NCBI GenBank assembly: GCA_017433725.1
Contig: JAFRGQ010000098.1
Coordinates: forward strand, 62,001 to 126,000
Direction of reading: 5' to 3'
Length of the DNA: 64,000 nucleotides
Origin: Lachnospiraceae bacterium
GTDB lineage: Bacteria > Bacillota > Clostridia > Lachnospirales > Lachnospiraceae
Shown: positions 1-64,000 of the stretch, one piece after another
Numbering within the stretch: the stretch's first letter is position 1
Layout of the letters: each line of letters starts with the position of its first letter
The notes under the pieces: generated by a model
The model's database searches: none
What the model was told of the DNA's origin: nothing
The model's input: only the letters and a program-made list of their open reading frames with translations
Position numbers and translations under genes: made by a program

Positions 1-1397
1 CTCTCTTTGCGAACCTGTTCCGTCGAAGTTACAATGACCTGGGATATTGAGAGATTGCACTCACGGATATTGTAGACCTTCATATCCTGATTCAGCATCT
101 CCGCATAAGATTTGCCTGTCGTATCCGCAGTTACAGCGAACATATCACGTGCAAAATCATCTATATCGAGATCCGCCATCGCCGCAAGAATGTTTGCGGT
201 CTGCCTGTCTTTATCGGTCGTTGTCGGTGAGTGAAAATTCATCGTGTCGGACAGGAGCGCGCCAAGAAGGAGCCCTGCGAGATTCTGCGGAATCGGAATC
301 TGGTTTTCGCGGAAGATTGTCGCGACGATTGTTGCTGTCGAACCGACTATCTCATTTCGGAAGGAGACCGGCTGCATGGATGAGAAGTCGTTGATCCTGT
401 GATGATCTATGACTTCCAGGATGCGCGCTTCCTCAATTGCCCTCACAGACTGTGAAAACTCGTTGTGATCGACCATAATGATCTGCTTATTTTTGGCCGT
501 CATGATATGATAGCGGGCGGCGTATCCGTGGAGCTTTCTGTCCATATCAATAATCGGATATATGTGATAGCGGCTTCGCAGCATTTTGGCACCGACATCT
601 TCTGCCAGCTCGTTTGTATTAAATGTGATGACTTCATTCTGCATAATTTCCTTAACAGAGGTCGAAAAGAAAATGTAGCGGGAGGTATTCATCGCTCCGT
701 GACCGCTGATCAGAATAGGGCAGTGATACAGTTTAGCTGTTTGAATGACATCGTCTGAGACATTGTCAGCCCAGACAAGGATCACAAGTCCGGCTCCCTT
801 TTCAATGACCGTCTTCTGTGTCTCGGCGTCATCACCGACGATGATGATCCTGTCTTTTAAATCATATCGGCTGACACGATCCCTGTCCGCCATGGCGATC
901 ATGCTGACCTTGCCGTTAAGATGCATGGATTCTTCTCTGTAAACAATAGTCCCGTCCAGGGTCTTGGCAACATCATCCAACCGGATTTTCTTAAGCATAT
1001 CTATATTGTAAGCCGTATCGCCGAGACCGACTGCCGCTATGTCGCTTTTGGTGATAAGCCCGACAAGATGCAGGTCATTGTCTACGACTCCGCAATACGT
1101 GTGCTTCTCGTCGTTCATGCGATGAAGACATTCAAAAATCGTAGCGTCCTCGTTGATATAAGTCAGGGGATCGAGTGTGATTTCGCTGAGCTTTACCCTG
1201 GCGTCTGTGAGCAGCATGGGCTCAACGAAGCCGAAGCGTTTCAGAAGATATGCGGACTCGGCATTTACCGGACCGAGTCGGCAAGGGACAGCGCGCACGC
1301 CCATGGCTCTCTTGAAGAAAGCATAGGCGATAGCAGATGCAATGGAGTCGGTATCCGGGTGCTGGTGACCGGTGACATAAACTGGTTCTTTATTCAT
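1..1397 (-). CDS. ppaC: Mn-dependent inorganic pyrophosphatase, family II, with CBS-DRTGG insert (3' end cut by window)
   Basis: Hydrolyses pyrophosphate to phosphate in the cytoplasm and so drives biosynthetic reactions. About 465 codons are visible. The N-terminus has the metal-binding run HQHPDTDS near residue 11 and the DHH core reads VIDHHR near residue 330. Between them sit a CBS domain (about 70-130), a DRTGG-like segment and a second CBS (about 245-300). This is the layout of nucleotide-regulated CBS pyrophosphatases, which are known to respond to adenine nucleotides. The C-terminal DHHA2 lobe is entered but truncated by the window edge; I estimate 70-90 residues are missing. The ATG at 1395-1397 is preceded by AAAGGAA on the minus strand. 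It is divergent from the dehydrogenase gene. Confidence 0.93.
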   Translation of the reverse strand, partial: MNKEPVYVTGHQHPDTDSIASAIAYAFFKRAMGVRAVPCRLGPVNAESAYLLKRFGFVEPMLLTDARVKLSEITLDPLTYINEDATIFECLHRMNDEKHTYCGVVDNDLHLVGLITKSDIAAVGLGDTAYNIDMLKKIRLDDVAKTLDGTIVYREESMHLNGKVSMIAMADRDRVSRYDLKDRIIIVGDDAETQKTVIEKGAGLVILVWADNVSDDVIQTAKLYHCPILISGHGAMNTSRYIFFSTSVKEIMQNEVITFNTNELAEDVGAKMLRSRYHIYPIIDMDRKLHGYAARYHIMTAKNKQIIMVDHNEFSQSVRAIEEARILEVIDHHRINDFSSMQPVSFRNEIVGSTATIVATIFRENQIPIPQNLAGLLLGALLSDTMNFHSPTTTDKDRQTANILAAMADLDIDDFARDMFAVTADTTGKSYAEMLNQDMKVYNIRECNLSISQVIVTSTEQVRKE

Positions 1398-1659
1398 AAT
1401 ACTCTTTTTCCTTTACTGAGATATACAATAACTTTAACATATCTCATTGAAATCGGAAACGACCGGCTTGTATTTTTTGAGAACCAATGAGATGTTGGCA
1501 AACGGGATTGTATCCCTTGATGACAGACCTCATCGTCAGGCTTTCCGGATGTCAGAATATTGTTCGGCAACCGGAACTGCAGCCTTTTTGACAATAGACG
1601 GTATGACTTAAACTCTACTTGTGCAAAAAGATTTTGCGGCATAGTGAAAAAGGATGATT

Positions 1660-1688
1660 TTTATGCATATTAATCGCAAAAGTATGAT
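1660..1688 (+). promoter_or_regulatory. Candidate sigma-A promoter for HPr-LDH gene
   Basis: TTTATG at 1660-1665, a 17-bp spacer, and TATGAT at 1683-1688. The -10 matches consensus at five of six positions and the -35 is poor. It lies upstream of the structured leader, so a transcript from it would include all the leader elements. Confidence 0.35.
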
Positions 1689-1732
1689 AAAAACGACGAA
1701 GAGTTCTTTAAAAACTCTACCATTCGATGTTT

Positions 1733-1807
1733 ATTTGTGCTAAAATTATTACCAGATATGGTAACATTTAAACGCGAAAGGCACAAATTATCACGACTGT
1801 CTTTCGC
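1733..1807 (+). promoter_or_regulatory. Structured 5' leader with two overlapping stems
   Basis: ATTTGTGC (1733-1740) pairs perfectly with GCACAAAT (1781-1788) and encloses TTACCA-gata-TGGTAA (1749-1764). GCGAAAG (1774-1780), which lies inside that loop, also pairs perfectly with CTTTCGC (1801-1807), outside it. The two stems can therefore form a pseudoknot or alternate. I recognise no known riboswitch family. The inner palindrome could instead be a DNA operator. Confidence 0.4.
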
Positions 1808-1860
1808 TGCACGGACTCTCTTGCCGGGGCGTCAATGAGGGTCAGAGGAGGTAGCGGATC

Positions 1861-1908
1861 GTGAAGAGCATCCTCCGGAAAACGCTCCAGAATGGAGAAA
1901 TACTTTGA
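1861..1908 (+). CDS. Putative 15-codon leader peptide overlapping the HPr-LDH start
   Basis: GTG at 1861 follows a strong ribosome site (AGAGGAGG, 1844-1851) at 9-nt spacing and reads MKSILRKTLQNGEIL. It stops at TGA 1906-1908, which overlaps the TTG start of the next gene (1905-1907) as TTGA, the geometry of translational coupling. The downstream gene's own GGAG (1894-1897) lies inside this ORF and can pair with CTCC at 1885-1888. Ribosomes translating the small ORF would open that hairpin. No homology is claimed; the ORF is short enough to be chance, but the good ribosome site and exact overlap argue otherwise. Confidence 0.45.
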   Translation: MKSILRKTLQNGEIL

Positions 1909-3206
1909 AATCATTTATTTATGAAGTAGCAAACGATCTCGGTATCCATGCTCGTCCGGCGGCAAATCTTGCTCAGGCATGCGTCAATCTCGCTTCTGCC
2001 ATCACAATTAAGTGCGGCGATAAAAAAGCGAACGGCAATAATGTTCTTCAGATCCTCGCACTAAATGCAAAGCAGGGCGCACAGCTCGAGATTTCAGCTG
2101 AAGGCGGCGATGAAGAAGGTGCTATCGAGGCAATCAAGTCTGTTCTTGCCGACGAATTCAGCAAAAAGAAGAAAGTTGATATTCTTAAGATCGCTTTCTT
2201 CGGCACAAAGGATTATGATCGTCTGTTCTTCAGCGAGCTTGCAAAAGATAAGGGCGAAGGCACATATAACTGCGATATCAAGTATTTCAGCACACGTCTT
2301 ACACCTGAAACAGCCGGTCTTGCAAAAGGCTACGACGCAGTCTGCATCTTCGTTAATGATGAAGCTCCGAGAGAAGTTGTTGAGACACTCAAAGAGTGCG
2401 GCGTAAAGCTTATCCTTCTCCGCTGCGCAGGCTTCAACAATGTTGATCTTCAGGCAGCTAAAGAGTGCGGCATCACAGTAATCCGTGTTCCGGCTTATTC
2501 ACCGTACGCTGTTGCTGAGCATGCAATCTCCATCATCACATGCGCTAACAGAAGACTTCACAAGGCTGTTCCGAAGGTCAAGGACAACAACTTCGCACTC
2601 AGCGGACTTCTCGGCATGGACCTTCACAACAAAGTTGCCGGTATCATGGGCACAGGTAAGATCGGACAGTGCATGGCAAGAATCTGCAAGGGATTCGGCA
2701 TGACAGTTATCGCTTGGGATGCTTTCCCGAATCAGGGTCTTGTGGACGAAGGCCTTCTTACTTATGTAACGAAGGATGAACTCCTTGCAAAGGCAGACCT
2801 TATTTCTCTGCATGCTCCGCTTATCATGGGTGAAGGCGGAACATATCATCTGATCGATGCAGCAGCTATCGCTAAGATGAAAGACACAGCAATGCTGGTC
2901 AACACCGCTCGCGGCGGCCTGATCGACACAGAAGCTCTGATCGATGCTCTGAAGACAGGCAAGTTCCACGCTGTAGCTCTTGACGTTTACGAGGGTGAGG
3001 ATGCCAACGTTTACACAGATCATTCCGATGATTATCTGCAGCACTCCATTACAGCAAGACTGCTGATGTTCCCGAACCTTGTTCTGACATCTCATCAGGC
3101 ATTCTTTACACGTGAGGCTCTTCAGGCTATCGCTGCTGTAACACTTGAGAATGCACGTAACTTCAACGAAGGCAATCCGCTCGGATTCGGCGAGTGCAAG
3201 GCATGA
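1905..3206 (+). CDS. HPr phosphocarrier domain fused to D-lactate dehydrogenase
   Basis: The 433-residue protein has two parts. Residues 1-88 are an HPr domain: GIHARPA carries the PTS phosphorylation-site His15 and Arg17, and the position of regulatory Ser46 is Asn46. After a lysine-rich linker (87-90), residues 93-433 are a D-2-hydroxyacid dehydrogenase closest to D-lactate dehydrogenases. That part has an NAD-binding GTGKIG motif (249-254) and catalytic Arg336 (NTARGG), Glu363/365 (VYEGED) and His397 (SHQAFF). It would reduce pyruvate to D-lactate with NADH in the cytoplasm. The start is TTG with GGAG seven bases upstream. Regular, strongly biased codon use suggests high expression. D-LDH activity is a family call; any role of the HPr part, such as PTS-linked control, is inference. 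Confidence 0.9.
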   Translation: MKSFIYEVANDLGIHARPAANLAQACVNLASAITIKCGDKKANGNNVLQILALNAKQGAQLEISAEGGDEEGAIEAIKSVLADEFSKKKKVDILKIAFFGTKDYDRLFFSELAKDKGEGTYNCDIKYFSTRLTPETAGLAKGYDAVCIFVNDEAPREVVETLKECGVKLILLRCAGFNNVDLQAAKECGITVIRVPAYSPYAVAEHAISIITCANRRLHKAVPKVKDNNFALSGLLGMDLHNKVAGIMGTGKIGQCMARICKGFGMTVIAWDAFPNQGLVDEGLLTYVTKDELLAKADLISLHAPLIMGEGGTYHLIDAAAIAKMKDTAMLVNTARGGLIDTEALIDALKTGKFHAVALDVYEGEDANVYTDHSDDYLQHSITARLLMFPNLVLTSHQAFFTREALQAIAAVTLENARNFNEGNPLGFGECKA

Positions 3207-3243
3207 GCATGACATAAGTCGAAGTTCATACTGATTTTTTAGG

Positions 3244-3268
3244 CCGCTGCCGTAAGGCAGCGGTTTTT
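3244..3268 (+). terminator. Rho-independent terminator after HPr-LDH
   Basis: CCGCTGCC-gtaa-GGCAGCGG, a perfect 8-bp GC-rich stem with a tetraloop, is followed by five T. It lies 38 bases past the stop. Confidence 0.93.
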
Positions 3269-3329
3269 ATTGCGTCTAAAACCGGTTCCTTTATTCGTGA
3301 AATAAATGAATTCTATCTACAATGCGTTC

Positions 3330-3358
3330 TTGCAAGTATCTTTTCTTAATGTTAATCT
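3330..3358 (+). promoter_or_regulatory. Candidate sigma-A promoter for the esterase gene
   Basis: TTGCAA (3330-3335), 17-bp spacer, TAATCT (3353-3358). It sits between a strong terminator and the next gene. Confidence 0.4.
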
Positions 3359-3475
3359 ATTAGATGGTAAATCGGGCTGTCTCAGTCAGAGTGCAAAACT
3401 TCAGGCGGATTGAAACCGCACAAGCGATACAGCCTGCATTTCGGAAAGAACACAACGTCTGAAAGGTGGATGATT

Positions 3476-4540
3476 ATGATACAGGACAGAATCGATATAT
3501 GGAACATAGGTGAATACAATTATCCTGCAGCTTTTGGGTTCGTTCCTAACCTTATGAGCTATCTGCACGATGAGGATGAGACGGTTAGACCGGGTATGCT
3601 GATCATTCCCGGCGGCGGTTATGAATTCGTATCGGCACGTGAAGGCGAGCTCGTAGCGTTAGACTTTTACGAAAGAGGATATAATTGCTTTGTCCTTACT
3701 TACACCGTGGACCTGCTTGACGCAGTACCGCTCCGCATGCAGGCCATCGAGGATGCGTCAAGAGCGATGCGCCTCATACGCACGATTGCACCTTCTTATT
3801 ATATCGATCCAAACAGAATTACGGTGCTCGGCTTCTCGGCAGGCGGGCATCTGGCCGCCAGTCTCTGCGTCCACTATCAGGATTCCATCGAAATCGATCC
3901 GAGACTTGCCGCTGCAAGTCCGCGTCCCGATGCTGCTATTCTGTGTTATCCTGTCATTACGAGCGGGGAGTTGAGTCACCCAGGTACGATTCGTGCACTT
4001 CTCGGATTTTCAAGTGTTGATGATGATTTTGTTCCGGAAGTCAAGATCCCCGGTGCGGAGGAGTGGCTCGCCAGCAATGTGATTCCGGGCTGTGCGACGA
4101 GAGAAGAGCAGTTGCATTATGCCTCATTGGATAAACATGTTACGCCGGACGTACCGCCGACATTTATCTGGCATACAATGGAAGACCAGTCTGTCCCTGT
4201 CGAGAATTCGCTTCTTTATATGAATGCGCTCAGAAGGAACGGAGTTCCTCGTGCGCTCCATATCTTTTCAAATGGACGCCACGGTCTCTCGCTGGCCAAC
4301 AAGGCGTGGTCGGATTACCGCCAGAATGGTAGTTTTACATACGAACAGGTAAACAGATTTACCCGAATGGCTCTGGACGGAAAAATAGAAGTGTCAAATG
4401 AGACAAAGAAAGATCTCGTTATGAACAGCCACTTCGGTACAGGCGTTCTTACGAGAGACGATCAGCCGGTACCGGAAGTGACGGTCTGGCCGCAACTGGC
4501 GGATATGTTCCTGAAACACACATTTGGCACAGAAGAATAA
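3476..4540 (+). CDS. Alpha/beta-hydrolase, acetyl-esterase/lipase type
   Basis: The 354-residue cytoplasmic hydrolase resembles the BD-FAE/Aes-like esterases that remove acetyl groups from carbohydrates. The nucleophile elbow is GFSAGG with Ser121, the oxyanion loop is IPGGGY (44-49), Asp237 is in MEDQSVP and His269 is in NGRHGLS. There is no signal peptide. I chose ATG 3476 because AGGTGG lies 6-7 bases upstream. Longer in-frame starts at 3470 or 3410 exist, but 3410 lacks a ribosome site. It appears monocistronic, with a hairpin after it. The true substrate cannot be told from sequence. Confidence 0.85.
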   Translation: MIQDRIDIWNIGEYNYPAAFGFVPNLMSYLHDEDETVRPGMLIIPGGGYEFVSAREGELVALDFYERGYNCFVLTYTVDLLDAVPLRMQAIEDASRAMRLIRTIAPSYYIDPNRITVLGFSAGGHLAASLCVHYQDSIEIDPRLAAASPRPDAAILCYPVITSGELSHPGTIRALLGFSSVDDDFVPEVKIPGAEEWLASNVIPGCATREEQLHYASLDKHVTPDVPPTFIWHTMEDQSVPVENSLLYMNALRRNGVPRALHIFSNGRHGLSLANKAWSDYRQNGSFTYEQVNRFTRMALDGKIEVSNETKKDLVMNSHFGTGVLTRDDQPVPEVTVWPQLADMFLKHTFGTEE

Positions 4541-4561
4541 AATCCGAATGACTGATACGGC

Positions 4562-4594
4562 GCGGGGGAGCAATCCCCCGCTTGAATATTTTGA
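4562..4594 (+). terminator. Hairpin after esterase, weak terminator
   Basis: GCGGGGGA-gcaa-TCCCCCGC is a perfect 8-bp stem. The tract after it is only partly T-rich (TTGAATATTTT), so termination may be incomplete and pepP could be partly co-transcribed. Confidence 0.6.
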
Positions 4595-4609
4595 AAAACG
4601 GAGTTTGAA

Positions 4610-6412
4610 ATGGACAGTATAAAAGTAAGACTTGAAAAACTCAGAGAGAAGATGAGTCGTGAGGGTATCGACTATTTTTTGATCGGATCCTCAGATTACC
4701 ATGCATCCGAGTATGTCGGTGATTTCTTTAAAGTATCAGAATACTTTTCCGGCTGCACGAGTGACAATGTTAAGCTGGTGGTAGGACAGGACAGTGCATG
4801 CCTCTGGACAGATGGCCGCTATTTTATATCGGCAGCGAGGGAACTCGAGGGAAGTGGTATTGAACTCATGAAATCCGACGAGCCGGGCGTGCCGCGTGTC
4901 ACGGAATATCTGGAGGAGGTGCTATGTGAGGGGAAGACGCTTGCATTTGACGGGCTGACAATCAATGCGCTTACCGGTGACGCGTACAGAAAAATCGCAG
5001 AGCGGAAAGGTGCAGGGCTTGTGACAGATCTCGATCCTGCGGACGGGATCTGGCTCGATCGCCCCGGGCTTTCAAAGCACAAATTGATGCTGCTTGACGA
5101 TGAATTGACCGGTGAGTCATTTGCCCGGAAACTTGAGCGGGTTCGAAATGCTCTCTGCAAGAAAAAAGCTGAAGGACTGATGCTCTGCAAGTTGGACGAT
5201 ATTTGCTGGCTGTTCAATATTCGCGGCGGGGATATCACCTGCAACCCGGTAGCGCTGGCATACGCTTATATAACACTGAATACCGTGGATCTCTTTATCC
5301 AGGAAGAGGAGAGGACGGACGAATTCGACTCGTGGGCGTCTAGAAACGGAATATGTATTAGAACTTACGAGAGTGTGATGGATTTTCTCCGCACATGTGA
5401 GTTTTCGGGAGCATGCATGCTTGAACCAGGTGCCGTATCTTACTCAATTGCAGATATTCTGAGAAAGAGGACTACACTGGTCGAGAAGGCAAATCCGACG
5501 GAGATCATGAAGGCAGTGAAGAACCCTGTGGAGATAATGCATTTGAAAAAAGCGTATCTCCTTGATTCTGTCACCGTGTGCAGATTCATCTGCTGGTTCA
5601 AGTCCCATATAGGAAAGAAAGAAATCACAGAGCTTTCGGCTGCCGAATATCTCGACGCATTGCGTTCACAGATACCGGGCTTTCTGGATCTTTCCTTCCC
5701 CACAATATCCGCATATGGGGCAAATGCCGCCATGGCTCACTACACTGCCACAGCCGAAAACTATTCGGTCGTAGAGCAGAGAGGTTTTCTTCTTGTCGAC
5801 TCCGGCGGACAATATCTCGGCGGTACGACCGATGTCACCCGAACAATGAAAGCAGGGGAGCTGACAGCGGAAGAGAAGCGGGATTTTACGCTTGTTGCCG
5901 TTTCGAATCTGAATCTGATGAATGCGAAATTCCGCTATGGCGTGACCGGCCGGTTCCTTGATGCGTATGCCCGGGCTCCGCTGTGGGAGTATGGGATCGA
6001 CTACAATCATGGGACAGGACACGGGATAGGATATATCCTGAATGTGCATGAAGGACCGCACAATATCAGATGGAGATTCATGCCCGGTCAGAAGGAAGCT
6101 GTATTTGAGCCGGGGATGATCGTCTCTGACGAACCCGGAGTGTATATTGAAGGAAAATACGGGATTCGTACCGAGTCTATCGTACTCACGGTCGAGGATG
6201 AGAGTAATGCATTCGGGCGCTTCCTGAGATTTGAACCGCTTACATTTGTACCGATCGACCTCGATGCAATCGATGTTTCATATATGCAACCCAAAGATAT
6301 CGATAGACTCAATGCATACCATGCTCTGGTATGGGAGAAAATATCGCCTCATCTCGAGGGCGAAGAACTGGAATGGCTGCGGGAAGCGACGCGAGAATTG
6401 AAAAGAGGATAA
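4610..6412 (+). CDS. pepP: Xaa-Pro aminopeptidase (M24B family)
   Basis: Cleaves the N-terminal residue from peptides with proline in second position, in the cytoplasm. At 600 residues it is the long three-part form common in Clostridia: two creatinase-like N-terminal domains (about 1-310) and a C-terminal pita-bread metallopeptidase domain. The five dimetal ligands are visible as Asp397 (LLVDSGG), Asp408 (GTTDVTRT), His471 (NHGTGHGIG), Glu508 (SDEPGVY) and Glu522 (GIRTES). ATG 4610 has GGAG about seven bases upstream. The next gene starts three bases after this stop, so the two are probably co-transcribed. Confidence 0.94.
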   Translation: MDSIKVRLEKLREKMSREGIDYFLIGSSDYHASEYVGDFFKVSEYFSGCTSDNVKLVVGQDSACLWTDGRYFISAARELEGSGIELMKSDEPGVPRVTEYLEEVLCEGKTLAFDGLTINALTGDAYRKIAERKGAGLVTDLDPADGIWLDRPGLSKHKLMLLDDELTGESFARKLERVRNALCKKKAEGLMLCKLDDICWLFNIRGGDITCNPVALAYAYITLNTVDLFIQEEERTDEFDSWASRNGICIRTYESVMDFLRTCEFSGACMLEPGAVSYSIADILRKRTTLVEKANPTEIMKAVKNPVEIMHLKKAYLLDSVTVCRFICWFKSHIGKKEITELSAAEYLDALRSQIPGFLDLSFPTISAYGANAAMAHYTATAENYSVVEQRGFLLVDSGGQYLGGTTDVTRTMKAGELTAEEKRDFTLVAVSNLNLMNAKFRYGVTGRFLDAYARAPLWEYGIDYNHGTGHGIGYILNVHEGPHNIRWRFMPGQKEAVFEPGMIVSDEPGVYIEGKYGIRTESIVLTVEDESNAFGRFLRFEPLTFVPIDLDAIDVSYMQPKDIDRLNAYHALVWEKISPHLEGEELEWLREATRELKRG

Positions 6413-6415
6413 CAG

Positions 6416-8494
6416 ATGAAGAAAGACTTGCTGAGTATCAGCTTTATATGGCGATTCGCCGTCAGCCTGATTGTATGTACAGGTCTTGTCATATTTTTGA
6501 TTTGGAACCGGATCCTGTTCTTCGGAGAATCTCAGGCTACGGATCAATATGCAATGCTGATTGAACCGTACAGACCGGTTTTCTACAATTGTATGCTGTT
6601 CCTGATTCTTGCTACGTATCTGATAGGCGTTGTGATGGCGTATCGCAGAACCGTCATAATCAAAACGGATGCTGACAAGAATGTGACAATGCCGCGGAGT
6701 GTTCTCATAGTAGGTGCCGCGGTCTTTGTCGTCATCAACGCATGTATCAGCTTCGGAATCATAGAACTGATCAATAATCCCTGGATGATGCTGTTGAAGC
6801 CGATTTATATATTTCTCGGAATCGGAATTACGCTCGTACTGTACCTGATTTTAGTGTTACTGACCAATTCTCTTACTGTGGGAATGATCATCGGGAATGC
6901 CGTTTTTCTCGTATGGGGAGCCGCGAACTTTTTTGTTCTCAAGTTTCGGTCTACGGCCCTTCAGTTCGTTGACTTTATGTCGATTCGGACAGCATTCAGC
7001 GTAGCGGGGGGATACTCTTTATATCTGTTCTGGCAGTTCGTAGTCGGAATTGTTGTGACAATCTGCCTGTGCATGCTCTGGCTGTATATCTCGAACTTTC
7101 ATATTTTCGGCAAAGTGCGAGGGAAAATCGCTGTGAGAGGCGGGGCATTTGCTCTTATAATGCTTTTTTATATAGTCATTTTCGAGACAGACATGCTGGC
7201 AGGGACCGGAATATGGCTCCGGGACTGGCACCCGCAGTATACGTATAAACTGTTCGGTATGGAGGCGGGCTTCTTTGCATTTGCCAAAGCCTCCTTTCCC
7301 GAAAAGCCGGATCTCTATTCTGATGAGCTGATTGCTGATGTGCAGGAGAAAACGATCTCCCAACATGCAGACGATGAATATGACGGAGAGATTCCGGACA
7401 ATATCATAGTTGTCATGAATGAGAGTTTTGCGGATCTGTCTATATATCCGAAGCTAGTGACGGATGTCGATCCGATGCCGTACGTTAACAGTATGAAGGA
7501 AAATACGCAGTCCGGTCATCTTATGGTGTCCGTACTGGGCGGACTGACGGCCAATACAGAGTATGAGTTCCTCACAGGCAATTCGTGTGCGCTCTCACCG
7601 TCGACCGTTGTTTACAATTCAAATATCAAGACAGATCAGTTCTCACTCGCCCGAACGCTGGAGGCACAGGGGTACAGTACGATCGCTATGCATCCGTACA
7701 AAGCCAACGGTTGGAACCGGCATTTCGTATATCCGCGAATGGGATTTGATACTTTCATTTCCATGGATGAGTTCAGCGATCCGAAGTATATTCGCATGTT
7801 TATCAGTGATCTCGCAGATTATCGTGAAATTATTCGCCAGGTAGAGAACAAGGAGGAGGGAGAGAAGCTTTTCCTGTTCAACGTAACGATGCAGAACCAC
7901 GGCGGATATGATTACAATTACTTTAACTCAGCCGTGCATGTGCAGGGGTATGAAGGTGGATTTAAGCATGAGATTGAGCAATATGAGACTCTGATCAGCC
8001 TCTCAGATGAGGCTTTAAGTTATCTGATCGACTATTTTTCGATGAGTGACGAGAAGACACTGATTGTCTTTTTCGGTGATCATCAACCTGCGATGGATGA
8101 TGATTTTCTTGAGTATTGTTTCGGTAAAAAGATGGAGGACCTGACATTTGACGAGCAGCAGATGCAGTATCTGTCAAAGTTCATGATATGGGCGAATTAT
8201 GATATACCGGAGAAGGAGGATATGATTCTCTCGTCCAATTATCTGTCAAGCTATCTGTTGACTCTGACAGGACTCGAACCGGCTCCATATAACAATTATC
8301 TCAATGATATGCGCAAGATCGTTCCTGCAATGAACGCATATGGGTATATGGGGCAGGACGGCGTGATCCGTAAACACAGCGGTACGGATTCCGACGAGAA
8401 AGTCGATCAGAAGGTCGAAGAGTACAAGTGTCTTATTTACGACGAGCTTACGCATGGGAAGAGTCGAAATGAGGATTTTTACGGGATTCCGTGA
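6416..8494 (+). CDS. LtaS/MdoB-type membrane sulfatase-fold phosphoglycerol transferase
   Basis: The 692-residue enzyme has five to six membrane segments in residues 10-255, followed by an extracellular sulfatase-fold domain (about 325-640). Residues matching the lipoteichoic acid synthase site are Glu336 (NESFADL), the nucleophile candidate Thr378 (GGLTANTEYE), His495 (MQNHGGY) and Asp555-His556 (FFGDHQP). The family moves glycerol phosphate from phosphatidylglycerol onto lipoteichoic acid or other surface glycans. No sugar-anchor gene is adjacent, so the acceptor is unknown. The ribosome site AGAGGA precedes ATG 6416, and the gene follows pepP after three bases. Confidence 0.88.
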   Translation: MKKDLLSISFIWRFAVSLIVCTGLVIFLIWNRILFFGESQATDQYAMLIEPYRPVFYNCMLFLILATYLIGVVMAYRRTVIIKTDADKNVTMPRSVLIVGAAVFVVINACISFGIIELINNPWMMLLKPIYIFLGIGITLVLYLILVLLTNSLTVGMIIGNAVFLVWGAANFFVLKFRSTALQFVDFMSIRTAFSVAGGYSLYLFWQFVVGIVVTICLCMLWLYISNFHIFGKVRGKIAVRGGAFALIMLFYIVIFETDMLAGTGIWLRDWHPQYTYKLFGMEAGFFAFAKASFPEKPDLYSDELIADVQEKTISQHADDEYDGEIPDNIIVVMNESFADLSIYPKLVTDVDPMPYVNSMKENTQSGHLMVSVLGGLTANTEYEFLTGNSCALSPSTVVYNSNIKTDQFSLARTLEAQGYSTIAMHPYKANGWNRHFVYPRMGFDTFISMDEFSDPKYIRMFISDLADYREIIRQVENKEEGEKLFLFNVTMQNHGGYDYNYFNSAVHVQGYEGGFKHEIEQYETLISLSDEALSYLIDYFSMSDEKTLIVFFGDHQPAMDDDFLEYCFGKKMEDLTFDEQQMQYLSKFMIWANYDIPEKEDMILSSNYLSSYLLTLTGLEPAPYNNYLNDMRKIVPAMNAYGYMGQDGVIRKHSGTDSDEKVDQKVEEYKCLIYDELTHGKSRNEDFYGIP

Positions 8495-8592
8495 TTCGCC
8501 GCATCACAGCCGCGATGTGTGGAAGGCGTATCTCAACATGCATACTAAGAGCGTCGCGGCGTTCTTGATACTTTTCCGGTGAAAAGTCAAGG

Positions 8593-8621
8593 TTGACATT
8601 ATAGTCTTAAAAGAATATACT
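8593..8621 (+). promoter_or_regulatory. Consensus sigma-A promoter before acyl-CoA ligase
   Basis: TTGACA (8593-8598), exactly 17 bp, TATACT (8616-8621). This near-perfect promoter leaves a leader of roughly 47 bases before the ATG at 8675. Confidence 0.85.
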
Positions 8622-8674
8622 CACTTTAGCGCCCAAACGCGTTAAAACAATAAATTGATAAGGAAGTATACGAC

Positions 8675-10321
8675 ATGCCCATTACAAACCTGTTAGAGCA
8701 GAACTGCAAATTATATCCGGAGGATATCGCTCTTGTAGAGCTTAATCCTGCTAAAGATGATGATAGGAGAATGACCTGGCGAGAATACGATCTCGTCGAG
8801 ACCAAGAATGTCGGTCCCTACCGCAGAGAAATCACCTGGCGTGTTTTTAACGAAAAGGCTAATCGCTTCGCTAACCTCCTCATCGAGAGAGGAATCAAGA
8901 AAGATGATAAGGTCGGCATTCTTCTCATGAACTGTCTGGAATGGCTTCCTATCTACTTTGGCGTCCTTAAGACAGGTGCTCTCGCAGTTCCTCTCAACTT
9001 CCGCTATTCTGCCGATGAGATCGAGTACTGTGTAAAGCTGGCGGAGTGCGACGTCCTTATTTTCGGACAGGAATTTATCGGCCGTGTTGAGGAGATAGCA
9101 GATCGCATTTCTAAGAACAGACTTCTGTTCTTCTACGGTGACTCCTGCCCGTCTTTCGCGGAAGATTATACAAAGCTCACGAGCAACTGCTCGTCAAAGG
9201 ATCCGAAGATTCTTGTCACGGATGAGGACAACGCTGCAATCTATTTCTCATCCGGAACAACAGGTTTCCCGAAAGCTATTTTGCACAATCATGAGTCTCT
9301 TATGCACTCTGCCAAAGTTGAGCAGAAGCATCACGGACAGACAAGGGATGATGTATTCCTGTGCATTCCGCCGCTGTACCATACAGGCGCCAAGATGCAC
9401 TGGTTCGGAAGTCTCATATCCGGTAGCAAAGCTGTCCTGCTGAAAGGTACGAAGCCGAAGGATGTTCTTTCGGCTGTTTCGGCTGAGAGATGCAGCATAG
9501 TCTGGCTTCTGGTTCCGTGGGCACAGGATATTCTTGACGCGCTGGACCGCGGTGATCTCAAGCTCGAGAATTACAACCTGAAACGCTGGAGGCTAATGCA
9601 CATCGGTGCACAGCCGGTGCCAAAGAGTCTGATCAGACAGTGGAAGGGTTACTTCCCTAACCACCAGTATGACACCAATTACGGTCTGTCCGAATCGATC
9701 GGACCGGGCTGCGTGCATCTCGGAGTGGAGAATATTGATAAAGTCGGCGCTATCGGTATTCCCGGATATGGTTGGCAGGCGAAAATCGTTGATGAGAACA
9801 GAAATGTCATCGAGGAGAGTGATAAAGTCGGTGAACTTGCCGTCTACGGACCAGGCGTCATGACTTGCTACTTTAATGATCCGATTGCTACGGCTGAAGT
9901 TCTGGATGACGAAGGGTGGCTCTACACAGGCGATATGGCGAAGCGTGACAAGGACGGCTTCTACTACCTTGTAGACCGCAAGAAAGATGTTATTATCTCC
10001 GGCGGTGAGAATATTTATCCTGTCCAGATCGAAGACTTCCTGCACACGTATGAGCCGATTAAGGATGTTGCGGTCATTGGATTCCCGGACAAACGTCTCG
10101 GCGAAAAGACAGCTGCTATCATTGAAATCAAAGAGGGCTATACCTGCACGCGGGATGACGTCGAAGAATACTGCATGAAACTGCCTAAGTACAAGAGACC
10201 GCGCGAGATTATCTTTGCGCATGTTCCGCGCAATGCGACGGGCAAAATCGAGAAACCGCGTCTTCGTGAAGAATATGCGGTTACAGGTCTTGTCGCTGCA
10301 GAGAATCAGATTGATTTTTGA
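8675..10321 (+). CDS. Acyl-CoA synthetase (AMP-forming, adenylate-forming superfamily)
   Basis: The 548-residue cytoplasmic ligase activates a carboxylic acid to its acyl-adenylate and then to the CoA thioester. The P-loop-like YFSSGTTGFPK lies near residue 191, the adenylate-binding TNYGLSES near 335, GWLYTGD near 415, the hinge region DRKKDVIISGGENIYP near 435-450, and the catalytic lysine segment ATGKIEKP near 520. The order is typical of fatty or aromatic acyl-CoA ligases, and I cannot assign the acid. It has its own strong promoter. Three bases separate it from azlC, so the ligase and exporter pair probably share a transcript. Confidence 0.88.
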   Translation: MPITNLLEQNCKLYPEDIALVELNPAKDDDRRMTWREYDLVETKNVGPYRREITWRVFNEKANRFANLLIERGIKKDDKVGILLMNCLEWLPIYFGVLKTGALAVPLNFRYSADEIEYCVKLAECDVLIFGQEFIGRVEEIADRISKNRLLFFYGDSCPSFAEDYTKLTSNCSSKDPKILVTDEDNAAIYFSSGTTGFPKAILHNHESLMHSAKVEQKHHGQTRDDVFLCIPPLYHTGAKMHWFGSLISGSKAVLLKGTKPKDVLSAVSAERCSIVWLLVPWAQDILDALDRGDLKLENYNLKRWRLMHIGAQPVPKSLIRQWKGYFPNHQYDTNYGLSESIGPGCVHLGVENIDKVGAIGIPGYGWQAKIVDENRNVIEESDKVGELAVYGPGVMTCYFNDPIATAEVLDDEGWLYTGDMAKRDKDGFYYLVDRKKDVIISGGENIYPVQIEDFLHTYEPIKDVAVIGFPDKRLGEKTAAIIEIKEGYTCTRDDVEEYCMKLPKYKRPREIIFAHVPRNATGKIEKPRLREEYAVTGLVAAENQIDF

Positions 10322-10339
10322 TGTTTGGACATAACTGGT

Positions 10340-11038
10340 ATGACGAATAAACAAAATTTTGTACAGGGAATGAAAAACGGCATTCCGATTTGTCTCGGAT
10401 ACTTTGCTGTATCCTTCGCATTTGGCATTCAGGCGGCAGATATTAATCTGTCGCCTTTTCAGGCTGGGCTGCTTTCTCTGCTCAATGTGACCTCGGCAGG
10501 GCAGTTCGCGGGGCTTGCCGTGATTGCATCGGCAGGTTCCTACATAGAGATGGCTTGTCTGCAAGCTATCGTGAATCTTCGGTATCTTCTCATGTCAGCC
10601 GCACTTTCTCAGAAACTCACAGTTGAAACTTCGACCATACACAGGCTTGGGATAGCATACGGTGTGACCGATGAGATCTTCGGAATAAGTGTGATGAGGA
10701 AAGGTACACTCAGTCCGTTCTTTTCGTACGGTGCTACGCTTGTCTCCGTTTTCGGATGGGTATCAGGTACTGTGCTGGGTGCTTCAGCGGGTGCAATTCT
10801 TCCGCAGCGGCTGATCAGTGCGCTCGGTATTGCTCTGTATGGCATGTTTATCGCCATTATCATTCCTCCGGCCAGGGAGCAAAGATCGGTTATGATTACA
10901 GTGATTGCAGGAATGGTGGCGGCTACGATATTTACATACGCTCCGATCCTTCGGGCTTTGACAGGCGGTATGCGGATCATAATCGTGACTGTGCTCGTGG
11001 CGGGCGCAGCTGCATATATTTGGCCGGTCGAGAATTAA
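10340..11038 (+). CDS. azlC: AzlC family branched-chain amino acid exporter, large subunit
   Basis: The integral membrane protein (about 232 residues) has repeated hydrophobic segments, an N-terminal GIPICLGYFAVSFAFG stretch and the SLLNVTSAGQFAG motif of the family. AzlC works with AzlD in proton-coupled export of branched-chain amino acids or analogues. An ATG at 10340 and a TTG at 10325 are in frame; neither has a strong ribosome site, and I prefer the ATG by alignment with family starts. It is followed 22 bases later by azlD. Association with the acyl-CoA ligase is by position only. Confidence 0.9.
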   Translation: MTNKQNFVQGMKNGIPICLGYFAVSFAFGIQAADINLSPFQAGLLSLLNVTSAGQFAGLAVIASAGSYIEMACLQAIVNLRYLLMSAALSQKLTVETSTIHRLGIAYGVTDEIFGISVMRKGTLSPFFSYGATLVSVFGWVSGTVLGASAGAILPQRLISALGIALYGMFIAIIIPPAREQRSVMITVIAGMVAATIFTYAPILRALTGGMRIIIVTVLVAGAAAYIWPVEN

Positions 11039-11060
11039 GCAGCAAGCGAGGTTAAAGAGT

Positions 11061-11375
11061 ATGAATCATTCGGTATATTTATATATTCTTGTGATGGCTG
11101 CGGTCACGTATGCTATCAGGGCGCTTCCGCTCACACTGATAAGAAAAGAAATTAAAAGCAAATTTATACGGTCTTTCCTCTATTATGTACCGTATGCTAC
11201 TCTGGCTGCGATGACATTTCCCGCGATTATTACCTCTACGGATTATGTTCCATCGGCCTGTATCGGCTTTGCCGCTGCACTGATTCTTGCATTCAGAAGA
11301 CAGAGCCTCATCGTTGTGGCATGCGGTGCTTCAGCGGCGGTGCTGATAGTTGAACTTATTATGGGGTTTCTTTAA
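11061..11375 (+). CDS. azlD: AzlD family branched-chain amino acid exporter, small subunit
   Basis: The 104-residue hydrophobic protein has four predicted membrane segments and the characteristic N-terminal VTYAIRALPLTL run followed by FIRSFLYYVPYA. It is the partner of AzlC directly upstream, and length and position match the usual azlCD pair. The start ATG 11061 has an AAAGAG-type ribosome site. Confidence 0.92.
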   Translation: MNHSVYLYILVMAAVTYAIRALPLTLIRKEIKSKFIRSFLYYVPYATLAAMTFPAIITSTDYVPSACIGFAAALILAFRRQSLIVVACGASAAVLIVELIMGFL

Positions 11376-11510
11376 ATTATCGAAATACCGAATTGTTGCA
11401 TCATGAATATAAAAAATATAACAAATAGTATTGATAAAACACTAAAATAGTACATATGACTTGAAATCGTTGTCACTTTCGGGTTTATTATTACCAGGAG
11501 GTGACAAAGA

Positions 11511-12086
11511 ATGCAAAAGATACTGATTGTCGCCGAAGGCAGCTTAAGGTATAAACATCTGCGGAACATGATAGAAAACGGACATGAAGAGGCCATGATC
11601 TGCAGATGTTCCAGTATGTCTGAGGCGGCAGAAACAATTCGCAGTGAGGGAGCGGATGTCATTGTTGCAGACGTGAGTTCATCCATTGCCGAAGGAGATG
11701 AAGTCGGGAGACTACCATTTTCTCCGACAAAAGGGAATGCCAAACAGGATCTCGGATACATTAAGCAATATATACGGGATCATTATAATGAGCCGATTAA
11801 TAACTCAAAGCTTGCAGCAATCATTCACCTCACTCCTAATTATCTATGTACTTTATTTAAAAAAGAAGAAAAAATGACTGTGCGCGCCTACATTGAAACA
11901 GTGAGGCTTGAAAGGGCTGTTTTTCTGCTTATTACGGACGATATGTCAATCAGTGATATTTCTACGGAAGTGGGTTATAAACAGCCCTCCTATTTCTGCC
12001 GGGTGTTTCGCAATCACTATCATGAAACGCCTTCGCAGTATCGAGAAAACAGAAGATCGATGGAGCGAAGCAGAAGAAATGGATAG
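11511..12086 (+). CDS. AraC-type regulator with degenerate, truncated receiver domain
   Basis: The 191-residue protein has a C-terminal AraC DNA-binding domain (about 82-185): a first helix-turn-helix near NSKLAAIIHLTPNYLCTLFK and a second near ISDISTEVGYKQPSYFCRVF. Residues 1-60 look like the first half of a response-regulator receiver (KILIVAEG, then DVIVADV with Asp54 at the phospho-acceptor position). The acidic pair after strand 1 and everything past strand 3, including the conserved lysine, are missing. The ribosome site AGGAGG precedes ATG 11511. The end overlaps the start of the next AraC-domain gene by eight bases. I infer a phosphorylation-independent regulator; targets may be the neighbours. 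Confidence 0.82.
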   Translation: MQKILIVAEGSLRYKHLRNMIENGHEEAMICRCSSMSEAAETIRSEGADVIVADVSSSIAEGDEVGRLPFSPTKGNAKQDLGYIKQYIRDHYNEPINNSKLAAIIHLTPNYLCTLFKKEEKMTVRAYIETVRLERAVFLLITDDMSISDISTEVGYKQPSYFCRVFRNHYHETPSQYRENRRSMERSRRNG

Positions 12087-12483
12087 AAGCGACAGGTTCA
12101 GCGATTCATCGCATGTGAGAAGGGAAGTGTACGAGGCGCACACGTATATCATAAATCACTTTCTCGATGAGTTGACATGGGATGACGTTGCTGAACATGT
12201 GGGATTATCTAAGAATTATCTTAGAACTTTGTATTCGGAGGTATACAGTTACAGCCTGAATCAGACTGTCACAGGGTGCAGGATGAAACATGCGGCACGG
12301 CTTCTTGTCGGCACGACAAGGTCAGTCCGTGATATAAGCATTGAGAGCAGGTACCGGGATCTGGCATATTTTTGCAGGAGATTCAGAGAATGGAGCGGCA
12401 TGACCCCGACAGAATTTCGGAAAAAGTATACGGATTTGAATTACGGCGGTTCGACCGCTTATGAGCTGGTACATAACGGATGA
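12079..12483 (+). CDS. Small stand-alone AraC DNA-binding domain protein
   Basis: About 134 residues, nearly all an AraC domain: TWDDVAEHVGLSKNYLRTLY forms the first helix-turn-helix and RDISIESRYRDLAYFCRRF the second, ending at TPTEFRKKY. There is no sensor domain. I place the start at ATG 12079, inside the last codons of the previous gene in another frame, which suggests coupled translation. An ATG at 12022 is also in frame but has no ribosome site. With the preceding protein it gives two consecutive AraC domains, perhaps a partner pair or a split ancestor. It could also be fused to the first by frameshifting, for which I see no slippery site. Confidence 0.7.
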   Translation: MDRSDRFSDSSHVRREVYEAHTYIINHFLDELTWDDVAEHVGLSKNYLRTLYSEVYSYSLNQTVTGCRMKHAARLLVGTTRSVRDISIESRYRDLAYFCRRFREWSGMTPTEFRKKYTDLNYGGSTAYELVHNG

Positions 12484-12570
12484 GTGACAGATTCGTCAGA
12501 GTATGATATTATTAGGGGTGTTATTCAGTTTTGCGTATAGAATTTTGAAAGCTTAAAGGAGAAAGCTTAC

Positions 12571-13557
12571 ATGAAACGACTAATTCCCCTTCTTCTGACA
12601 GCGATGGCAATTATATTTGCTTCCGTTGGTTTAGGGTACAGTTATATGGCGAGCAACTTTAGCGGGAATGCGGCCGCCGAAGAAAAGAAAGAACGAAAGG
12701 TCTACGTCAGAGGAGACGGAACCAAAGCCGAACTCGTTGAACAGAACCCATGGCTGTTCCGCCAGTATATAGTGAGCATACCGACACCGGAAATTATTGC
12801 GGTGCCGGCGCAGGAAGTTGAAAAGCAGGATTTTTCGCCGAATGCGGATACGGTCATTGATGAAAATGGCTATCAGACGATACCCGATAATTCCACAGTC
12901 ACGGATATTTCAACAAGAAAGCTGAGAACGAAATATTTTACACTATGGATTCCCGGGTGCTGGGTCGGAAATGTTGTTGCGGAATGCAGATATATCGACA
13001 CCAAGTCGGATGAAAGCACCGATACCGAAGCCGCTACCAAGGATACCATATCTCTCAGATTTTATGAAAAACAAAATTATGAAGCATATGTATCCAATGC
13101 GGATAATGAGTATCCCTACGCGACCGGTCTGATTACTGAATTGCGTTATACAAGCACGAGCAACAACAATGAATGGCTTAAGACGAGCAATTATGAGACT
13201 TATGTCGGGGATTGTACTCTCGGAGCACTATCTTATAATCTGTTCCTGTATGAAATCCATAACTCGAACGATTTGACAAGACCGGAATACGAGACGACAT
13301 ATATGTACCTTACAAAGGTTAACTATTCGGGTTGCATCATTGCATCCTTCAAAATCACCGGAGGCGGAACAATAAAATATACGGAAGAGACCCAAAAAGG
13401 ATATGTAGATACCTGGGATAAAAACAGCGAGGGCATGCCTTTGAACAGCGAGATACCGGAAGACGGATTGCTTGCAAGTGAGCGGGACAGTATGGCTCCG
13501 GATGATTCTGCTGATGAAGTGATCCCGGAAGCAACGGTGGAAGGAGAATCAAGTTGA
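12571..13557 (+). CDS. Membrane-anchored exported protein of unknown function
   Basis: I do not recognise the family. The 328-residue protein starts with a membrane anchor or uncleaved signal (residues 4-26). A hydrophilic outer domain follows, with aromatic-rich strands such as RTKYFTLWIPGCWVGN and a central ISLRFYEKQNYEAY region, which suggests a beta-rich fold. The C-terminal 30 residues are acidic and look disordered. AAAGGAGAAAGC precedes the ATG. The final codons overlap the TTG start of the phosphatase gene by four bases, so the two products are likely made in fixed ratio. The partnership is inferred from that overlap. Confidence 0.75.
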   Translation: MKRLIPLLLTAMAIIFASVGLGYSYMASNFSGNAAAEEKKERKVYVRGDGTKAELVEQNPWLFRQYIVSIPTPEIIAVPAQEVEKQDFSPNADTVIDENGYQTIPDNSTVTDISTRKLRTKYFTLWIPGCWVGNVVAECRYIDTKSDESTDTEAATKDTISLRFYEKQNYEAYVSNADNEYPYATGLITELRYTSTSNNNEWLKTSNYETYVGDCTLGALSYNLFLYEIHNSNDLTRPEYETTYMYLTKVNYSGCIIASFKITGGGTIKYTEETQKGYVDTWDKNSEGMPLNSEIPEDGLLASERDSMAPDDSADEVIPEATVEGESS

Positions 13558-14345
13558 GTACTTATGTCATGTCAGATTTTCACGGCCGGCATGATCTATT
13601 TATCCGTATGTTGGAAAAGATAGCATTCTCCGACGCGGATACGCTGTATATTCTCGGAGATGTGGCAGATCGCGGGCCGGATGGTATTAAGACTTACCTC
13701 TATATCATGGACAAGCCGAATATTATCTTTCTTGTCGGTAATCATGAAATGCTGTTTTTGTCAGCGATAAAACGCATGCTTATGGTCGGCACGAAAGATC
13801 CGGATAAACTTCTGAATACACAGGAATTCATGCTTTGGATCTACAACGGAGGCATCCCGACATGGAATGCTTTCATTATGCAGCCGAGGGCAGTACGAAG
13901 GGCAATACTGGAATATATCGGCAACGGGTATCTGATTATTCCGGACGTTCAGGTGGGTGACAGACATTTTTACCTGTGCCATGCTACACATGCGGATACG
14001 TATGTCGATAAGCCGGTCCTCTTTAAAGATGCGAGCGGCGAATTGAAGCAGCACATTGTCTGGGACCGGATCTATCCGAGAAACACACATATGAGCGCCG
14101 AATTCGATTCCATCGATTATTCCGAACTGTATGTGAAGTATCCGAAGAATACGACCATGATATTCGGGCATACGCCGACGACTCTGTTCAGGGATCCCGC
14201 TCCGGACGGACGAGGAAGAATATGGCACGGAGGGAAGGGACATCTTATCGATATTGACTGCGGATGCGCGGTCAGAGAACCGAGATTCGCCATGTTAGGA
14301 TGTCTGAGGCTGGATGACATGGCAGAGTTCTACTGCCACGGATGA
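13554..14345 (+). CDS. Calcineurin-like metallophosphoesterase (bacterial Ser/Thr phosphatase-like)
   Basis: The 263-residue cytoplasmic phosphatase has the full dimetal signature: Asp8 and His10 (SDFHGRHD), Asp36 and Asp39 (GDVADRGPD), Asn63 and His64 (GNHE), a mid-domain histidine (CHATHAD) and a C-terminal FGHTPT. This is the PrpA/ApaH-like class acting on phosphoproteins or dinucleotides. The start is TTG 13554 with AGGAG seven bases upstream; the TGA of the preceding gene lies inside it (TTGA). A GTG or ATG start further in would remove the first metal ligands, so the TTG is needed. The substrate is not determinable from sequence. Confidence 0.9.
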   Translation: MSTYVMSDFHGRHDLFIRMLEKIAFSDADTLYILGDVADRGPDGIKTYLYIMDKPNIIFLVGNHEMLFLSAIKRMLMVGTKDPDKLLNTQEFMLWIYNGGIPTWNAFIMQPRAVRRAILEYIGNGYLIIPDVQVGDRHFYLCHATHADTYVDKPVLFKDASGELKQHIVWDRIYPRNTHMSAEFDSIDYSELYVKYPKNTTMIFGHTPTTLFRDPAPDGRGRIWHGGKGHLIDIDCGCAVREPRFAMLGCLRLDDMAEFYCHG

Positions 14346-14365
14346 TGTCCATATCTAAACGAAAA

Positions 14366-14448
14366 ATGCCGCACAGAGAATTGCAGAACAACGCATGGCG
14401 TATGTTTTCATACAGGCCATGACAGTCATGCAGTCCGCTGTGCGGCAT
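14366..14448. terminator. Long bidirectional hairpin between convergent genes
   Basis: ATGCCGCACAG (14366-14376) pairs with CTGTGCGGCAT (14438-14448). Inside, CATGGCGTATG partly pairs with CATACAGGCCATG. A runs precede and T-rich sequence follows, so it can terminate the phosphatase transcript and the opposing minus-strand gene. Confidence 0.7.
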
Positions 14449-14463
14449 CTTTATTCTTGTATA

Positions 14464-14994
14464 TTATGACGGAGCGGAGATAGCGATATATTCGAATCCC
14501 TGCGGCTCATACTTGTCGATCATCTCATCCAGATAATCACAGATCTTCGTGTAGAAAGCTGTAATGACATCACGATGCTCTTTTATACCTTCTTTCCTTT
14601 CGGCGGGAGTGGCGTCGAACCATTTTTCATCATATTCTTCACTCGGGACAAGAAGATCCATATCAAAGCCATCTCGGACAATATTCAGGCGGGGATTATC
14701 CATATCACCCTGGTCGATCAGTTCAATGCAGGCGCGCACTTCTTCGACCATTTCCTTGACGTTTGCCATCGGCATAAGATTCAATTCACTTCGAAAAAGG
14801 AATTTTCCCGGAAAATACTTTTCAATAAAAGGCAGAAAGAGCTCATGCGTGCATATATTATCGCAGGAGAGCTCGTCGGGATAGATGAGATCAGCGTCGC
14901 CGTCCAATATTTTCTGATTCATCGGATCGAACCAGAAGCGAAGTCTGGAATGATGTCCTCTTTTAGCACGAATGCGGTATTCTGAATCTGACAT
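14464..14994 (-). CDS. Conserved-looking hypothetical protein, acidic, 176 residues
   Basis: I do not recognise the family. The protein is soluble and acidic, without signal or membrane segments. The N-terminus has a basic RIRAKRGHHSRLRFWFDP patch, followed by DADLIYPDELSCDN and a helix-rich C-terminal half ending in EYIAISAPS. The ribosome site GGAAGG lies just upstream of the ATG on the minus strand. It stands alone between a bidirectional terminator and the divergent promoter of the MEMO-AMMECR1 gene. Regular codon use and a proper ribosome site argue that it is real; the opposite strand has weaker open frames, which I reject. Confidence 0.72.
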   Translation of the reverse strand: MSDSEYRIRAKRGHHSRLRFWFDPMNQKILDGDADLIYPDELSCDNICTHELFLPFIEKYFPGKFLFRSELNLMPMANVKEMVEEVRACIELIDQGDMDNPRLNIVRDGFDMDLLVPSEEYDEKWFDATPAERKEGIKEHRDVITAFYTKICDYLDEMIDKYEPQGFEYIAISAPS

Positions 14995-15117
14995 TTCAAT
15001 TACCTTCCAATCTGATTTTGATGCTTTTTATAATGAGACTGTCCATATGCTGCTTGCGGAAGTCCTTTGCATGCTTTTATCTTAACAACGCGCAGAGTGA
15101 TTTACAAGTTCGTTTTG

Positions 15118-15126
15118 TGATATAAT
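15118..15126 (+). promoter_or_regulatory. Extended -10 promoter before MEMO-AMMECR1 gene
   Basis: TG-A-TATAAT: the consensus -10 lies at 15121-15126 with the extended TG two bases upstream. The -35 (GTGATT, 18-bp spacing) is weak, as extended -10 promoters allow. The resulting leader is about 98 bases. Confidence 0.6.
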
Positions 15127-15167
15127 TATAAAAAATGGACCGCGAATCAAGTTTATTGAGCGGAAAA

Positions 15168-15217
15168 TACCCGGTAATACCGGGAGAAAGGAAGCCCGGT
15201 CATTTAAACGATCGGGC
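15168..15217 (+). promoter_or_regulatory. Leader with alternating CCCGGT/ACCGGG hairpins
   Basis: The leader contains CCCGGTAATACCGGG followed by ten purine-rich bases holding AAAGGAAG, then CCCGGT and later CGGG. The middle ACCGGG can pair with either the upstream or the downstream CCCGGT, so two mutually exclusive hairpins are possible. No T tract follows. Confidence 0.4.
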
Positions 15218-15229
15218 GTTGCGTGAGAT

Positions 15230-16618
15230 ATGGGAATTGTCGGAGCATTTGCAGTACCTCATCCTCCTCTGATCATACCCGAAGTCGGACGTGGACAGGA
15301 GAAGGCTATTCAGAAAACAATCGATGCTTATCATGAAGTGGGACAGAAAATAGCGAAACTGAAACCGGATACAATTCTGATCATAAGTCCGCATACAGTT
15401 CTTTACGCGGACTATTTTCATGTTTCTGCCGGCAGAAGGGCCACGGGATCCTTCTCCCGTTTTCGTGCAGGTAAAGTGAAGCTGACTGCTGAGTATGATA
15501 CGGAATTTGTCGACTCACTCGAGCAGCTCTCGGAACACAACGACTTCCCTGCGGGAACGCTTGGTGAGCGGGAATCACAGCTCGATCACGCGACGATGAT
15601 CCCGCTGTATTTCGTTAATCAGTATTACTCCGGCTATAAGACCGTTCGAATCGGACTCTCCGGTCTGCCTCTGACGATGCACTACCAATTGGGAATGTAT
15701 CTGAAACAGGTGGCGGAGGCTCTCGGACGCAGATGTGTCATCATTGCGAGCGGAGACTTATCGCACAAGCTTCTTGCTGAGGGACCTTACGGATTTGCTC
15801 CTGAAGGACCTCAGTATGATCGGAAAATCATGTCGTGCCTTTCACGGGCGGCGTTTGATGAGATGCTTACATTCGGGGAGGACTTCTGCGACCGGGCAGC
15901 GGAGTGCGGACACAGATCTTTCGTCATCATGTCCGGTGCGTTTGATCGAATGCAGGTCCATGCAAGGCAGCTTTCCTATGAGGGACCGTATGGGGTAGGT
16001 TACGGAATCGTGACATTTGAGCCGGGTGAATATGACGGAGAACGGAACTTCCTTGAGAGATATGAGGAAAATGCCCGAGCAGAGCTGAATGTCAGACGAG
16101 CAGGAGAGGATGCATATGTCAGTCTGGCTCGAATGACTGTTGAGAGCTATATCAGGAAAGGGGTTCTCCCGAAACTCCCTGCAGATCTTCCGAAGGAGAT
16201 GACGACGGAGAGGGCAGGAGCTTTTGTCTCTATCCATGAGAACGGACGTCTTCGGGGCTGCATCGGGACCACTGCTCCGACTGCATCCAATATCGCAAGA
16301 GAAATCATGCAGAATGCGGTGAGTGCCTCAACGAGGGATCCTCGCTTTGCACCTATCAGGCCTTCGGAGCTCGATATGCTTGAAATCAGTGTGGATATCC
16401 TTGAGCCGGCGGAGAAAATTGCGGACGAGAGCGAGCTCGACGTCAAACTGTACGGCGTGATCGTGGAGAAGGGCCGCCGGCGTGGCTTGCTGCTCCCTGA
16501 CCTTGACGGGGTCGACACTGTGGAGGAGCAGATTTCCATAGCGAAGCAGAAGGCGGGCATACTGGAGGATGACGATGACGTGACGCTCTATCGTTTCAGG
16601 GTGACGCGGCATGGGTGA
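15230..16618 (+). CDS. AmmeMemoRadiSam system proteins B and A fused (MEMO1-AMMECR1)
   Basis: The 462-residue protein has an N-terminal MEMO1-like dioxygenase-fold domain (about 1-270, starting GAFAVPHPPLIIPEVG, with HTVLYADYFH and SGDLSHKL). Its C-terminal AMMECR1 domain (about 290-462) has the invariant LRGCIGT near residue 340 and TRDPRF near 365. These are parts B and A of the AmmeMemoRadiSam set, whose biochemical role remains poorly defined. The third member, a radical SAM enzyme, is usually adjacent but is not in this neighbourhood. ATG 15230 has only a weak ribosome site (GTGAG), and no better in-frame start exists. Confidence 0.9.
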   Translation: MGIVGAFAVPHPPLIIPEVGRGQEKAIQKTIDAYHEVGQKIAKLKPDTILIISPHTVLYADYFHVSAGRRATGSFSRFRAGKVKLTAEYDTEFVDSLEQLSEHNDFPAGTLGERESQLDHATMIPLYFVNQYYSGYKTVRIGLSGLPLTMHYQLGMYLKQVAEALGRRCVIIASGDLSHKLLAEGPYGFAPEGPQYDRKIMSCLSRAAFDEMLTFGEDFCDRAAECGHRSFVIMSGAFDRMQVHARQLSYEGPYGVGYGIVTFEPGEYDGERNFLERYEENARAELNVRRAGEDAYVSLARMTVESYIRKGVLPKLPADLPKEMTTERAGAFVSIHENGRLRGCIGTTAPTASNIAREIMQNAVSASTRDPRFAPIRPSELDMLEISVDILEPAEKIADESELDVKLYGVIVEKGRRRGLLLPDLDGVDTVEEQISIAKQKAGILEDDDDVTLYRFRVTRHG

Positions 16619-16657
16619 GAAGTAAAAACAAATAATTCTTCCTATTCTCCCCTTTTG

Positions 16658-16688
16658 TGCTATACTTAGAACGTTAACGCTTTAACGT
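16658..16688 (+). promoter_or_regulatory. Extended -10 promoter with overlapping inverted repeat
   Basis: TG-C-TATACT (16658-16666) is followed at once by ACGTTAA-cgct-TTAACGT (16671-16688), a perfect 7-bp inverted repeat covering the expected transcription start. This is a good position for a repressor site. AGGAGG of the aminotransferase gene follows. Confidence 0.6.
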
Positions 16689-16700
16689 AGGAGGTTCAGC

Positions 16701-17918
16701 ATGAAAGAGTTCAAGAAATCATCAAAGCTTGACAACGTACTTTATGACGTCCGTGGTCCCGTAGTCGAAGAAGCCGATCGCATGATCGCCCGAGGCATAG
16801 AAGTCCTAAAGCTCAACATAGGCAATCCTGCCCCGTTCGGGTTCCGCGCCCCGGAAGAAGTCATATATGACATGGCCGCCAACCTCAGAGAATCTGAAGG
16901 TTACTCGAACTCCAAGGGCATCTGGGCTGCAAGAAAAGCCATCATGCAGTATGCACAGACAAGGGACATCCCGAACCTTTCCATGGACGATATATACACC
17001 GGAAACGGTGCATCGGAACTTATCAACCTCTGCATGTCGGCACTTCTCGATGATGGAGATGAAATCCTTATCCCTGCACCGGACTATCCGCTGTGGACCG
17101 CTTGCGCGACACTCGCCGGCGGCAAGGCTGTTCACTACCTCTGCGACGAACAGAGCGAATGGTACCCGGATCTCGCAGACATTGAATCCAAGGTCACTGA
17201 CAGGACCAAGGCTATCGTTGTCATTAATCCGAACAATCCGACCGGTGCTGTCTACCCGAAAGACGTCCTTGAAGGGATTGTAAAGATCGCACGGGAGCAT
17301 CAGCTCATCATCTTTGCGGATGAGATCTATGACAGACTGCTCATGGATGGCTATCAACATACCTCCATTGCATCGCTTGCCCCGGACCTGTTCTGTGTAA
17401 CGTTCTCCGGACTTTCTAAGTCCCATATGATAGCCGGATTCCGCATCGGCTGGATGGTACTTTCCGGCAATAAGGAGATCGCGAAAGACTATATCGAAGG
17501 CATAAAAATGCTCTCATCCATGCGTCTGTGCTCAAATGTTCCGGCACAATCAATCGTACAGACCGCGTTGGGCGGATTTCAGTCGGTGAAGGGCTATGTC
17601 AATGCCGACGGGCGCGTGACAAAACAGAGAAACCTTATATATGACCGCATCAATTCGATTCCCGGACTTTCTGTCGTCAAGCCTAAGGCAGCTTTCTACT
17701 GCTTCCCGAAAATCGACGTGGAGCGGTTCAACATACACGACGACATGCAATTTGCCTATGACTTACTGAAGAAAGAGAGAGTCCTTCTTGTACAGGGAAC
17801 GGGCTTTAACTGGCCATATCCGGATCACTTCCGAATCGTTTATCTTCCAAGAGAATCCGTGCTGAACGAGGCTATGGACAAGCTTGAAGATTTCCTTTCC
17901 GATTACAGGCAGATATAA
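16701..17918 (+). CDS. PLP-dependent aminotransferase, alanine aminotransferase (AlaA) type
   Basis: The 405-residue fold-type I aminotransferase has the PLP lysine Lys240 in SGLSKSHMIAGFRIGW, NPNNPTGA near residue 175 and DEIYDRL near 207. The N-terminus KKSSKLDNVLYDVRGPV matches the AlaA/YfbQ group that interconverts pyruvate/glutamate and alanine/2-oxoglutarate. AGGAGG precedes ATG 16701. A small lipoprotein gene starts two bases after the stop, and glutamate dehydrogenase lies 0.6 kb downstream, consistent with nitrogen and pyruvate metabolism. Alanine specificity is inferred from family resemblance. Confidence 0.88.
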   Translation: MKEFKKSSKLDNVLYDVRGPVVEEADRMIARGIEVLKLNIGNPAPFGFRAPEEVIYDMAANLRESEGYSNSKGIWAARKAIMQYAQTRDIPNLSMDDIYTGNGASELINLCMSALLDDGDEILIPAPDYPLWTACATLAGGKAVHYLCDEQSEWYPDLADIESKVTDRTKAIVVINPNNPTGAVYPKDVLEGIVKIAREHQLIIFADEIYDRLLMDGYQHTSIASLAPDLFCVTFSGLSKSHMIAGFRIGWMVLSGNKEIAKDYIEGIKMLSSMRLCSNVPAQSIVQTALGGFQSVKGYVNADGRVTKQRNLIYDRINSIPGLSVVKPKAAFYCFPKIDVERFNIHDDMQFAYDLLKKERVLLVQGTGFNWPYPDHFRIVYLPRESVLNEAMDKLEDFLSDYRQI

Positions 17919-17919
17919 T

Positions 17920-18351
17920 ATGAAAATCAGAATTTTTATACCTTTTATACTGGTGGCGGCGATCCTTCTTGCGGGCTGCGCCTCATCCGGATCGCCCACC
18001 GAAGATACAGAGCTCGTAGGGATAGCGCTCTGCGCAAATGAAGACTGGCCGGAGTATCCGGTTGCTCAAAAGCTCGAGGACCGTCTCAATGAGGCGGGGA
18101 AGTTCCGCGTCGACCTTGAAAATGCGGGTGAGGATGCCGAACTTCAGAACGGGCAGGTCAGAATCATGGTGGCAAACAGTGCGCGCGCTATCGTGATTAC
18201 TTATGTCGAGGGAGCAGACGAAAAGGACATGATTACCATGGTCGAGGCAGCGAATATCCCACTGATCGAGATTGACCGGGAGGCATGCAAGACGAATCCG
18301 GATGCCGAGGTGATAAGATTGTACAATGAAATTATGTCGTCACCGCAGTAA
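17920..18351 (+). CDS. Small lipoprotein resembling half of a sugar-binding protein
   Basis: The 143-residue lipoprotein has a signal peptide (residues 1-19) and lipobox LAGC with Cys20. The mature part, VGIALCANEDWPEYPVAQKL and later AIVITYVEGADEKDMI..AANIPLIEID, resembles the first lobe of periplasmic binding proteins of the ribose type, but the second lobe is absent. ATG 17920 follows the aminotransferase stop by one base without a clear ribosome site, so it may rely on coupling. No ABC permease or ATPase is nearby. Function is unknown; a degraded or miniature binding protein is possible. Confidence 0.72.
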   Translation: MKIRIFIPFILVAAILLAGCASSGSPTEDTELVGIALCANEDWPEYPVAQKLEDRLNEAGKFRVDLENAGEDAELQNGQVRIMVANSARAIVITYVEGADEKDMITMVEAANIPLIEIDREACKTNPDAEVIRLYNEIMSSPQ

Positions 18352-18368
18352 AGTGCTAAAATATTTTC

Positions 18369-18397
18369 TTGACATAAGGTATTTGTTGTAATAGAAT
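18369..18397 (+). promoter_or_regulatory. Strong sigma-A promoter upstream of gdhA leader
   Basis: TTGACA (18369-18374), 17-bp spacer, TAGAAT (18392-18397). The start site would be near 18404, directly in front of the terminator-like hairpin. Confidence 0.8.
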
Positions 18398-18415
18398 TAG
18401 CGATGTTAAACAGTG

Positions 18416-18483
18416 TGCTGTCCAAAGGCGGGCAGAAGCAGACTGATTATTCTGTCTGCGTTCCGCCGCGGTCAGCATTTTTT
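18416..18483 (+). terminator. Terminator-like hairpin in the gdhA leader (attenuator or small RNA end)
   Basis: Three nested stems are visible: TGCTG/CAGCA (18416-18420 with 18473-18477), GGCGG/CCGCC (18427-18431 with 18463-18467) and GCAGAC/GTCTGC (18438-18443 with 18454-18459). Six T follow immediately. It begins about 12 bases after the predicted start site and ends 80 bases before gdhA. Confidence 0.65.
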
Positions 18484-18525
18484 ATCTTGAACGGATGCTT
18501 GTTACCGGACAGGATAAATTGTTTA

Positions 18526-19897
<1,372 letters not shown>

Positions 19898-19962
19898 TCG
19901 AAATATTTGAATGAATCGTATCTGTACATATTTTACAGCAATAGAGAATTTGAATAAAAGCA

Positions 19963-19998
19963 GGCTGTCGCACGTAATTCGTGCGGCAGCCCTATTTG
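19963..19998 (+). terminator. Terminator after gdhA
   Basis: GGCTGTCGCACG and CGTGCGGCAGCC form a long GC-rich stem with a short AT loop, followed by CTATTTGT. The T tract is moderate. Confidence 0.75.
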
Positions 19999-20001
19999 TC
20001 G

Positions 20002-20007
20002 TATAAT
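20002..20007 (+). promoter_or_regulatory. -10 element (TATAAT) before dgt
   Basis: A consensus TATAAT lies just past the gdhA terminator with no good -35 at 16-18 bp. It would give a leader of about 110 bases before the dgt ATG. Confidence 0.35.
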
Positions 20008-20123
20008 TAGTAACTAAAGTTAATAAAAATTAAATGATCAAAAAAAAGGAAATCCTTCCTTTTTGCGGAAAAATCTTAATACACAGACTTAATCACACAG
20101 AATTAATCGCGTGGAGATTAAAT

Positions 20124-21140
20124 ATGGCAGGACTTATTCGCGAAGAACTGGAAATTCGGGAAGAACAGAACCTGAGCCCCTACGCACAGAAAGCCGCGTA
20201 TACCCGTGGGCGAAGAGCTGAGGAATCGGAGTGCGACATTCGAACAGCTTACATGCGCGACCGGGACAGGATCGTACACTGTAAGTCTTTCAGGCGGCTG
20301 AAAGATAAAACACAGGTTTTTCTTGCCCCGCAGGGCGATCATTACAGGACCCGCATGATGCACACTCTTGAAGTGTCCCAGACTGCGAGGACGGTTGCAA
20401 GATGCCTGAGACTCAACGAAGATCTCACAGAAGCAATCGCCCTCGGACATGATCTCGGCCACACTCCTTTCGGGCATGCCGGTGAGAGAGCCTTAAATGC
20501 CGTATGCCCTCTGGGATTCAAGCATAGTGAGCAGAGCATTCGGATCGTTGATATCCTCGAAAAAGACGGGCGGGGACTCAATCTTACATGGGAAGTTCGT
20601 GACGGGATCCTGCATCACGGGACAGCTGACAGCCCTGCCACGCTGGAAGGTCAGACTGTAAGACTTTGTGATAAGATTTCCTACATCCATCATGACATGG
20701 ATGATGCCGAGAGAGCCGGAATCCTCTGTGAGGAAGACATACCTGCTCACCTTCGAAAATTGCTGGGGGAGTCGACACGGGAGAGGCTGAATACATTTGT
20801 CCACGATATCGTCAGATCCTCGACGGACAGGGATGAAGTGTGCATGTCCCCTGAGATCGCCGATGCAATGCAGGAGCTTCGGACATTCCTCTTCAGAAAT
20901 CTGTATACCAATGCCGTCGCCAAAAGTGAAGAGAAGAAAGCGCAGGCGATGCTCAGCGAGCTGTACCGATATTACGTTACCCACACGATTGATCTGCCGG
21001 AAGATTATCGAAAGCTGATCGATGAGAGAGACGAGCCGCTGGAACGTGTTGTCTGCGATTACATATCCGGTATGACAGACCAGTATTCCATGACAAAGTT
21101 CAGAGAATTATTCATTCCGAATTCGTGGACCAAACTTTGA
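20124..21140 (+). CDS. dgt: Deoxyguanosine triphosphate triphosphohydrolase-like protein
   Basis: The 338-residue HD-domain enzyme would hydrolyse dNTPs to deoxynucleosides and tripolyphosphate. Metal-binding residues are His80 (RTRMMHTLEV) and the pair His109-Asp110 (GHDLGHTPFGHAGE), with a later Asp in CDKISYIHHDMDD. The length matches the short Gram-positive group. ATG 20124 (MAGLIREELE) has GGAG about nine bases upstream; an in-frame start at 20034 adds a low-complexity stretch without support. dgt preceding dnaG-rpoD is a common clostridial order, linking nucleotide pools and replication by position. Confidence 0.92.
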   Translation: MAGLIREELEIREEQNLSPYAQKAAYTRGRRAEESECDIRTAYMRDRDRIVHCKSFRRLKDKTQVFLAPQGDHYRTRMMHTLEVSQTARTVARCLRLNEDLTEAIALGHDLGHTPFGHAGERALNAVCPLGFKHSEQSIRIVDILEKDGRGLNLTWEVRDGILHHGTADSPATLEGQTVRLCDKISYIHHDMDDAERAGILCEEDIPAHLRKLLGESTRERLNTFVHDIVRSSTDRDEVCMSPEIADAMQELRTFLFRNLYTNAVAKSEEKKAQAMLSELYRYYVTHTIDLPEDYRKLIDERDEPLERVVCDYISGMTDQYSMTKFRELFIPNSWTKL

Positions 21141-21207
21141 ACACAACATTTTGTTATATCTATCTGAGACTTGAGATATGCCCCGCATCAAAAGGCGGTG
21201 GGTATAT

Positions 21208-21225
21208 AGTTTCATGAACGAAACT
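21208..21225 (+). promoter_or_regulatory. Inverted repeat before dnaG
   Basis: AGTTTC-atgaac-GAAACT has perfect 6-bp arms 38 bases upstream of the primase start and just after a TATATAGT stretch. It may be an operator or chance; no known site is recognised. Confidence 0.25.
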
Positions 21226-21262
21226 TTAATGCATTAGTTAAGTAGGAGGGGACGCACAGCAC

Positions 21263-23065
21263 ATGCGATATTCTGACGAACTGATCGAAGAGGTCCGGTC
21301 CCGCAACGATATTGTAGATGTGATCGGCGGGTATGTGCATCTCAAGAGGGCAGGCAGCAACTATGTAGGTCTGTGTCCCTTTCACAATGAGAAGACGGCT
21401 TCCTTCTCGGTGAGCAGATCCAAACAGATGTATTATTGCTTCGGATGTCATGCAGGCGGAAATGTCATCACTTTCATGATGGAATATAACAACATGAATT
21501 TTGTCGAAGCGCTCCAGTATCTCGCGGATCGGGCGGGTGTCACGCTTCCGCAGATGGAGTACTCGAAAGAAGCGCAGGAGAAAGCAGACCGGAAAGCCGT
21601 GCTTCTCGATATCCACAAAAAAGCTGCTACGTACTATTTCTATATACTGCGGCAGGAGGAAGGCAAAATCGGACTGAAGTACCTGAAAGAGCGCGGACTG
21701 TCAGATGAGACGATCCGGAAGTTCGGTCTCGGTTTTACGGGCAGGAGCGGAGGCCTGTACAGGTTCCTGAAAAGCAAAGATTTCTCAGATGAAATGCTGC
21801 AGGAATCCGGGCTTTTCGTATTTGACGAAAAGAAGGGCGTGTCGGAAAAGTTCTGGAACCGTGTCATGTTCCCGATTCAGGATGTCAGGGGAAAGGTCAT
21901 AGGTTTCGGAGGCAGGGTCATGGGAGACGGAAAGCCCAAGTACCTGAATTCTCCGGATACGGACCTGTTCAATAAGAGAAAGCATCTGTTCGGTCTCAAT
22001 ATTGCGAGAGCGACCCGCAGAAAATACATAATACTCTGTGAAGGGTATATGGATGTCATTACGATGCATCAGGCGGGGTTTGATAATACCGTGGCATCTC
22101 TCGGTACTGCTTTGACCGGTCAGCAGGCAAGCCTTCTTAAGCGCTACACTGACACAATTCTTCTTCTCTACGACTCGGATTCGGCCGGAAAAAATGCCGC
22201 GATCAGGGCGATTCCCATCCTGAAAGATGAAGGTCTTACCGTGAGAGTGGTCAATCAGGAGCCGTACAAGGACCCGGATGAGTTCATCAAGGCTCTCGGC
22301 GCCGACGAGATGGAAAAGAGACTCGCCGACGCAGACGATGCAATCCTGTTCGAGATCGCCGAAACAGGAAAACAGTACAGAATGGACGATCCTCAGGAGA
22401 AAACGAAGTTCCTGTACGACGCTGCGGGAAGACTTCTTCGTATATCCGATGAAGTGGAGCGGGAAAATTATATTGAGGCAGTTTCAAGAAAGTATCACGT
22501 CAGCCCCGAGACGCTGAGAAAGACTATGAATCGTATAGCTCTCTCAGGGAATCTGCCGGAGCGGAGACAACGAGCCGATGATGAGATGCCGATACGCCGA
22601 AAACCGGATAAAAAAGAGGACGGCAACGTGACATCCGAGAAGCTCATGCTGACATATTTAGCGAATCACCCGGAGGCTTACGGGCTTACCGCGGACTATA
22701 TCGGTCCCTCCGATTTTTCCGATCCGCTCTGCAGGACGATCGCGGAAGGGCTGTATGAACAACTTGAGGAAGGAGGGACCAATGAAGCATCCCTGATCAG
22801 CCATTTTCAGGAAGCGGAGGAGCAGCGTATGGTAGCTGAAATCTTCCACACGACAGTAGAGACCAGAAGTTCCGATGAACAGGATGTTGCATTCACGGAC
22901 ACGGTAGTTCGTATCATGAATGCAAGCAACGACAGAAGGATCAAAGGTTGGGACGGGAAAGATGTGGCTGTTCTAAGGGAATTGATCGCGAGAAAGAAAA
23001 AACTTGAGGAGTTCCGGGGCGGCGGCAAGGTATTCAGGCTGCAATACTCGGAGGAGAATGCATAG
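21263..23065 (+). CDS. dnaG: DNA primase
   Basis: Makes RNA primers at the replication fork with the DnaB-type helicase. At 600 residues it has the usual order. A CHC2 zinc finger comes first (Cys38, His41, Cys59, Cys62 in CPFH..CFGC). Next is the catalytic core with EGYMDVI (TOPRIM glutamate, about residue 258) and LLYDSDSAGKNAA. The helicase-interaction region is C-terminal. AGGAGGGG precedes ATG 21263 with a slightly long spacer. rpoD follows after 36 bases, the conserved macromolecular-synthesis pairing. Confidence 0.97.
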   Translation: MRYSDELIEEVRSRNDIVDVIGGYVHLKRAGSNYVGLCPFHNEKTASFSVSRSKQMYYCFGCHAGGNVITFMMEYNNMNFVEALQYLADRAGVTLPQMEYSKEAQEKADRKAVLLDIHKKAATYYFYILRQEEGKIGLKYLKERGLSDETIRKFGLGFTGRSGGLYRFLKSKDFSDEMLQESGLFVFDEKKGVSEKFWNRVMFPIQDVRGKVIGFGGRVMGDGKPKYLNSPDTDLFNKRKHLFGLNIARATRRKYIILCEGYMDVITMHQAGFDNTVASLGTALTGQQASLLKRYTDTILLLYDSDSAGKNAAIRAIPILKDEGLTVRVVNQEPYKDPDEFIKALGADEMEKRLADADDAILFEIAETGKQYRMDDPQEKTKFLYDAAGRLLRISDEVERENYIEAVSRKYHVSPETLRKTMNRIALSGNLPERRQRADDEMPIRRKPDKKEDGNVTSEKLMLTYLANHPEAYGLTADYIGPSDFSDPLCRTIAEGLYEQLEEGGTNEASLISHFQEAEEQRMVAEIFHTTVETRSSDEQDVAFTDTVVRIMNASNDRRIKGWDGKDVAVLRELIARKKKLEEFRGGGKVFRLQYSEENA

Positions 23066-23101
23066 CAGAGTGTGAAACACTGATAGAAGAGGAGATAGCA
23101 G

Positions 23102-24247
23102 ATGACAGAAAACGAAGTAAAATTCGCTGAGAGACTGACAGAACTTCTTGTTAAGGCTAAGGAGAAGAAAAATGTTCTGAATTACAAGGACATTGGCGAT
23201 ACCTTCAAGGGAATGACCTTTACTGCCGAAGACGCCGAGAAGACTCTGGAATTCCTCGAAGCGAATGGCGTTGATGTATTGAGAATGGAAGAAAACACGC
23301 ATGATGACGAAGTCCTTATGATGTCTGATGACGATGAAGTCAGCATCGAGGAGGAGGAAGAAGCCGAGATCGATGTTGAGAAGATCGATCTTTCTATCCC
23401 CGAAGGCGTGTCCATCGAAGATCCTGTCCGCATGTATCTTAAAGAAATCGGCAAGGTTCCGCTTCTGACGGCGGAGGAGGAGATCGAACTTTCCAAACAG
23501 ATGGAAATGGGCGGAGAGATCGGCAAAAAAGCACAGCAGAGACTTGCGGAAGCCAATCTGCGACTCGTTGTTTCTATTGCAAAGCGGTATGTCGGCAGAG
23601 GCATGCTTTTCCTGGATCTCATTCAGGAAGGAAACCTGGGTCTTATTAAAGCGGTAGAAAAATATGATTACCGCAAGGGTTTTAAATTCTCGACGTACGC
23701 TACATGGTGGATCCGTCAGGCGATCACGCGAGCAATCGCCGATCAGGCTCGAACGATCCGTATTCCTGTCCACATGGTCGAGACGATCAATAAGCTGATC
23801 CGTGTTTCCCGCCAGCTGCTTCAGGAGCTTGGCCGTGAACCAACGCCGGAAGAAATCGCTGATGAGATGAATATGTCTGTTGAGAGAGTACGCGAGATCC
23901 TCAAGATTTCTCAGGAGCCGGTATCTCTTGAAACTCCGATCGGAGAGGAGGAAGACAGCCACCTCGGCGACTTTATCCAGGATGACAATGTACCTGTCCC
24001 GGCGGACGCCGCTGCATTTACGCTGCTCAAGGAACAACTCGTGGAGGTCCTCGGAACACTTACAGAACGTGAGCAGAAAGTACTGCGCCTGCGCTTCGGT
24101 CTTGATGACGGAAGAGCTCGCACGCTCGAAGAAGTCGGCAAGGAGTTCAATGTCACGCGTGAGCGTATCCGTCAGATCGAGGCGAAGGCACTCAGAAAGC
24201 TTCGCCATCCGTCCAGAAGCCGTAAGCTGAAGGATTATCTTGATTGA
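23102..24247 (+). CDS. rpoD: Principal RNA polymerase sigma factor SigA/RpoD
   Basis: The 381-residue housekeeping sigma-70 factor has an acidic N-terminal region (1.1-like, to about 100), region 1.2 at [17 protein letters not shown], region 2 with [21 protein letters not shown] and [15 protein letters not shown] (-10 recognition), region 3, and region 4.2 with [16 protein letters not shown] (-35 recognition). The consensus TTGACA/TATAAT promoters in this window fit this factor. GAGGAG lies upstream of ATG 23102. It is co-transcribed with dnaG. Confidence 0.98.
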
Positions 24248-24275
24248 TCGGATTTATGACTATGAATTGAAATTT

Positions 24276-24307
24276 CGCGGACGATGTATTCACGTATATC
24301 GTCCGCG
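24276..24307 (+). terminator. Hairpin after rpoD, without T tract
   Basis: CGCGGACGAT and ATCGTCCGCG form a perfect 10-bp stem around a 12-base loop. The following bases are not T-rich, so it may stabilise the mRNA end or pause polymerase rather than terminate. Confidence 0.5.
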
Positions 24308-24341
24308 GTGAACTGACTTTGGATCTACAGAGAGGATATAT

Positions 24342-25085
24342 ATGCATATATCTAAAAGAATTCAGGCGATCGTAGATATGGTAAGCCCCGGATACTCAGT
24401 ATGCGATGTCGGGTGCGACCACGCCTACACGTCGATCACTCTGGTTGAAAACGGAAAATGCCCTTATGCGGTGGCCTCGGATGTTCGTCCGGGGCCGCTT
24501 GCGGCTGCGCAGAAGAATATTGAAAATGCAGGGCTGCACGGAAAAATCGACGTGTGCCTTGCGGACGGCGTACCCTGCAGCGTGCATAATATGCTTCCGG
24601 AGGGAAAAAAGAAAGCTCTGATCATTACCGGTATGGGCGGCGGGCTGATTTGCGGTATTCTTGAGAGGGCGGGGGAGAGAGCGGCGGCTTTTGACGAGAT
24701 GGTACTTTCGCCTCAGTCTGATCCGGATCTTGTGAGACAGAAGCTCCTCGATATGGGTAAAACTATCGATGACGAGGAAATGCTGATTGATGAGGGCAAG
24801 TATTACACAGTCATGCGTACTGTCGGAAATTCGAATCGTACCCATGAAAGGAGGCATCCGAAGGGAAGCGCCGGATATATGGCCGAACTGTTATACGGCC
24901 CTGTTCTTCTTGAAAAAAGACATCCGGTCCTTTGGGAATATCTGAAGAAACAGGAAAAGACATTTGTAGCGATACTGGAAAACCTCGAGCATGCCGGACG
25001 TGGAAAGGAAGACGAACGGTACCGTGAGGTCAAAATGAAAATGGAGGTGCTGCGTGAAGCTCAAAGATATTATGAAGGTGATTGA
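24342..25085 (+). CDS. trmK: tRNA (adenine(22)-N1)-methyltransferase
   Basis: The 247-residue SAM-dependent methyltransferase is of the TrmK/YqfN family (class I Rossmann fold) and modifies A22 of tRNAs. The N-terminal RIQAIVDMVSPGYSVCDVGCDHAYTS contains motif I, VASDVRPGPLAAAQKN is the acidic loop, and ITGMGGGLI is a typical family segment. The C-terminal 60 residues are helical. The position right after rpoD and before a Nif3-like gene is the conserved Gram-positive order. Its last 32 bases overlap the next gene. Confidence 0.93.
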   Translation: MHISKRIQAIVDMVSPGYSVCDVGCDHAYTSITLVENGKCPYAVASDVRPGPLAAAQKNIENAGLHGKIDVCLADGVPCSVHNMLPEGKKKALIITGMGGGLICGILERAGERAAAFDEMVLSPQSDPDLVRQKLLDMGKTIDDEEMLIDEGKYYTVMRTVGNSNRTHERRHPKGSAGYMAELLYGPVLLEKRHPVLWEYLKKQEKTFVAILENLEHAGRGKEDERYREVKMKMEVLREAQRYYEGD

Positions 25086-25839
25086 GAAGGATTTTCCCAA
25101 ATGTCTGGTAATGGACTGGGACAATGTAGGCCTTCTTGTCGGTGATGAGGAGGCTGAGATTCATAAAGTTCTGATCAGCCTTGATGTGACCGATGATGCC
25201 GTGGATCAGGCAATCCGGTGCGGAGCGGATCTTATACTGACGCATCACCCCTTGCTTTTCAGACCGCTCGGGACCGTTACGGAGCAGAATTTCATTGCAA
25301 GGCGCGTACGGAAACTGATAAGACATGACATTAACTATTATGCGATGCATACGAATTTTGATATTGCCGGGATGGCTGACCTGAACGCACAGGATCTTGC
25401 GCTTCATGACCCCGAGGTACTCGAAGTCATCGGAGCCTATGATGATGGAACAGAATACGGTCTCGGCAGGATCGGTACGCTCGGCAGCGAGATAACGCTG
25501 GCAGAACTGGCTGAGCGCGTCAAAGATGTCATGAAGCTCGACGCCGTGCGCGTTTACGGAGACACAGAAAGATACGTCAGCAGGGTCGGCGTAAGTTCAG
25601 GTGCCGGAAAAAGTGCTGTATCTGATGCACTCAGAAAGAATGCGGATGTATTGATCACAGGGGATCTGGATTATCATACCGCAATTGACGCAGAATCCCG
25701 GGGACTATGTATGATCGACGCAGGTCACTATGGGACGGAGTTTACGTATATTCGATTTATGGCTGACTATGTCCGGGAAAAGTTTCCGTCTGTGTCAGTA
25801 CTTACAATGGAGATAAAACAGCCTTATTCCGTGCTTTGA
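25054..25839 (+). CDS. Nif3-like dinuclear metal center hydrolase family protein
   Basis: The 261-residue member of the Nif3/YqfO (DUF34) family forms hexamers with a dinuclear metal site. Database names include GTP cyclohydrolase 1 type 2 homolog, but the in vivo function is unsettled. Metal ligands are in LILTHHPLLFR (about 61-71) and the C-terminal DAGHYGTE. The short form lacks the inserted PII-like domain. Start is GTG 25054 with GGAGG six bases upstream; it lies inside the 3' end of trmK in another frame, so translation is probably coupled. Confidence 0.92.
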   Translation: MKLKDIMKVIEKDFPKCLVMDWDNVGLLVGDEEAEIHKVLISLDVTDDAVDQAIRCGADLILTHHPLLFRPLGTVTEQNFIARRVRKLIRHDINYYAMHTNFDIAGMADLNAQDLALHDPEVLEVIGAYDDGTEYGLGRIGTLGSEITLAELAERVKDVMKLDAVRVYGDTERYVSRVGVSSGAGKSAVSDALRKNADVLITGDLDYHTAIDAESRGLCMIDAGHYGTEFTYIRFMADYVREKFPSVSVLTMEIKQPYSVL

Positions 25840-25909
25840 ACCGTGCAAAGGAACATTTCCTTATAAAGAAAGTCAGGCGGATCACGGGAATCCGCCAAAA
25901 GGAGGTGCT

Positions 25910-27565
25910 ATGAAGATTACCGTTACTGTGGGGAACACACACGCGGAATATGATGCGGGGATCGTTTTACTGAAAGTCGCACAGGACTTTCAGAAAGATT
26001 ACAGGTATCCGATCGTATTGGGAAAGGTTGACGGGACGTTAACAGAGCTTTTCAGGACGCTGAACGCAGATGCTGCGGTAGAATTCCTGACGGCAGGTGA
26101 CAAAATCGGCAATCAGACGATTATAAGAAGCATGAATATGCTGTTTGTCGCCGCATGTTCAAGAGCAGGGACAAAAGAATGTCCTGTCCGTGCGATTCTG
26201 CATTTTTCCATGCGCTCGGGATTATTCTACACTCTGGAAGGATGTGAGGTCGATGATGCACTTGTCGAAAGGGTGGAACGTATCATGCGGGAAATGATCG
26301 TTCGGAAATGCAGAATTACCAAGACATCCGTGCCGACAAAAAATGCTGTTGAAAAATTCGCTGCCATGAACATGCATGACAAGGAAAAACTCTTCCGGAC
26401 CAGACTGCACTCCAATGTGAATATTTACGATCTTGACGGCTATGAAGATTATAATTACGGCTACATGACATATGATACGTCACTGCTCGGAAATTTCACC
26501 CTGCACAGATATAGTGACGGGATCGTCATGATGACGCCTTCCGTAACGCATCCCGACTCCGTTCATGAGTTTATTGAAGACGAGAAAATATTCGATACCC
26601 AGCGCATGGGCGAAAAGTGGGCTGAGAAACAGCGCATAGATTGCGTAGGCGATCTCAATGAGCATGTCATAAACGGAAATTCCAGACAGGTGATCCTGAT
26701 TTCCGAGGCTCTGCAGGAAGGAAGGATCGCGCAGATCGCCGCAAAAATCAGGAATCGCGGTGGCGTGAAGTTCGTTATGATCGCCGGTCCGTCCTCATCC
26801 GGCAAGACAACGTTCTCACAGAGACTCTGCACACAACTGTCCGCACTGGGCTTTATACCCCACTGTATAGGCGTTGACAACTATTTTATTCCGAGGGCTC
26901 TGGTACCTCTTGACGAATACGGACAGAAGGATTATGAATCTCTGAGGGCTGTAGATGTTGAAGCCTTCAACACGGACATGACAAGGCTGCTTTGTGAGGA
27001 GGAGATAAATCTTCCCACGTATGACTTTATTACAGGCAACAGAGTTTATAACGGCGAGAAACTCTCTCTGGGAAAGGAAGAGATTCTGGTAATTGAAGGG
27101 ATTCATTGCCTGAACGATGATCTGAGCCGCGCTCTGCCCGATGAAAGCAAGTTCAAGATTTATGTGAGTGCCCTGACGCAGGTGAATATAGATGAGCATA
27201 ATCGAATTCCTACGACAGACGGAAGGCTTCTGCGGAGAATTGTGAGAGATCACAGGACTCGCGGCTATACCGCTTCCAATACGTTGTCTATGTGGGATTC
27301 CGTGAGAAGGGGGGAGGAATCGTATATTTTCCCGTTCCAGGAGACAGCGGATGAGATCTTTAATTCGGCTATGCCCTATGAGCTTGCACTCCTGAAACTC
27401 TATGCACAGCCGTTGCTTTTTCAGGTCGCATCGGACGATCCACAGTACTTTGAGGCACACAGACTCCTGAAATTTTTGGATTATTTCATACCGATTCCGC
27501 CGGATGATGTTCCGAAGAATTCGATTCTCAGAGAATTCATAGGTGGAGGTTGTTTCCACCTCTGA
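25910..27565 (+). CDS. Nucleoside kinase (uridine-kinase-like) with TGS/ThrRS-editing-like N-terminus
   Basis: The 551-residue protein has an N-terminal TGS-like domain (1-60), a threonyl-tRNA-synthetase second-additional-domain-like middle (about 60-220) and a C-terminal P-loop kinase related to uridine kinase/phosphoribulokinase. Walker A GPSSSGKTTFSQ lies near residue 291, followed by GVDNYF and IEGIHCLND. It would phosphorylate a nucleoside in salvage; the base is not known. AAAGGAGGTG is a strong ribosome site for ATG 25910. It follows Nif3 by 70 bases and is probably in the rpoD-trmK transcript. Confidence 0.9.
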   Translation: MKITVTVGNTHAEYDAGIVLLKVAQDFQKDYRYPIVLGKVDGTLTELFRTLNADAAVEFLTAGDKIGNQTIIRSMNMLFVAACSRAGTKECPVRAILHFSMRSGLFYTLEGCEVDDALVERVERIMREMIVRKCRITKTSVPTKNAVEKFAAMNMHDKEKLFRTRLHSNVNIYDLDGYEDYNYGYMTYDTSLLGNFTLHRYSDGIVMMTPSVTHPDSVHEFIEDEKIFDTQRMGEKWAEKQRIDCVGDLNEHVINGNSRQVILISEALQEGRIAQIAAKIRNRGGVKFVMIAGPSSSGKTTFSQRLCTQLSALGFIPHCIGVDNYFIPRALVPLDEYGQKDYESLRAVDVEAFNTDMTRLLCEEEINLPTYDFITGNRVYNGEKLSLGKEEILVIEGIHCLNDDLSRALPDESKFKIYVSALTQVNIDEHNRIPTTDGRLLRRIVRDHRTRGYTASNTLSMWDSVRRGEESYIFPFQETADEIFNSAMPYELALLKLYAQPLLFQVASDDPQYFEAHRLLKFLDYFIPIPPDDVPKNSILREFIGGGCFHL

Positions 27566-27630
27566 CCGCCAACATGAGCAAGGCGCAAAGCGCCTGCGAA
27601 TGAGGTGCTGAATATTTACAATGATTTTTC

Positions 27631-27660
27631 TTTACAAGCTGTAAATCTCTATGCTAATAT
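27631..27660 (+). promoter_or_regulatory. Promoter for RNase P RNA
   Basis: TTTACA (27631-27636), 18-bp spacer, TAATAT (27655-27660) with an extended TG-C. An overlapping TATAAT at 27658 would give a poorer spacing. The predicted start coincides with the 5' stem of rnpB. Confidence 0.6.
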
Positions 27661-27664
27661 AATG

Positions 27665-28002
27665 TGTCGGCAGGACATACGATCGCGGCTGACACATGTC
27701 AGGTGAGGAAAGTCCGGGCTCCACAGGGCAGGGATGCCGGATAACGTCCGGCGGGAGTAATCCCCGGGAAAGCGCAACAGAAAACAACCGCCGCGCAAGC
27801 GGTAAGGATGAAAAGGCAGTGTAAGAGACTACCGCCTGGCTGGTAACAGGCAGGGCATATGCAAGCCCCATCCGGAGCAAGACCAAACATAGGCTATACG
27901 GCGGCCCGTCGTGCCTTGGGCCGGTCGCTTGAACCGTTCGGTAACGGGCGGTCTAGATAGATGATCGTACACGACATAACCCGGCTTATAGTTCTGCCGA
28001 CA
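27665..28002 (+). ncRNA. rnpB: RNase P RNA, bacterial class A
   Basis: The catalytic RNA removes 5' leaders from tRNA precursors with RnpA. The ends pair as P1: TGTCGGCAG (27665-27673) with CTGCCGACA (27994-28002). The universally conserved GAGGAAAGTCCGGGCTCCAC lies at about 27703, AGAGACTACCGCC-like core sequence near 27827, CAAGACCAAACATAGG near 27880 and the 3' AACCCGGCTTATAG near 27977. The length of about 338 nt fits. No protein reading frame here is credible. Confidence 0.95.
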
Positions 28003-28112
28003 TATGATGAAACATAAGAGGTTTTCTCATTCAGCGAAGCTACAGTATATTGCAGATGATGGTTGCAGATGTCTGCTATATATTGTGGGTTGTCACTTCT
28101 TGGATGCGAAAG

Positions 28113-28160
28113 CCTCTTTCTTTTGTCTTCGGGTATCTGAGAGGTCCTTTGTTCTTTTTT
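28113..28160 (+). terminator. Probable rnpB terminator
   Basis: CCTCT (28113-28117) pairs with AGAGG (28140-28144) around a loop containing CTTCGG, followed by the T-rich 28148-28160. The stem is short and partly wobble-paired, hence moderate confidence. Confidence 0.4.
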
Positions 28161-28163
28161 CCA

Positions 28164-28192
28164 TTGTTTTTGGTCATGAAAGAACATATAAT
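28164..28192 (+). promoter_or_regulatory. Sigma-A promoter upstream of ppx leader
   Basis: TTGTTT (28164-28169), 17-bp spacer, TATAAT (28187-28192). The start would be near 28199. Confidence 0.65.
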
Positions 28193-28252
28193 AACTATTA
28201 TAAGAATTCGTTTCGTTCGCACCGGTCCGGTCGAACGCATGAACACTCCAGT

Positions 28253-28284
28253 GCACACTGCTAAGGAAAAGTGTGCTTCTTTTT
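28253..28284 (+). terminator. Terminator in the ppx leader
   Basis: GCACACT (28253-28259) pairs with AGTGTGC (28270-28276), followed by TTCTTTTT. It is only about 85 bases after the predicted start and 43 bases before ppx, so it either ends a small RNA or attenuates ppx-ppk1. Confidence 0.7.
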
Positions 28285-28326
28285 ATGGTTTGCTCCTAAC
28301 AAGCAGGAAAGGCAAGGAACAGGATA

Positions 28327-29859
28327 ATGGCAGTGACAACATTTGCAGCAATCGATATCGGCTCATACAATGTGACGATGGAGATTTTTGAAATCACTAA
28401 GAAAAACGGGCTCAAATCCCTGAATTCGGTCAGGAAGAGACTTGAACTCGGTAAAGATACTTATACGAGGAAGATGGTATCCCCCGAAATTCTCGATGAG
28501 CTGACGAACATTCTTCTTGATTACAGCAATATCATGAAGGAATACGGTGTGACAGCATACCGCGCGTGTGCCAAAACAGCCGTGCGTGAGGCGAGAAATT
28601 ACCTGCTTGTCAGGGAACATATCCGCAACAAGACCGGCATCGTTGTTGAGATCCTTTCAAACTCTGAGCAGAGATTCCTCGGATATAAGTCCATCGCTTC
28701 GAGAGGCGAGGAATTTGAAAGAATCATCGAGAAGGGCACTGCAATCATCGATGTCAGCGGAGGAAGTATTCAGATATCTCTCTTTGACAAGAACACACTT
28801 GTCACTGCACAGAACCTGCATCTCGGGCTTTTGCGCATTTCGAACCGCCTTTCCATGATTCAGAACCAGACAACGCATCCTGAGCGCATAATTGATCAGT
28901 TCATCCGCAAGGATATCTGGAACTTCAAGAGAATGTATCTCAAGGACCGCAATATCGATACGATCATTCTTGTCGGTGATTATTATACAAATCTTGTTTT
29001 CCAGAATCGAATGGATATGAACAAGATTGAAAGTGCTGATGAGTATTACAAATGGTACGAGCAGATCATCCGCATGTCTCCGCACGATGCAGCTGCTTTC
29101 CTCGGAGTCGGAACAGAGGTCGCAAATGCTGTCATTCCGATGGCCGTATTATACCGCCGCCTGATCGAAGTTTTCGGCGTCGACAGTATCTGGCTTCCGG
29201 GTATCCAGATTACAGACGGTATAGCATATGATTATGCGCTGAAAGCAAAAATCATACGCTCGCAGCATGACTTTGATAAGGATATTCTCATGGCTGCGAA
29301 GAATATCGCCAAGAGATATGCCGGTAATAAGGCACATACCGAGAAGATCATGGAAATCGCGGACGCAATTTTCAAGTCAGTGCGAAAAGACTCGGTCTTA
29401 GGGCCGCGCGACCGCCTGCTTCTTAAAGTTGCTTGCCAGCTCAATGACTGCGGCAAGTACATTAGTCTTGTAAATGTTGCCGAGTGTTCCTATAACATTA
29501 TTATTTCTACGGAAATCATAGGTCTCTCTGATAACGAGAGAAGAATCATTGCCAATACCGTCAAGTACAACACTTTGCCGTTCGAATTCTATGGCGAGAA
29601 CAATGACGGCCTCACCGAATATGATTTTCTTCGTGTGGCGCAGCTCACGGCTATCCTGCGAATCGCGAACAGTCTTGACCAGAGCTATCTGCAGAAAATC
29701 ACGGACATTCGTACAAGTAAGAAAGAGGACCGCCTGATTATCGACATTCAGGTGAAAGAGGATTTCACCCTCGAAAAGGGACTCTTCAAGACGAGCATAG
29801 AATTCTTTGAGGATATGTTCGACATTAAGCCGGAACTGAAGGTACGCAGAGTTAAGTGA
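28327..29859 (+). CDS. ppx: Ppx/GppA family exopolyphosphatase
   Basis: The 510-residue ASKHA-fold phosphatase removes terminal phosphate from polyphosphate or converts pppGpp to ppGpp. Phosphate loops are AIDIGSYN (7-14) and IIDVSGGSIQ (about 140), and the C-terminal HD-like half starts near residue 320. AAGGAA lies seven bases before ATG 28327. The gene for polyphosphate kinase follows by 28 bases, which favours a polyphosphate role over a purely ppGpp one. Transcription may be controlled by the leader terminator. Confidence 0.92.
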   Translation: MAVTTFAAIDIGSYNVTMEIFEITKKNGLKSLNSVRKRLELGKDTYTRKMVSPEILDELTNILLDYSNIMKEYGVTAYRACAKTAVREARNYLLVREHIRNKTGIVVEILSNSEQRFLGYKSIASRGEEFERIIEKGTAIIDVSGGSIQISLFDKNTLVTAQNLHLGLLRISNRLSMIQNQTTHPERIIDQFIRKDIWNFKRMYLKDRNIDTIILVGDYYTNLVFQNRMDMNKIESADEYYKWYEQIIRMSPHDAAAFLGVGTEVANAVIPMAVLYRRLIEVFGVDSIWLPGIQITDGIAYDYALKAKIIRSQHDFDKDILMAAKNIAKRYAGNKAHTEKIMEIADAIFKSVRKDSVLGPRDRLLLKVACQLNDCGKYISLVNVAECSYNIIISTEIIGLSDNERRIIANTVKYNTLPFEFYGENNDGLTEYDFLRVAQLTAILRIANSLDQSYLQKITDIRTSKKEDRLIIDIQVKEDFTLEKGLFKTSIEFFEDMFDIKPELKVRRVK

Positions 29860-29887
29860 TAAATTTAGAGAATAAAGAGGGAATGAT

Positions 29888-32197
29888 ATGGCACCGAAAA
29901 GCGATCAGGGTAAAGAGAGTAACAAGAAAAGCACTGTGAAGGCTGAGAAGAAGATTTTGGCGGAAGTCAAGCCGGTGGGAAAGAAAGAAGCTGCCATAGA
30001 TAAAACGGTACAGGCCTCAGAGTCGAATGTGCCACAGATCAATTTCAGAAATCCGGAATACTATAGGAACCGCGAGCTGTCATGGTTGGCGTTCGATGAG
30101 AGATGTCTCTCTGAGGCAAGAGACAGGCAGCTGGTTCCTCTGTTCGAGAGGGCAAAGTTCCTCAGCATCACTGCTTCGAATCTGGATGAATTCAATATGG
30201 TCCGCGTGGCTTCCCTGAAGGATCAGGTCCATGCCGGATATACAAAAAAAGACATTGCCGGAATGACAGCGGCTGAGCAGCTCAGTGCGATTTCCGAGAG
30301 AATGCATACATTTGTGAGAGATCAGTACAATACGCTGAATCGTTCACTTTTCCCATCCTTTGAGAAGGCCGGACTTGAGATCATTGCCGACTATGAGGAA
30401 CTGACAGAAGCGCAATGCGCATATCTCGATGAATACTTTGAGACGAATATTTATCCGATCCTTACGCCCATGGCGATGGATTCCTCCCGTCCGTTCCCGT
30501 TGGTACGTAACAAGACTCTCAATATCGGTGCTCTGATAGCACAGAAGGAATCCAAGAAGAAGAAAGAGTCCTTTGAATTCGCTACCGTTCAGGTGCCGGC
30601 CGTACTACCTAGACTGATCAGTCTACCGGATGCGGAAGACGGGCACAAAGTCATCATTCTGCTCGAAGAAGTCATCCGCAAATACATCGGCAAGCTCTTC
30701 CAGCATTATCGCGTACTTTGCGCTTATCCGTACCGCATCATGAGGAACGCGGAACTGGATGTGGACGAAGACGAGGCTGAAGATCTGCTGAAAGAAATTC
30801 AGAAACAGCTCAAGAAGCGCCAATGGGGTGAGGTGATCCGTCTTGAGATCGCTGAAGGCGTGGATAAAAGGCTTCTGAAAATCCTTGTTAAGGAATTCAA
30901 TGTATCGCAGGAGGATATATTCTTTATTCCCGGACCGATCGATCTTACATTCCTGATGAAAGTGTACGGACTTCCGGGCTTCGATGCATATAAGACAAAG
31001 GGATACACACCGGCGCCGGTCAGGGAATTTGCCGACACGGACGATGTATTTGAAGTGATCAGAAGAAAAGACGTCTTTGTACATCACCCGTATATGAGTT
31101 TCGATCCGGTCGTACGTTTCGTTCAAAAAGCGGCCTCGGATCCGGATGTACTGGCCATCAAACAGACCCTGTACCGTGTGAGTGGAGATTCTCCGATCGT
31201 TGCGGCTCTGGCACGTGCCGCAGAGAGCGGCAAGCAGGTAACAGTTCTTGTTGAGCTGAAGGCACGTTTTGATGAGGAACATAACATTGTCTGGGCAAAG
31301 ATGCTTGAAAAAGCCGGCTGCCATGTAATTTACGGTCTTCTCGGCCTCAAGGTTCACAGCAAGATCACGATGGTGATCCGCCGTGAGGAGGATGGTATTC
31401 GCAGATATGTACATCTGGGAACCGGTAACTATAATGATTCCACTGCGAAGTTGTACACAGACTGCGGTATCTTCACATGCGATGCGCAGATAGGAGCGGA
31501 TGCAACGGCCGTTTTCAACATGCTCTCCGGTTATTCGGAGCCTGAGAAATGGTTCCGCCTGCTGGTCGCTCCCATCTGGATGAAGAACAGTTTTCTTTAT
31601 ATGATCGAGCGTGAAAGAAAGAATGCCGAGGCTGGAAAAAAGGCGTTTATCCGTGCCAAGATGAATTCCCTGTGCGACCCGGATATCATAGAGGCACTGT
31701 ATCAGGCTTCCCATGCGGGCGTAGAAATCGATCTTCTTATTCGAGGAATCTGTTGCCTGAAGACGGGAATCCCCGGTGTTTCGGAGACTATTCACGTGCG
31801 TTCGATCGTAGGCAATTTCCTGGAACACTCCAGAATCTTCTGGTTCTGCAATGACGATCAGGATGAGGTCTTCATGGGCTCTGCGGACTGGATGCCGAGA
31901 AACCTGGACAAGCGTGTCGAGATCGTCTATCCGGTACTGGATGAGGATATAAAGAAAGAAGTGCAACATGTGCTCGATCTGGAATTCGAGGATAATGTGA
32001 AAGCGCATCTTCTTCAGACGGACGGCACATACGTAAAGCAGGATAAGAGGGGCAAGAAGCTGGTCAACTCTCAGGATTTATTCTGCGAAGAAGCATGGGC
32101 GAAGGTCCCGGTCACGGAGAGTCCGATCGAATCCAGAAGGTTTATACCGGCCGAACCTCCTATTATCTTTGATGAGGAGGAAACAACCGAAGAGTGA
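29888..32197 (+). CDS. ppk1: Polyphosphate kinase 1
   Basis: The 769-residue enzyme makes polyphosphate from ATP through a phosphohistidine. The first 50 residues are a lysine/glutamate-rich extension, and the conserved N-domain begins at NRELSWLAFDERCL (about 58). The autophosphorylated His490 is in LKVHSKITMVIRR and the second histidine His647 in NFLEHSRIFWF. The phospholipase-D-like fold is complete to VKAHLLQTDG. A ribosome site GAGGGAATG precedes ATG 29888. Paired with ppx, it forms a synthesis/degradation unit for phosphate or energy storage and stress. Confidence 0.97.
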   Translation: MAPKSDQGKESNKKSTVKAEKKILAEVKPVGKKEAAIDKTVQASESNVPQINFRNPEYYRNRELSWLAFDERCLSEARDRQLVPLFERAKFLSITASNLDEFNMVRVASLKDQVHAGYTKKDIAGMTAAEQLSAISERMHTFVRDQYNTLNRSLFPSFEKAGLEIIADYEELTEAQCAYLDEYFETNIYPILTPMAMDSSRPFPLVRNKTLNIGALIAQKESKKKKESFEFATVQVPAVLPRLISLPDAEDGHKVIILLEEVIRKYIGKLFQHYRVLCAYPYRIMRNAELDVDEDEAEDLLKEIQKQLKKRQWGEVIRLEIAEGVDKRLLKILVKEFNVSQEDIFFIPGPIDLTFLMKVYGLPGFDAYKTKGYTPAPVREFADTDDVFEVIRRKDVFVHHPYMSFDPVVRFVQKAASDPDVLAIKQTLYRVSGDSPIVAALARAAESGKQVTVLVELKARFDEEHNIVWAKMLEKAGCHVIYGLLGLKVHSKITMVIRREEDGIRRYVHLGTGNYNDSTAKLYTDCGIFTCDAQIGADATAVFNMLSGYSEPEKWFRLLVAPIWMKNSFLYMIERERKNAEAGKKAFIRAKMNSLCDPDIIEALYQASHAGVEIDLLIRGICCLKTGIPGVSETIHVRSIVGNFLEHSRIFWFCNDDQDEVFMGSADWMPRNLDKRVEIVYPVLDEDIKKEVQHVLDLEFEDNVKAHLLQTDGTYVKQDKRGKKLVNSQDLFCEEAWAKVPVTESPIESRRFIPAEPPIIFDEEETTEE

Positions 32198-32270
32198 CGG
32201 GCAGATCCATATACAGAAAATGATCTGTTCGAATCACAATATATATAACTGACCAAAAATTTCATGTCAT

Positions 32271-32304
32271 TGTTGCAGTACGATTTCGATGATTACATGC
32301 AACA
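32271..32304 (+). promoter_or_regulatory. Inverted repeat upstream of glf
   Basis: TGTTGCA (32271-32277) and TGCAACA (32298-32304) are perfect 7-bp arms separated by 20 bases, ending about 40 bases before the start codon. It could be an mRNA hairpin or a DNA site; there is no T tract. Confidence 0.35.
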
Positions 32305-32346
32305 TGGGAAATTCAGAAATCAACTATTTAAAGGAGCACACGACTC

Positions 32347-33450
32347 ATGAAATATGATTATCTTGTAGTAGGAGCAGGACTTTTCGGGGCGACATTTGTT
32401 TACGAAGCTCGTAAACACGGCAAGACATGTATCGTTATCGACAAGAGGGACCACATTGCGGGCAACATTTATTGTGCCGAGGAGGAAGGCATACTGATAC
32501 ACCGCTACGGAGCACACATTTTCCATACCTCCGATGAGGAAGTGTGGGAGTTCGTAAATCAGTTCGTCTCCTTCAACAATTTCATCAATAGTCCGGTCGC
32601 TGTCTATAAGGATGAGCTTTATAATCTTCCGTTCAATATGAACACTTTCTCCAGAATGTGGGATATCCGCACGCCGGCTGAAGCCAAAGCAATCATTGCG
32701 CGCCAGATCCGGGATCTGGATATTGACGAGCCGAAGAATCTGGAGGAGCAGGCACTGAAGCTGGTAGGGCGCGATGTCTATGAGAAGCTCATCAAGGGAT
32801 ATACGGAAAAGCAGTGGGGCAGACCGTGTACAGAACTTCCGGCTTTCATCATCAAGCGTCTGCCGCTCCGCTTCGTTTATGATAATAATTATTTCCGTGA
32901 CCCGCATCAGGGTATCCCGAAAGAAGGATACAATGTGCTGGTCGAGAAGTTACTCGGCGATACGGAAGTCATTTTGAGAACTGACTACCGTGATTTCAAC
33001 GCTAACAATCCTGAAATCGCCGAGAAAACTGTCTACACAGGCATGATCGACGAGTACTATGACTTCTGCTTCGGTAATCTTGAGTACAGAAGCGTGCGCT
33101 TCGAGGATGAGCACTACGATACTGACAATTATCAGGGAAATGCTGTCGTCAACTACACGGAGAGTGTGGTGCCGTACACACGAATTATCGAACATAAGCA
33201 TTTTGCATTCGGAACACAGCCTACAACGATTATTTCGAAGGAGTATCCGAGCGAGTGGAGACCGGGCGTCGAGCCTTACTATCCGATCAACGACGAGAAG
33301 AACAATGCGCTGTATGAGAAGTACAGGGCGCTTGCCGAGAAGGAAGAGAAGGTAATCTTCGGAGGAAGGCTGGGAACATATAAGTACTATGATATGGATA
33401 AGGTAATCGCTGCTGCTCTTGCCGCTTCAAAGAAAGAATTTGGAGAGTAA
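32347..33450 (+). CDS. glf: UDP-galactopyranose mutase
   Basis: The 367-residue FAD enzyme converts UDP-galactopyranose to UDP-galactofuranose, a donor for surface glycans. The FAD dinucleotide motif VVGAGLFGAT (7-16) is followed by the family stretch HRYGAHIFHTS and GYTEKQWG near residue 155. Active-site arginines lie in the C-terminal part (VPYTRIIEHKHF; FGGRLGTYKYYDMD). AAAGGAG precedes ATG 32347. No glycosyltransferase or flippase is adjacent, so the galactofuranose acceptor must be made elsewhere in the genome. Confidence 0.96.
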   Translation: MKYDYLVVGAGLFGATFVYEARKHGKTCIVIDKRDHIAGNIYCAEEEGILIHRYGAHIFHTSDEEVWEFVNQFVSFNNFINSPVAVYKDELYNLPFNMNTFSRMWDIRTPAEAKAIIARQIRDLDIDEPKNLEEQALKLVGRDVYEKLIKGYTEKQWGRPCTELPAFIIKRLPLRFVYDNNYFRDPHQGIPKEGYNVLVEKLLGDTEVILRTDYRDFNANNPEIAEKTVYTGMIDEYYDFCFGNLEYRSVRFEDEHYDTDNYQGNAVVNYTESVVPYTRIIEHKHFAFGTQPTTIISKEYPSEWRPGVEPYYPINDEKNNALYEKYRALAEKEEKVIFGGRLGTYKYYDMDKVIAAALAASKKEFGE

Positions 33451-33506
33451 TACAAAAATCTACAATATTTTCAGTTTATTTTTCTCAGTATGGCGAGAAT
33501 TCGATA

Positions 33507-33535
33507 GTGACAAATAAAGAGCCTTGACATATAAT
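33507..33535 (+). promoter_or_regulatory. Sigma-A promoter for serC
   Basis: GTGACA (33507-33512), 17-bp spacer, TATAAT (33530-33535). Part of the spacer is a second TTGACA that has no -10 of its own. Confidence 0.65.
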
Positions 33536-33578
33536 AACTCCTTGAAAAATTGTTTGAGGTTAAGCAAGGAGGCTTAAA

Positions 33579-34667
33579 ATGATTGAAGGCAGAATTTATA
33601 ACTTTTCGGCTGGCCCGTCGATTCTTCCGGAGGAAGTATTACTCAAAGCACAGAAAGAGCTTCTCAACTGTGAAGGCTCCGGCATGTCAGTCCTTGAGAT
33701 GAGCCACCGCTCTAAGGTCTTTGATGACATCATCAAAGCTGCGGAGGCAAATATGCGCAAAGTTATGAATATTCCGGATAACTATAAAGTCCTGTTTCTG
33801 CAGGGCGGCGCAAGCGGCGTCTTCGCATCACTTCCGATGAATCTCGGAAACAGGAACAAAGTCGCAGATTACATCGTTTCCGGAAACTTCTCCGGGACTG
33901 CACTGAAGGAGGCAAAAAAATATCTCGATGCGAGAGAAGCAGCTTCCACCAAGGATGAGAATTTCACGCGTATACCGACTCAGGAAGAGCTGAAACTCAG
34001 CCCGGATGCAGATTATGTACATGTCTGCTGGAACAATACGATTTTCGGTACGAAATTCCAGTATATTCCCGAGACAGGTGACGTACCGCTCGTAGCGGAT
34101 ATGTCCTCCAGCATTCTGTCAGAGCCGGTCGATGTGACAAAATTCGGCATGATATATGCCGGCGTTCAGAAGAACCTGGCTCCCGCAGCTCTGGCAATCG
34201 TTATCGTTCGCGAGGATCTGATCGGCAACGCTATGGATATCACGCCGAGGATCTGGGATTACAAACTTATGGCAGATAAGGAGTCAATGCTGAATACTCC
34301 GCCGTGCTTCCCGATCTATTTTGTAAAGCTGGTTACGGATTACATCATGGAACAGGGCGGTCTTACCGCCATGAAGGAACGCAACGAGGAGAAAGCGGCG
34401 ATTCTCTATGATTATCTGGATTCCCAGAGTTTCTACAAAGCCGCAGCCTGCAAGGAAGACCGTTCTATTATGAATGTTACGTTCCGTACAGGCGACGAGG
34501 CTCTCGATAAGGAATTTGTGGCTGGACAGGCTGCCCGCGGGTTCTCTAATCTGAAAGGACATAGACTGGTCGGAGGTATGCGCGCTTCGATCTACAACGC
34601 TATGCCGAAGGAAGGCGTAATTGCTCTCGTTGAGTATATGAAAGAGTTCGCAGAAGCACATTCCTGA
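33579..34667 (+). CDS. serC: Phosphoserine aminotransferase
   Basis: The 362-residue PLP enzyme makes 3-phosphoserine from 3-phosphohydroxypyruvate and glutamate in serine synthesis. It starts with the family signature YNFSAGPSILP; the PLP lysine is Lys198 in YAGVQKNLAPA, and HRLVGGMRASIYNA is near the C-terminus. AAGGAGG precedes ATG 33579. A terminator follows. The usual partner serA is not beside it; the next gene is the DUF1015 protein often found in this cluster. Confidence 0.97.
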   Translation: MIEGRIYNFSAGPSILPEEVLLKAQKELLNCEGSGMSVLEMSHRSKVFDDIIKAAEANMRKVMNIPDNYKVLFLQGGASGVFASLPMNLGNRNKVADYIVSGNFSGTALKEAKKYLDAREAASTKDENFTRIPTQEELKLSPDADYVHVCWNNTIFGTKFQYIPETGDVPLVADMSSSILSEPVDVTKFGMIYAGVQKNLAPAALAIVIVREDLIGNAMDITPRIWDYKLMADKESMLNTPPCFPIYFVKLVTDYIMEQGGLTAMKERNEEKAAILYDYLDSQSFYKAAACKEDRSIMNVTFRTGDEALDKEFVAGQAARGFSNLKGHRLVGGMRASIYNAMPKEGVIALVEYMKEFAEAHS

Positions 34668-34689
34668 TACATTTTTACTGGTAAACAGC

Positions 34690-34723
34690 ACCGGAGCGGG
34701 AAATCCTGCTCCGGTCTTATTCC
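34690..34723 (+). terminator. Terminator after serC
   Basis: ACCGGAGCGGG-aaat-CCTGCTCCGGT is an 11-bp stem (one G-T pair) followed by CTTATTCCTT. Confidence 0.8.
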
Positions 34724-34787
34724 TTAACGACATTTTTTCTCGCTAAGTCTCGCTTATGAGACTTGAATAGTCATAAAGGAGGCAATC

Positions 34788-36050
34788 ATGGCTATTTTCA
34801 GACCATTCAAAGCAGTTCGACCGGACCCCGAATATGCAGACAGGGTCGCCGCACTGCCATACGACGTTATGAGCAGTGACGAGGCAAGAGAACTGGTCAG
34901 GGATAATCCGTACTCATTTCTACATGTCGACAGGGCGGAAGTCGATCTTGACCCTTCGGTTGATCATTATGATGCCGGCGTCTACGCCAGAGCAGCTGAA
35001 AATCTGCAAAAGATGCTGGCGGATGGCGTAAATGTCGAAGAAGACAGACCGATGTACTATTTATACAGACAAATCATGGACGGCAGGTCGCAGACCGGCA
35101 TTGTGGGATGTGCTTCCATTGATGATTACATGAATAATATCATTAAGAAGCATGAGCTTACCCGCGCGGACAAGGAGGAGGATCGTGTCCGTCATGTCGA
35201 TGTCTGCAACGCCAATACAGGTCCGATTTTCCTGACATTCCGTGACAGCGGAGATATTCGTAAGTTTACAGCAGATTGGATGAAGAACCACGCATCCCTT
35301 TACGATTTCATATCCGAGGACGGCATTACGCATACGGTATGGAAGGTGGACGATACAGACGTCATACATAAACTGGAAGAGACTTTGCGTTCCATGCCGG
35401 CTTTCTATATAGCGGACGGTCATCACAGATCCGCATCGGCTGTACGCGTCGGCATGAAGAGAAGGCAGGAGCATCCGGATTTCGACGGAAGTGAGGAGTT
35501 CAATTATTTTCTCGCGGTTCTGTTCCCGAGTGAAGAGCTTCATATATTCGACTACAACAGAGTCGTGAAGGATCTTAACGGGTTGACGCCGGAATCATTC
35601 CTCGAAAAGATCGGTGAGAAGTTTCTGGTAAGTGAGCTTGGTGAGACGGTCGATGATTCGGAAGTCGGAAGGCCGGAAAGAAAGCATGATTTCGGTATGT
35701 ATCTCGCCGGCAGATGGTATCGTCTCACAGCGAAGGAGGGCACATTCAATGCATCGGATCCGGTATCGAGGCTTGATGTTTCCATCCTTCAGGATAATCT
35801 GCTTGCGCCCGTACTCGGAATCGGTGATCCGAGAACGGAAAGCAGGATCTCTTTTATAGGCGGAATCCGGGGACTGAAAGAGCTCGTGAGGCTGGTAGAC
35901 GAGGGAGCAGCCGTAGCATTTGCAATGTATCCCACTACTCTTGAGGATCTTATGGACATTGCTGATGCCGGCGCCATTATGCCTCCCAAGTCCACATGGT
36001 TCGAACCGAAGCTCAGGAGCGGATTGTTTGTACACTATCTGGAGGGATAA
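34788..36050 (+). CDS. DUF1015 family protein (SerC-associated)
   Basis: The 420-residue soluble protein begins IFRPFKAVRPDPEYADRVAALPYDVMSSDEAR, matching the DUF1015 family (split here for reading only). A conserved ADGHHRSA segment lies near residue 208. The biochemical role is not established; in many Clostridia the gene sits beside serC and serA, which suggests a link to serine metabolism. AAAGGAGG precedes ATG 34788. A terminator separates it from serC, so it may have its own promoter, which I did not find in the short gap. Confidence 0.88.
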   Translation: MAIFRPFKAVRPDPEYADRVAALPYDVMSSDEARELVRDNPYSFLHVDRAEVDLDPSVDHYDAGVYARAAENLQKMLADGVNVEEDRPMYYLYRQIMDGRSQTGIVGCASIDDYMNNIIKKHELTRADKEEDRVRHVDVCNANTGPIFLTFRDSGDIRKFTADWMKNHASLYDFISEDGITHTVWKVDDTDVIHKLEETLRSMPAFYIADGHHRSASAVRVGMKRRQEHPDFDGSEEFNYFLAVLFPSEELHIFDYNRVVKDLNGLTPESFLEKIGEKFLVSELGETVDDSEVGRPERKHDFGMYLAGRWYRLTAKEGTFNASDPVSRLDVSILQDNLLAPVLGIGDPRTESRISFIGGIRGLKELVRLVDEGAAVAFAMYPTTLEDLMDIADAGAIMPPKSTWFEPKLRSGLFVHYLEG

Positions 36051-36215
36051 TGAGCTTAAGCACCGGCACGGAAGTCCGCGACATAAGTTGTGATAAATGC
36101 ATCATACGTTTAAGATGCAAAAGTTGATTACGGATTGTTCCTGAAAAAATACATGATATGACTGATCCACTCGTAATATCTCATCGTATAAAGAGTTAGA
36201 AAAGTTCTATGCTTT

Positions 36216-36221
36216 TATAAT
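36216..36221 (+). promoter_or_regulatory. -10 element before the L,D-transpeptidase gene
   Basis: TATAAT in a T-rich context with no convincing -35. The surrounding 291-bp gap (36051-36341) also has an imperfect hairpin GGGATGCC-ggagca-GGCATTCC (36247-36268) and nothing else I can assign. Confidence 0.4.
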
Positions 36222-36341
36222 TAGCATATGCTTTCGAAAGTTTTCGGGGATGCCGGAGCAGGCATTCCATGATGTCGAAGGCACAAAAAAACTGAATATG
36301 GAAAAAGATGAAAAGATTATTTATTATGAAAAGGAGAACGA

Positions 36342-37271
36342 ATGATGAAAAGAGTTGCTTCAATCATTGCTATCATGACCGCTTCAACGCTTCTGTTCGC
36401 CGGATGCTCCGGCACTGCATCTTCCGCAAAGACGGAGACACAGGATGCAGCCGCTGCAACAAGTACTGTAGAAAGCGTTGTTACAGATGCATCTGATGAA
36501 TCTCAAAAAGAAGAAAGCGCAGCTGTCACGGCGGATGAGTCTGCCACAGATACAGCAGCGGCTGTTGAAGAGCAAGCCCAGGGTCTTGCTGACCAGGTAG
36601 ATGTTTCGATCCACGCATCCATACAGCATGAGACGGATTCCCCGGAATGGGTCACAAATCTTGATGCGGCAAAGGATGAGTCTACAAAACAGCTCTTCGT
36701 TGTGGCCGGCCTCGGAATGGATAAGACAACGGCAACGGTTTCCATGCATCAGAGAGACGAACAGGGCAATTGGAAACAGATTCTCTCAACACCGGCATTT
36801 GTCGGCAAGAACGGTCTCTGCCTGGATGCTGATCACGCGGAAGGCTGCGGTCAGACGCCGATCGGTGTGTATCATTTCAACAAAGCGTTCGGTATTGCAG
36901 CGGATCCTGGATGTGCAATTCCTTATACACAGGTAACAGACGACACATACTGGTCAGGCGACGCAAGAGAGGGAATGCACTACAATGAGATGGTAAGCTT
37001 TGCAGAGTATCCGGATCTTGATATGGAAAACAGTGAACACATTGTTGACTATGAATATCAGTATCAGTACTGCCTCAATATCAGCTTCAATGAAGACGGT
37101 ACAGCCGGAAGAGGTTCCGCGATATTCCTTCACAGCTTCGGCCCGACAAAACCGTATACAGGCGGCTGCGTTGCATTGCCGGAGAATATCATGAAGATCG
37201 TGATGGAGAAAGTTGAACCGGACTGTGTCGTTGTAATCGATACCCTGGACAATATGGGCGGAGCTCTTTGA
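36342..37271 (+). CDS. L,D-transpeptidase (YkuD) lipoprotein
   Basis: The 310-residue exported lipoprotein has a signal peptide and lipobox FAGC with Cys22. A low-complexity Ala/Thr/Glu linker (about 25-90) would span the wall. The C-terminal YkuD-type domain has His264 (FLHSFGP) and nucleophile Cys276 in GGCVALPE. Such enzymes make 3-3 cross-links in peptidoglycan or attach proteins to it. The usual Arg after the Cys is replaced by Ala, a variant I know from Gram-positive members. AAAGGAG precedes ATG 36342; ATG 36345 is an equal alternative. Confidence 0.87.
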   Translation: MMKRVASIIAIMTASTLLFAGCSGTASSAKTETQDAAAATSTVESVVTDASDESQKEESAAVTADESATDTAAAVEEQAQGLADQVDVSIHASIQHETDSPEWVTNLDAAKDESTKQLFVVAGLGMDKTTATVSMHQRDEQGNWKQILSTPAFVGKNGLCLDADHAEGCGQTPIGVYHFNKAFGIAADPGCAIPYTQVTDDTYWSGDAREGMHYNEMVSFAEYPDLDMENSEHIVDYEYQYQYCLNISFNEDGTAGRGSAIFLHSFGPTKPYTGGCVALPENIMKIVMEKVEPDCVVVIDTLDNMGGAL

Positions 37272-37359
37272 TCCGACTAAACGGTCAAGGTCGTGTAAAA
37301 ATGCATAAAATATGAGCTTTTTGTTCACAAAAAATGTGGAAAATGCTCCTTGTTTGTAC

Positions 37360-37365
37360 TATAAT
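37360..37365 (+). promoter_or_regulatory. -10 element (TATAAT) for lactonase leader
   Basis: TATAAT lies 18 bases before the long leader stem; the -35 region is weak. A start near 37372 would place the whole folded element in the 5' UTR. Confidence 0.5.
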
Positions 37366-37383
37366 TATTAAGAAATGTAGCTT

Positions 37384-37493
37384 TTCAGCCAAATCCATAC
37401 AAACCAACCGGAAGAAAAACCGGAAGTTATCAACAAAACGGATGATGAGGGGGATCTTAAATCAGCTTACTTTGTTGAGATGGTTTGGCTGAA
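37384..37493 (+). ncRNA. Structured leader RNA, three-way-junction-like, unknown class
   Basis: A 14-bp closing stem joins TTCAGCCAAATCCAT (37384-37398, one bulged T) to ATGGTTTGGCTGAA (37480-37493). Inside are a CCGG-aagaaaaa-CCGG hairpin (37408-37423, part of a tandem AACCGGAAG repeat) and an 8-bp stem TCAACAAA/TTTGTTGA (37430-37437 with 37471-37478) with a 33-base loop rich in G. There is no terminator and the ribosome site lies 18 bases after it. It does not match a riboswitch consensus that I know. It could control translation or mRNA stability. Confidence 0.55.
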
Positions 37494-37524
37494 CTGATAT
37501 TTAGTCTAATACAAGGAGAAAACT

Positions 37525-38667
37525 ATGGCTGCAGAGAATTATGTCGCATATGTCGGCACCTATACGAATGGCTCAAGCAAGGGTATTCATATCTACGACG
37601 TTGACGTTGAGGAAGGTCTGCTTTATCTCCGTAAGGTTGTTCCGGTAAACAACTCTTCCTACATCAAAGAATCCAGAAACGGCGAATATCTCTATTCAAT
37701 AGCAGATGAAGGCGTTGAAGTTTATAAGATCGCTCCGGACGGAGACCTTACATCTATTAACCAGATCGATATCGACGGTATGAGAGGCTGCCACCTTTCC
37801 ACAGATCTCACAGGCAAGTACCTTTTCGTAGCCGGATATCATGATGGCAAGGTAACAGTAATTCACACACATCAGGACGGCCGTCTCGGCTCTGTTATGG
37901 ATGGCAAGTATCATCGTGGACAGGGTGCTTTGGTCGAGCGCAGTTTCCGTCCGCATGTAACATGCGTGAGAATCACCCCGGATAACCGTTTCCTGTGTGC
38001 CGTCGATGAGGCTCTGGATCAGGTCATCATCTATAACATCGACCACCATATCAACAAGCTCAAAGAAGTTGATATTCTCAGAATGGGCAACCAGGCAGGT
38101 CCGAAGAGCATTCACTTCAGCAAAGACGGACGTTTCTGCTACATTCTCTGCCAGATTACCAATGTAATCCGTGTTTACGATTATCATCTGAATGAATTCG
38201 GATTCCCGCGCTTTGAACTTAAGCAGGAAGTTTCCACACTTTCCAATGCGAAAGATCCGTACGATGCCGCATCCGCTATGAGACTTTCCTATGACGGTCA
38301 GTATGTTGTCTGCGCAACAGCGGGTGACGACTCTGTAGCAATGTACAAGATCGATCCGGAGACAGGTATGCTTGACAGACAGTTCGCACTTCCGACATCC
38401 GGCGAATATCCGAAGGATATCGCGCTGTTCCCGGATCAGCAGCACATTGCTGTGTGCAATAACCAGGGCGGTACCATCACCACATTCAAGATCGATTACG
38501 ACAAGAATGTACTCATGATGAAGGGCAAACCGCAGAAGGTCGATACTCCGAACTGCATGCTCTTCCATAAGATCGAGCAGGCACCGGAATCTTTCCGCAA
38601 TATTACCGAGAAGGAAGCTGAGGCAGAGGTACAGAAGAGAGTCAGATCGTACGTACCGGTCAACTGA
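37525..38667 (+). CDS. Lactonase family protein, seven-bladed beta-propeller (6-phosphogluconolactonase-like)
   Basis: The 380-residue soluble protein begins YVAYVGTYTNGSSKGIHIY and contains RPHVTCVRITPDNRFLCAVDEALDQVIIY and GPKSIHFSKDGRFCYI repeats, the blades of the YbhE/YkgB-type lactonase fold. Family members hydrolyse 6-phosphogluconolactone in the pentose phosphate pathway, but no zwf or gnd is nearby. Here several blades carry unusual insertions, so another lactone is possible. AAGGAG precedes ATG 37525. Codon use is strongly biased, as in the fermentation genes. A folded leader RNA precedes it and a strong terminator follows. Confidence 0.85.
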   Translation: MAAENYVAYVGTYTNGSSKGIHIYDVDVEEGLLYLRKVVPVNNSSYIKESRNGEYLYSIADEGVEVYKIAPDGDLTSINQIDIDGMRGCHLSTDLTGKYLFVAGYHDGKVTVIHTHQDGRLGSVMDGKYHRGQGALVERSFRPHVTCVRITPDNRFLCAVDEALDQVIIYNIDHHINKLKEVDILRMGNQAGPKSIHFSKDGRFCYILCQITNVIRVYDYHLNEFGFPRFELKQEVSTLSNAKDPYDAASAMRLSYDGQYVVCATAGDDSVAMYKIDPETGMLDRQFALPTSGEYPKDIALFPDQQHIAVCNNQGGTITTFKIDYDKNVLMMKGKPQKVDTPNCMLFHKIEQAPESFRNITEKEAEAEVQKRVRSYVPVN

Positions 38668-38703
38668 GAACGCAGCCGTACGGAAAACTGAATAAATAAG
38701 AAT

Positions 38704-38734
38704 ACAGCCGGGTCATCCGATCCGGCTGTTTTTT
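38704..38734 (+). terminator. Terminator after lactonase gene
   Basis: ACAGCCGGGTC-atcc-GATCCGGCTGT followed by a T6 run; a strong intrinsic terminator. Confidence 0.94.
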
Positions 38735-38752
38735 ACGACTATGGAGGTTTAA

Positions 38753-39391
38753 TTGTCGGGAGTAATTATATTCATCATTAACAGTATGCTTCTTGGCGTG
38801 GGACTTGCTATGGATGCATTTTCTGTTTCCATGGCAAACGCCATGCGTGATCCTCACATGAAGCGCAGGGAGATGGTCCGGATTGCCGGCGCATTTGCAC
38901 TGTTCCAGTTTCTTATGCCGGAGATCGGCTGGATCTGCGTTCACACGATCGTGAATTATTTCAAGTCGTTTCAGAAACTTATTCCCTGGATTGCCCTGCT
39001 TCTTCTTGCGTATATCGGCGGAAAGATGCTTTTGGAAGGAATATCGGATTATCGGGCGATGCGAAATGTGAAAAACCCCGGACCCGCATGTCCGAAGCCC
39101 GGGGAGGATAAGCACGGCGTGAACACACTATCTACCCACACACTTATTTTGCAGGCTATCGCAACTTCGATTGATGCGCTTTCCGTCGGATTTGCCATTG
39201 CAGAGTACGGTTCTTTTGAAGCCTTTGTCGCGGCTGCCATCATTGCAGTCGTCACATTTTTTATCTGCATAGGCGGCATTCTGATCGGGAGAAAAGCCGG
39301 ATCGTTTCTTGCCTGGCGGGCTTCGATCCTCGGTGGAACCATCCTGATCGCAATCGGGCTTGAGATATGGATATCTAATATTTTCTTTTGA
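38753..39391 (+). CDS. mntP: MntP-type manganese efflux pump
   Basis: The 212-residue membrane protein has six predicted membrane helices in two repeats. The paired acidic motifs are GLAMDAFSVSMANA (about 19-32) and SIDALSVGFAIAEYG (about 142), with an Asp at the same place in each half, as in MntP. It would export Mn(II) and protect from manganese excess. Start is TTG 38753 with GGAGG five bases upstream, since no ATG near the N-terminus keeps the first helix. No yybP-ykoY riboswitch is visible in front; a terminator sits there instead. It converges with aroC six bases away. Confidence 0.9.
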   Translation: MSGVIIFIINSMLLGVGLAMDAFSVSMANAMRDPHMKRREMVRIAGAFALFQFLMPEIGWICVHTIVNYFKSFQKLIPWIALLLLAYIGGKMLLEGISDYRAMRNVKNPGPACPKPGEDKHGVNTLSTHTLILQAIATSIDALSVGFAIAEYGSFEAFVAAAIIAVVTFFICIGGILIGRKAGSFLAWRASILGGTILIAIGLEIWISNIFF

Positions 39392-39397
39392 TATTCA

Positions 39398-40438
39398 TCA
39401 ATGCTGATAAAAGTCAAGTATTCTGTCTAACCGGGACGTCATATTGAGAAGGAGAGCATCGACCAGAACGAGCGCAGTCATACACTCTACGACTACAGCT
39501 GCCCTGGCACCGATCACCGGATCATGACGTCCTTTTATATTCATTTCGATTTCCTCGTGGAATCGATTGACTGTATTCTGCTTTGCGGCAATAGAAGGAG
39601 TCGGTTTGAAATAAACGGTGAGTCTTATGTCAGAACCGTTTGAAATACCGCCGAGAATACCTCCTGCATGGTTGGTTGCCGTGCTTACTTTCCCGTCTTC
39701 CATGCGGAATGCATCGTTATTCGTGCTGCCTTTGGCAGTCGCAGCAAGATGACCGTCGCCTATGTCGAGACCTTTCACGGCGCCGATGGAAAACATGGCT
39801 TTTGCGAGATTTGCATCCAGTTTTTCAAATACCGGGTCGCCGATGCCGGCAGGCATGCCTTTCACTGTGCATTCCACAGTGCTGCCGATTGAATCCTGAT
39901 CTTCGCGGCAGCGATTAACGAGCGCTTCCACAGCCTGCGGATCAGAAGCGGGAATATCTCCGACAGCTGTAAGACGTGCACTGCATTCGATTCCCATCGA
40001 TTTGAGGAGTTTCTGTGCAATGGCGCCGGCAGCGACCCTTGCCGCTGTTTCGCGCGCGGAAGAGCGTCCGCCGCCGCGGTAGTCTCGAAAGCCGTATTTG
40101 GCGTCAAATCCGTAATCGGCGTGCCCGGGTCTGTAGGAATCGGCGATCTGCGAGTAATCTTTCGAGCGTTGATCCTCGTTGCGGATTATGAGCGAGATAG
40201 GGGTACCTGTCGTTTTTCCCTCAAAAATGCCCGACAGAATTTCCACTCTGTCGGATTCGATGCGCTTTGTCGACATGGAACCACCATTCGGACGTCGCCG
40301 ATCGGTGTATTGGCTGATATCGCTTTCATCCAGAGGGAGTCCGGCGGGGCATCCGTCGATGACGACGCCGATGGCTTTGCCGTGGGACTCACCCCAGGTG
40401 GTGATTTTGAATATAGTACCGAATGAAGAGCCTGCCAT
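39398..40438 (-). CDS. aroC: Chorismate synthase
   Basis: The 346-residue enzyme uses reduced FMN and converts EPSP to chorismate, the last shikimate step. Signatures are GESHGKAIGVVIDGCPAGL (signature 1, about 13-31), DRRRPNG with SDRVEILSG, RPGHADYG (about 108) and DYRGGGRSSARET (about 125). The start at 40438 (MAGSSFGTIFK) has AAGAAGG upstream on the minus strand; the 22 extra upstream in-frame codons lack support. The gene stands alone, without other aromatic genes, and ends six bases from mntP with no terminator between them. Confidence 0.97.
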   Translation of the reverse strand: MAGSSFGTIFKITTWGESHGKAIGVVIDGCPAGLPLDESDISQYTDRRRPNGGSMSTKRIESDRVEILSGIFEGKTTGTPISLIIRNEDQRSKDYSQIADSYRPGHADYGFDAKYGFRDYRGGGRSSARETAARVAAGAIAQKLLKSMGIECSARLTAVGDIPASDPQAVEALVNRCREDQDSIGSTVECTVKGMPAGIGDPVFEKLDANLAKAMFSIGAVKGLDIGDGHLAATAKGSTNNDAFRMEDGKVSTATNHAGGILGGISNGSDIRLTVYFKPTPSIAAKQNTVNRFHEEIEMNIKGRHDPVIGARAAVVVECMTALVLVDALLLNMTSRLDRILDFYQH

Positions 40439-40686
40439 ATAGTTACCTTCTTTCCCGAAATGAACACTCAGTTGCTCAATGCCCTGCTGTGAATCGTTTT
40501 GCATACATGGGTGTGAATAACTCCGAACAAGAATGATTCTCTGTTCCGGAAGTCAGAGGCGGTGCAACTGCTACTGAAATATTATAGTATCAGGAATTGT
40601 AAATGCCCGCAAGAAATATCGGGGTGGCAGAGCCATGCATGTCGTCTCGTAATAAGCAGCAGATGTTCGAGCCTGAAGTTCTGTAA
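40439..40686. other. Divergent gap between aroC and the rhomboid-like gene
   Basis: No gene is seen. It contains an imperfect palindrome TCCGAACAAGAA / TTCTCTGTTCCGGA (40522-40550) located in the aroC 5' region on the minus strand, and a TATAAT-like element near 40580 that could serve aroC. Nothing else is assignable. Confidence 0.4.
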
Positions 40687-40714
40687 TTGACAAATTCTGA
40701 CAAATACATATAAT
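40687..40714 (+). promoter_or_regulatory. Strong sigma-A promoter for the rhomboid-like gene
   Basis: TTGACA (40687-40692), 16-bp spacer, TATAAT (40709-40714). It decides the gene start: the in-frame TTG at 40714 lies inside the -10, so translation must begin at 40783. Confidence 0.85.
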
Positions 40715-40782
40715 TGAGAACGTGGAACGAAGTCCTGACAGACTTCAAAAATCACTCGCAAAAGAAAGGTCAGACGATTTAT

Positions 40783-41829
40783 ATGAACAGCTTTTTAAAT
40801 AACATGGAGCGTAAATTCGGAAAATGGGCAATTCCGAACCTCACTATGGTCCTGATTTTCTGCTATATAGCGGGATATGCACTCCAGATGATCAATCCGA
40901 ATGCAGCCCAGTTCATGGAACTTGAACCGGGATATATATTAAGAGGCCAGATATGGCGCCTTATCACCTGGATCGTCATACCGCCATACACGATGTCCAC
41001 CAGAGGATTCGGTATCTTCTTTACGATCATCATGCTGTTCTTCTACTTTTCAATCGGCAACACACTTGAGAGATCGTGGGGGACATTCCGATATAATGTC
41101 TACATATTCGGTGGAATGCTGTTCACATTGATTGCGGCATTCATATGCTATTTTGTATTTTCCGCTATAGCCGGCGGTCCTGTTATGGTAGGCCAGTTCT
41201 TCACAACGTATTACGTTGTCATGTCGATGTTCCTTGGTTTTGCCGCTACATTTCCGGATTCGAGAGTATATCTTTACTTTATAATCCCTATCAAGGTTAA
41301 GTGGCTCGGTGTTCTGTATTTTGCTCTTATGGTATACGAGTGCGGCCAGTATTTCAGGCTCGTACTGCAGGGGAATATCTATTATTGGGTGCCGATTATT
41401 GCGTTTATCGCTTCCATGATGAACTTCTTTATATTCTTCCTGAGCACGAGGGACTTCAAGCATTATTCACCACAGAATATGAAGCGGAGACGTGATTATA
41501 AGCGTCAGATGGAAGCTGGAAGAAGGCAGTTTTCCGAGAATATACACCGCATGAGAAGCGGTGAGGAGAGTGCCGATCATGCAAGCGAGGATAAGCCCAA
41601 TGCCACCCGCAATGAGAGTCGCTTCGGATTTCCGGGGCGAGGCAATACGTCTAGACCGGTGGCGAACGCGCCGAGACACAGGTGCGAGATTTGCGGAAAA
41701 ACAGAGCTCGACGATCCGGATCTTGAATTCAGGTTCTGTACAAAGTGTCAGGGTAATCATGAGTATTGCATGGAGCACCTGTACACACATGTACATGTGA
41801 TTAATGATCATGCGGGCATGAATAACTGA
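40783..41829 (+). CDS. Rhomboid-like membrane protein lacking catalytic residues, with C-terminal Cys/His cluster
   Basis: The 348-residue protein has an N-terminal hydrophobic region with about six membrane helices (20-220). GQIWRLITW (56-63) and the following topology resemble rhomboids. The helix that should hold GxSG reads VGQFFTTYYVVMSMFLGF, and the last helix has no histidine, so I infer a pseudoprotease. Residues 225-300 are a charged cytoplasmic linker. The tail has Cys301-x2-Cys304, Cys319-x2-Cys322, Cys329 and His332/336/338, a probable zinc-binding module. ATG 40783 follows GAAAGG at a long distance. The function is unknown; scaffolding of membrane proteins, as for Derlins, is one option. 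Confidence 0.78.
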   Translation: MNSFLNNMERKFGKWAIPNLTMVLIFCYIAGYALQMINPNAAQFMELEPGYILRGQIWRLITWIVIPPYTMSTRGFGIFFTIIMLFFYFSIGNTLERSWGTFRYNVYIFGGMLFTLIAAFICYFVFSAIAGGPVMVGQFFTTYYVVMSMFLGFAATFPDSRVYLYFIIPIKVKWLGVLYFALMVYECGQYFRLVLQGNIYYWVPIIAFIASMMNFFIFFLSTRDFKHYSPQNMKRRRDYKRQMEAGRRQFSENIHRMRSGEESADHASEDKPNATRNESRFGFPGRGNTSRPVANAPRHRCEICGKTELDDPDLEFRFCTKCQGNHEYCMEHLYTHVHVINDHAGMNN

Positions 41830-41915
41830 TTTATGCTTCCCGCGCCGATTGGCAGTATTTATGATTTCGACCGTTCAGTGCATCCGGTGGGAAGTTTGAA
41901 TAACTGATAATTTTT

Positions 41916-41950
41916 GACAGCCTTATCGCTTTTGATGGGGCTGTCTTTTT
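41916..41950 (+). terminator. Terminator before pyk
   Basis: GACAGCC (41916-41922) pairs with GGCTGTC (41939-41945), followed by five T. It ends the rhomboid-like transcript. Between it and pyk (41951-42082) a TACAAT at 42051 is the only promoter-like element. Confidence 0.85.
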
Positions 41951-42082
41951 GTTCATACAGCAACGTATTAATAACTGAAAATATGTAAAAACACAGTAAA
42001 ATTGACTATTGTATATGCATGCGCTTTCATCGTAAAATGGTTAATAGGATTACAATATTCTCATGAAAGGGAGATTTCTGCC

Positions 42083-43516
42083 ATGAAAAAAACGAAAATC
42101 GTATGCACGATGGGTCCGCAGGAAAACGACATCGATCTTCTCTCAAGAATGATCGAGGCAGGTATGGATGTCGCACGTTTTAATTTTTCTCACGGAACCC
42201 ACGAAGAACAGGCTGAGCGCATGGAATCTGTGAGAAAGGCAAGAGAACGCACAGGCAGACCAATCGCAATGCTTCTCGACACAAAGGGACCGGAAATTCG
42301 TACAGGTCTTCTGGTTGACCACAAGAAAGTCACACTTGAAGCAGGAAAGGAAATCATCCTCACAACAGAAGACATTGAGGGCACTGCAGAGAAGGTTTCC
42401 ATCACGTACAAGAAGCTCTATGAAGATGTCAAAGCCGGCGATACGATCCTAGTCGATGACGGTCTCATGGAACTTCGGGTCAAGGAAATTGCCGACGAGG
42501 ACATTATCTGCGAGATCATCAACGGCGGTGAACTCTCAGAGCGCAAAGGCTGCAACGTCCCCGGCGTCAGGACACAGCTTCCTGCCATCACAGATAAAGA
42601 TATCGAGGACATCGTCTGGGGAATAGACCAGGGATTTGATGTTATCGCTGCCTCGTTTATCCGCGATGCAGCGGGCGTTTACCAGATCAAAGATCTTCTG
42701 AAAGAACACGGAAGCACGATTCCGGTCTTTTCCAAAATCGAGTGCTCCGAGGCAGTTGACAATATCGATGAGATCATTGAGGCGTCGGACGGAATCATGG
42801 TCGCCCGCGGTGACCTCGGCGTGGAAGTCCCTGCCCATCTTGTTCCGCATATTCAGAAGAAAATCATCAACAAGTGTAACAAGGCTTATAAGCCGGTCAT
42901 CACAGCGACACAGATGCTGGATTCCATGATCCGTAATCCCCGTCCGACCCGTGCTGAGGTCGCTGACGTTGCAAACGCTATCTACGACGGTACCGATGCG
43001 GTCATGCTCTCCGGCGAGACAGCTGTAGGCAAGTACCCGGTTGAAGCCGTAACTCTGATGGCTGAGATTGCAAAGAACACTGAGAAATATATGAATGAGG
43101 ACCAGTTCAACTCTCACCGCAGTATGGAGCAGCATGCAACGGTTTCCAGTTCGGTATGCTATGCAGCAGTACGGACAGCGAAGAATGTAGGTGCTTCTGC
43201 AATTCTTATTCCGACTGTTTCCGGAAAGACAGCAAGACTGATGTCCAATTTCAGACCGGAGATCCCCATCTATGCGGTATCGCCGAGCTGGGCTATGGTA
43301 CGCAGAATGCAGCTTTACTGGGGCGTAACTCCGTTTGCGGGCAAGAAAGAAAAGAATCAGTATCTCCTGATCGACCACTCTATCCAGATCGTAAAGGACA
43401 AGGGCTATGTGAAAGAGGGCGATATTGTCGTCATCACAGCCGGCGATCCGATCTTCGATGTTCAGGATGCGAACGGCAGTGTCACCAATATGATGATGGT
43501 TGTACCGGTTGAATAA
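42083..43516 (+). CDS. pyk: Pyruvate kinase
   Basis: Glycolytic enzyme making pyruvate and ATP from phosphoenolpyruvate. At 477 residues it is the standard three-domain form without the extra C-terminal PEP-utiliser domain of Bacillus. MKKTKIVCTMGP starts the barrel; DTKGPEIRTG, the active-site region FSKIECSEAVDNI, MVARGDLGVEVP and TATQMLDSMIRNPRPTRAE are intact, and the C-domain has PTVSGKTARL. ATG 42083 follows AAAGGGAG at about ten bases. Biased codons suggest high expression. Its product feeds the D-lactate dehydrogenase and Pta-AckA routes seen elsewhere in the window. Confidence 0.97.
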   Translation: MKKTKIVCTMGPQENDIDLLSRMIEAGMDVARFNFSHGTHEEQAERMESVRKARERTGRPIAMLLDTKGPEIRTGLLVDHKKVTLEAGKEIILTTEDIEGTAEKVSITYKKLYEDVKAGDTILVDDGLMELRVKEIADEDIICEIINGGELSERKGCNVPGVRTQLPAITDKDIEDIVWGIDQGFDVIAASFIRDAAGVYQIKDLLKEHGSTIPVFSKIECSEAVDNIDEIIEASDGIMVARGDLGVEVPAHLVPHIQKKIINKCNKAYKPVITATQMLDSMIRNPRPTRAEVADVANAIYDGTDAVMLSGETAVGKYPVEAVTLMAEIAKNTEKYMNEDQFNSHRSMEQHATVSSSVCYAAVRTAKNVGASAILIPTVSGKTARLMSNFRPEIPIYAVSPSWAMVRRMQLYWGVTPFAGKKEKNQYLLIDHSIQIVKDKGYVKEGDIVVITAGDPIFDVQDANGSVTNMMMVVPVE

Positions 43517-43558
43517 TTTCGGTATGCATAACGTGATAATGAAATAACGAATGAATCT

Positions 43559-43597
43559 CAGGTCCGGGCTTATGATAGTCCGGATCTGGTGTATTTT
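43559..43597 (+). terminator. Hairpin after pyk
   Basis: CAGGTCCGG (43559-43567) pairs with CCGGATCTG (43580-43588) with one G-T pair, followed by GTGTATTTT. A moderate terminator. Confidence 0.6.
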
Positions 43598-43652
43598 GGG
43601 AAGATGCATCGCATCGTGCTTAAAAGTCTATATTTTAATATCATGTCCCTTA

Positions 43653-43661
43653 TGGTATAAT
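43653..43661 (+). promoter_or_regulatory. Extended -10 promoter for lysA operon
   Basis: TG-G-TATAAT, with TATAAT at 43656-43661. The -35 region is AT-rich and poor. The leader would be about 105 bases; no lysine riboswitch is recognisable in that space. Confidence 0.6.
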
Positions 43662-43772
43662 AACCGTTAATTGTGAAATGAATTGACGCAGTGCTGTGTG
43701 AAAGCGTTTCCGGCACGAAGTGTCCGGGCGTCAAACTTAACACATGGTATGCTTTTGTGGAGGAGAATTATT

Positions 43773-45062
43773 ATGAGAAAGACGCCGTTTGTTACACGCG
43801 AGAAGCTTGAGGAGATTGCAGCGCAGATCCCCACTCCGTTTCATATTTATGATGAAAAAGGACTTAGGGAGAACATCCGTGAGATCTATAAGGCATTTTC
43901 ATGGAATCCCGGATTCCGTGAGTATTTCGCAGTCAAGGCAGAGCCGAATCCGGCCATTCTGCAGGTCCTGAAAGAGGAAGGATGCGGATGCGACTGTTCA
44001 TCACTCACTGAACTCATGATGGCGAAAGCTATCGGGAATACCGGTGACATGACGATGTTTTCTTCCAACGATACGCCGCCGGAAGAATACGTCTATGCTA
44101 CGGATATGGATGCCATCATCAATCTCGATGACTTTACCATGATCGAGAGCTATGCAAGGGCAGTCGGAAAATTTCCGAAGACGATGTGCTGCCGCTACAA
44201 TCCGGGCGGTATCTTCAAGGTCAGCAACGGCATCATGGACAGCCCGGGAGATGCAAAATACGGAATGACAACATCTCAGCTTTTTGATGCATTCAAGATT
44301 CTGAAGGAGAATGGAGTTGAGAACTTCGGTATCCACAGTTTTCTTGTAAGTAACGCTGTCACAAATGACTATTATCCGATGCTGGCTAAGCTCCTTTTCG
44401 AACTTGCTGTTGAACTTAAGGAGGAGACCGGCTGTCATATCACATTTATCAACCTTTCGGGCGGCGTGGGAATTCCGTACAAGCCGGGACAGGAAAAGAA
44501 TGATATTATGGCGATCGGCGAAGGCGTAAGGAAGGCATATGAGGCTGTCCTTGTACCGGCAGGCATGGGCGATGTAGCGATCTTTACCGAGATGGGACGT
44601 TATGTCACAGGTCCGTACGGTGCTCTGGTGACTCGCGCGATTCACGAAAAGCACATTATGAAGGAGTATATCGGCGTCGATGCGTGTGCCGTCAATCTAA
44701 TGCGGCCGGCTATGTACGGGGCATATCACCATGTGACTGTCATGGGCAAGGAGGATGCACCGCTTACCAACATGTATGATATTGTCGGCTCGCTTTGCGA
44801 GAACAATGACAAGTTCGCTATAGACAGAATGCTTCCGAAAATCGATATGGGAGATCTTCTTTATATCCACGATACCGGAGCTCACGGATTTGCAATGGGA
44901 TACAACTATAACGGAAAGCTTCGCTCAGCGGAAGTGCTTCTGCATGAAGACGGTACGTTCGACATGATCAGAAGAGCGGAGACTCCAAAGGATTACTTTG
45001 CAACATTCAGTAATCTTTCAATTTATGACAAGCTTATCGATGAGGCCGGCTGGAAAGAATAA
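43773..45062 (+). CDS. lysA: Diaminopimelate decarboxylase
   Basis: The 429-residue fold-type III PLP enzyme makes lysine from meso-diaminopimelate. The PLP lysine is Lys55 in YFAVKAEPNPAIL; the EGCGCDCSSLTE segment, the glycine-rich LSGGVGIP and the C-terminal VGSLCENNDKFA and DTGAHGFAMGYNYNG (catalytic Cys and substrate loop) are present. GGAGGAG precedes ATG 43773; the in-frame extension to 43683 has no ribosome site and overlaps the expected leader. Two bases separate it from the phosphatase gene, so the three genes to 47529 form an operon. Confidence 0.92.
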   Translation: MRKTPFVTREKLEEIAAQIPTPFHIYDEKGLRENIREIYKAFSWNPGFREYFAVKAEPNPAILQVLKEEGCGCDCSSLTELMMAKAIGNTGDMTMFSSNDTPPEEYVYATDMDAIINLDDFTMIESYARAVGKFPKTMCCRYNPGGIFKVSNGIMDSPGDAKYGMTTSQLFDAFKILKENGVENFGIHSFLVSNAVTNDYYPMLAKLLFELAVELKEETGCHITFINLSGGVGIPYKPGQEKNDIMAIGEGVRKAYEAVLVPAGMGDVAIFTEMGRYVTGPYGALVTRAIHEKHIMKEYIGVDACAVNLMRPAMYGAYHHVTVMGKEDAPLTNMYDIVGSLCENNDKFAIDRMLPKIDMGDLLYIHDTGAHGFAMGYNYNGKLRSAEVLLHEDGTFDMIRRAETPKDYFATFSNLSIYDKLIDEAGWKE

Positions 45063-45064
45063 TC

Positions 45065-46777
45065 ATGAAATGGTTCAGAAAATCTCTCGGAAGAAAAGCG
45101 GTAGTTTTTGGCGCCGTGTGTATAATTCTTGCTGCATTCGGAGTTTTTCAGGCACTCTACTACGCATCAACAGAGGGTTTTATTACAGCTGACTATATCA
45201 GGAACCTGTCCAATATTGAGTACTTTTATTCGCTTCTGGATAAAGAAGACATACAACATGTGTGCGACAATGCAAGCAAGTTATATAAGGCACACGATGA
45301 TCTGGCAGAGATGTATAGCAAGGATCCTGAGACGATCGATAAAGAATATGACAGTCTTGTAAGAGATAAGACATATTTTGAACTGGTCCGGGATATAGCC
45401 GAGAAATCCGCCGTTTTCGGAATTGATAACGTACGCCTCGTTCTGATAGATTTTAAAAGCGGCATATTTTTTACCTTCTTTAATGATTATGATTATGTAA
45501 ACGATGATCCGAGTATCCATTTCTTTAAGAAAAAGGTCGCTGTGCCGGAAATAGAGGACATATATTATGAGTCAAGAAGTCTGAGCAAGAATGATACCTC
45601 ATTCGGAGAAGTCACTTCTGCTGTCAGAAGACTGTATTCGGATGAAGATCAGATGCTCTATACATATCTGTTCCTGGATACAGATGAAGTGCTCAGCGGT
45701 ATTTTTGTAGGAGACAGTATAAGGAATACAGTCCTCGGAATTGTCATTGCGACCATACTGGTCGGGGCCATTATTCTTGCATTGATGAACCGGGCGGTCG
45801 TGGAACCGATCAACGAACTATCCGATGCTACGAGAAAGTTCGTCGGAAATCTTGCAGATGGGGTTCCGTCCGAAAGCCTGTTCAGCACGCTGAATATCAA
45901 TACCGGGGATGAGATAGAGCATCTGTACCATTCCATCAGAGCCATGGAGGAGGAAATCTATGGCTATATGGAAAGACTGGAGACAGCGACCGCAGAACGG
46001 GAGAGGATTACGACAGAGCTATATATAGCGGAATCCATTCAAAAGCATATGCTTCCTTCAGCCGAGCCGGATTTCACGAATCAGCCGTGCTATGATCTTG
46101 CTGCATCCATGCGGCCGGCGAAGGAAATCGGCGGTGACTTCTATGATTTCTTCATGTTATCAGATGACAAACTTGCTTTCCTGATAGCAGATGTTTCCGG
46201 TAAAGGCGTTCCCGCTGCGCTCGTTATGGCAATCGGCAAGACTATGTTGAAGAACTATATGAAGGAAACGGGCAATATCGCGGATGCTTTCCGTATCACG
46301 AACAATGTATTGCTCGACAACAACAGCGAATCAATGTTCATCACGGCATATGCCGGCGTGCTTGATCTTCGCACAGGAGAGCTTCAGTATGTTAATGCGG
46401 GACATGAGGATCCGTTCATAAAATGCTCTGACGGCGAATTTGTCCTCAGAAAAGAACGGCATGCCATTGTGCTCGGCGCAATGGAAAATATGAAATACAA
46501 AGTGCATACAACAAAGCTGCAACCCGGCGACAGGATTTACATGTATACGGATGGCGTTCCGGAGGCACATGACGCAGAGCTTCAGATGTTCGGTATGGAA
46601 GGAACATCGGATGTCCTAAATTCCGTAAAGGATGAGAAGGCGTCGGATGTAATAGAGGCGGTATGCAAGTCTGTTGAGGTTTTTGCAAAGGGCGCCCCGC
46701 AGTTCGATGACATGACCATGCTCTGTCTGGATTTCAGGCAGTATTATACCGATGATATGGCAAAGGATGGAGAATGA
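45065..46777 (+). CDS. Membrane-bound SpoIIE/RsbU-type PP2C serine phosphatase with HAMP
   Basis: The 570-residue signalling protein has a membrane helix at about 12-34, an extracytoplasmic sensor domain (about 35-218), a second helix (about 220-243), a HAMP linker with a coiled coil (245-325) and a C-terminal PPM phosphatase domain. Metal-binding motifs are EIGGDFYDFF, DVSGKGVPAALVMA and PQFDDMTMLCLDF. Relatives dephosphorylate anti-sigma antagonist proteins. None of those partners is adjacent, so the target is unknown. The start follows lysA by two bases and the end overlaps the next gene by four (ATGA). Confidence 0.9.
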   Translation: MKWFRKSLGRKAVVFGAVCIILAAFGVFQALYYASTEGFITADYIRNLSNIEYFYSLLDKEDIQHVCDNASKLYKAHDDLAEMYSKDPETIDKEYDSLVRDKTYFELVRDIAEKSAVFGIDNVRLVLIDFKSGIFFTFFNDYDYVNDDPSIHFFKKKVAVPEIEDIYYESRSLSKNDTSFGEVTSAVRRLYSDEDQMLYTYLFLDTDEVLSGIFVGDSIRNTVLGIVIATILVGAIILALMNRAVVEPINELSDATRKFVGNLADGVPSESLFSTLNINTGDEIEHLYHSIRAMEEEIYGYMERLETATAERERITTELYIAESIQKHMLPSAEPDFTNQPCYDLAASMRPAKEIGGDFYDFFMLSDDKLAFLIADVSGKGVPAALVMAIGKTMLKNYMKETGNIADAFRITNNVLLDNNSESMFITAYAGVLDLRTGELQYVNAGHEDPFIKCSDGEFVLRKERHAIVLGAMENMKYKVHTTKLQPGDRIYMYTDGVPEAHDAELQMFGMEGTSDVLNSVKDEKASDVIEAVCKSVEVFAKGAPQFDDMTMLCLDFRQYYTDDMAKDGE

Positions 46778-47529
46778 TGAGCAAAGACTACGAATTTTTG
46801 AAGGAGGTCGTACTTGAAGCCGGTCAGATGATGGCAGATACCGCTTCCCTGAGCATTGAGCAGAAAGGTGCAAATGATTTTGTCACCAATCGCGACAAGG
46901 AAATACAGGACTTTCTGATCGAAAGGCTGTCGAAGCAATATCCGAATGCAAAATTCGTTGCCGAGGAGAAGATGAACCTCTACGATTTACCGGGAGAATA
47001 CTTTGTGATCGATCCCATTGACGGGACTCATAATTTTATGAACGGTATTCCGCTCTGCGCCGTATGTTTAGCTTACGTGAAGGATGGAGAAATCAGGGAA
47101 TCATTTGTCTATAATTCTCTCCTTCACGAGATGTTCTCCGCTTCAAAGGGAGAAGGGGCGTTTTTCAACGGAGAGCGCGTCGCAAGGCGCAAAAGTCTGC
47201 CGCTTGACCGTTCCGTCATCCTGACGGAGGACGGATGGAAAGGTGATAAGAGCGTAATACGAAAGTATGCCGCTTGCGCGAGAATTCTCGGTTCCGCAGA
47301 GATAGGAATCTGTTATGCCGGATGCGGAAGATGCGGAGCTTATATTTCGCCGCGTCTTCACCTCTGGGACTATGCCGCCGGCATGCTGTTTGCGCAAGAG
47401 TGCGGTATGTTGGTCATTGAGAGGAACGGAAAGAGAGCGAGGCTGATCGAGCCGAACCATATCCTCGTATGTGAGGAAGATATGAAGGATGAGCTGCTTG
47501 CTCTTTGGGCGGAGGCGGAACCGGAATAA
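46774..47529 (+). CDS. Inositol monophosphatase family protein
   Basis: The 251-residue Li-sensitive-type phosphatase has metal ligands in VAEEKM (about 65), DPIDGTHNFMNG (about 73-84) and LWDYAAGMLF (about 196). The family hydrolyses inositol phosphates, 3'-phosphoadenosine nucleotides or fructose bisphosphate; I cannot choose. The shortened loop before DPIDGTHNF and the inserted GRCGAYISPRLHLWD resemble the histidinol-phosphatase/CysQ side of the family. GGATGGAG precedes ATG 46774, overlapping the phosphatase stop. Confidence 0.88.
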   Translation: MMSKDYEFLKEVVLEAGQMMADTASLSIEQKGANDFVTNRDKEIQDFLIERLSKQYPNAKFVAEEKMNLYDLPGEYFVIDPIDGTHNFMNGIPLCAVCLAYVKDGEIRESFVYNSLLHEMFSASKGEGAFFNGERVARRKSLPLDRSVILTEDGWKGDKSVIRKYAACARILGSAEIGICYAGCGRCGAYISPRLHLWDYAAGMLFAQECGMLVIERNGKRARLIEPNHILVCEEDMKDELLALWAEAEPE

Positions 47530-47634
47530 ACCGGTAAGAAGCGGGAGCTTTTTGTTTTGATGTGTTTTTTCTGTATTCTCCGTCGATGAGAAACACGGTT
47601 TAAGTAATCAGAAGAACGATTCATAAATATTAAG

Positions 47635-47675
47635 GACAAAAAAGGACTGGGTACATGTGTATCCAGTCCTTTTTA
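47635..47675. terminator. Bidirectional terminator between suhB-like gene and tRNA-Leu
   Basis: AAAAAAGGACTGG and CCAGTCCTTTTT form a strong stem, with a TAC/GTA inner stem, and runs on both flanks. It serves the plus-strand operon and the minus-strand tRNA. Confidence 0.94.
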
Positions 47676-47676
47676 G

Positions 47677-47759
47677 TGCCGGCGGTGGGACTCGAACCCA
47701 CACGCCCTTGCGAGCAACAGATTTTGAGTCTGCATCGTCTGCCATTCCGACACGCCGGC
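47677..47759 (-). tRNA. tRNA-Leu (anticodon CAA)
   Basis: On the minus strand the acceptor GCCGGCG pairs with CGCCGGC before the discriminator A. The anticodon arm GCAGA-CTCAAAA-TCTGT gives anticodon CAA. A long variable arm (TTGCTCGCAAGGGCGT) marks a class II leucine tRNA, and the T-arm contains GGTTCGAGTCC. The 3' CCA is not encoded. The terminator follows at once. Confidence 0.95.
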
Positions 47760-47776
47760 TCAGTCACGACTCAACT

Positions 47777-47805
47777 ATAATAACAGAAAAAACAAAATCT
47801 GTCTA
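47777..47805 (-). promoter_or_regulatory. Promoter for tRNA-Leu (minus strand)
   Basis: Read on the minus strand: TAGACA (47800-47805), 17 bp, TATTAT (47777-47782), about 18 bases before the mature tRNA 5' end. Confidence 0.7.
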
Positions 47806-47809
47806 CAAC

Positions 47810-47838
47810 TTGAGTAATGAGATTTTTTACAGTATTAT
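47810..47838 (+). promoter_or_regulatory. Promoter for the zinc-finger gene and polA
   Basis: TTGAGT (47810-47815), 17-bp spacer, TATTAT (47833-47838), directed away from the tRNA promoter. Confidence 0.6.
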
Positions 47839-47874
47839 AAAAAGCGGATAAAAAACGGAGGATTGGAGGACAAG

Positions 47875-48255
47875 ATGGACTGCGAACAGGCTAAAGCAAT
47901 GGTCACTCCCTATATAGAGGGGACACTGACAGACAAGGAGTGCATTGACTTTCTGAAACATGTTAAAAAATGCCCGAATTGTCACGAAGAGCTCGAGACC
48001 TATTTTATTGTCGATTATGCTCTTCAATTTCTGGATGAAGAGGGGTCGGACCGTTCTTTCGACATGCAGAAAGTGCTGAAAGATGATATTCGATGGAACG
48101 AGACCAGGATCCTGAAGACCAGAATGATCAGAGGAATTACGCTCGGAGGTATGATCCTGTCCGATATTCTCCTGCTCATAACAGCAATTATTAAGTTCAA
48201 TCCTTCGGTGGCAAAAGCAATAACAGATCATATTTCGATCCTGTTTCACGGTTAA
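47875..48255 (+). CDS. Zinc-finger anti-sigma-like membrane protein
   Basis: The 126-residue protein has an N-terminal zinc-finger HC2-type domain: His29-x3-Cys33-x2-Cys36 with Cys3 or Cys23 as further ligand candidates. This is the ZAS arrangement of anti-sigma factors. A single membrane helix lies at about 88-108 and a short outside tail follows. ATG 47875 has GGAGGA four bases upstream; an in-frame TTG at 47863 lies between two ribosome-like sites and is less likely. No sigma factor gene is beside it; polA follows by 28 bases in probable co-transcription. Confidence 0.75.
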   Translation: MDCEQAKAMVTPYIEGTLTDKECIDFLKHVKKCPNCHEELETYFIVDYALQFLDEEGSDRSFDMQKVLKDDIRWNETRILKTRMIRGITLGGMILSDILLLITAIIKFNPSVAKAITDHISILFHG

Positions 48256-48283
48256 GAAACGGAAGATAAGGTTAGGTGAGAAG

Positions 48284-51139
48284 ATGGATAAAAAACTTGT
48301 TTTGATAGATGGCCACAGCATTATGTTCCGGGCATTTTACGGAATGCCGCTGACTATGACTGCACCGGACGGCGTTCATACGAATGCCGTTTACGGCTTT
48401 CTCGCCATCATGAGAAAAATTATCGAGGAGGAGAGGCCTGACTACCTGGCTGTGGCATTTGACAGGCCGACACCTACCTTCCGTCATGAAAAATACGAGG
48501 CTTATAAGGGCAATCGGTCCCCGGCCCCGCCTGAATTCCATGAGCAGATGCCGCTCATCAGGGAACTTCTTTCTTCAATGGGGATCCGCTACATCGAAAT
48601 GGACGGTTGGGAAGCAGACGATATCCTGGGAACACTCTCGAGAAGAGGTGAGGATAGCGGTATGACCGTATCGCTTGTTTCCGGAGACCGAGATCTCCTT
48701 CAGATCGCTACGGACAGGACGGAGATCATTCTCCCGAAGACAAAAGGCGGTCAGACGACATATGAGCGCTATCACGCTCAGCAGGTGCTGGAGACGATGG
48801 GCGTAACTCCTCTTGAGTTCATCGATATGAAGGCTTTGATGGGAGATTCTTCCGACAATATTCCGGGGCTGCCGGGCGTCGGTCCAAAAACAGCCTCCGC
48901 CATCATATCGCAGTTCCATTCCATAGAAAATGCCCATGAGCATGTGGATGAAATCAAGCCGAAGAAAGCTCAGAGTGCAATGCGTGATCATTACGATCTT
49001 GCGGTGCTGTCCAAGGATCTCGCAACGATCCGGTGTGATGCGCCGGTGGATGTCTCGTTCGATGAGCTCACTCTCGGGGAAATCTATAACGAAAAGTCTT
49101 ACGAGATGTTCAGAAGACTGAATTTCAAGAGTCTTCTCGGTCTTTTTGAAGCTGATAAATCCGAGGTTCCCGTCAGCGTCGAAGTCACTGTCGTAACTGA
49201 CCGAGCCGAAGCTCAGAAGATATTTGAGGAAGCCCGGAAACATGCAGAAAACGGCGGGGACGTAGGAATCGATTTCGTCGCCGAGAAGAGGGTTCTGTAT
49301 GCGGCAGGTCTGGCATTTTCCGGAAAATGCTACGGCTTTCCTGTAGGGGGCGGGTATAGTATCTGCCGTCTTACGACAGGAAAAGATTCAGAGACGGATA
49401 CTGACGAAAGTCACGATTCCTTCACTGTTGCGAGCGACGGCCAGCTATCCTTCGATTTTACTGCGTCTGCCGGGAAGTATACCGCGGAAGACGGCGCTCG
49501 GGATGAATTCGGGAATAACGAAAGTACACTGATCGACGCTGATTTTCTTCTCGGAAGTTTCGCGGGAATTGTATCCGGCACCGGTCGGATCGGGTGTGTT
49601 AACGCCAAGGAAATTGAAAAGCTTCTTCGTATCACAGATACAGCCGGATTCTATGACAGTGTGGTCGGCGCGTATCTGATCGATCCTCTGAAATCCGACT
49701 GGGAGTATGATGATGTCGCGAACGGATATCTAAAGACGACGGTCAAAGCGCGGGAGGAGCTGATCGGGAAAAAGGGACCTGCTGCCTGGGTCGCGGACCG
49801 CAGGAAGAAGAAAGAAAATGAGGATGAGACGAGAGCAAATCTGGCTGTGACAGCAGGACTCGCGGCATGGACCGGATTAATGAGTATTGATCCGGTTCTG
49901 AAACGTCTTGATGAGGAGGGAATGAAAGCGCTGTATCTCGATGTTGAGATGCCGCTCACAGCAGTCCTTGCCTCCATGGAAAACGAAGGAATCCTGACAA
50001 GCCGGGATGAACTTGTCCGCTACAGTGAGATGCTGGGCGCACGTGTTGACGAGCTTACACAGGAAATCTACGAGGAGGCGGGCGAGGAATTCAACATTAA
50101 CAGTCCGAAACAGCTCGGCGTAATTCTTTTTGAGAAAATGAAGCTCCCGGGCGGAAAGAAGACGAAGACCGGTTATTCTACGGCTGCGGATGTTCTGGAG
50201 AAACTGGCTCCGGACTACAAGATCGTGGCAAATATTCTTGAGTACAGAACCTACTCGAAGCTTAAATCGACTTACGCGGACGGTCTGCAGACGAATATTG
50301 AATCTGATGGCAAGATCCGCACGACTTTCAACCAGACGATCACGGCGACCGGCAGACTGTCCAGCACGGATCCCAATCTGCAGAATATTCCTATGAGAGA
50401 AGACCTGGGCAGAAGGATCCGTAAATGCTTCTATCCGGCTGAGGGATGCGTCTTCGTCGACGCCGATTACTCACAGATAGAACTGCGCGTTCTGGCCCAT
50501 ATGTCCGGAGATGAGAAACTGATCGAGGCATATCGCGAAGCTAAGGATATCCACAGAACTACGGCGTCGCAGGTGTTCCACGTTCCGTTCGATGAGGTCA
50601 CGGATCAGATGAGAAGAAACGCCAAGGCCGTCAATTTCGGGATCGTGTACGGCATCAGCAGTTTCGGTCTCTCTCAGGGACTCTCCATCTCGAGGAAGGA
50701 AGCGCAGGATTATATTAATGATTACTTCCATACCTATCCGAAGATCAAAGCATTCCTTGACAGGCTGGTACGAAATGCGAGAGAAAAAGGTTATGCGGAA
50801 TCGCTGTTCGGAAGAAGGAGACCGGTACCGGAGCTCAAATCCTCCAACTTTATGCAGCGCTCATTCGGCGAGCGTGTCGCCATGAACAGCCCGATCCAGG
50901 GAACTGCGGCGGATATTATCAAGATCGCCATGATACGGGTGTTCAACAGGCTCAGAAAAGAGGGCCTGCAGTCAAAGCTGATCCTTCAGATCCACGATGA
51001 GCTTTTGATCGAGGCACCGAAGGATGAGGCGGAGAGAGCGCGGGCACTTCTCGAGGAAGAGATGAAGGCGGCCGCGTCTCTGGATGTCGTTCTGGAGACG
51101 GATTGTCATATCGGTACGGACTGGTACGAAGCTAAGTAA
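48284..51139 (+). CDS. polA: DNA polymerase I, proofreading domain degenerate
   Basis: The 951-residue repair polymerase has an intact 5'-3' exonuclease/flap domain (1-290: DGHSIMFRAFYG, YLAVAFDR, WEADDILGT). The middle domain (about 300-560) starts near GIDFVAEKR where the 3'-5' exonuclease DxE motif should be; acidic metal ligands are missing, so no proofreading is expected, as in many Gram-positive Pol I. The polymerase part is complete: DADYSQIELRVLAH (motif A), RRNAKAVNFGIVYG (motif B) and QIHDELLIE (motif C). An insert rich in Asp/Ser/Glu sits near 365-405. coaE follows. Confidence 0.96.
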   Translation: MDKKLVLIDGHSIMFRAFYGMPLTMTAPDGVHTNAVYGFLAIMRKIIEEERPDYLAVAFDRPTPTFRHEKYEAYKGNRSPAPPEFHEQMPLIRELLSSMGIRYIEMDGWEADDILGTLSRRGEDSGMTVSLVSGDRDLLQIATDRTEIILPKTKGGQTTYERYHAQQVLETMGVTPLEFIDMKALMGDSSDNIPGLPGVGPKTASAIISQFHSIENAHEHVDEIKPKKAQSAMRDHYDLAVLSKDLATIRCDAPVDVSFDELTLGEIYNEKSYEMFRRLNFKSLLGLFEADKSEVPVSVEVTVVTDRAEAQKIFEEARKHAENGGDVGIDFVAEKRVLYAAGLAFSGKCYGFPVGGGYSICRLTTGKDSETDTDESHDSFTVASDGQLSFDFTASAGKYTAEDGARDEFGNNESTLIDADFLLGSFAGIVSGTGRIGCVNAKEIEKLLRITDTAGFYDSVVGAYLIDPLKSDWEYDDVANGYLKTTVKAREELIGKKGPAAWVADRRKKKENEDETRANLAVTAGLAAWTGLMSIDPVLKRLDEEGMKALYLDVEMPLTAVLASMENEGILTSRDELVRYSEMLGARVDELTQEIYEEAGEEFNINSPKQLGVILFEKMKLPGGKKTKTGYSTAADVLEKLAPDYKIVANILEYRTYSKLKSTYADGLQTNIESDGKIRTTFNQTITATGRLSSTDPNLQNIPMREDLGRRIRKCFYPAEGCVFVDADYSQIELRVLAHMSGDEKLIEAYREAKDIHRTTASQVFHVPFDEVTDQMRRNAKAVNFGIVYGISSFGLSQGLSISRKEAQDYINDYFHTYPKIKAFLDRLVRNAREKGYAESLFGRRRPVPELKSSNFMQRSFGERVAMNSPIQGTAADIIKIAMIRVFNRLRKEGLQSKLILQIHDELLIEAPKDEAERARALLEEEMKAAASLDVVLETDCHIGTDWYEAK

Positions 51140-51164
51140 TGAGCGCTGGAGAATAAGATCAAAA

Positions 51165-51268
51165 GCAGATTATCAACAGAACGCCGGACGTTCTTGATAT
51201 TTATGTACGAAAAAATCTAAGGCAGATTGCCGACAGAATGCGGGATGTTCTTTAAAAATTAAGTACGG
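51165..51268 (+). repeat. Two imperfect direct repeats before coaE, each with a hairpin
   Basis: Units 51165-51210 and 51222-51268 both read GCAGATT, then ACAGAA, then GTTCTT, then an AT-rich end with GTACG. Unit 1 contains AGAACG-ccgga-CGTTCT; unit 2 has the weaker AGAATG..ATGTTCT. This looks like a local duplication of an untranslated element. Confidence 0.55.
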
Positions 51269-51283
51269 TCAGGATATAGAAAA

Positions 51284-51880
51284 ATGAGATTAATTGGCGT
51301 GACAGGAGGCGTCGGTGCGGGAAAGAGCAGCGTACTGGACTACCTTCATAAAGAATACGGGGCGGTTATCGTGCAGCTTGACGATGTAAGCCGCGCGATG
51401 CTCGCAACAGACGGGCCGTGTTATGATGAGACGATAGAGATATTCGGCCGGAGCGTAGTCAGAGAGGACCGCAGCCTTGACCGCGCAGCAATCGCGGAAA
51501 GAGTATTTTCCGATTCGGTCATGATGGAGAAGCTGAACGCTCTTGTACATCCCGCTGTGCGAAAGGAGACTGAAAAGATCATTTCTCGATTCAGGGAGGA
51601 AGGCGTTCAGATCCTTGTGCTCGAAGCTGCACTGCTTATTGAACAACATTATGATGAAATCTGTGATGAACTGTGGTATATTTATGCGAGCGCTGATACA
51701 AGGATGAGGAGGCTCACGGATAGCCGGGGTTATTCTAAAGAGCGCATCGAGGGGACGATGGCAAAGCAGCTCAGCGATGAGGAATTTCGCGCGAAAGCGA
51801 CATTTGTCCTCGACAATGACGGCGATTTCGAGTATACGAAAGCGCAGATCGACAGACATTTCGAAGAAGTTCTCAGGTGA
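51284..51880 (+). CDS. coaE: Dephospho-CoA kinase
   Basis: The 198-residue P-loop kinase carries out the last step of coenzyme A synthesis. Walker A is GGVGAGKSSVLDYL (about 7-20), followed by QLDDVSRAML, the conserved HPAVRKE segment near residue 88 and VLEAALLIE. The length matches the family. ATG 51284 has only a weak AGGATATAG upstream. It follows polA, a frequent Gram-positive arrangement (often with a Fpg glycosylase gene between, absent here). Confidence 0.95.
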   Translation: MRLIGVTGGVGAGKSSVLDYLHKEYGAVIVQLDDVSRAMLATDGPCYDETIEIFGRSVVREDRSLDRAAIAERVFSDSVMMEKLNALVHPAVRKETEKIISRFREEGVQILVLEAALLIEQHYDEICDELWYIYASADTRMRRLTDSRGYSKERIEGTMAKQLSDEEFRAKATFVLDNDGDFEYTKAQIDRHFEEVLR

Positions 51881-51897
51881 AGGAGTGTAATTAACAT

Positions 51898-52695
51898 ATG
51901 AAGTTCTGCAGTATATGCAGCGGCAGCAGCGGGAACTGTATCTATGTCGGAAGCGACAATACATCCGTGCTGGTGGATGTCGGTGTGTCCGGCATACGTG
52001 TTGAGCGCGGGCTCAACGAAATAGATATGACCACGAAAGATGTTGACGGAATTCTGGTGACGCATGAACACTCGGATCATGTGAAAGGGCTGGGCGTTCT
52101 TGCAAGACGTTACGGCATTCCGATTTATGCGACGGCAGGAACCATCGAAGCGATAAGGCAGAATACGTCGATCGGAAAGATACCGCAGACACTGCTGCGG
52201 ACGATACGGTCTGATGTGGAATTTGATATAGGGGATATGACCATCCTTCCGTTCGAGATTTCCCACGATGCGGCGGAACCGGTGGGTTTCCGCATTGAAC
52301 ATGACGGAAAGAAGGCGGCAGTTGCGACGGATATGGGGTGTTACACGGAATATACGATCGATCATCTGAAAGGTCTGGATGTGCTTCTCCTTGAGTCAAA
52401 TCACGACGTGCATATGCTCGAGGTCGGACGATACCCCTATTATTTAAAGAGACGTATCCTGAGCGATCACGGCCATCTCTCCAATGAGACTTCCGGCCAG
52501 CTGCTCGGACAGCTTCTGCATGACGGTGTAAAGCACGTATTTCTCGGGCATCTCTCGCAGGAGAATAATTATGAGGCCCTCGCTTATCAGACTGTCTGCA
52601 ATGAAGTGACGCTCGGGGATAACCCGTTCAAGTCGGACGATTTCAACATTACGATCGCACACAGGGAGAGGCCATCGGAGGCGGTAAACTGGTGA
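51898..52695 (+). CDS. MBL-fold metallo-hydrolase, YycJ/WalJ-like
   Basis: The 265-residue beta-lactamase-fold hydrolase has the dimetal motif THEHSDH (His56, His58, Asp60, His61), an N-terminal CSGSSGNCIYV and later SHDAAEPVGF and ESNHDVHML. This matches the YycJ group, implicated in DNA-end processing and cell-wall signalling in Bacillus, though activity is not settled. GAAGGAG precedes ATG 51898, 17 bases after coaE. No walRK genes are nearby, unlike Bacillus. Confidence 0.9.
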   Translation: MKFCSICSGSSGNCIYVGSDNTSVLVDVGVSGIRVERGLNEIDMTTKDVDGILVTHEHSDHVKGLGVLARRYGIPIYATAGTIEAIRQNTSIGKIPQTLLRTIRSDVEFDIGDMTILPFEISHDAAEPVGFRIEHDGKKAAVATDMGCYTEYTIDHLKGLDVLLLESNHDVHMLEVGRYPYYLKRRILSDHGHLSNETSGQLLGQLLHDGVKHVFLGHLSQENNYEALAYQTVCNEVTLGDNPFKSDDFNITIAHRERPSEAVNW

Positions 52696-52751
52696 ACTTC
52701 GGTGCAGCCTGTAAGTTCCTGATGACGATATACATAAACAGGGAGACAAAC

Positions 52752-53024
52752 ATGAAAAAAACAATCATCACAGTTGTAGGCAAGGACAAGGTAGGTATCA
52801 TCGCCAAGGTGTGCACATATCTGGCCAATAACAAGATCAATATCCTTGATATTTCCCAGACGATCATCGACGGCTTCTTTAACATGATGATGATCACGGA
52901 TACGACCGACGCGGAAAAAAGTACGAAAGACATCCGGCATGAGCTCCACCAGATCGGTGAGGAGATCGGTGTCAGTATTCATGTGCAGCATGAGGACATA
53001 TTTGAGATGATGCACCGCATATGA
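52752..53024 (+). CDS. ACT domain protein (UPF0237)
   Basis: The 90-residue single ACT domain begins KKTIITVVGKDKVGIIAKV and continues INILDISQTIIDGFFNMMMI. This matches the small UPF0237 family found upstream of PFL-like genes. ACT domains bind amino acids or similar small ligands, and here it is probably a regulatory partner of the next gene. GGGAG precedes ATG 52752; a longer in-frame start at 52692 has no ribosome site. Confidence 0.92.
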   Translation: MKKTIITVVGKDKVGIIAKVCTYLANNKINILDISQTIIDGFFNMMMITDTTDAEKSTKDIRHELHQIGEEIGVSIHVQHEDIFEMMHRI

Positions 53025-53054
53025 GTACAGCAAATCTGAAAGCCGGAGGAGAAT

Positions 53055-54419
53055 ATGATTAATATATTTGAGGTGTATGAGACCAACAAAATGATCGAGC
53101 ATGAGAACCTTGATGTGAGGACAATCACTCTCGGTATCTCTCTGCTTGACTGCATCAGCGATAACCTCGAAACTTTGAAAGCAAATATTTACAATAAGAT
53201 AACAAATGCAGCAAAGAATCTCGTAGCCACCGGAAAAGACATTGAGGAGCTGTACGGCATACCGATCGTCAATAAGCGTATCTCTGTCACTCCGATTTCC
53301 CTGGTAGGCGGAGCAGCCTGCAAGACACCGGAAGACTTCGTTGAGATAGCGGAGGTCCTTGACGAATGCGCTAAGACAGTCGGCGTAAATTTCCTCGGAG
53401 GATATTCGGCTCTCGTGTCGAAATCCATGACGCAGGCGGACAGACTTCTGATCGAATCCATACCGGAGGCGCTGGCTGTGACAGACCGTGTCTGCAGCTC
53501 GGTCAATGTCGGCTCTACCAGAACAGGCATTAACATGGATGCAGTGCGTCTCATGGGACGCACGATAAAAAAAGCTGCCGAGCGCACAGCCGACAAAGAT
53601 TCTCTCGGCTGCGCCAAGCTTGTCGTCTTCTGCAATGCCCCCGATGATAATCCCTTTATGGCCGGCGCTTTCCACGGCGTGACCGAGGGTGATATGGTCA
53701 TTAATGTCGGCGTTTCCGGACCGGGCGTTGTGAAAGCAGCTCTGGAGCACTGCAAGGATTCCGATTTTGAGGAGCTTTGCGAGACGATCAAGAAAACATC
53801 GTTTAAGATCACACGAGTCGGTCAGCTGGTCGCCAGGGAGGCATCTCAGCGTCTCGGCGTTCCGTTCGGTATCGTAGACCTCTCCCTTGCGCCGACGCCC
53901 GCTGTCGGTGACTCGGTCGCTGACATCCTGAAGGCAATCGGCGTGGAGCACCCCGGCGCACCGGGGACGACGGCTGCTCTGGCTCTTCTCAATGATCAGG
54001 TGAAGAAGGGCGGCGTCATGGCTTCGTCCTACGTCGGAGGTCTTTCAGGGGCATTCATTCCGGTCAGCGAGGACCAGGGAATGATCGAGGCTGTTCAGGC
54101 AGGTGCTCTCACGCTCGAGAAACTGGAAGCTATGACCTGTGTGTGCTCTGTAGGTCTTGATATGATTGCAATTCCCGGAGATACTTCGGAGGAGACTCTT
54201 TCGGGTATAATCGCGGATGAGATGGCACTCGGCATGGTGAACCAGAAGACAACGGCGGTCAGATTGATTCCGGCAATCGGGAAGAAAGTGGGAGATTCCG
54301 TGGAGTTCGGAGGACTTCTGGGATACGCACCGATCATGCCGGTAAACACGTTCGGATGTGAGAGGTTCGTGAACAGGAGGGGCAGAATTCCCGCTCCGAT
54401 CCACTCCTTTAAGAACTGA
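53055..54419 (+). CDS. PFL-like family protein (UPF0210/DUF711)
   Basis: The 454-residue soluble protein has a glycyl-radical-enzyme-like barrel but no glycyl radical site. N-terminal [18 protein letters not shown], middle [15 protein letters not shown] and [19 protein letters not shown], and a late [14 protein letters not shown] segment match UPF0210. The function is unknown. It almost always follows a UPF0237 ACT protein, as here, 30 bases apart with GGAGGAG before the ATG. The conserved pairing argues for a complex or shared pathway. Confidence 0.92.
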
Positions 54420-54493
54420 GAAATATGTCAGCTTCCGCTGACCTCAGGTCCGCACGAGTCTCGCGAACGTAACTTGAATTGGAGGTAATGTAT

Positions 54494-54994
54494 ATGGCCG
54501 TTGAAATGAAGTACTGCATGGCCTGCGGCACGAAACTTGTTACAAGACACCTTGACGGAGAGGGGGAGATCCCCTACTGTGAGACCTGCGGTGAATTCCG
54601 TTTTCCCGTCTTCAATACGGCGGTCAGCATGATCGTCATGAATGAAGAAAAAACGAAGATCGTCCTCATTAAGCAGTATGGCAGACCGCATTATATCCTC
54701 GTGGCAGGCTACATCAACAAGGGCGAGGATGCGGAGGATGCCGTGATCAGGGAAGTGAAGGAGGAAATGGGACTGGATGTAACCAGTGTTCATTTCAATC
54801 ACAGTCATTATTTTGAGCCTTCTAACACGCTGATGCTGAACTTCACGGTCACCGTGGCAGGCGAATCGCCGACGCCGAACCGTGAGATTGATTCCTACCG
54901 ATGGTTCACGCCCGAGGAAGCCAAGGAGAACATAAAGCAGGGTTCTCTTGCGGCAAGATTTTTATACTGGTATTTAGATGGCGGCGAGTTCTGA
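54494..54994 (+). CDS. NUDIX hydrolase with N-terminal zinc ribbon
   Basis: The 166-residue protein begins with a four-cysteine zinc ribbon (Cys8, Cys11, Cys29, Cys32) like that of NADH pyrophosphatase NudC. The Nudix box runs from Gly72 (GYINKGEDAE..REVKEEMGL, about 72-94) with all consensus acidic residues. It lacks the large N-terminal domain of NudC, so the substrate may be NAD-like, a capped RNA or another nucleoside diphosphate. I chose ATG 54494 because GGAGG ends eight bases upstream; ATG 54488 is too close. Confidence 0.88.
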   Translation: MAVEMKYCMACGTKLVTRHLDGEGEIPYCETCGEFRFPVFNTAVSMIVMNEEKTKIVLIKQYGRPHYILVAGYINKGEDAEDAVIREVKEEMGLDVTSVHFNHSHYFEPSNTLMLNFTVTVAGESPTPNREIDSYRWFTPEEAKENIKQGSLAARFLYWYLDGGEF

Positions 54995-55016
54995 AGAGAA
55001 GAGTGGGAAGTATAAG

Positions 55017-56372
55017 TTAAATACGTATGAATTTTCGCGACAGTGTATTGGTCACTGTCGCTTTCTTTTTCAGCGCTCTCACCATATTGTAGAGGTTAGA
55101 GACGCGGATCTCCTCCGAGAGCAGATCCCGAGCAGCCCCTTTCAGTGTTTTAAGATCTCTGGCGGGGCGGGTGATGACAGGAACATCGGATTTTTCTGTA
55201 ATCTTACCGAGAAGCTCCATGGATTCGGACCTGCACCCGAGAACCTGGGCGCAGAGAGGCGTCTCCCCGCTTTGGACAATGCCGAGCGCTATATGGAGCA
55301 GGGCTCTGTTTATATGAGTCCGTGTGATGGATTTGTTCTTCAGTGTCTCTGCAAATGCACTGAAAGAACTGCAGGCAAAACGGTTGTTGAATACGGCTCT
55401 TGCAAGATCCGGGGAGACATCCGCAAACTGCATGAAGAATTCCGGCGAATCCGCACTCCATACTTTCTCTGCGAGGATAAGAGAAAAATCATCATCACAC
55501 ACAACGCCGTCCATGCTTGCCGAACGGATCTGTGTGTGAAGCGGTGCTTCGGGTATGGATTCGGCCAGATCATAAATACAGCGGAAATACATCTGTTCTG
55601 CTGTGTCCGACCGTACGTAGTCATAGGACAGGATGCTGTCAGAAGTAACACTGTGTAATTCCGAAGCGTTCATACGCACCGTCTCACCTGAAAAGGCGGA
55701 CATAAGATTTTTTGATCCGAACGTAAAGACCGGCGTAACATTCACATTTTGAATAAGATTTCTTATGGCGGATGCCGACGAGAATTTTTCTATGGATGTG
55801 TCGTCGTTGTAACCTGCTCCGATCCTGCGGATCGTGACCGGTTCGATCGGTGATCCGGTCGACTGCAGGGCTTTCAGATACTCTACTGCGAGGACATTGT
55901 TCGGGGAGGAGAGAAGCGATTCGTACATAGGTGCAGCCATCGCGCGGGCTTTCGGAAAGGAGATACCGCTTCTGGTGTATTCACGAAGCTTTTCCTGAAA
56001 AGCAGTATTTTCATCGGAAAAGAACTGCGCACAGGAACGGAGCTCTTCCAGATCGCCGCATTCCGAGCCGAATACGAGATAATCGACACAGCTAAGGGCG
56101 TTAAGGAGCTTTACGGACATAAGGGCATAGTTCTCCGCGGAGGAGGTGGCGTATCTCGTAGAATGTGAGATAACGAGGTCTGCTCCGCCTTCCAATGCCG
56201 CCCTGCACCTTGTATGACGGTCAACGATAGCCGGTGCGCCTCTCTGGACATAGTCGCCGCTCATGATGATCAGACAGTAGTCACATCCTGTGAGCTCCCT
56301 TGCTTTTTTTATGATTTCCGCATGTCCGTTGTGGAATGGATTGAATTCGGCTATGATGGCTGCAGTTTTCAT
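55017..56372 (-). CDS. tmcAL: tRNA(Met) cytidine acetate ligase
   Basis: The 451-residue nucleotidyltransferase-fold enzyme activates acetate with ATP and acetylates C34 of elongator tRNA-Met. The N-terminal AEFNPFHNGH (8-17) is the HxGH-type motif, followed by MSGDYVQRGAPAIVDRHTRC, and FGSECGDLEEL lies near residue 101. The length fits the family (former YlbM, DUF795). The ATG at 56370-56372 has GGAGG upstream on the minus strand. It is divergent from pta, and its use of acetate makes the neighbourhood sensible. Its 3' end contains a plus-strand terminator. Confidence 0.94.
   Translation of the reverse strand: MKTAAIIAEFNPFHNGHAEIIKKARELTGCDYCLIIMSGDYVQRGAPAIVDRHTRCRAALEGGADLVISHSTRYATSSAENYALMSVKLLNALSCVDYLVFGSECGDLEELRSCAQFFSDENTAFQEKLREYTRSGISFPKARAMAAPMYESLLSSPNNVLAVEYLKALQSTGSPIEPVTIRRIGAGYNDDTSIEKFSSASAIRNLIQNVNVTPVFTFGSKNLMSAFSGETVRMNASELHSVTSDSILSYDYVRSDTAEQMYFRCIYDLAESIPEAPLHTQIRSASMDGVVCDDDFSLILAEKVWSADSPEFFMQFADVSPDLARAVFNNRFACSSFSAFAETLKNKSITRTHINRALLHIALGIVQSGETPLCAQVLGCRSESMELLGKITEKSDVPVITRPARDLKTLKGAARDLLSEEIRVSNLYNMVRALKKKATVTNTLSRKFIRI
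55037..55070 (+). terminator. Plus-strand terminator inside the 3' end of tmcAL
   Basis: GCGACAGTG-tattggt-CACTGTCGC is followed by TTTCTTTTT on the plus strand, ending the NUDIX transcript. It is encoded within the last 18 codons of the convergent tmcAL gene; on the minus strand no T tract follows it. Confidence 0.85.
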
Positions 56373-56435
56373 TTCAACCTCCGCTAATGTACCAAATTTA
56401 GTACTCCAATTTATATAATTCTACCACATAAGCTA

Positions 56436-56464
56436 TTGTTTGGATATTTTTTCAAGTGTATAAT
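56436..56464 (+). promoter_or_regulatory. Sigma-A promoter for pta-ackA
   Basis: TTGTTT (56436-56441), 17-bp spacer, TATAAT (56459-56464). An inverted GTAC-caaattta-GTAC (56389-56404) lies upstream between the divergent genes. Confidence 0.75.
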
Positions 56465-56512
56465 TATGGTGGTACATACGTAAAATAATTTGCGTTGAAA
56501 GGAGATGCAGGT

Positions 56513-57511
56513 ATGAGTTTCATAGATGAGATTAAAGCACGCGCAAAAGAGAACATTAAGACAATCGTACTTCCGGAGTCCGAGGATATCCGCACTTACA
56601 AGGCAGCAGAACAGGTCCTGAAAGAGGGATTTGCCAAAATCATTATCATCGGTTCTGAGGAAGAAGTCGCTGCCAATAAGCAGGATTGCGATATCACAGG
56701 TGCAGAGATCGTAGATCCGGCTAAGTCCGATAAGACAGCTGCTTACATTGACAAGCTGGTAGAGCTTCGTCAGAAGAAAGGAATGACTAAGGAGAAAGCA
56801 ACAGAGATCCTTCTCACATCCTACACCTATTACGGCGTTATGATGGTCAAGATGGGTGATGCAGACGGTCTTGTATCCGGTGCATGCCACTCAACGGCTG
56901 ACACACTTCGTCCGAGCCTTCAGATCCTGAAGACAGCTCCGGGCACGAAGCTCGTCTCCTCATTCTTCCTTATGAATGTCCCGGATTGCGAATTCGGCAA
57001 CAAGGGAACATTCGTCTTCTCAGATTGCGGTCTTAATCAGAATCCGACAGCTGAAGAGCTCGCTGCAATCGCAAAATCTTCTGCTGATTCCTACAGAGCA
57101 CTCACAGGCGACGAGCCGCGCGTTGCTATGCTTTCCTATTCAACGATGGGTTCCGCAAAGCACGATGACGTTACAAAAGTTCAGGAAGCTACCAAGATCG
57201 CGAAGGAAGCTTATCCGGAGCTCGCTCTCGACGGTGAAATGCAGCTCGATGCAGCTATCGTTCCGTCCGTTGGCGAATTCAAGGCACCGGGCAGCCCGGT
57301 AGCAGGCCATGCCAACACACTTATTTTCCCGAACCTCGACGCAGGTAATATCGGCTACAAGCTGGTTCAGAGACTTGCTAAGGCAGAAGCTTACGGCCCG
57401 ATGTGCCAGGGTATTGCAAAGCCGGTCAACGATCTCTCCCGCGGATGCTTCGCTGAGGATATCGTAGGCGTTATCGCTATCACAGCAGTTCAGGCTCAGA
57501 TGCAGGACTAA
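56513..57511 (+). CDS. pta: Phosphate acetyltransferase
   Basis: The 332-residue short-form enzyme exchanges CoA for phosphate on acetyl-CoA, giving acetyl phosphate. Characteristic segments are KTIVLPESEDIRTYKA, ADGLVSGACHSTADTLRP (about 126-143), and PRVAMLSYSTMGSAKHDD, with ELALDGEMQLDAAIVP near residue 245. There is no N-terminal DRTGG extension. AAAGGAG lies about nine bases before ATG 56513 (an in-frame TTG at 56495 overlaps it). ackA follows 32 bases later. Codon bias indicates strong expression. Confidence 0.97.
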   Translation: MSFIDEIKARAKENIKTIVLPESEDIRTYKAAEQVLKEGFAKIIIIGSEEEVAANKQDCDITGAEIVDPAKSDKTAAYIDKLVELRQKKGMTKEKATEILLTSYTYYGVMMVKMGDADGLVSGACHSTADTLRPSLQILKTAPGTKLVSSFFLMNVPDCEFGNKGTFVFSDCGLNQNPTAEELAAIAKSSADSYRALTGDEPRVAMLSYSTMGSAKHDDVTKVQEATKIAKEAYPELALDGEMQLDAAIVPSVGEFKAPGSPVAGHANTLIFPNLDAGNIGYKLVQRLAKAEAYGPMCQGIAKPVNDLSRGCFAEDIVGVIAITAVQAQMQD

Positions 57512-57543
57512 TACACATAGCTATTTCAGAAAGGTAGAAAGAA

Positions 57544-58743
57544 ATGAAGATCTTAATTATCAATGCAGGCAGCTCCTCTCTCAAGTACCAGCTGATTGAT
57601 ACAGCAGATGAGTCCGTAAAGGCAAAAGGTCTGTGCGAGAGAATCGGTATCGACGGATCCATGCTCACACATAAGGTTCCGGGCAAGGAAGATTATGCGA
57701 TCGAAGCACCCATGCCTACACACAAGGAAGCTATTAAACTCGTCCTCGACGCTCTGGTCGACGCAGACCACGGTGTTGTTGCAAGCGTAGACGAGATTTC
57801 AGCCGTCGGCCACCGCGTACTCCATGGCGGTCTCAAGTTCACAGAGTCCACACTGGTAGACGCCAAGGTAAAGGATGTTATCAAAGAGTGCTTCCCGCTC
57901 GGACCGCTTCATAATCCGGCGAACCTTATGGGTATCGAGGCATGTGAGGCAGCTATGCCGGGCAAGCCGAACGTTGCTGTATTTGATACAACATTCGGTA
58001 TGGCTATGGAGCCGTACGCATACCTTTATGGCATTGACCCGAAATACTATAAGAAGTATTCTATTCGCCGTTACGGTTTCCACGGCACGAGCCATATGTT
58101 CGTTTCCGGCGAGACGATCAAGTTCGGAAAGCTCCCGGAAGGAAATCAGAGAGTTATCGTATGCCACCTCGGCAACGGCGCTTCTATCTCCGCAAGCAAG
58201 GGCGGCAAGTGTGTGGATACATCCATGGGACTTACCCCTCTTGAGGGCCTGATCATGGGAACACGTTCAGGCGATATGGATCCGGCTGTCGTTCAGACGA
58301 TTGCAAACGGCGAAGGCCTCTCCGTCGACGAAGTCCTTACGATCCTCAACAAGAAATCCGGCGTTCTCGCTATGTCCGGCGTTTCTTCAGACTTCCGTGA
58401 TCTTGGCCAGGCAGCTGCTGAAGGAAATGAGAGAGCACAGCTTGCACTCAAGGCTTTCAAGTATCGCGTAATCAAGTACATCGGTTCTTACACCGCAGCT
58501 ATGAACGGCGTCGATGCTATCACCTTCACAGGCGGTATCGGCGAGAATGATTGCACCGTACGTGAAGACGTATGCGCTAACCTGGAATATCTCGGCATCA
58601 AGATCGATCCGGAGAAGAATCAGATCCGCGGCAAGAAGGTCGAGATCTCCACACCGGATTCCAAGGTAAAGGTATTCGTTATCCCGACGAACGAAGAGCT
58701 TGCAATCGCACGCGAGACGGTTCGCGTTGCCGGCCTGGAATAA
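57544..58743 (+). CDS. ackA: Acetate kinase
   Basis: The 399-residue ASKHA-fold kinase makes ATP and acetate from acetyl phosphate, the energy-yielding end of acetate fermentation. NAGSSSLKYQLID (6-18) is signature 1; HRVLHGGLKF, FDTTFGMAM, YGFHGTSHMFV and VCHLGNGASI follow with the catalytic Arg and Asp, and ITFTGGIGEND lies near residue 325. A ribosome site AAAGG precedes ATG 57544. It is in operon with pta and uses the same biased codons. Confidence 0.98.
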   Translation: MKILIINAGSSSLKYQLIDTADESVKAKGLCERIGIDGSMLTHKVPGKEDYAIEAPMPTHKEAIKLVLDALVDADHGVVASVDEISAVGHRVLHGGLKFTESTLVDAKVKDVIKECFPLGPLHNPANLMGIEACEAAMPGKPNVAVFDTTFGMAMEPYAYLYGIDPKYYKKYSIRRYGFHGTSHMFVSGETIKFGKLPEGNQRVIVCHLGNGASISASKGGKCVDTSMGLTPLEGLIMGTRSGDMDPAVVQTIANGEGLSVDEVLTILNKKSGVLAMSGVSSDFRDLGQAAAEGNERAQLALKAFKYRVIKYIGSYTAAMNGVDAITFTGGIGENDCTVREDVCANLEYLGIKIDPEKNQIRGKKVEISTPDSKVKVFVIPTNEELAIARETVRVAGLE

Positions 58744-58812
58744 AGAACCGGAACAAGCATTTATTTGTTGAAAAATATCCGGAAAAACGAGAATTTCATA
58801 CAGAAAAAAGTG

Positions 58813-58842
58813 TTGACAAGACCAGTACCACATATGTATAAT
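58813..58842 (+). promoter_or_regulatory. Strong sigma-A promoter for rpmF
   Basis: TTGACA (58813-58818), 18-bp spacer, TATAAT (58837-58842), 35 bases before the L32 start. Confidence 0.88.
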
Positions 58843-58876
58843 GGTCGAAGTGTCTAAAGGATAGGAGGTGGTACCG

Positions 58877-59065
58877 ATGTCCATTTGCCCAAAGAATAAG
58901 CATTCAGCTGCAAGACGTGACAAATCCAGAGCAGGTCACTGGAAGATGGCTAAATCTACATTAGTCAAGTGCAGCAAGTGTGGCGCTTTAATGATGCCGC
59001 ATCGCGTCTGCAAAGCCTGCGGATCTTACAACAAGAGAGAGATCGTAAAACAGGACACAGACTAA
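58877..59065 (+). CDS. rpmF: 50S ribosomal protein L32, zinc-ribbon form
   Basis: This 62-residue large-subunit protein begins MSICPKNKHSAARRDKSRAG, with the family's basic N-terminus. It keeps a four-cysteine zinc ribbon (Cys32, Cys35, Cys45, Cys48). AGGAGG is eight bases before ATG 58877, and a GTG at 58868 is too close to it. It has its own promoter and terminator. The DUF177 gene that usually precedes rpmF and the plsX gene that often follows are absent. Confidence 0.96.
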   Translation: MSICPKNKHSAARRDKSRAGHWKMAKSTLVKCSKCGALMMPHRVCKACGSYNKREIVKQDTD

Positions 59066-59123
59066 TCTTGTAATTGTTGCTTAGCACGACAATGATTATT
59101 TGTATTTTAGAGCAGACCAGGAG

Positions 59124-59154
59124 GCTGCCGCCGTTGACCGGCGGCAGCTTTTTT
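59124..59154 (+). terminator. Terminator after rpmF
   Basis: GCTGCCGCCG and CGGCGGCAGC form a perfect 10-bp stem with a short loop, followed by T6. Confidence 0.95.
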
Positions 59155-59275
59155 GTAACAAAAGGAACTATGTTCCGTTTGTCAGCTCAGGCAGGATATG
59201 AACGCCCCGCGTTGTCGGGAGTGTATCATATTTTAAGTGGCCAGATCAGACGCCGAATAATACGGGAGGAAAGAA

Positions 59276-59503
59276 ATGGAATTTGAAAAAATCAAAGAGA
59301 TCACAGCCGGTATTCTGAATATATCGCCGGAGAGCATAACCGAAAGATCATCTTTTTATGAGGACCTGGGGGCGGATTCGCTTGATCTTTTTCAGATCCT
59401 GACGCTCATAGAGGATACCTTTGATGTGGATATCGCCGAGAAGGATCTTGAGCTGTTCCGGACCGTAGGTGATGCGGCGCGTGCTCTGGCCGCTGCGAGG
59501 TAA
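59276..59503 (+). CDS. acpP: Acyl carrier protein
   Basis: The 75-residue acidic four-helix carrier has the phosphopantetheine serine Ser35 in LGADSLDLFQI. It would carry acyl chains for fatty acid synthesis. The second residue after DSLD is Leu-Phe rather than the usual Val-Glu (DSLDTVELVM-type), a mild divergence. The ribosome site GGGAGGAAAG precedes ATG 59276. It starts the acpP-rnc-smc-ftsY group, with 26 bases to rnc. Confidence 0.92.
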   Translation: MEFEKIKEITAGILNISPESITERSSFYEDLGADSLDLFQILTLIEDTFDVDIAEKDLELFRTVGDAARALAAAR

Positions 59504-59529
59504 AAAGGACCTTTCAGGCGGAGAAAAAA

Positions 59530-60213
59530 ATGAACAATAATAATCTTTCCGAGCTCGAAGAGAAGATCGAATATCATTTCAAAGACAGATCTCTCCTTGA
59601 GCTCGCAGTTACGCATACATCTTATGCCAATGAACATCGCCGGGAGAACATCGCTCACAACGAACGAATCGAATTTCTCGGAGATGCAGTACTCGAGACT
59701 GTCAGTTCCGAGTATCTTTATCTCAAATATCCGGAACTCGGAGAAGGAAAACTCTCAAAAATGAGGGCCAGCATGGTCTGTGAGCCGTCGCTTGCGATCA
59801 TAGCAAAGCGCCTTACGCTGCCACAGTTCCTTCGTCTCGGCAAGGGAGAAGAGGCCATGGGCGGCCGTGAAAAAGATTCCATCACTTCAGATGCCGTGGA
59901 GTCTGTCATCGGTGCGATTTATCTCGATTCAGGCTTTGAATCAGCCAAAAGCTTTATTCTGAAGCATATCCTGGGAGACCTGAAAAGAGAAGAGCTTTAC
60001 TATGACAACAAGACACGCCTTCAGGAATATGTTCAGGAGCGGGGTCTGAAGCTTGAATATGTTCTTATATCTGCGGAAGGACCGGATCACATGAAGGTCT
60101 TTCGCATATCCGCTGTGATAGACGGCGAGAATTACGGTATAGGAGAGGGACGGACGAAGAAAGCGGCATCGCAGAACGCGGCTCGTGCGGCATTGGAGAA
60201 GTTATGTATTTAA
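59530..60213 (+). CDS. rnc: Ribonuclease III
   Basis: The 227-residue double-strand RNA endonuclease matures rRNA and processes structured RNAs. The catalytic signature NERIEFLGDAVLE lies at about 38-50, with a second acidic site near SDAVESVIGAIYLD (about 120). The C-terminal double-strand RNA-binding domain (about 157-226) ends GRTKKAASQNAARAALEKL. GGAGAAAA precedes ATG 59530. The gene overlaps smc by ten bases. Confidence 0.97.
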   Translation: MNNNNLSELEEKIEYHFKDRSLLELAVTHTSYANEHRRENIAHNERIEFLGDAVLETVSSEYLYLKYPELGEGKLSKMRASMVCEPSLAIIAKRLTLPQFLRLGKGEEAMGGREKDSITSDAVESVIGAIYLDSGFESAKSFILKHILGDLKREELYYDNKTRLQEYVQERGLKLEYVLISAEGPDHMKVFRISAVIDGENYGIGEGRTKKAASQNAARAALEKLCI

Positions 60214-63200
60214 AACGAATTGAAATGCATGGATTCAAATCATTTGCCAATAAAATGCTCTTTGATTTCCATGAAGGCATCACCGGAATCGTCGGACCGA
60301 ACGGGAGCGGAAAGTCAAATGTTTCGGACGCTGTGCGCTGGGTACTCGGAGAACAGAGTGCAAGACAGCTGCGCGGCGGGAATATGCAGGATGTAATATT
60401 TGCTGGAACCGAGACAAGGAAACCGCAGAGCTTTGCTGCGGTGTCCATTACATTTGACAATTCCGATCACGCCCTGGACATTGATTTCGAGGAGGTCACG
60501 GTCACAAGGAGACTGTACCGCTCCGGTGAGAGTGAATATAAAATAAATAATTCTACGGTGAGACTGCGCGATATCCACGAGCTGTTTTATGACACGGGTA
60601 TCGGCAAAGAAGGTTACTCCATCATCGGGCAGGGACAGATCGAACGGATCATTTCAGGCAAGCCCGACGAGCGCAGGGAACTCTTCGATGAAGCTGCCGG
60701 TATCGTCAAGTTCAAGCGCAGGAAGAACGCTACACTGAAAAAGCTTGATGAGGAACAGGCCAATCTTCTGCGTGTGAACGATATTCTGACGGAAATCTCC
60801 GGAAGACTCGGCCCGTTGAAAAAGCAGAGCGAGGTCGCGAAAGTTTATCTCGAGAAGAGGGATACTCTCCGAGAGTTGGACGTAAATCTGTTCCTGATCG
60901 ACAACGAACGGATCGGGAAGGAACTGCAGGAGATCGAAGGCAAGGTGAAGATAGCGGACGATCAGATCGCAGAGATCTCCGGTGCCCTTGAAAAGACGAA
61001 AGAAGAGTATATGCGTCTGGACGGGGAAATCACGGAGCTGGACGCACAGATCGCGGAGCTTTCTGACAGATGCTCGAAGAATCAGCTCATGCAGCAGCAG
61101 CTGAAAGGTCAGATCGAACTTCTGAAAGAGCAGATCAATGCGGTCAGGCAGAACAGTGAGCACTATCTGAGCAGGCGGAAAGCGATCTCAGAGGAGCGCG
61201 ATCGAAAGTCTTCTGAGAAGAGTGATATGAAAGATGCACTCAGCAAACTGGACAAGGACCTGGGTGCTAAGAGACGTGCACAGAGAGGTGAGGAGGAAGA
61301 ACTCTCCGGGATCGATCAGAAGCTCACCAATGTAAATGATGATATAAATGCAGCCAAGAATGACATCATAAGACTCTTAAACGGCAGGACCAATGTCAAG
61401 GGAAAAATGCAGCGCTACGACGCGATGCTCGAGCAGATCGCTATCAGAAAATCCGAACTGGACAACAGAATGCTTCGTTTCAGTGAGGAGGAGAACGACG
61501 CGAAGGAGAGAAAAAGGAAGGCCGAGGAGAATCTGAAGGGGATTCGGAATCATATAGCCGATCTCCGCGACCAGTCGGCAGCTCTCGAGGGTCAGGTCGC
61601 TGAACTTCAGAGTCAGATTCGTGACGAAAATCAGAATCTGGATGCGCTTCAGAGAGAATTTCATCGCGATTCCTCAAGGCTGGATTCGCTGCGCACGATC
61701 AATGAGCACTATGAGGGGTACGGCAATGCGATAAAAAAGGTCATGGAGCAGAAAGGGAGAAACCCCGGCATCCACGGTGTTGTCGCAGATCTTATCGCAA
61801 CGGAACAGAAATATGAAGTTGCAATCGAGACAGCTCTCGGAGGAAGTATACGTAATATCGTTACAGACAATGAGAGTACGGCAAAATATCTCATTGAATT
61901 TCTGAAAATGAATCATTACGGCCGCGCTACATTCCTACCTCTGACAAATGTCAAAAGCAGAAAGGGATTTGACCGTAAAGATGCTCTGAAGGAAGAAGGC
62001 GTGATCGGCATTGCGTCCGACCTCGTCACCTGCCAGAAGATTTATGAGGATCTTCGTAATCAGCTCCTCGGAAGAACAATCGTTGTCGACACAATCGACC
62101 ATGCAATAAAAATCGGGAGAAAGTACAACCATTCTCTGTATATGGTAACTTTGCAGGGAGAGTCGTTCTCACCCGGAGGATCCATAACCGGCGGTGCTTT
62201 TCATAATAAGGAGAATCTGCTCGGCCGAAAGCGTGAGATCGAAGAGCTGGAACGCAGTGTAAAGGAACACCGTAAGGCGATGGAGATGTCTCAGTCCCTC
62301 ATAGATGAGAAGAGGGATGAGAGAAATAAGCTGCGCGACGAGATCGTTAAGATAGGCGGAAAGATCCACGGCGAGTCTATCCGTGAAAATACATCCGAGA
62401 TGTCCCGCAAACAGGCAGATGATCAAATCCGAATGAATCATATCGACCGCAGTGCCCTTGACCGCGAGAGCCGGGAGATAGAGCGTCAGATCGGAAAAAT
62501 CAACGATTCGAGCTCTGTTATCCAGGGTGAACTTCAGGATTCCGAGCGCGCGGAGCGAAGGCTGCAGCAGCATGTTGCAGAGCTTGAGGGAAGGGCTGCG
62601 AAGCTGCAGGAAGAGCGGGAAAAGCAGGCGGTCACGGTCGAGAGAATTCACATGGAAGTAGCTTCTCTTGAACAGAAACGCGGATTCCTGAAGACAAATA
62701 TTGAGAGAATCGACTCCGAGATCACAAATCTCGATGAGGAAGATGCAGGTATTACGGAAAGTCTTGCATCCGGAAGCAGCGAGGCGGACGAAAAGAGAGC
62801 CAATATTGAGAGCATCAAAGAGACGATCGCAGCGGCGGAAAAAGAGGCGGCGGACGATTCCTTAAGAATGACGGAATTACAGAAAAAACGTCAGGAGCTC
62901 TCTGTGCTCCATAAGAATTCGTTCAACAGGAGAGATGAACTCTCCGATACGCTATCAAAACTTGATAAAGAGAGCTTCCGGCTGCATTCACAGAAGGAAA
63001 AGATGGAAGAGAACCTTGAACATTCCATCACCCATCTCTGGGATGAGTATGAACTCACTCCGAATCAGGCGAAAAAATACCGCATGGAGGAGCAAGCAGA
63101 CCGGGCTACGATCCGGAAGGAACTCTCAAAAGTCAGGGATGAAATCAAAAAGCTCGGCAATGTCAACGTGAATGCTATCGAGGAGTACAAAGAACTGGTG

Positions 63201-63764
63201 GAGAGGCATACCTTCATGTCGACACAGCATTCGGATCTCGTCGAATCGGAAAAGACGCTGATGCGGATCGTCGAAGAATTGGACAACGGCATGCGAAGGC
63301 AGTTTAACGAGAAGTTCTCGGAGATCAATCGCCAATTTAACAAAGCTTTCAGAGCCCTGTTCGGCGGCGGAAAGGGAAGGCTTGAGATCGACCGGGAAAC
63401 AGACATCCTTGAGGCGGCTATCACGATCGTTGCGGAACCGCCCGGAAAGAAACTCCAGAATATGATGCAGCTCTCGGGCGGAGAGAAGTCTCTGACGGCG
63501 ATTGCGCTGCTTTTTGCGATTCAGAACATGAAACCGTCGCCATTTGCCCTTCTCGATGAGATAGAGGCAGCTCTGGATGACAATAACGTTACAAGATTTG
63601 CAGAGTATCTGCACAAGTTGACAAAGAATACGCAGTTCATTATTATTACGCATAGGCGAGGAACGATGGCGGCTTGTGACAGGCTTTACGGCATCACGAT
63701 GCAGGAGAAAGGAGTCTCCACACTCGTATCCGTGAACCTGATCGAGGATAAGCTATCGTCCTGA
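60204..63764 (+). CDS. smc: Chromosome segregation ATPase SMC
   Basis: The 1186-residue condensin core works with ScpA/ScpB. Walker A GPNGSGKSNV lies at 31-40; the first long coiled coil runs from about 170 to 500; the hinge (about 515-660) includes GIHGVVADLI and ALGGSIRNIV; the second coiled coil runs to about 1010. The C-terminal head has signature LSGGEKSLTAIA and Walker B ALLDEIEAALDD. ATG 60204 lies in the last codons of rnc with GGAGAAG upstream. rnc-smc-ftsY is the standard Gram-positive order. Confidence 0.98.
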   Translation: MYLKRIEMHGFKSFANKMLFDFHEGITGIVGPNGSGKSNVSDAVRWVLGEQSARQLRGGNMQDVIFAGTETRKPQSFAAVSITFDNSDHALDIDFEEVTVTRRLYRSGESEYKINNSTVRLRDIHELFYDTGIGKEGYSIIGQGQIERIISGKPDERRELFDEAAGIVKFKRRKNATLKKLDEEQANLLRVNDILTEISGRLGPLKKQSEVAKVYLEKRDTLRELDVNLFLIDNERIGKELQEIEGKVKIADDQIAEISGALEKTKEEYMRLDGEITELDAQIAELSDRCSKNQLMQQQLKGQIELLKEQINAVRQNSEHYLSRRKAISEERDRKSSEKSDMKDALSKLDKDLGAKRRAQRGEEEELSGIDQKLTNVNDDINAAKNDIIRLLNGRTNVKGKMQRYDAMLEQIAIRKSELDNRMLRFSEEENDAKERKRKAEENLKGIRNHIADLRDQSAALEGQVAELQSQIRDENQNLDALQREFHRDSSRLDSLRTINEHYEGYGNAIKKVMEQKGRNPGIHGVVADLIATEQKYEVAIETALGGSIRNIVTDNESTAKYLIEFLKMNHYGRATFLPLTNVKSRKGFDRKDALKEEGVIGIASDLVTCQKIYEDLRNQLLGRTIVVDTIDHAIKIGRKYNHSLYMVTLQGESFSPGGSITGGAFHNKENLLGRKREIEELERSVKEHRKAMEMSQSLIDEKRDERNKLRDEIVKIGGKIHGESIRENTSEMSRKQADDQIRMNHIDRSALDRESREIERQIGKINDSSSVIQGELQDSERAERRLQQHVAELEGRAAKLQEEREKQAVTVERIHMEVASLEQKRGFLKTNIERIDSEITNLDEEDAGITESLASGSSEADEKRANIESIKETIAAAEKEAADDSLRMTELQKKRQELSVLHKNSFNRRDELSDTLSKLDKESFRLHSQKEKMEENLEHSITHLWDEYELTPNQAKKYRMEEQADRATIRKELSKVRDEIKKLGNVNVNAIEEYKELVERHTFMSTQHSDLVESEKTLMRIVEELDNGMRRQFNEKFSEINRQFNKAFRALFGGGKGRLEIDRETDILEAAITIVAEPPGKKLQNMMQLSGGEKSLTAIALLFAIQNMKPSPFALLDEIEAALDDNNVTRFAEYLHKLTKNTQFIIITHRRGTMAACDRLYGITMQEKGVSTLVSVNLIEDKLSS

Positions 63765-63780
63765 CAGGTAACTTCGAGAT

Positions 63781-63829
63781 GCCCTGCGAAATTCGGCGGG
63801 GCGATGACCGGTCCGGGGAAACGGACCGG
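63781..63829 (+). other. Two consecutive GC-rich hairpins between smc and ftsY
   Basis: GCCCTGC..GCGGGGC (about 63781-63802) and CCGGTCCG-gggaaa-CGGACCGG (63808-63829, perfect 8-bp stem). No T tract follows, so they may stabilise mRNA or dampen expression between the genes rather than terminate. Confidence 0.5.
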
Positions 63830-63853
63830 ATAAGCCGGATGGCGGAGGTTATT

Positions 63854-64000
63854 ATGGGATTTTTTGATAAGCTGGTAAAAGGCCTTACAAAAACAAGAGA
63901 TAACATGTCGACGAGTGTAAATCAGGTCTTTACATCTTATGACAAGATTGATGATGAGTTCTATGAGGATCTGGAAGAGACCATGATTATGTCCGACATG
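63854..64000 (+). CDS. ftsY: Signal recognition particle receptor FtsY (5' end only)
   Basis: Only 49 codons are in the window. MGFFDKLVKGLTKTRDNM and the later DEFYEDLEETMIMSDM match the start of the NG domain of FtsY proteins that lack a long acidic A domain. FtsY is the GTPase receptor that docks SRP-ribosome complexes at the membrane. GGAGG lies five bases before ATG 63854. The position after smc supports the call. Confidence 0.93.
   Translation, partial: MGFFDKLVKGLTKTRDNMSTSVNQVFTSYDKIDDEFYEDLEETMIMSDM

Follow-up and report, generated by a model that had tools for sequence, protein, structure and literature searches.

An HPr–D-lactate dehydrogenase fusion protein that may place lactate formation under the direct control of sugar uptake

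The fusion gene and its two domains

The window analysed here is a stretch of 64,000 nucleotides from the draft genome of a Lachnospiraceae bacterium (G000; 2.66 Mb, 98 contigs, 76.8% complete), and it contains a gene in which an HPr domain is joined to a D-lactate dehydrogenase (D-LDH). A preliminary description of this DNA had proposed such a fusion, and our analyses confirm it as one open reading frame (ORF) with Pfam and NCBIfam profile matches above their cut-offs. The coordinates of the gene, its domains and its key codons are summarized in Table 1. A GGAG Shine-Dalgarno sequence ends 7 nt upstream of the TTG start codon, and an ATG, GTG or TTG is kept at position 1 in all 17 full-length fusions that we collected (ATG in G302).

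Table 1. Features of the HPr–D-LDH fusion locus in the window
Feature	Position	Strand	Basis or remarks
Short inverted repeat GCTCCAGAATGGAG containing the Shine-Dalgarno sequence	1884..1897	+	Upstream of the TTG-started fusion gene
HPr–D-lactate dehydrogenase fusion gene	1905..3206	+	Single ORF, TTG start, 433 aa
HPr domain, residues 1-85	1905..2159	+	PF00381 and PDB HPr matches
His15 codon, HPr phosphorylation site	1947..1949	+	In GIHARPA; invariant, 17/17
Arg17 codon	1953..1955	+	Invariant, 17/17
Asn46 codon at the HprK serine position	2040..2042	+	14 Asn, 2 Arg, 1 Asp, 0 Ser (n=17)
Linker, residues 86-93, Lys-rich	2160..2183	+	Lys88 in 14/17, Lys89 in 15/17
LdhA-type D-lactate dehydrogenase domain, residues 94-433	2184..3203	+	5z21 match, PF02826, PF00389
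Arg336, catalytic Arg by homology	2910..2912	+	Alignment to D-LDHs; invariant, 17/17
Glu365, catalytic Glu by homology	2997..2999	+	Alignment to 5z21 and 3wx0, and family pattern
His397, catalytic His by homology	3093..3095	+	Alignment to D-LDHs; invariant, 17/17
Hairpin and T run, intrinsic-terminator-like	3244..3268	+	Directly 3' of the fusion gene, judged by eye

The N-terminal part of the protein matches the Pfam family PTS-HPr (PF00381) at residues 4-82 with an E-value of 2.5e-22 (79.2 bits, cut-off 23) and the NCBIfam family TIGR01003 (PTS_HPr_family) with a score of 69.8, above the curated threshold of 47.9. Its first 88 residues also match HPr structures among the PDB sequences (e.g. 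3le1, E 2.3e-14), the nearest solved HPrs being 3le1, 3le5, 1pch and 1rzr. The earlier assignment of these residues to HPr is thus borne out, and the GIHARPA motif with His at position 15 and the Asn at position 46 are both present as claimed; a check of whether residue 46 is always different from Ser gave the same answer in every full-length fusion. The fused protein has no IIA or enzyme I domain detectable with Pfam. Since the HPr domain ends near residue 85 and the D-LDH match starts at residue 94, the linker between them is only about 8 residues long.

The remainder of the protein matches the Pfam families 2-Hacid_dh_C (residues 210-399) and 2-Hacid_dh (within residues 122-425), and its best matches among the PDB sequences are named D-LDHs, with a full-length match to 5z21 from residue 94 onward (E 1.6e-96). 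The structures 5z21, 3wx0/5z1z and 5z20 are those which we take to be the D-LDHs of F. nucleatum, E. coli and P. aeruginosa, respectively. The active site had been described as Arg336, Glu363 and His397, of which Arg336 and His397 stand, while alignment to 5z21 and 3wx0 makes Glu365 likelier than Glu363; both positions are Glu and both are invariant across the 17 fusions. The catalytic roles of Arg336, Glu365 and His397 are assigned by homology to D-LDHs, in which the catalytic Glu lies five residues past the Asp of a DVYxxE pattern. Judged from these alignments, the domain is a complete LdhA-type D-LDH with an intact active site, and it is predicted to reduce pyruvate with NADH. VanH and the NCBIfam D-LDH equivalogs were also considered, and their cut-offs were missed (vanH_gen, 212.6 of 540; PRK12480, 192.4 of 579); by these scores the dehydrogenase is a D-LDH relative outside those named NCBIfam groups and is not VanH.

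Opposite the fusion gene, the window contains an antisense ORF (2499-3215 on the minus strand, 238 aa), and antisense frames of 452-530 aa are found in the loci L067, L069, L071 and L077. These long antisense ORFs are most likely an artefact of codon usage.

Occurrence, origin and selection of the fusion

Our analyses have identified the full-length fusion in 15 of the 42 genomes of the genus, where truncated copies also lie at contig edges in G333 (residues 71-433) and G328 (a 61-residue fragment). In a sample of the order it is present in at least 2 of 295 genomes (G000 and G274) and in a sample of the class in at least 1 of 391 (G000), among the matches listed, and in both samples some stand-alone matches starting at residue 68-88 were not inspected individually. 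The genus of G274 has the fusion in 1 of its 2 genomes, the other carrying a stand-alone LDH without HPr. A contig scan with two short peptide patterns identified at least 64 HPr loci, 3 of which are fusions (one from a Lachnospiraceae metagenome-assembled genome, one from RUG14046, titled Ruminococcaceae, and one from UBA3316, titled Lachnospiraceae). The 17 full-length fusions compared throughout comprise the 15 from the genus together with those of RUG14046 and G274; for comparisons between genomes of the genus, the 15 genomes with full-length copies, the truncated G333 and the fragmentary G328 make up 17 fusion-bearing genomes, which are set against 25 others. The HPr–LDH fusion is rare: as to how widespread it is, a question raised with the preliminary description, it is real and recurs in one genus, and it is rare in the samples of the order and class. 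An assembly chimera, a frameshift artefact or chance is excluded, because the 17 full-length copies lie on different contigs of different genomes.

We also searched plasmid records, in which the best 8 of 2712 matching records all begin at residue 78-96 of the fusion protein, so that these 8 plasmid matches are to the LDH part only; in 4 of the 2712 records a single location accounts for 80% or more of the query. Stand-alone LdhA-type D-LDHs with 45-48% identity are found on contigs classed as viral in IMG/VR (L140, L141 and L172-L179).

In a phylogenetic tree of the LDH domain, 18 fusion rows (including the truncated G333) form one clade (100/100) against 30 stand-alone rows, of which 26 are different. 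The 17 fused HPr domains likewise form one clade (100/98) against 53 free HPrs, in a tree built on few columns and with long branches. Several subgroups are common to both trees (viz. G329/G305, G314/G335, G300/G316/G307 and G320/G334). This agreement between the two trees is as expected for one fusion inherited as a unit, and the sequences of both domains fit a single fusion event. Two free HPrs, L090 and L108, fall together with the fusion clade (97/85; L108 on a very long branch), and both have His15 and Asn46; the neighbours of L090 include, by eye, a PTS membrane component, an alcohol dehydrogenase and a sugar kinase. An unfused HPr adjoining an LDH, as expected of a precursor state, was not found among the 61 other HPr loci (L079-L139), where the only dehydrogenase ORF (E 4.9e-18) belongs to L084 and is separated from the HPr by about 3 kb. 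A motif filter shows an HPr ORF in 42 of the 64 loci, and a profile HMM recovers 57 distinct HPr domains from L079-L139, all of them in frames shorter than 340 codons.

The ratio of nonsynonymous to synonymous changes (dN/dS) in the HPr domain is below 1 in 68 of 68 usable pairs, with a median of 0.25 (68 of 136 pairs were usable, the remainder being saturated or outside the set limits). The LDH domain, with a median of 0.10, is also below 1, the ratio of the HPr domain being about 2.5 times higher. By this measure the HPr domain is under purifying selection, and the fusion copies have diverged down to 70% identity. These results bear upon the possibility that the fusion is a neutral accident in which the HPr part has no function. 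Its presence in few species and the lack of a conserved operon partner would agree with such an origin, but one event has persisted over this range of divergence in 15 of the 42 genomes that represent the genus, as well as in two others, and this persistence, together with selection upon the HPr part, makes a neutral fusion highly improbable.

Docking face of the fused HPr and its genomic setting

The stretch His15-Ala16-Arg17 is kept exactly in all 17 fusions while much of the HPr domain varies, and the hydrophobic patch formed by V47, L48 and L51 is also invariant. The docking positions, chosen after the interface in the E. coli complexes, vary less than the remainder of the fused HPr (mean entropy 0.63 versus 1.25 bits, permutation p 0.003), a comparison made within the fusions only and, like the Fisher tests given below, upon 17 fusions that form one clade and are not independent samples. 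The basic character of the docking face has been lost: there is no Lys or Arg at positions 24, 27, 45, 46 and 49 in 15 of the 17 fusions (including that of the window), versus 1 of 61 free HPrs with His15 and 0 of 29 free HPrs without it. Gln24 is found in all 17 fusions and Val27 in 15, and over 11 chosen positions the fusions have a mean charge of 1.35, versus 3.33 for the free His15 HPrs. Because all of the fusions share one origin, this change represents one evolutionary event and not 17. Efficient exchange with enzyme I is not to be assumed once the basic face is gone, and with its docking face remodelled in this way the fused HPr is probably not an ordinary carrier.

It has to be considered, nevertheless, that the fused HPr might work in sugar uptake like any other HPr, the LDH being a passenger, as the invariance of His15, Arg17 and the hydrophobic patch would allow. 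This reading is quite improbable in view of the remodelled face, the other HPrs in the fusion-bearing genomes (in G000, one with His15 and Lys46 stands beside fruR-fruK-fruA-like genes) and the clumsiness of a carrier that would be about 190 kDa in size if it is tetrameric like its relatives.

The LDH domain also shows features peculiar to the fusions. At 35 positions, 17-18 of 18 fusions share a state that occurs in at most one tenth of 25 stand-alone relatives, and among these positions are insertions at residues 117, 282-283 and 309, in columns that are gapped in 23-25 of these 25 relatives, the insertion at 309 being absent from G274. These insertions could represent plain divergence of the clade.

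The absence of Ser46, by which the preliminary description had made the proposed sensor blind to HPr kinase, does not distinguish the fusions, since 26 of 61 free His15 HPrs also lack it (15 Lys, 5 Arg, 4 Asn and 2 Gln) and the kindred L090 and L108 have the same Asn46. Ser46 is present in every one of the 29 free HPrs that have no His15. Among 33 HPrs from the genus and from G000 itself, 20 have Glu, Asp or Asn at position 15 together with Ser46, 8 have His15 with Lys46 and 5 are of a GLHLKP type, a tally biased with respect to paralogues in that the 30 genus loci are the best-scoring ones with at most one per genome. The GLHLKP-type HPrs of the genus (among L142-L171 and L001-L003) combine His15 and Lys17 with Ser46. 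From these sequences the two jobs of HPr seem to be largely split between paralogues, one kind being Crh-like and serving HPr kinase and the other consisting of His15 carriers. The fusion falls on the carrier side, and it is likelier that the absence of Ser46 was inherited than that it is peculiar to the fusion. Two other proteins of G000 may be recorded here, viz. an HPr-like protein (L005, contig C10; 34.5 bits to PF00381) without the His15 motif in which the DAKSIMG of the Ser46 region is kept, and a second protein with a partial match to the HPr-kinase C domain (L008, contig C36; 39.4 bits, 304 aa).

The window's genome contains enzyme I (its N domain), HprK and other HPrs, as well as a fruA-like gene recognized by eye. 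The enzyme I N domain is found in 14 of the 17 fusion-bearing genomes of the genus versus 22 of the 25 others (Fisher p 0.67), which gives no enrichment, and it was not found in the fusion-bearing drafts G320, G325 and G333 (75, 91 and 88% complete). Each fusion-bearing genome has 4 to 9 matches to PF00381, the fusion usually being one of them. On contig C38 of G000 (L044, 9566-15496), the fruR-fruK-fruA-like genes are followed, by eye, by a 3-phosphoglycerate-dehydrogenase-like gene and the His15/Lys46 HPr mentioned above, which is thus a further HPr beside a gene of the D-2-hydroxyacid dehydrogenase family; in contig C21 of G324, about 600 bases separate a dehydrogenase match from an HPr match.

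Enzyme I takes its phosphate from PEP and releases pyruvate. The HPr domain could accordingly be a scaffold that docks enzyme I and places the LDH by the pyruvate so released, with or without passage of the phosphate onward to EIIA. The retention of His15 and Arg17, the pyruvate-forming chemistry and the presence of enzyme I in most of the fusion-bearing genomes would all suit a scaffold, but the basic residues that aid docking to enzyme I (as in the E. coli complexes) have been lost, pyruvate also has other enzymatic sources and it diffuses fast, and on balance we regard this explanation as improbable.

No second match above 200 bits was found in the fusion genomes of the genus, the next best being one of 195 bits in G314. 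The L-lactate/malate dehydrogenase family PF00056 exceeds its cut-off in 1 of the 17 fusion-bearing genomes versus 14 of the 25 others (Fisher p 0.00095, kinship uncorrected); the 16 fusion-bearing genomes without it are 71 to 97% complete, so that its absence from them is uncertain. Judged from these matches, the genomes seem to have no LdhA-type enzyme other than the fusion, and because no second match exceeds 200 bits and PF00056 is scarce, the fusion is probably the main fermentative LDH of the cells.

The neighbourhood of the fusion gene gives no indication of an operon link to PTS genes, as no PTS domain was found in the 22 Pfam-scanned ORFs out of the 65 that are at most two ORFs away from the fusion across 18 loci. 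An alpha/beta hydrolase and an M24 peptidase, which lie 3' of the fusion in the window, are each near the fusion in 10 of 18 loci (a count that includes the genome of the window) with differing orientation, and the loci compared reveal no conserved operon partner. A gene of the fructan/sucrose-cleaving family GH32 adjoins the fusion in G329 (L060, 9922-11739, minus strand) and G307 (L065, 2-1216, plus strand), and a relative of it does so in G305 (L061, 9513-11357, minus strand). In G317 a gene of the histidine phosphatase superfamily (L068, 6943-7668, minus strand) starts a few bases past the fusion on the same strand; as a candidate SixA-type partner it was rejected, being CobC-like by score and reaching 31 where the SixA cut-off is 74.5, and none of the ORFs flanking the fusion in the other compared loci clusters with it. 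An inverted repeat containing the Shine-Dalgarno sequence, similar to that of the window (Table 1), precedes 8 of the 17 fusions including the window's, all 8 of which start with TTG. Its arms show paired changes, from CTCCA/TGGAG to CTCCG/CGGAG in G307, and a shorter CTCC/GGAG form is present in G314 and G335; the predicted folding is weak (five folds, z from -1.81 to 0.26), and L039, L068 and L094 have the repeat pattern at other places too.

A possible phospho-switch and its relation to known systems

We infer that a built-in regulatory domain is the most likely reading of the HPr part. In the form that we tentatively favour, the HPr module would act as an intramolecular phospho-switch upon the fermentative D-LDH of this lineage. 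Enzyme I would phosphorylate His15 when PTS sugar is scarce; the phosphorylation would shift the HPr face upon its own LDH domain by way of the short linker; and this rearrangement would alter the allosteric state of the LDH tetramer. The dephosphorylated form, present while sugar is flowing in, would be the active one, a direction suggested solely by analogy with the pyruvate kinase of V. vulnificus, and with no Ser46 the switch would be deaf to HPr kinase. Two published observations bear on this scheme. Dephosphorylated HPr binds and stimulates V. vulnificus PykA (PMC5987630), and a tetrameric structure with allosteric behaviour is described for the D-LDHs of F. nucleatum, P. aeruginosa and E. 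coli (PMC4230899).

A face stripped of its basic residues speaks for docking upon the protein's own LDH and against efficient carrier function, and equally permits a purely structural role. The main rival to the built-in switch is, accordingly, that HPr is now a module by which the LDH tetramer is assembled or stabilized, with its former docking face packed upon the LDH, His15 and Arg17 being structural or relics. A charge-poor and hydrophobic docking face, a short linker, fusion-specific LDH insertions, an HPr domain higher in dN/dS than its LDH and three drafts without a detected enzyme I are all compatible with such a module. It does not readily account for the exact retention of His15-Ala16-Arg17 in all 17 fusions amid a variable domain, nor for the replacement of His15 in 20 of the 33 sampled HPrs of the genus and of G000, from which it follows that the HPr fold does not need His15. 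We consider a structural module unlikely, though it deserves to be taken seriously. Loss of the basic face may also mean that enzyme I phosphorylates the fused domain poorly.

The preliminary description had interpreted the protein as a sensor of PTS flux, and this interpretation is supported in part: the HPr is genuine with His15 and Arg17, the D-LDH is complete, and since enzyme I and HprK occur in the same genome, partners for the proposed circuit exist; the portion that made loss of Ser46 a feature of the fusion is not upheld, and the missing basic face calls for caution over the proposed reporting of PTS flux by His15~P. Free HPr has been reported to bind central-carbon enzymes, but proof of such contacts in vivo is difficult. 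That the two proteins are naturally fused, and have stayed so across part of a genus, suggests a functional link from the state of the PTS to the making of lactate, and the single protein lets this idea be tested by one point mutation (H15A). If the phospho-switch reading is true, it would account for the way in which these bacteria time their lactate production, and HPr would be a receiver domain of a metabolic enzyme.

The HPr domain of the fusion is like free HPr (PtsH) in its PF00381 and TIGR01003 profile matches, His15 and Arg17, and differs in being joined covalently to a dehydrogenase, in Asn46 and in the absence of the usual basic face in 15 of 17 copies. Control of Bacillota HPr through HprK and CcpA needs Ser46, which none of the 17 fusions has. 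With the LdhA-type D-LDHs (5z21, 3wx0/5z1z and 5z20) the fusion has in common a full-length match and the Arg/Glu/His active site, whereas the N-terminal HPr domain and the short insertions are found in the fusion only. Crh is an HPr-like protein that has lost His15 and kept Ser46. Like the fusion it divides the two HPr functions between paralogues, and the fusion keeps the opposite half, with His15 kept and Ser46 lost.

HPr is also a domain of larger proteins in the PTS multiphosphoryl transfer proteins (FruB/FPr and IIA-HPr-EI), where its partners are IIA and EI, all devoted to phosphotransfer, while the partner in the fusion is a metabolic enzyme; in the accessible part of PMC2405797, the multidomain PTS proteins have HPr joined only to IIA and EI. 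Titles and opening abstracts listed in text searches contained no description of an HPr–LDH fusion, in a coverage that leaves out most subscription journals, so that a prior mention is possible. The closest functional parallels are the diffusible HPr regulators, in which HPr acts on central-carbon enzymes (viz. V. vulnificus PykA, PMC5987630, and E. coli PykF, PfkB, NagB and Adk, as stated in PMC8167557). Those are non-covalent pairs, whereas the fusion would be covalent and would act on LDH; we infer that what is new is HPr as a regulator made covalent. More tentatively still, an HPr that has given up its carrier docking face could have become a dedicated intramolecular His-phosphorylation switch, by which the state of the PTS would be wired covalently into the final step of fermentation on what is apparently the only LdhA-type LDH of these bacteria.
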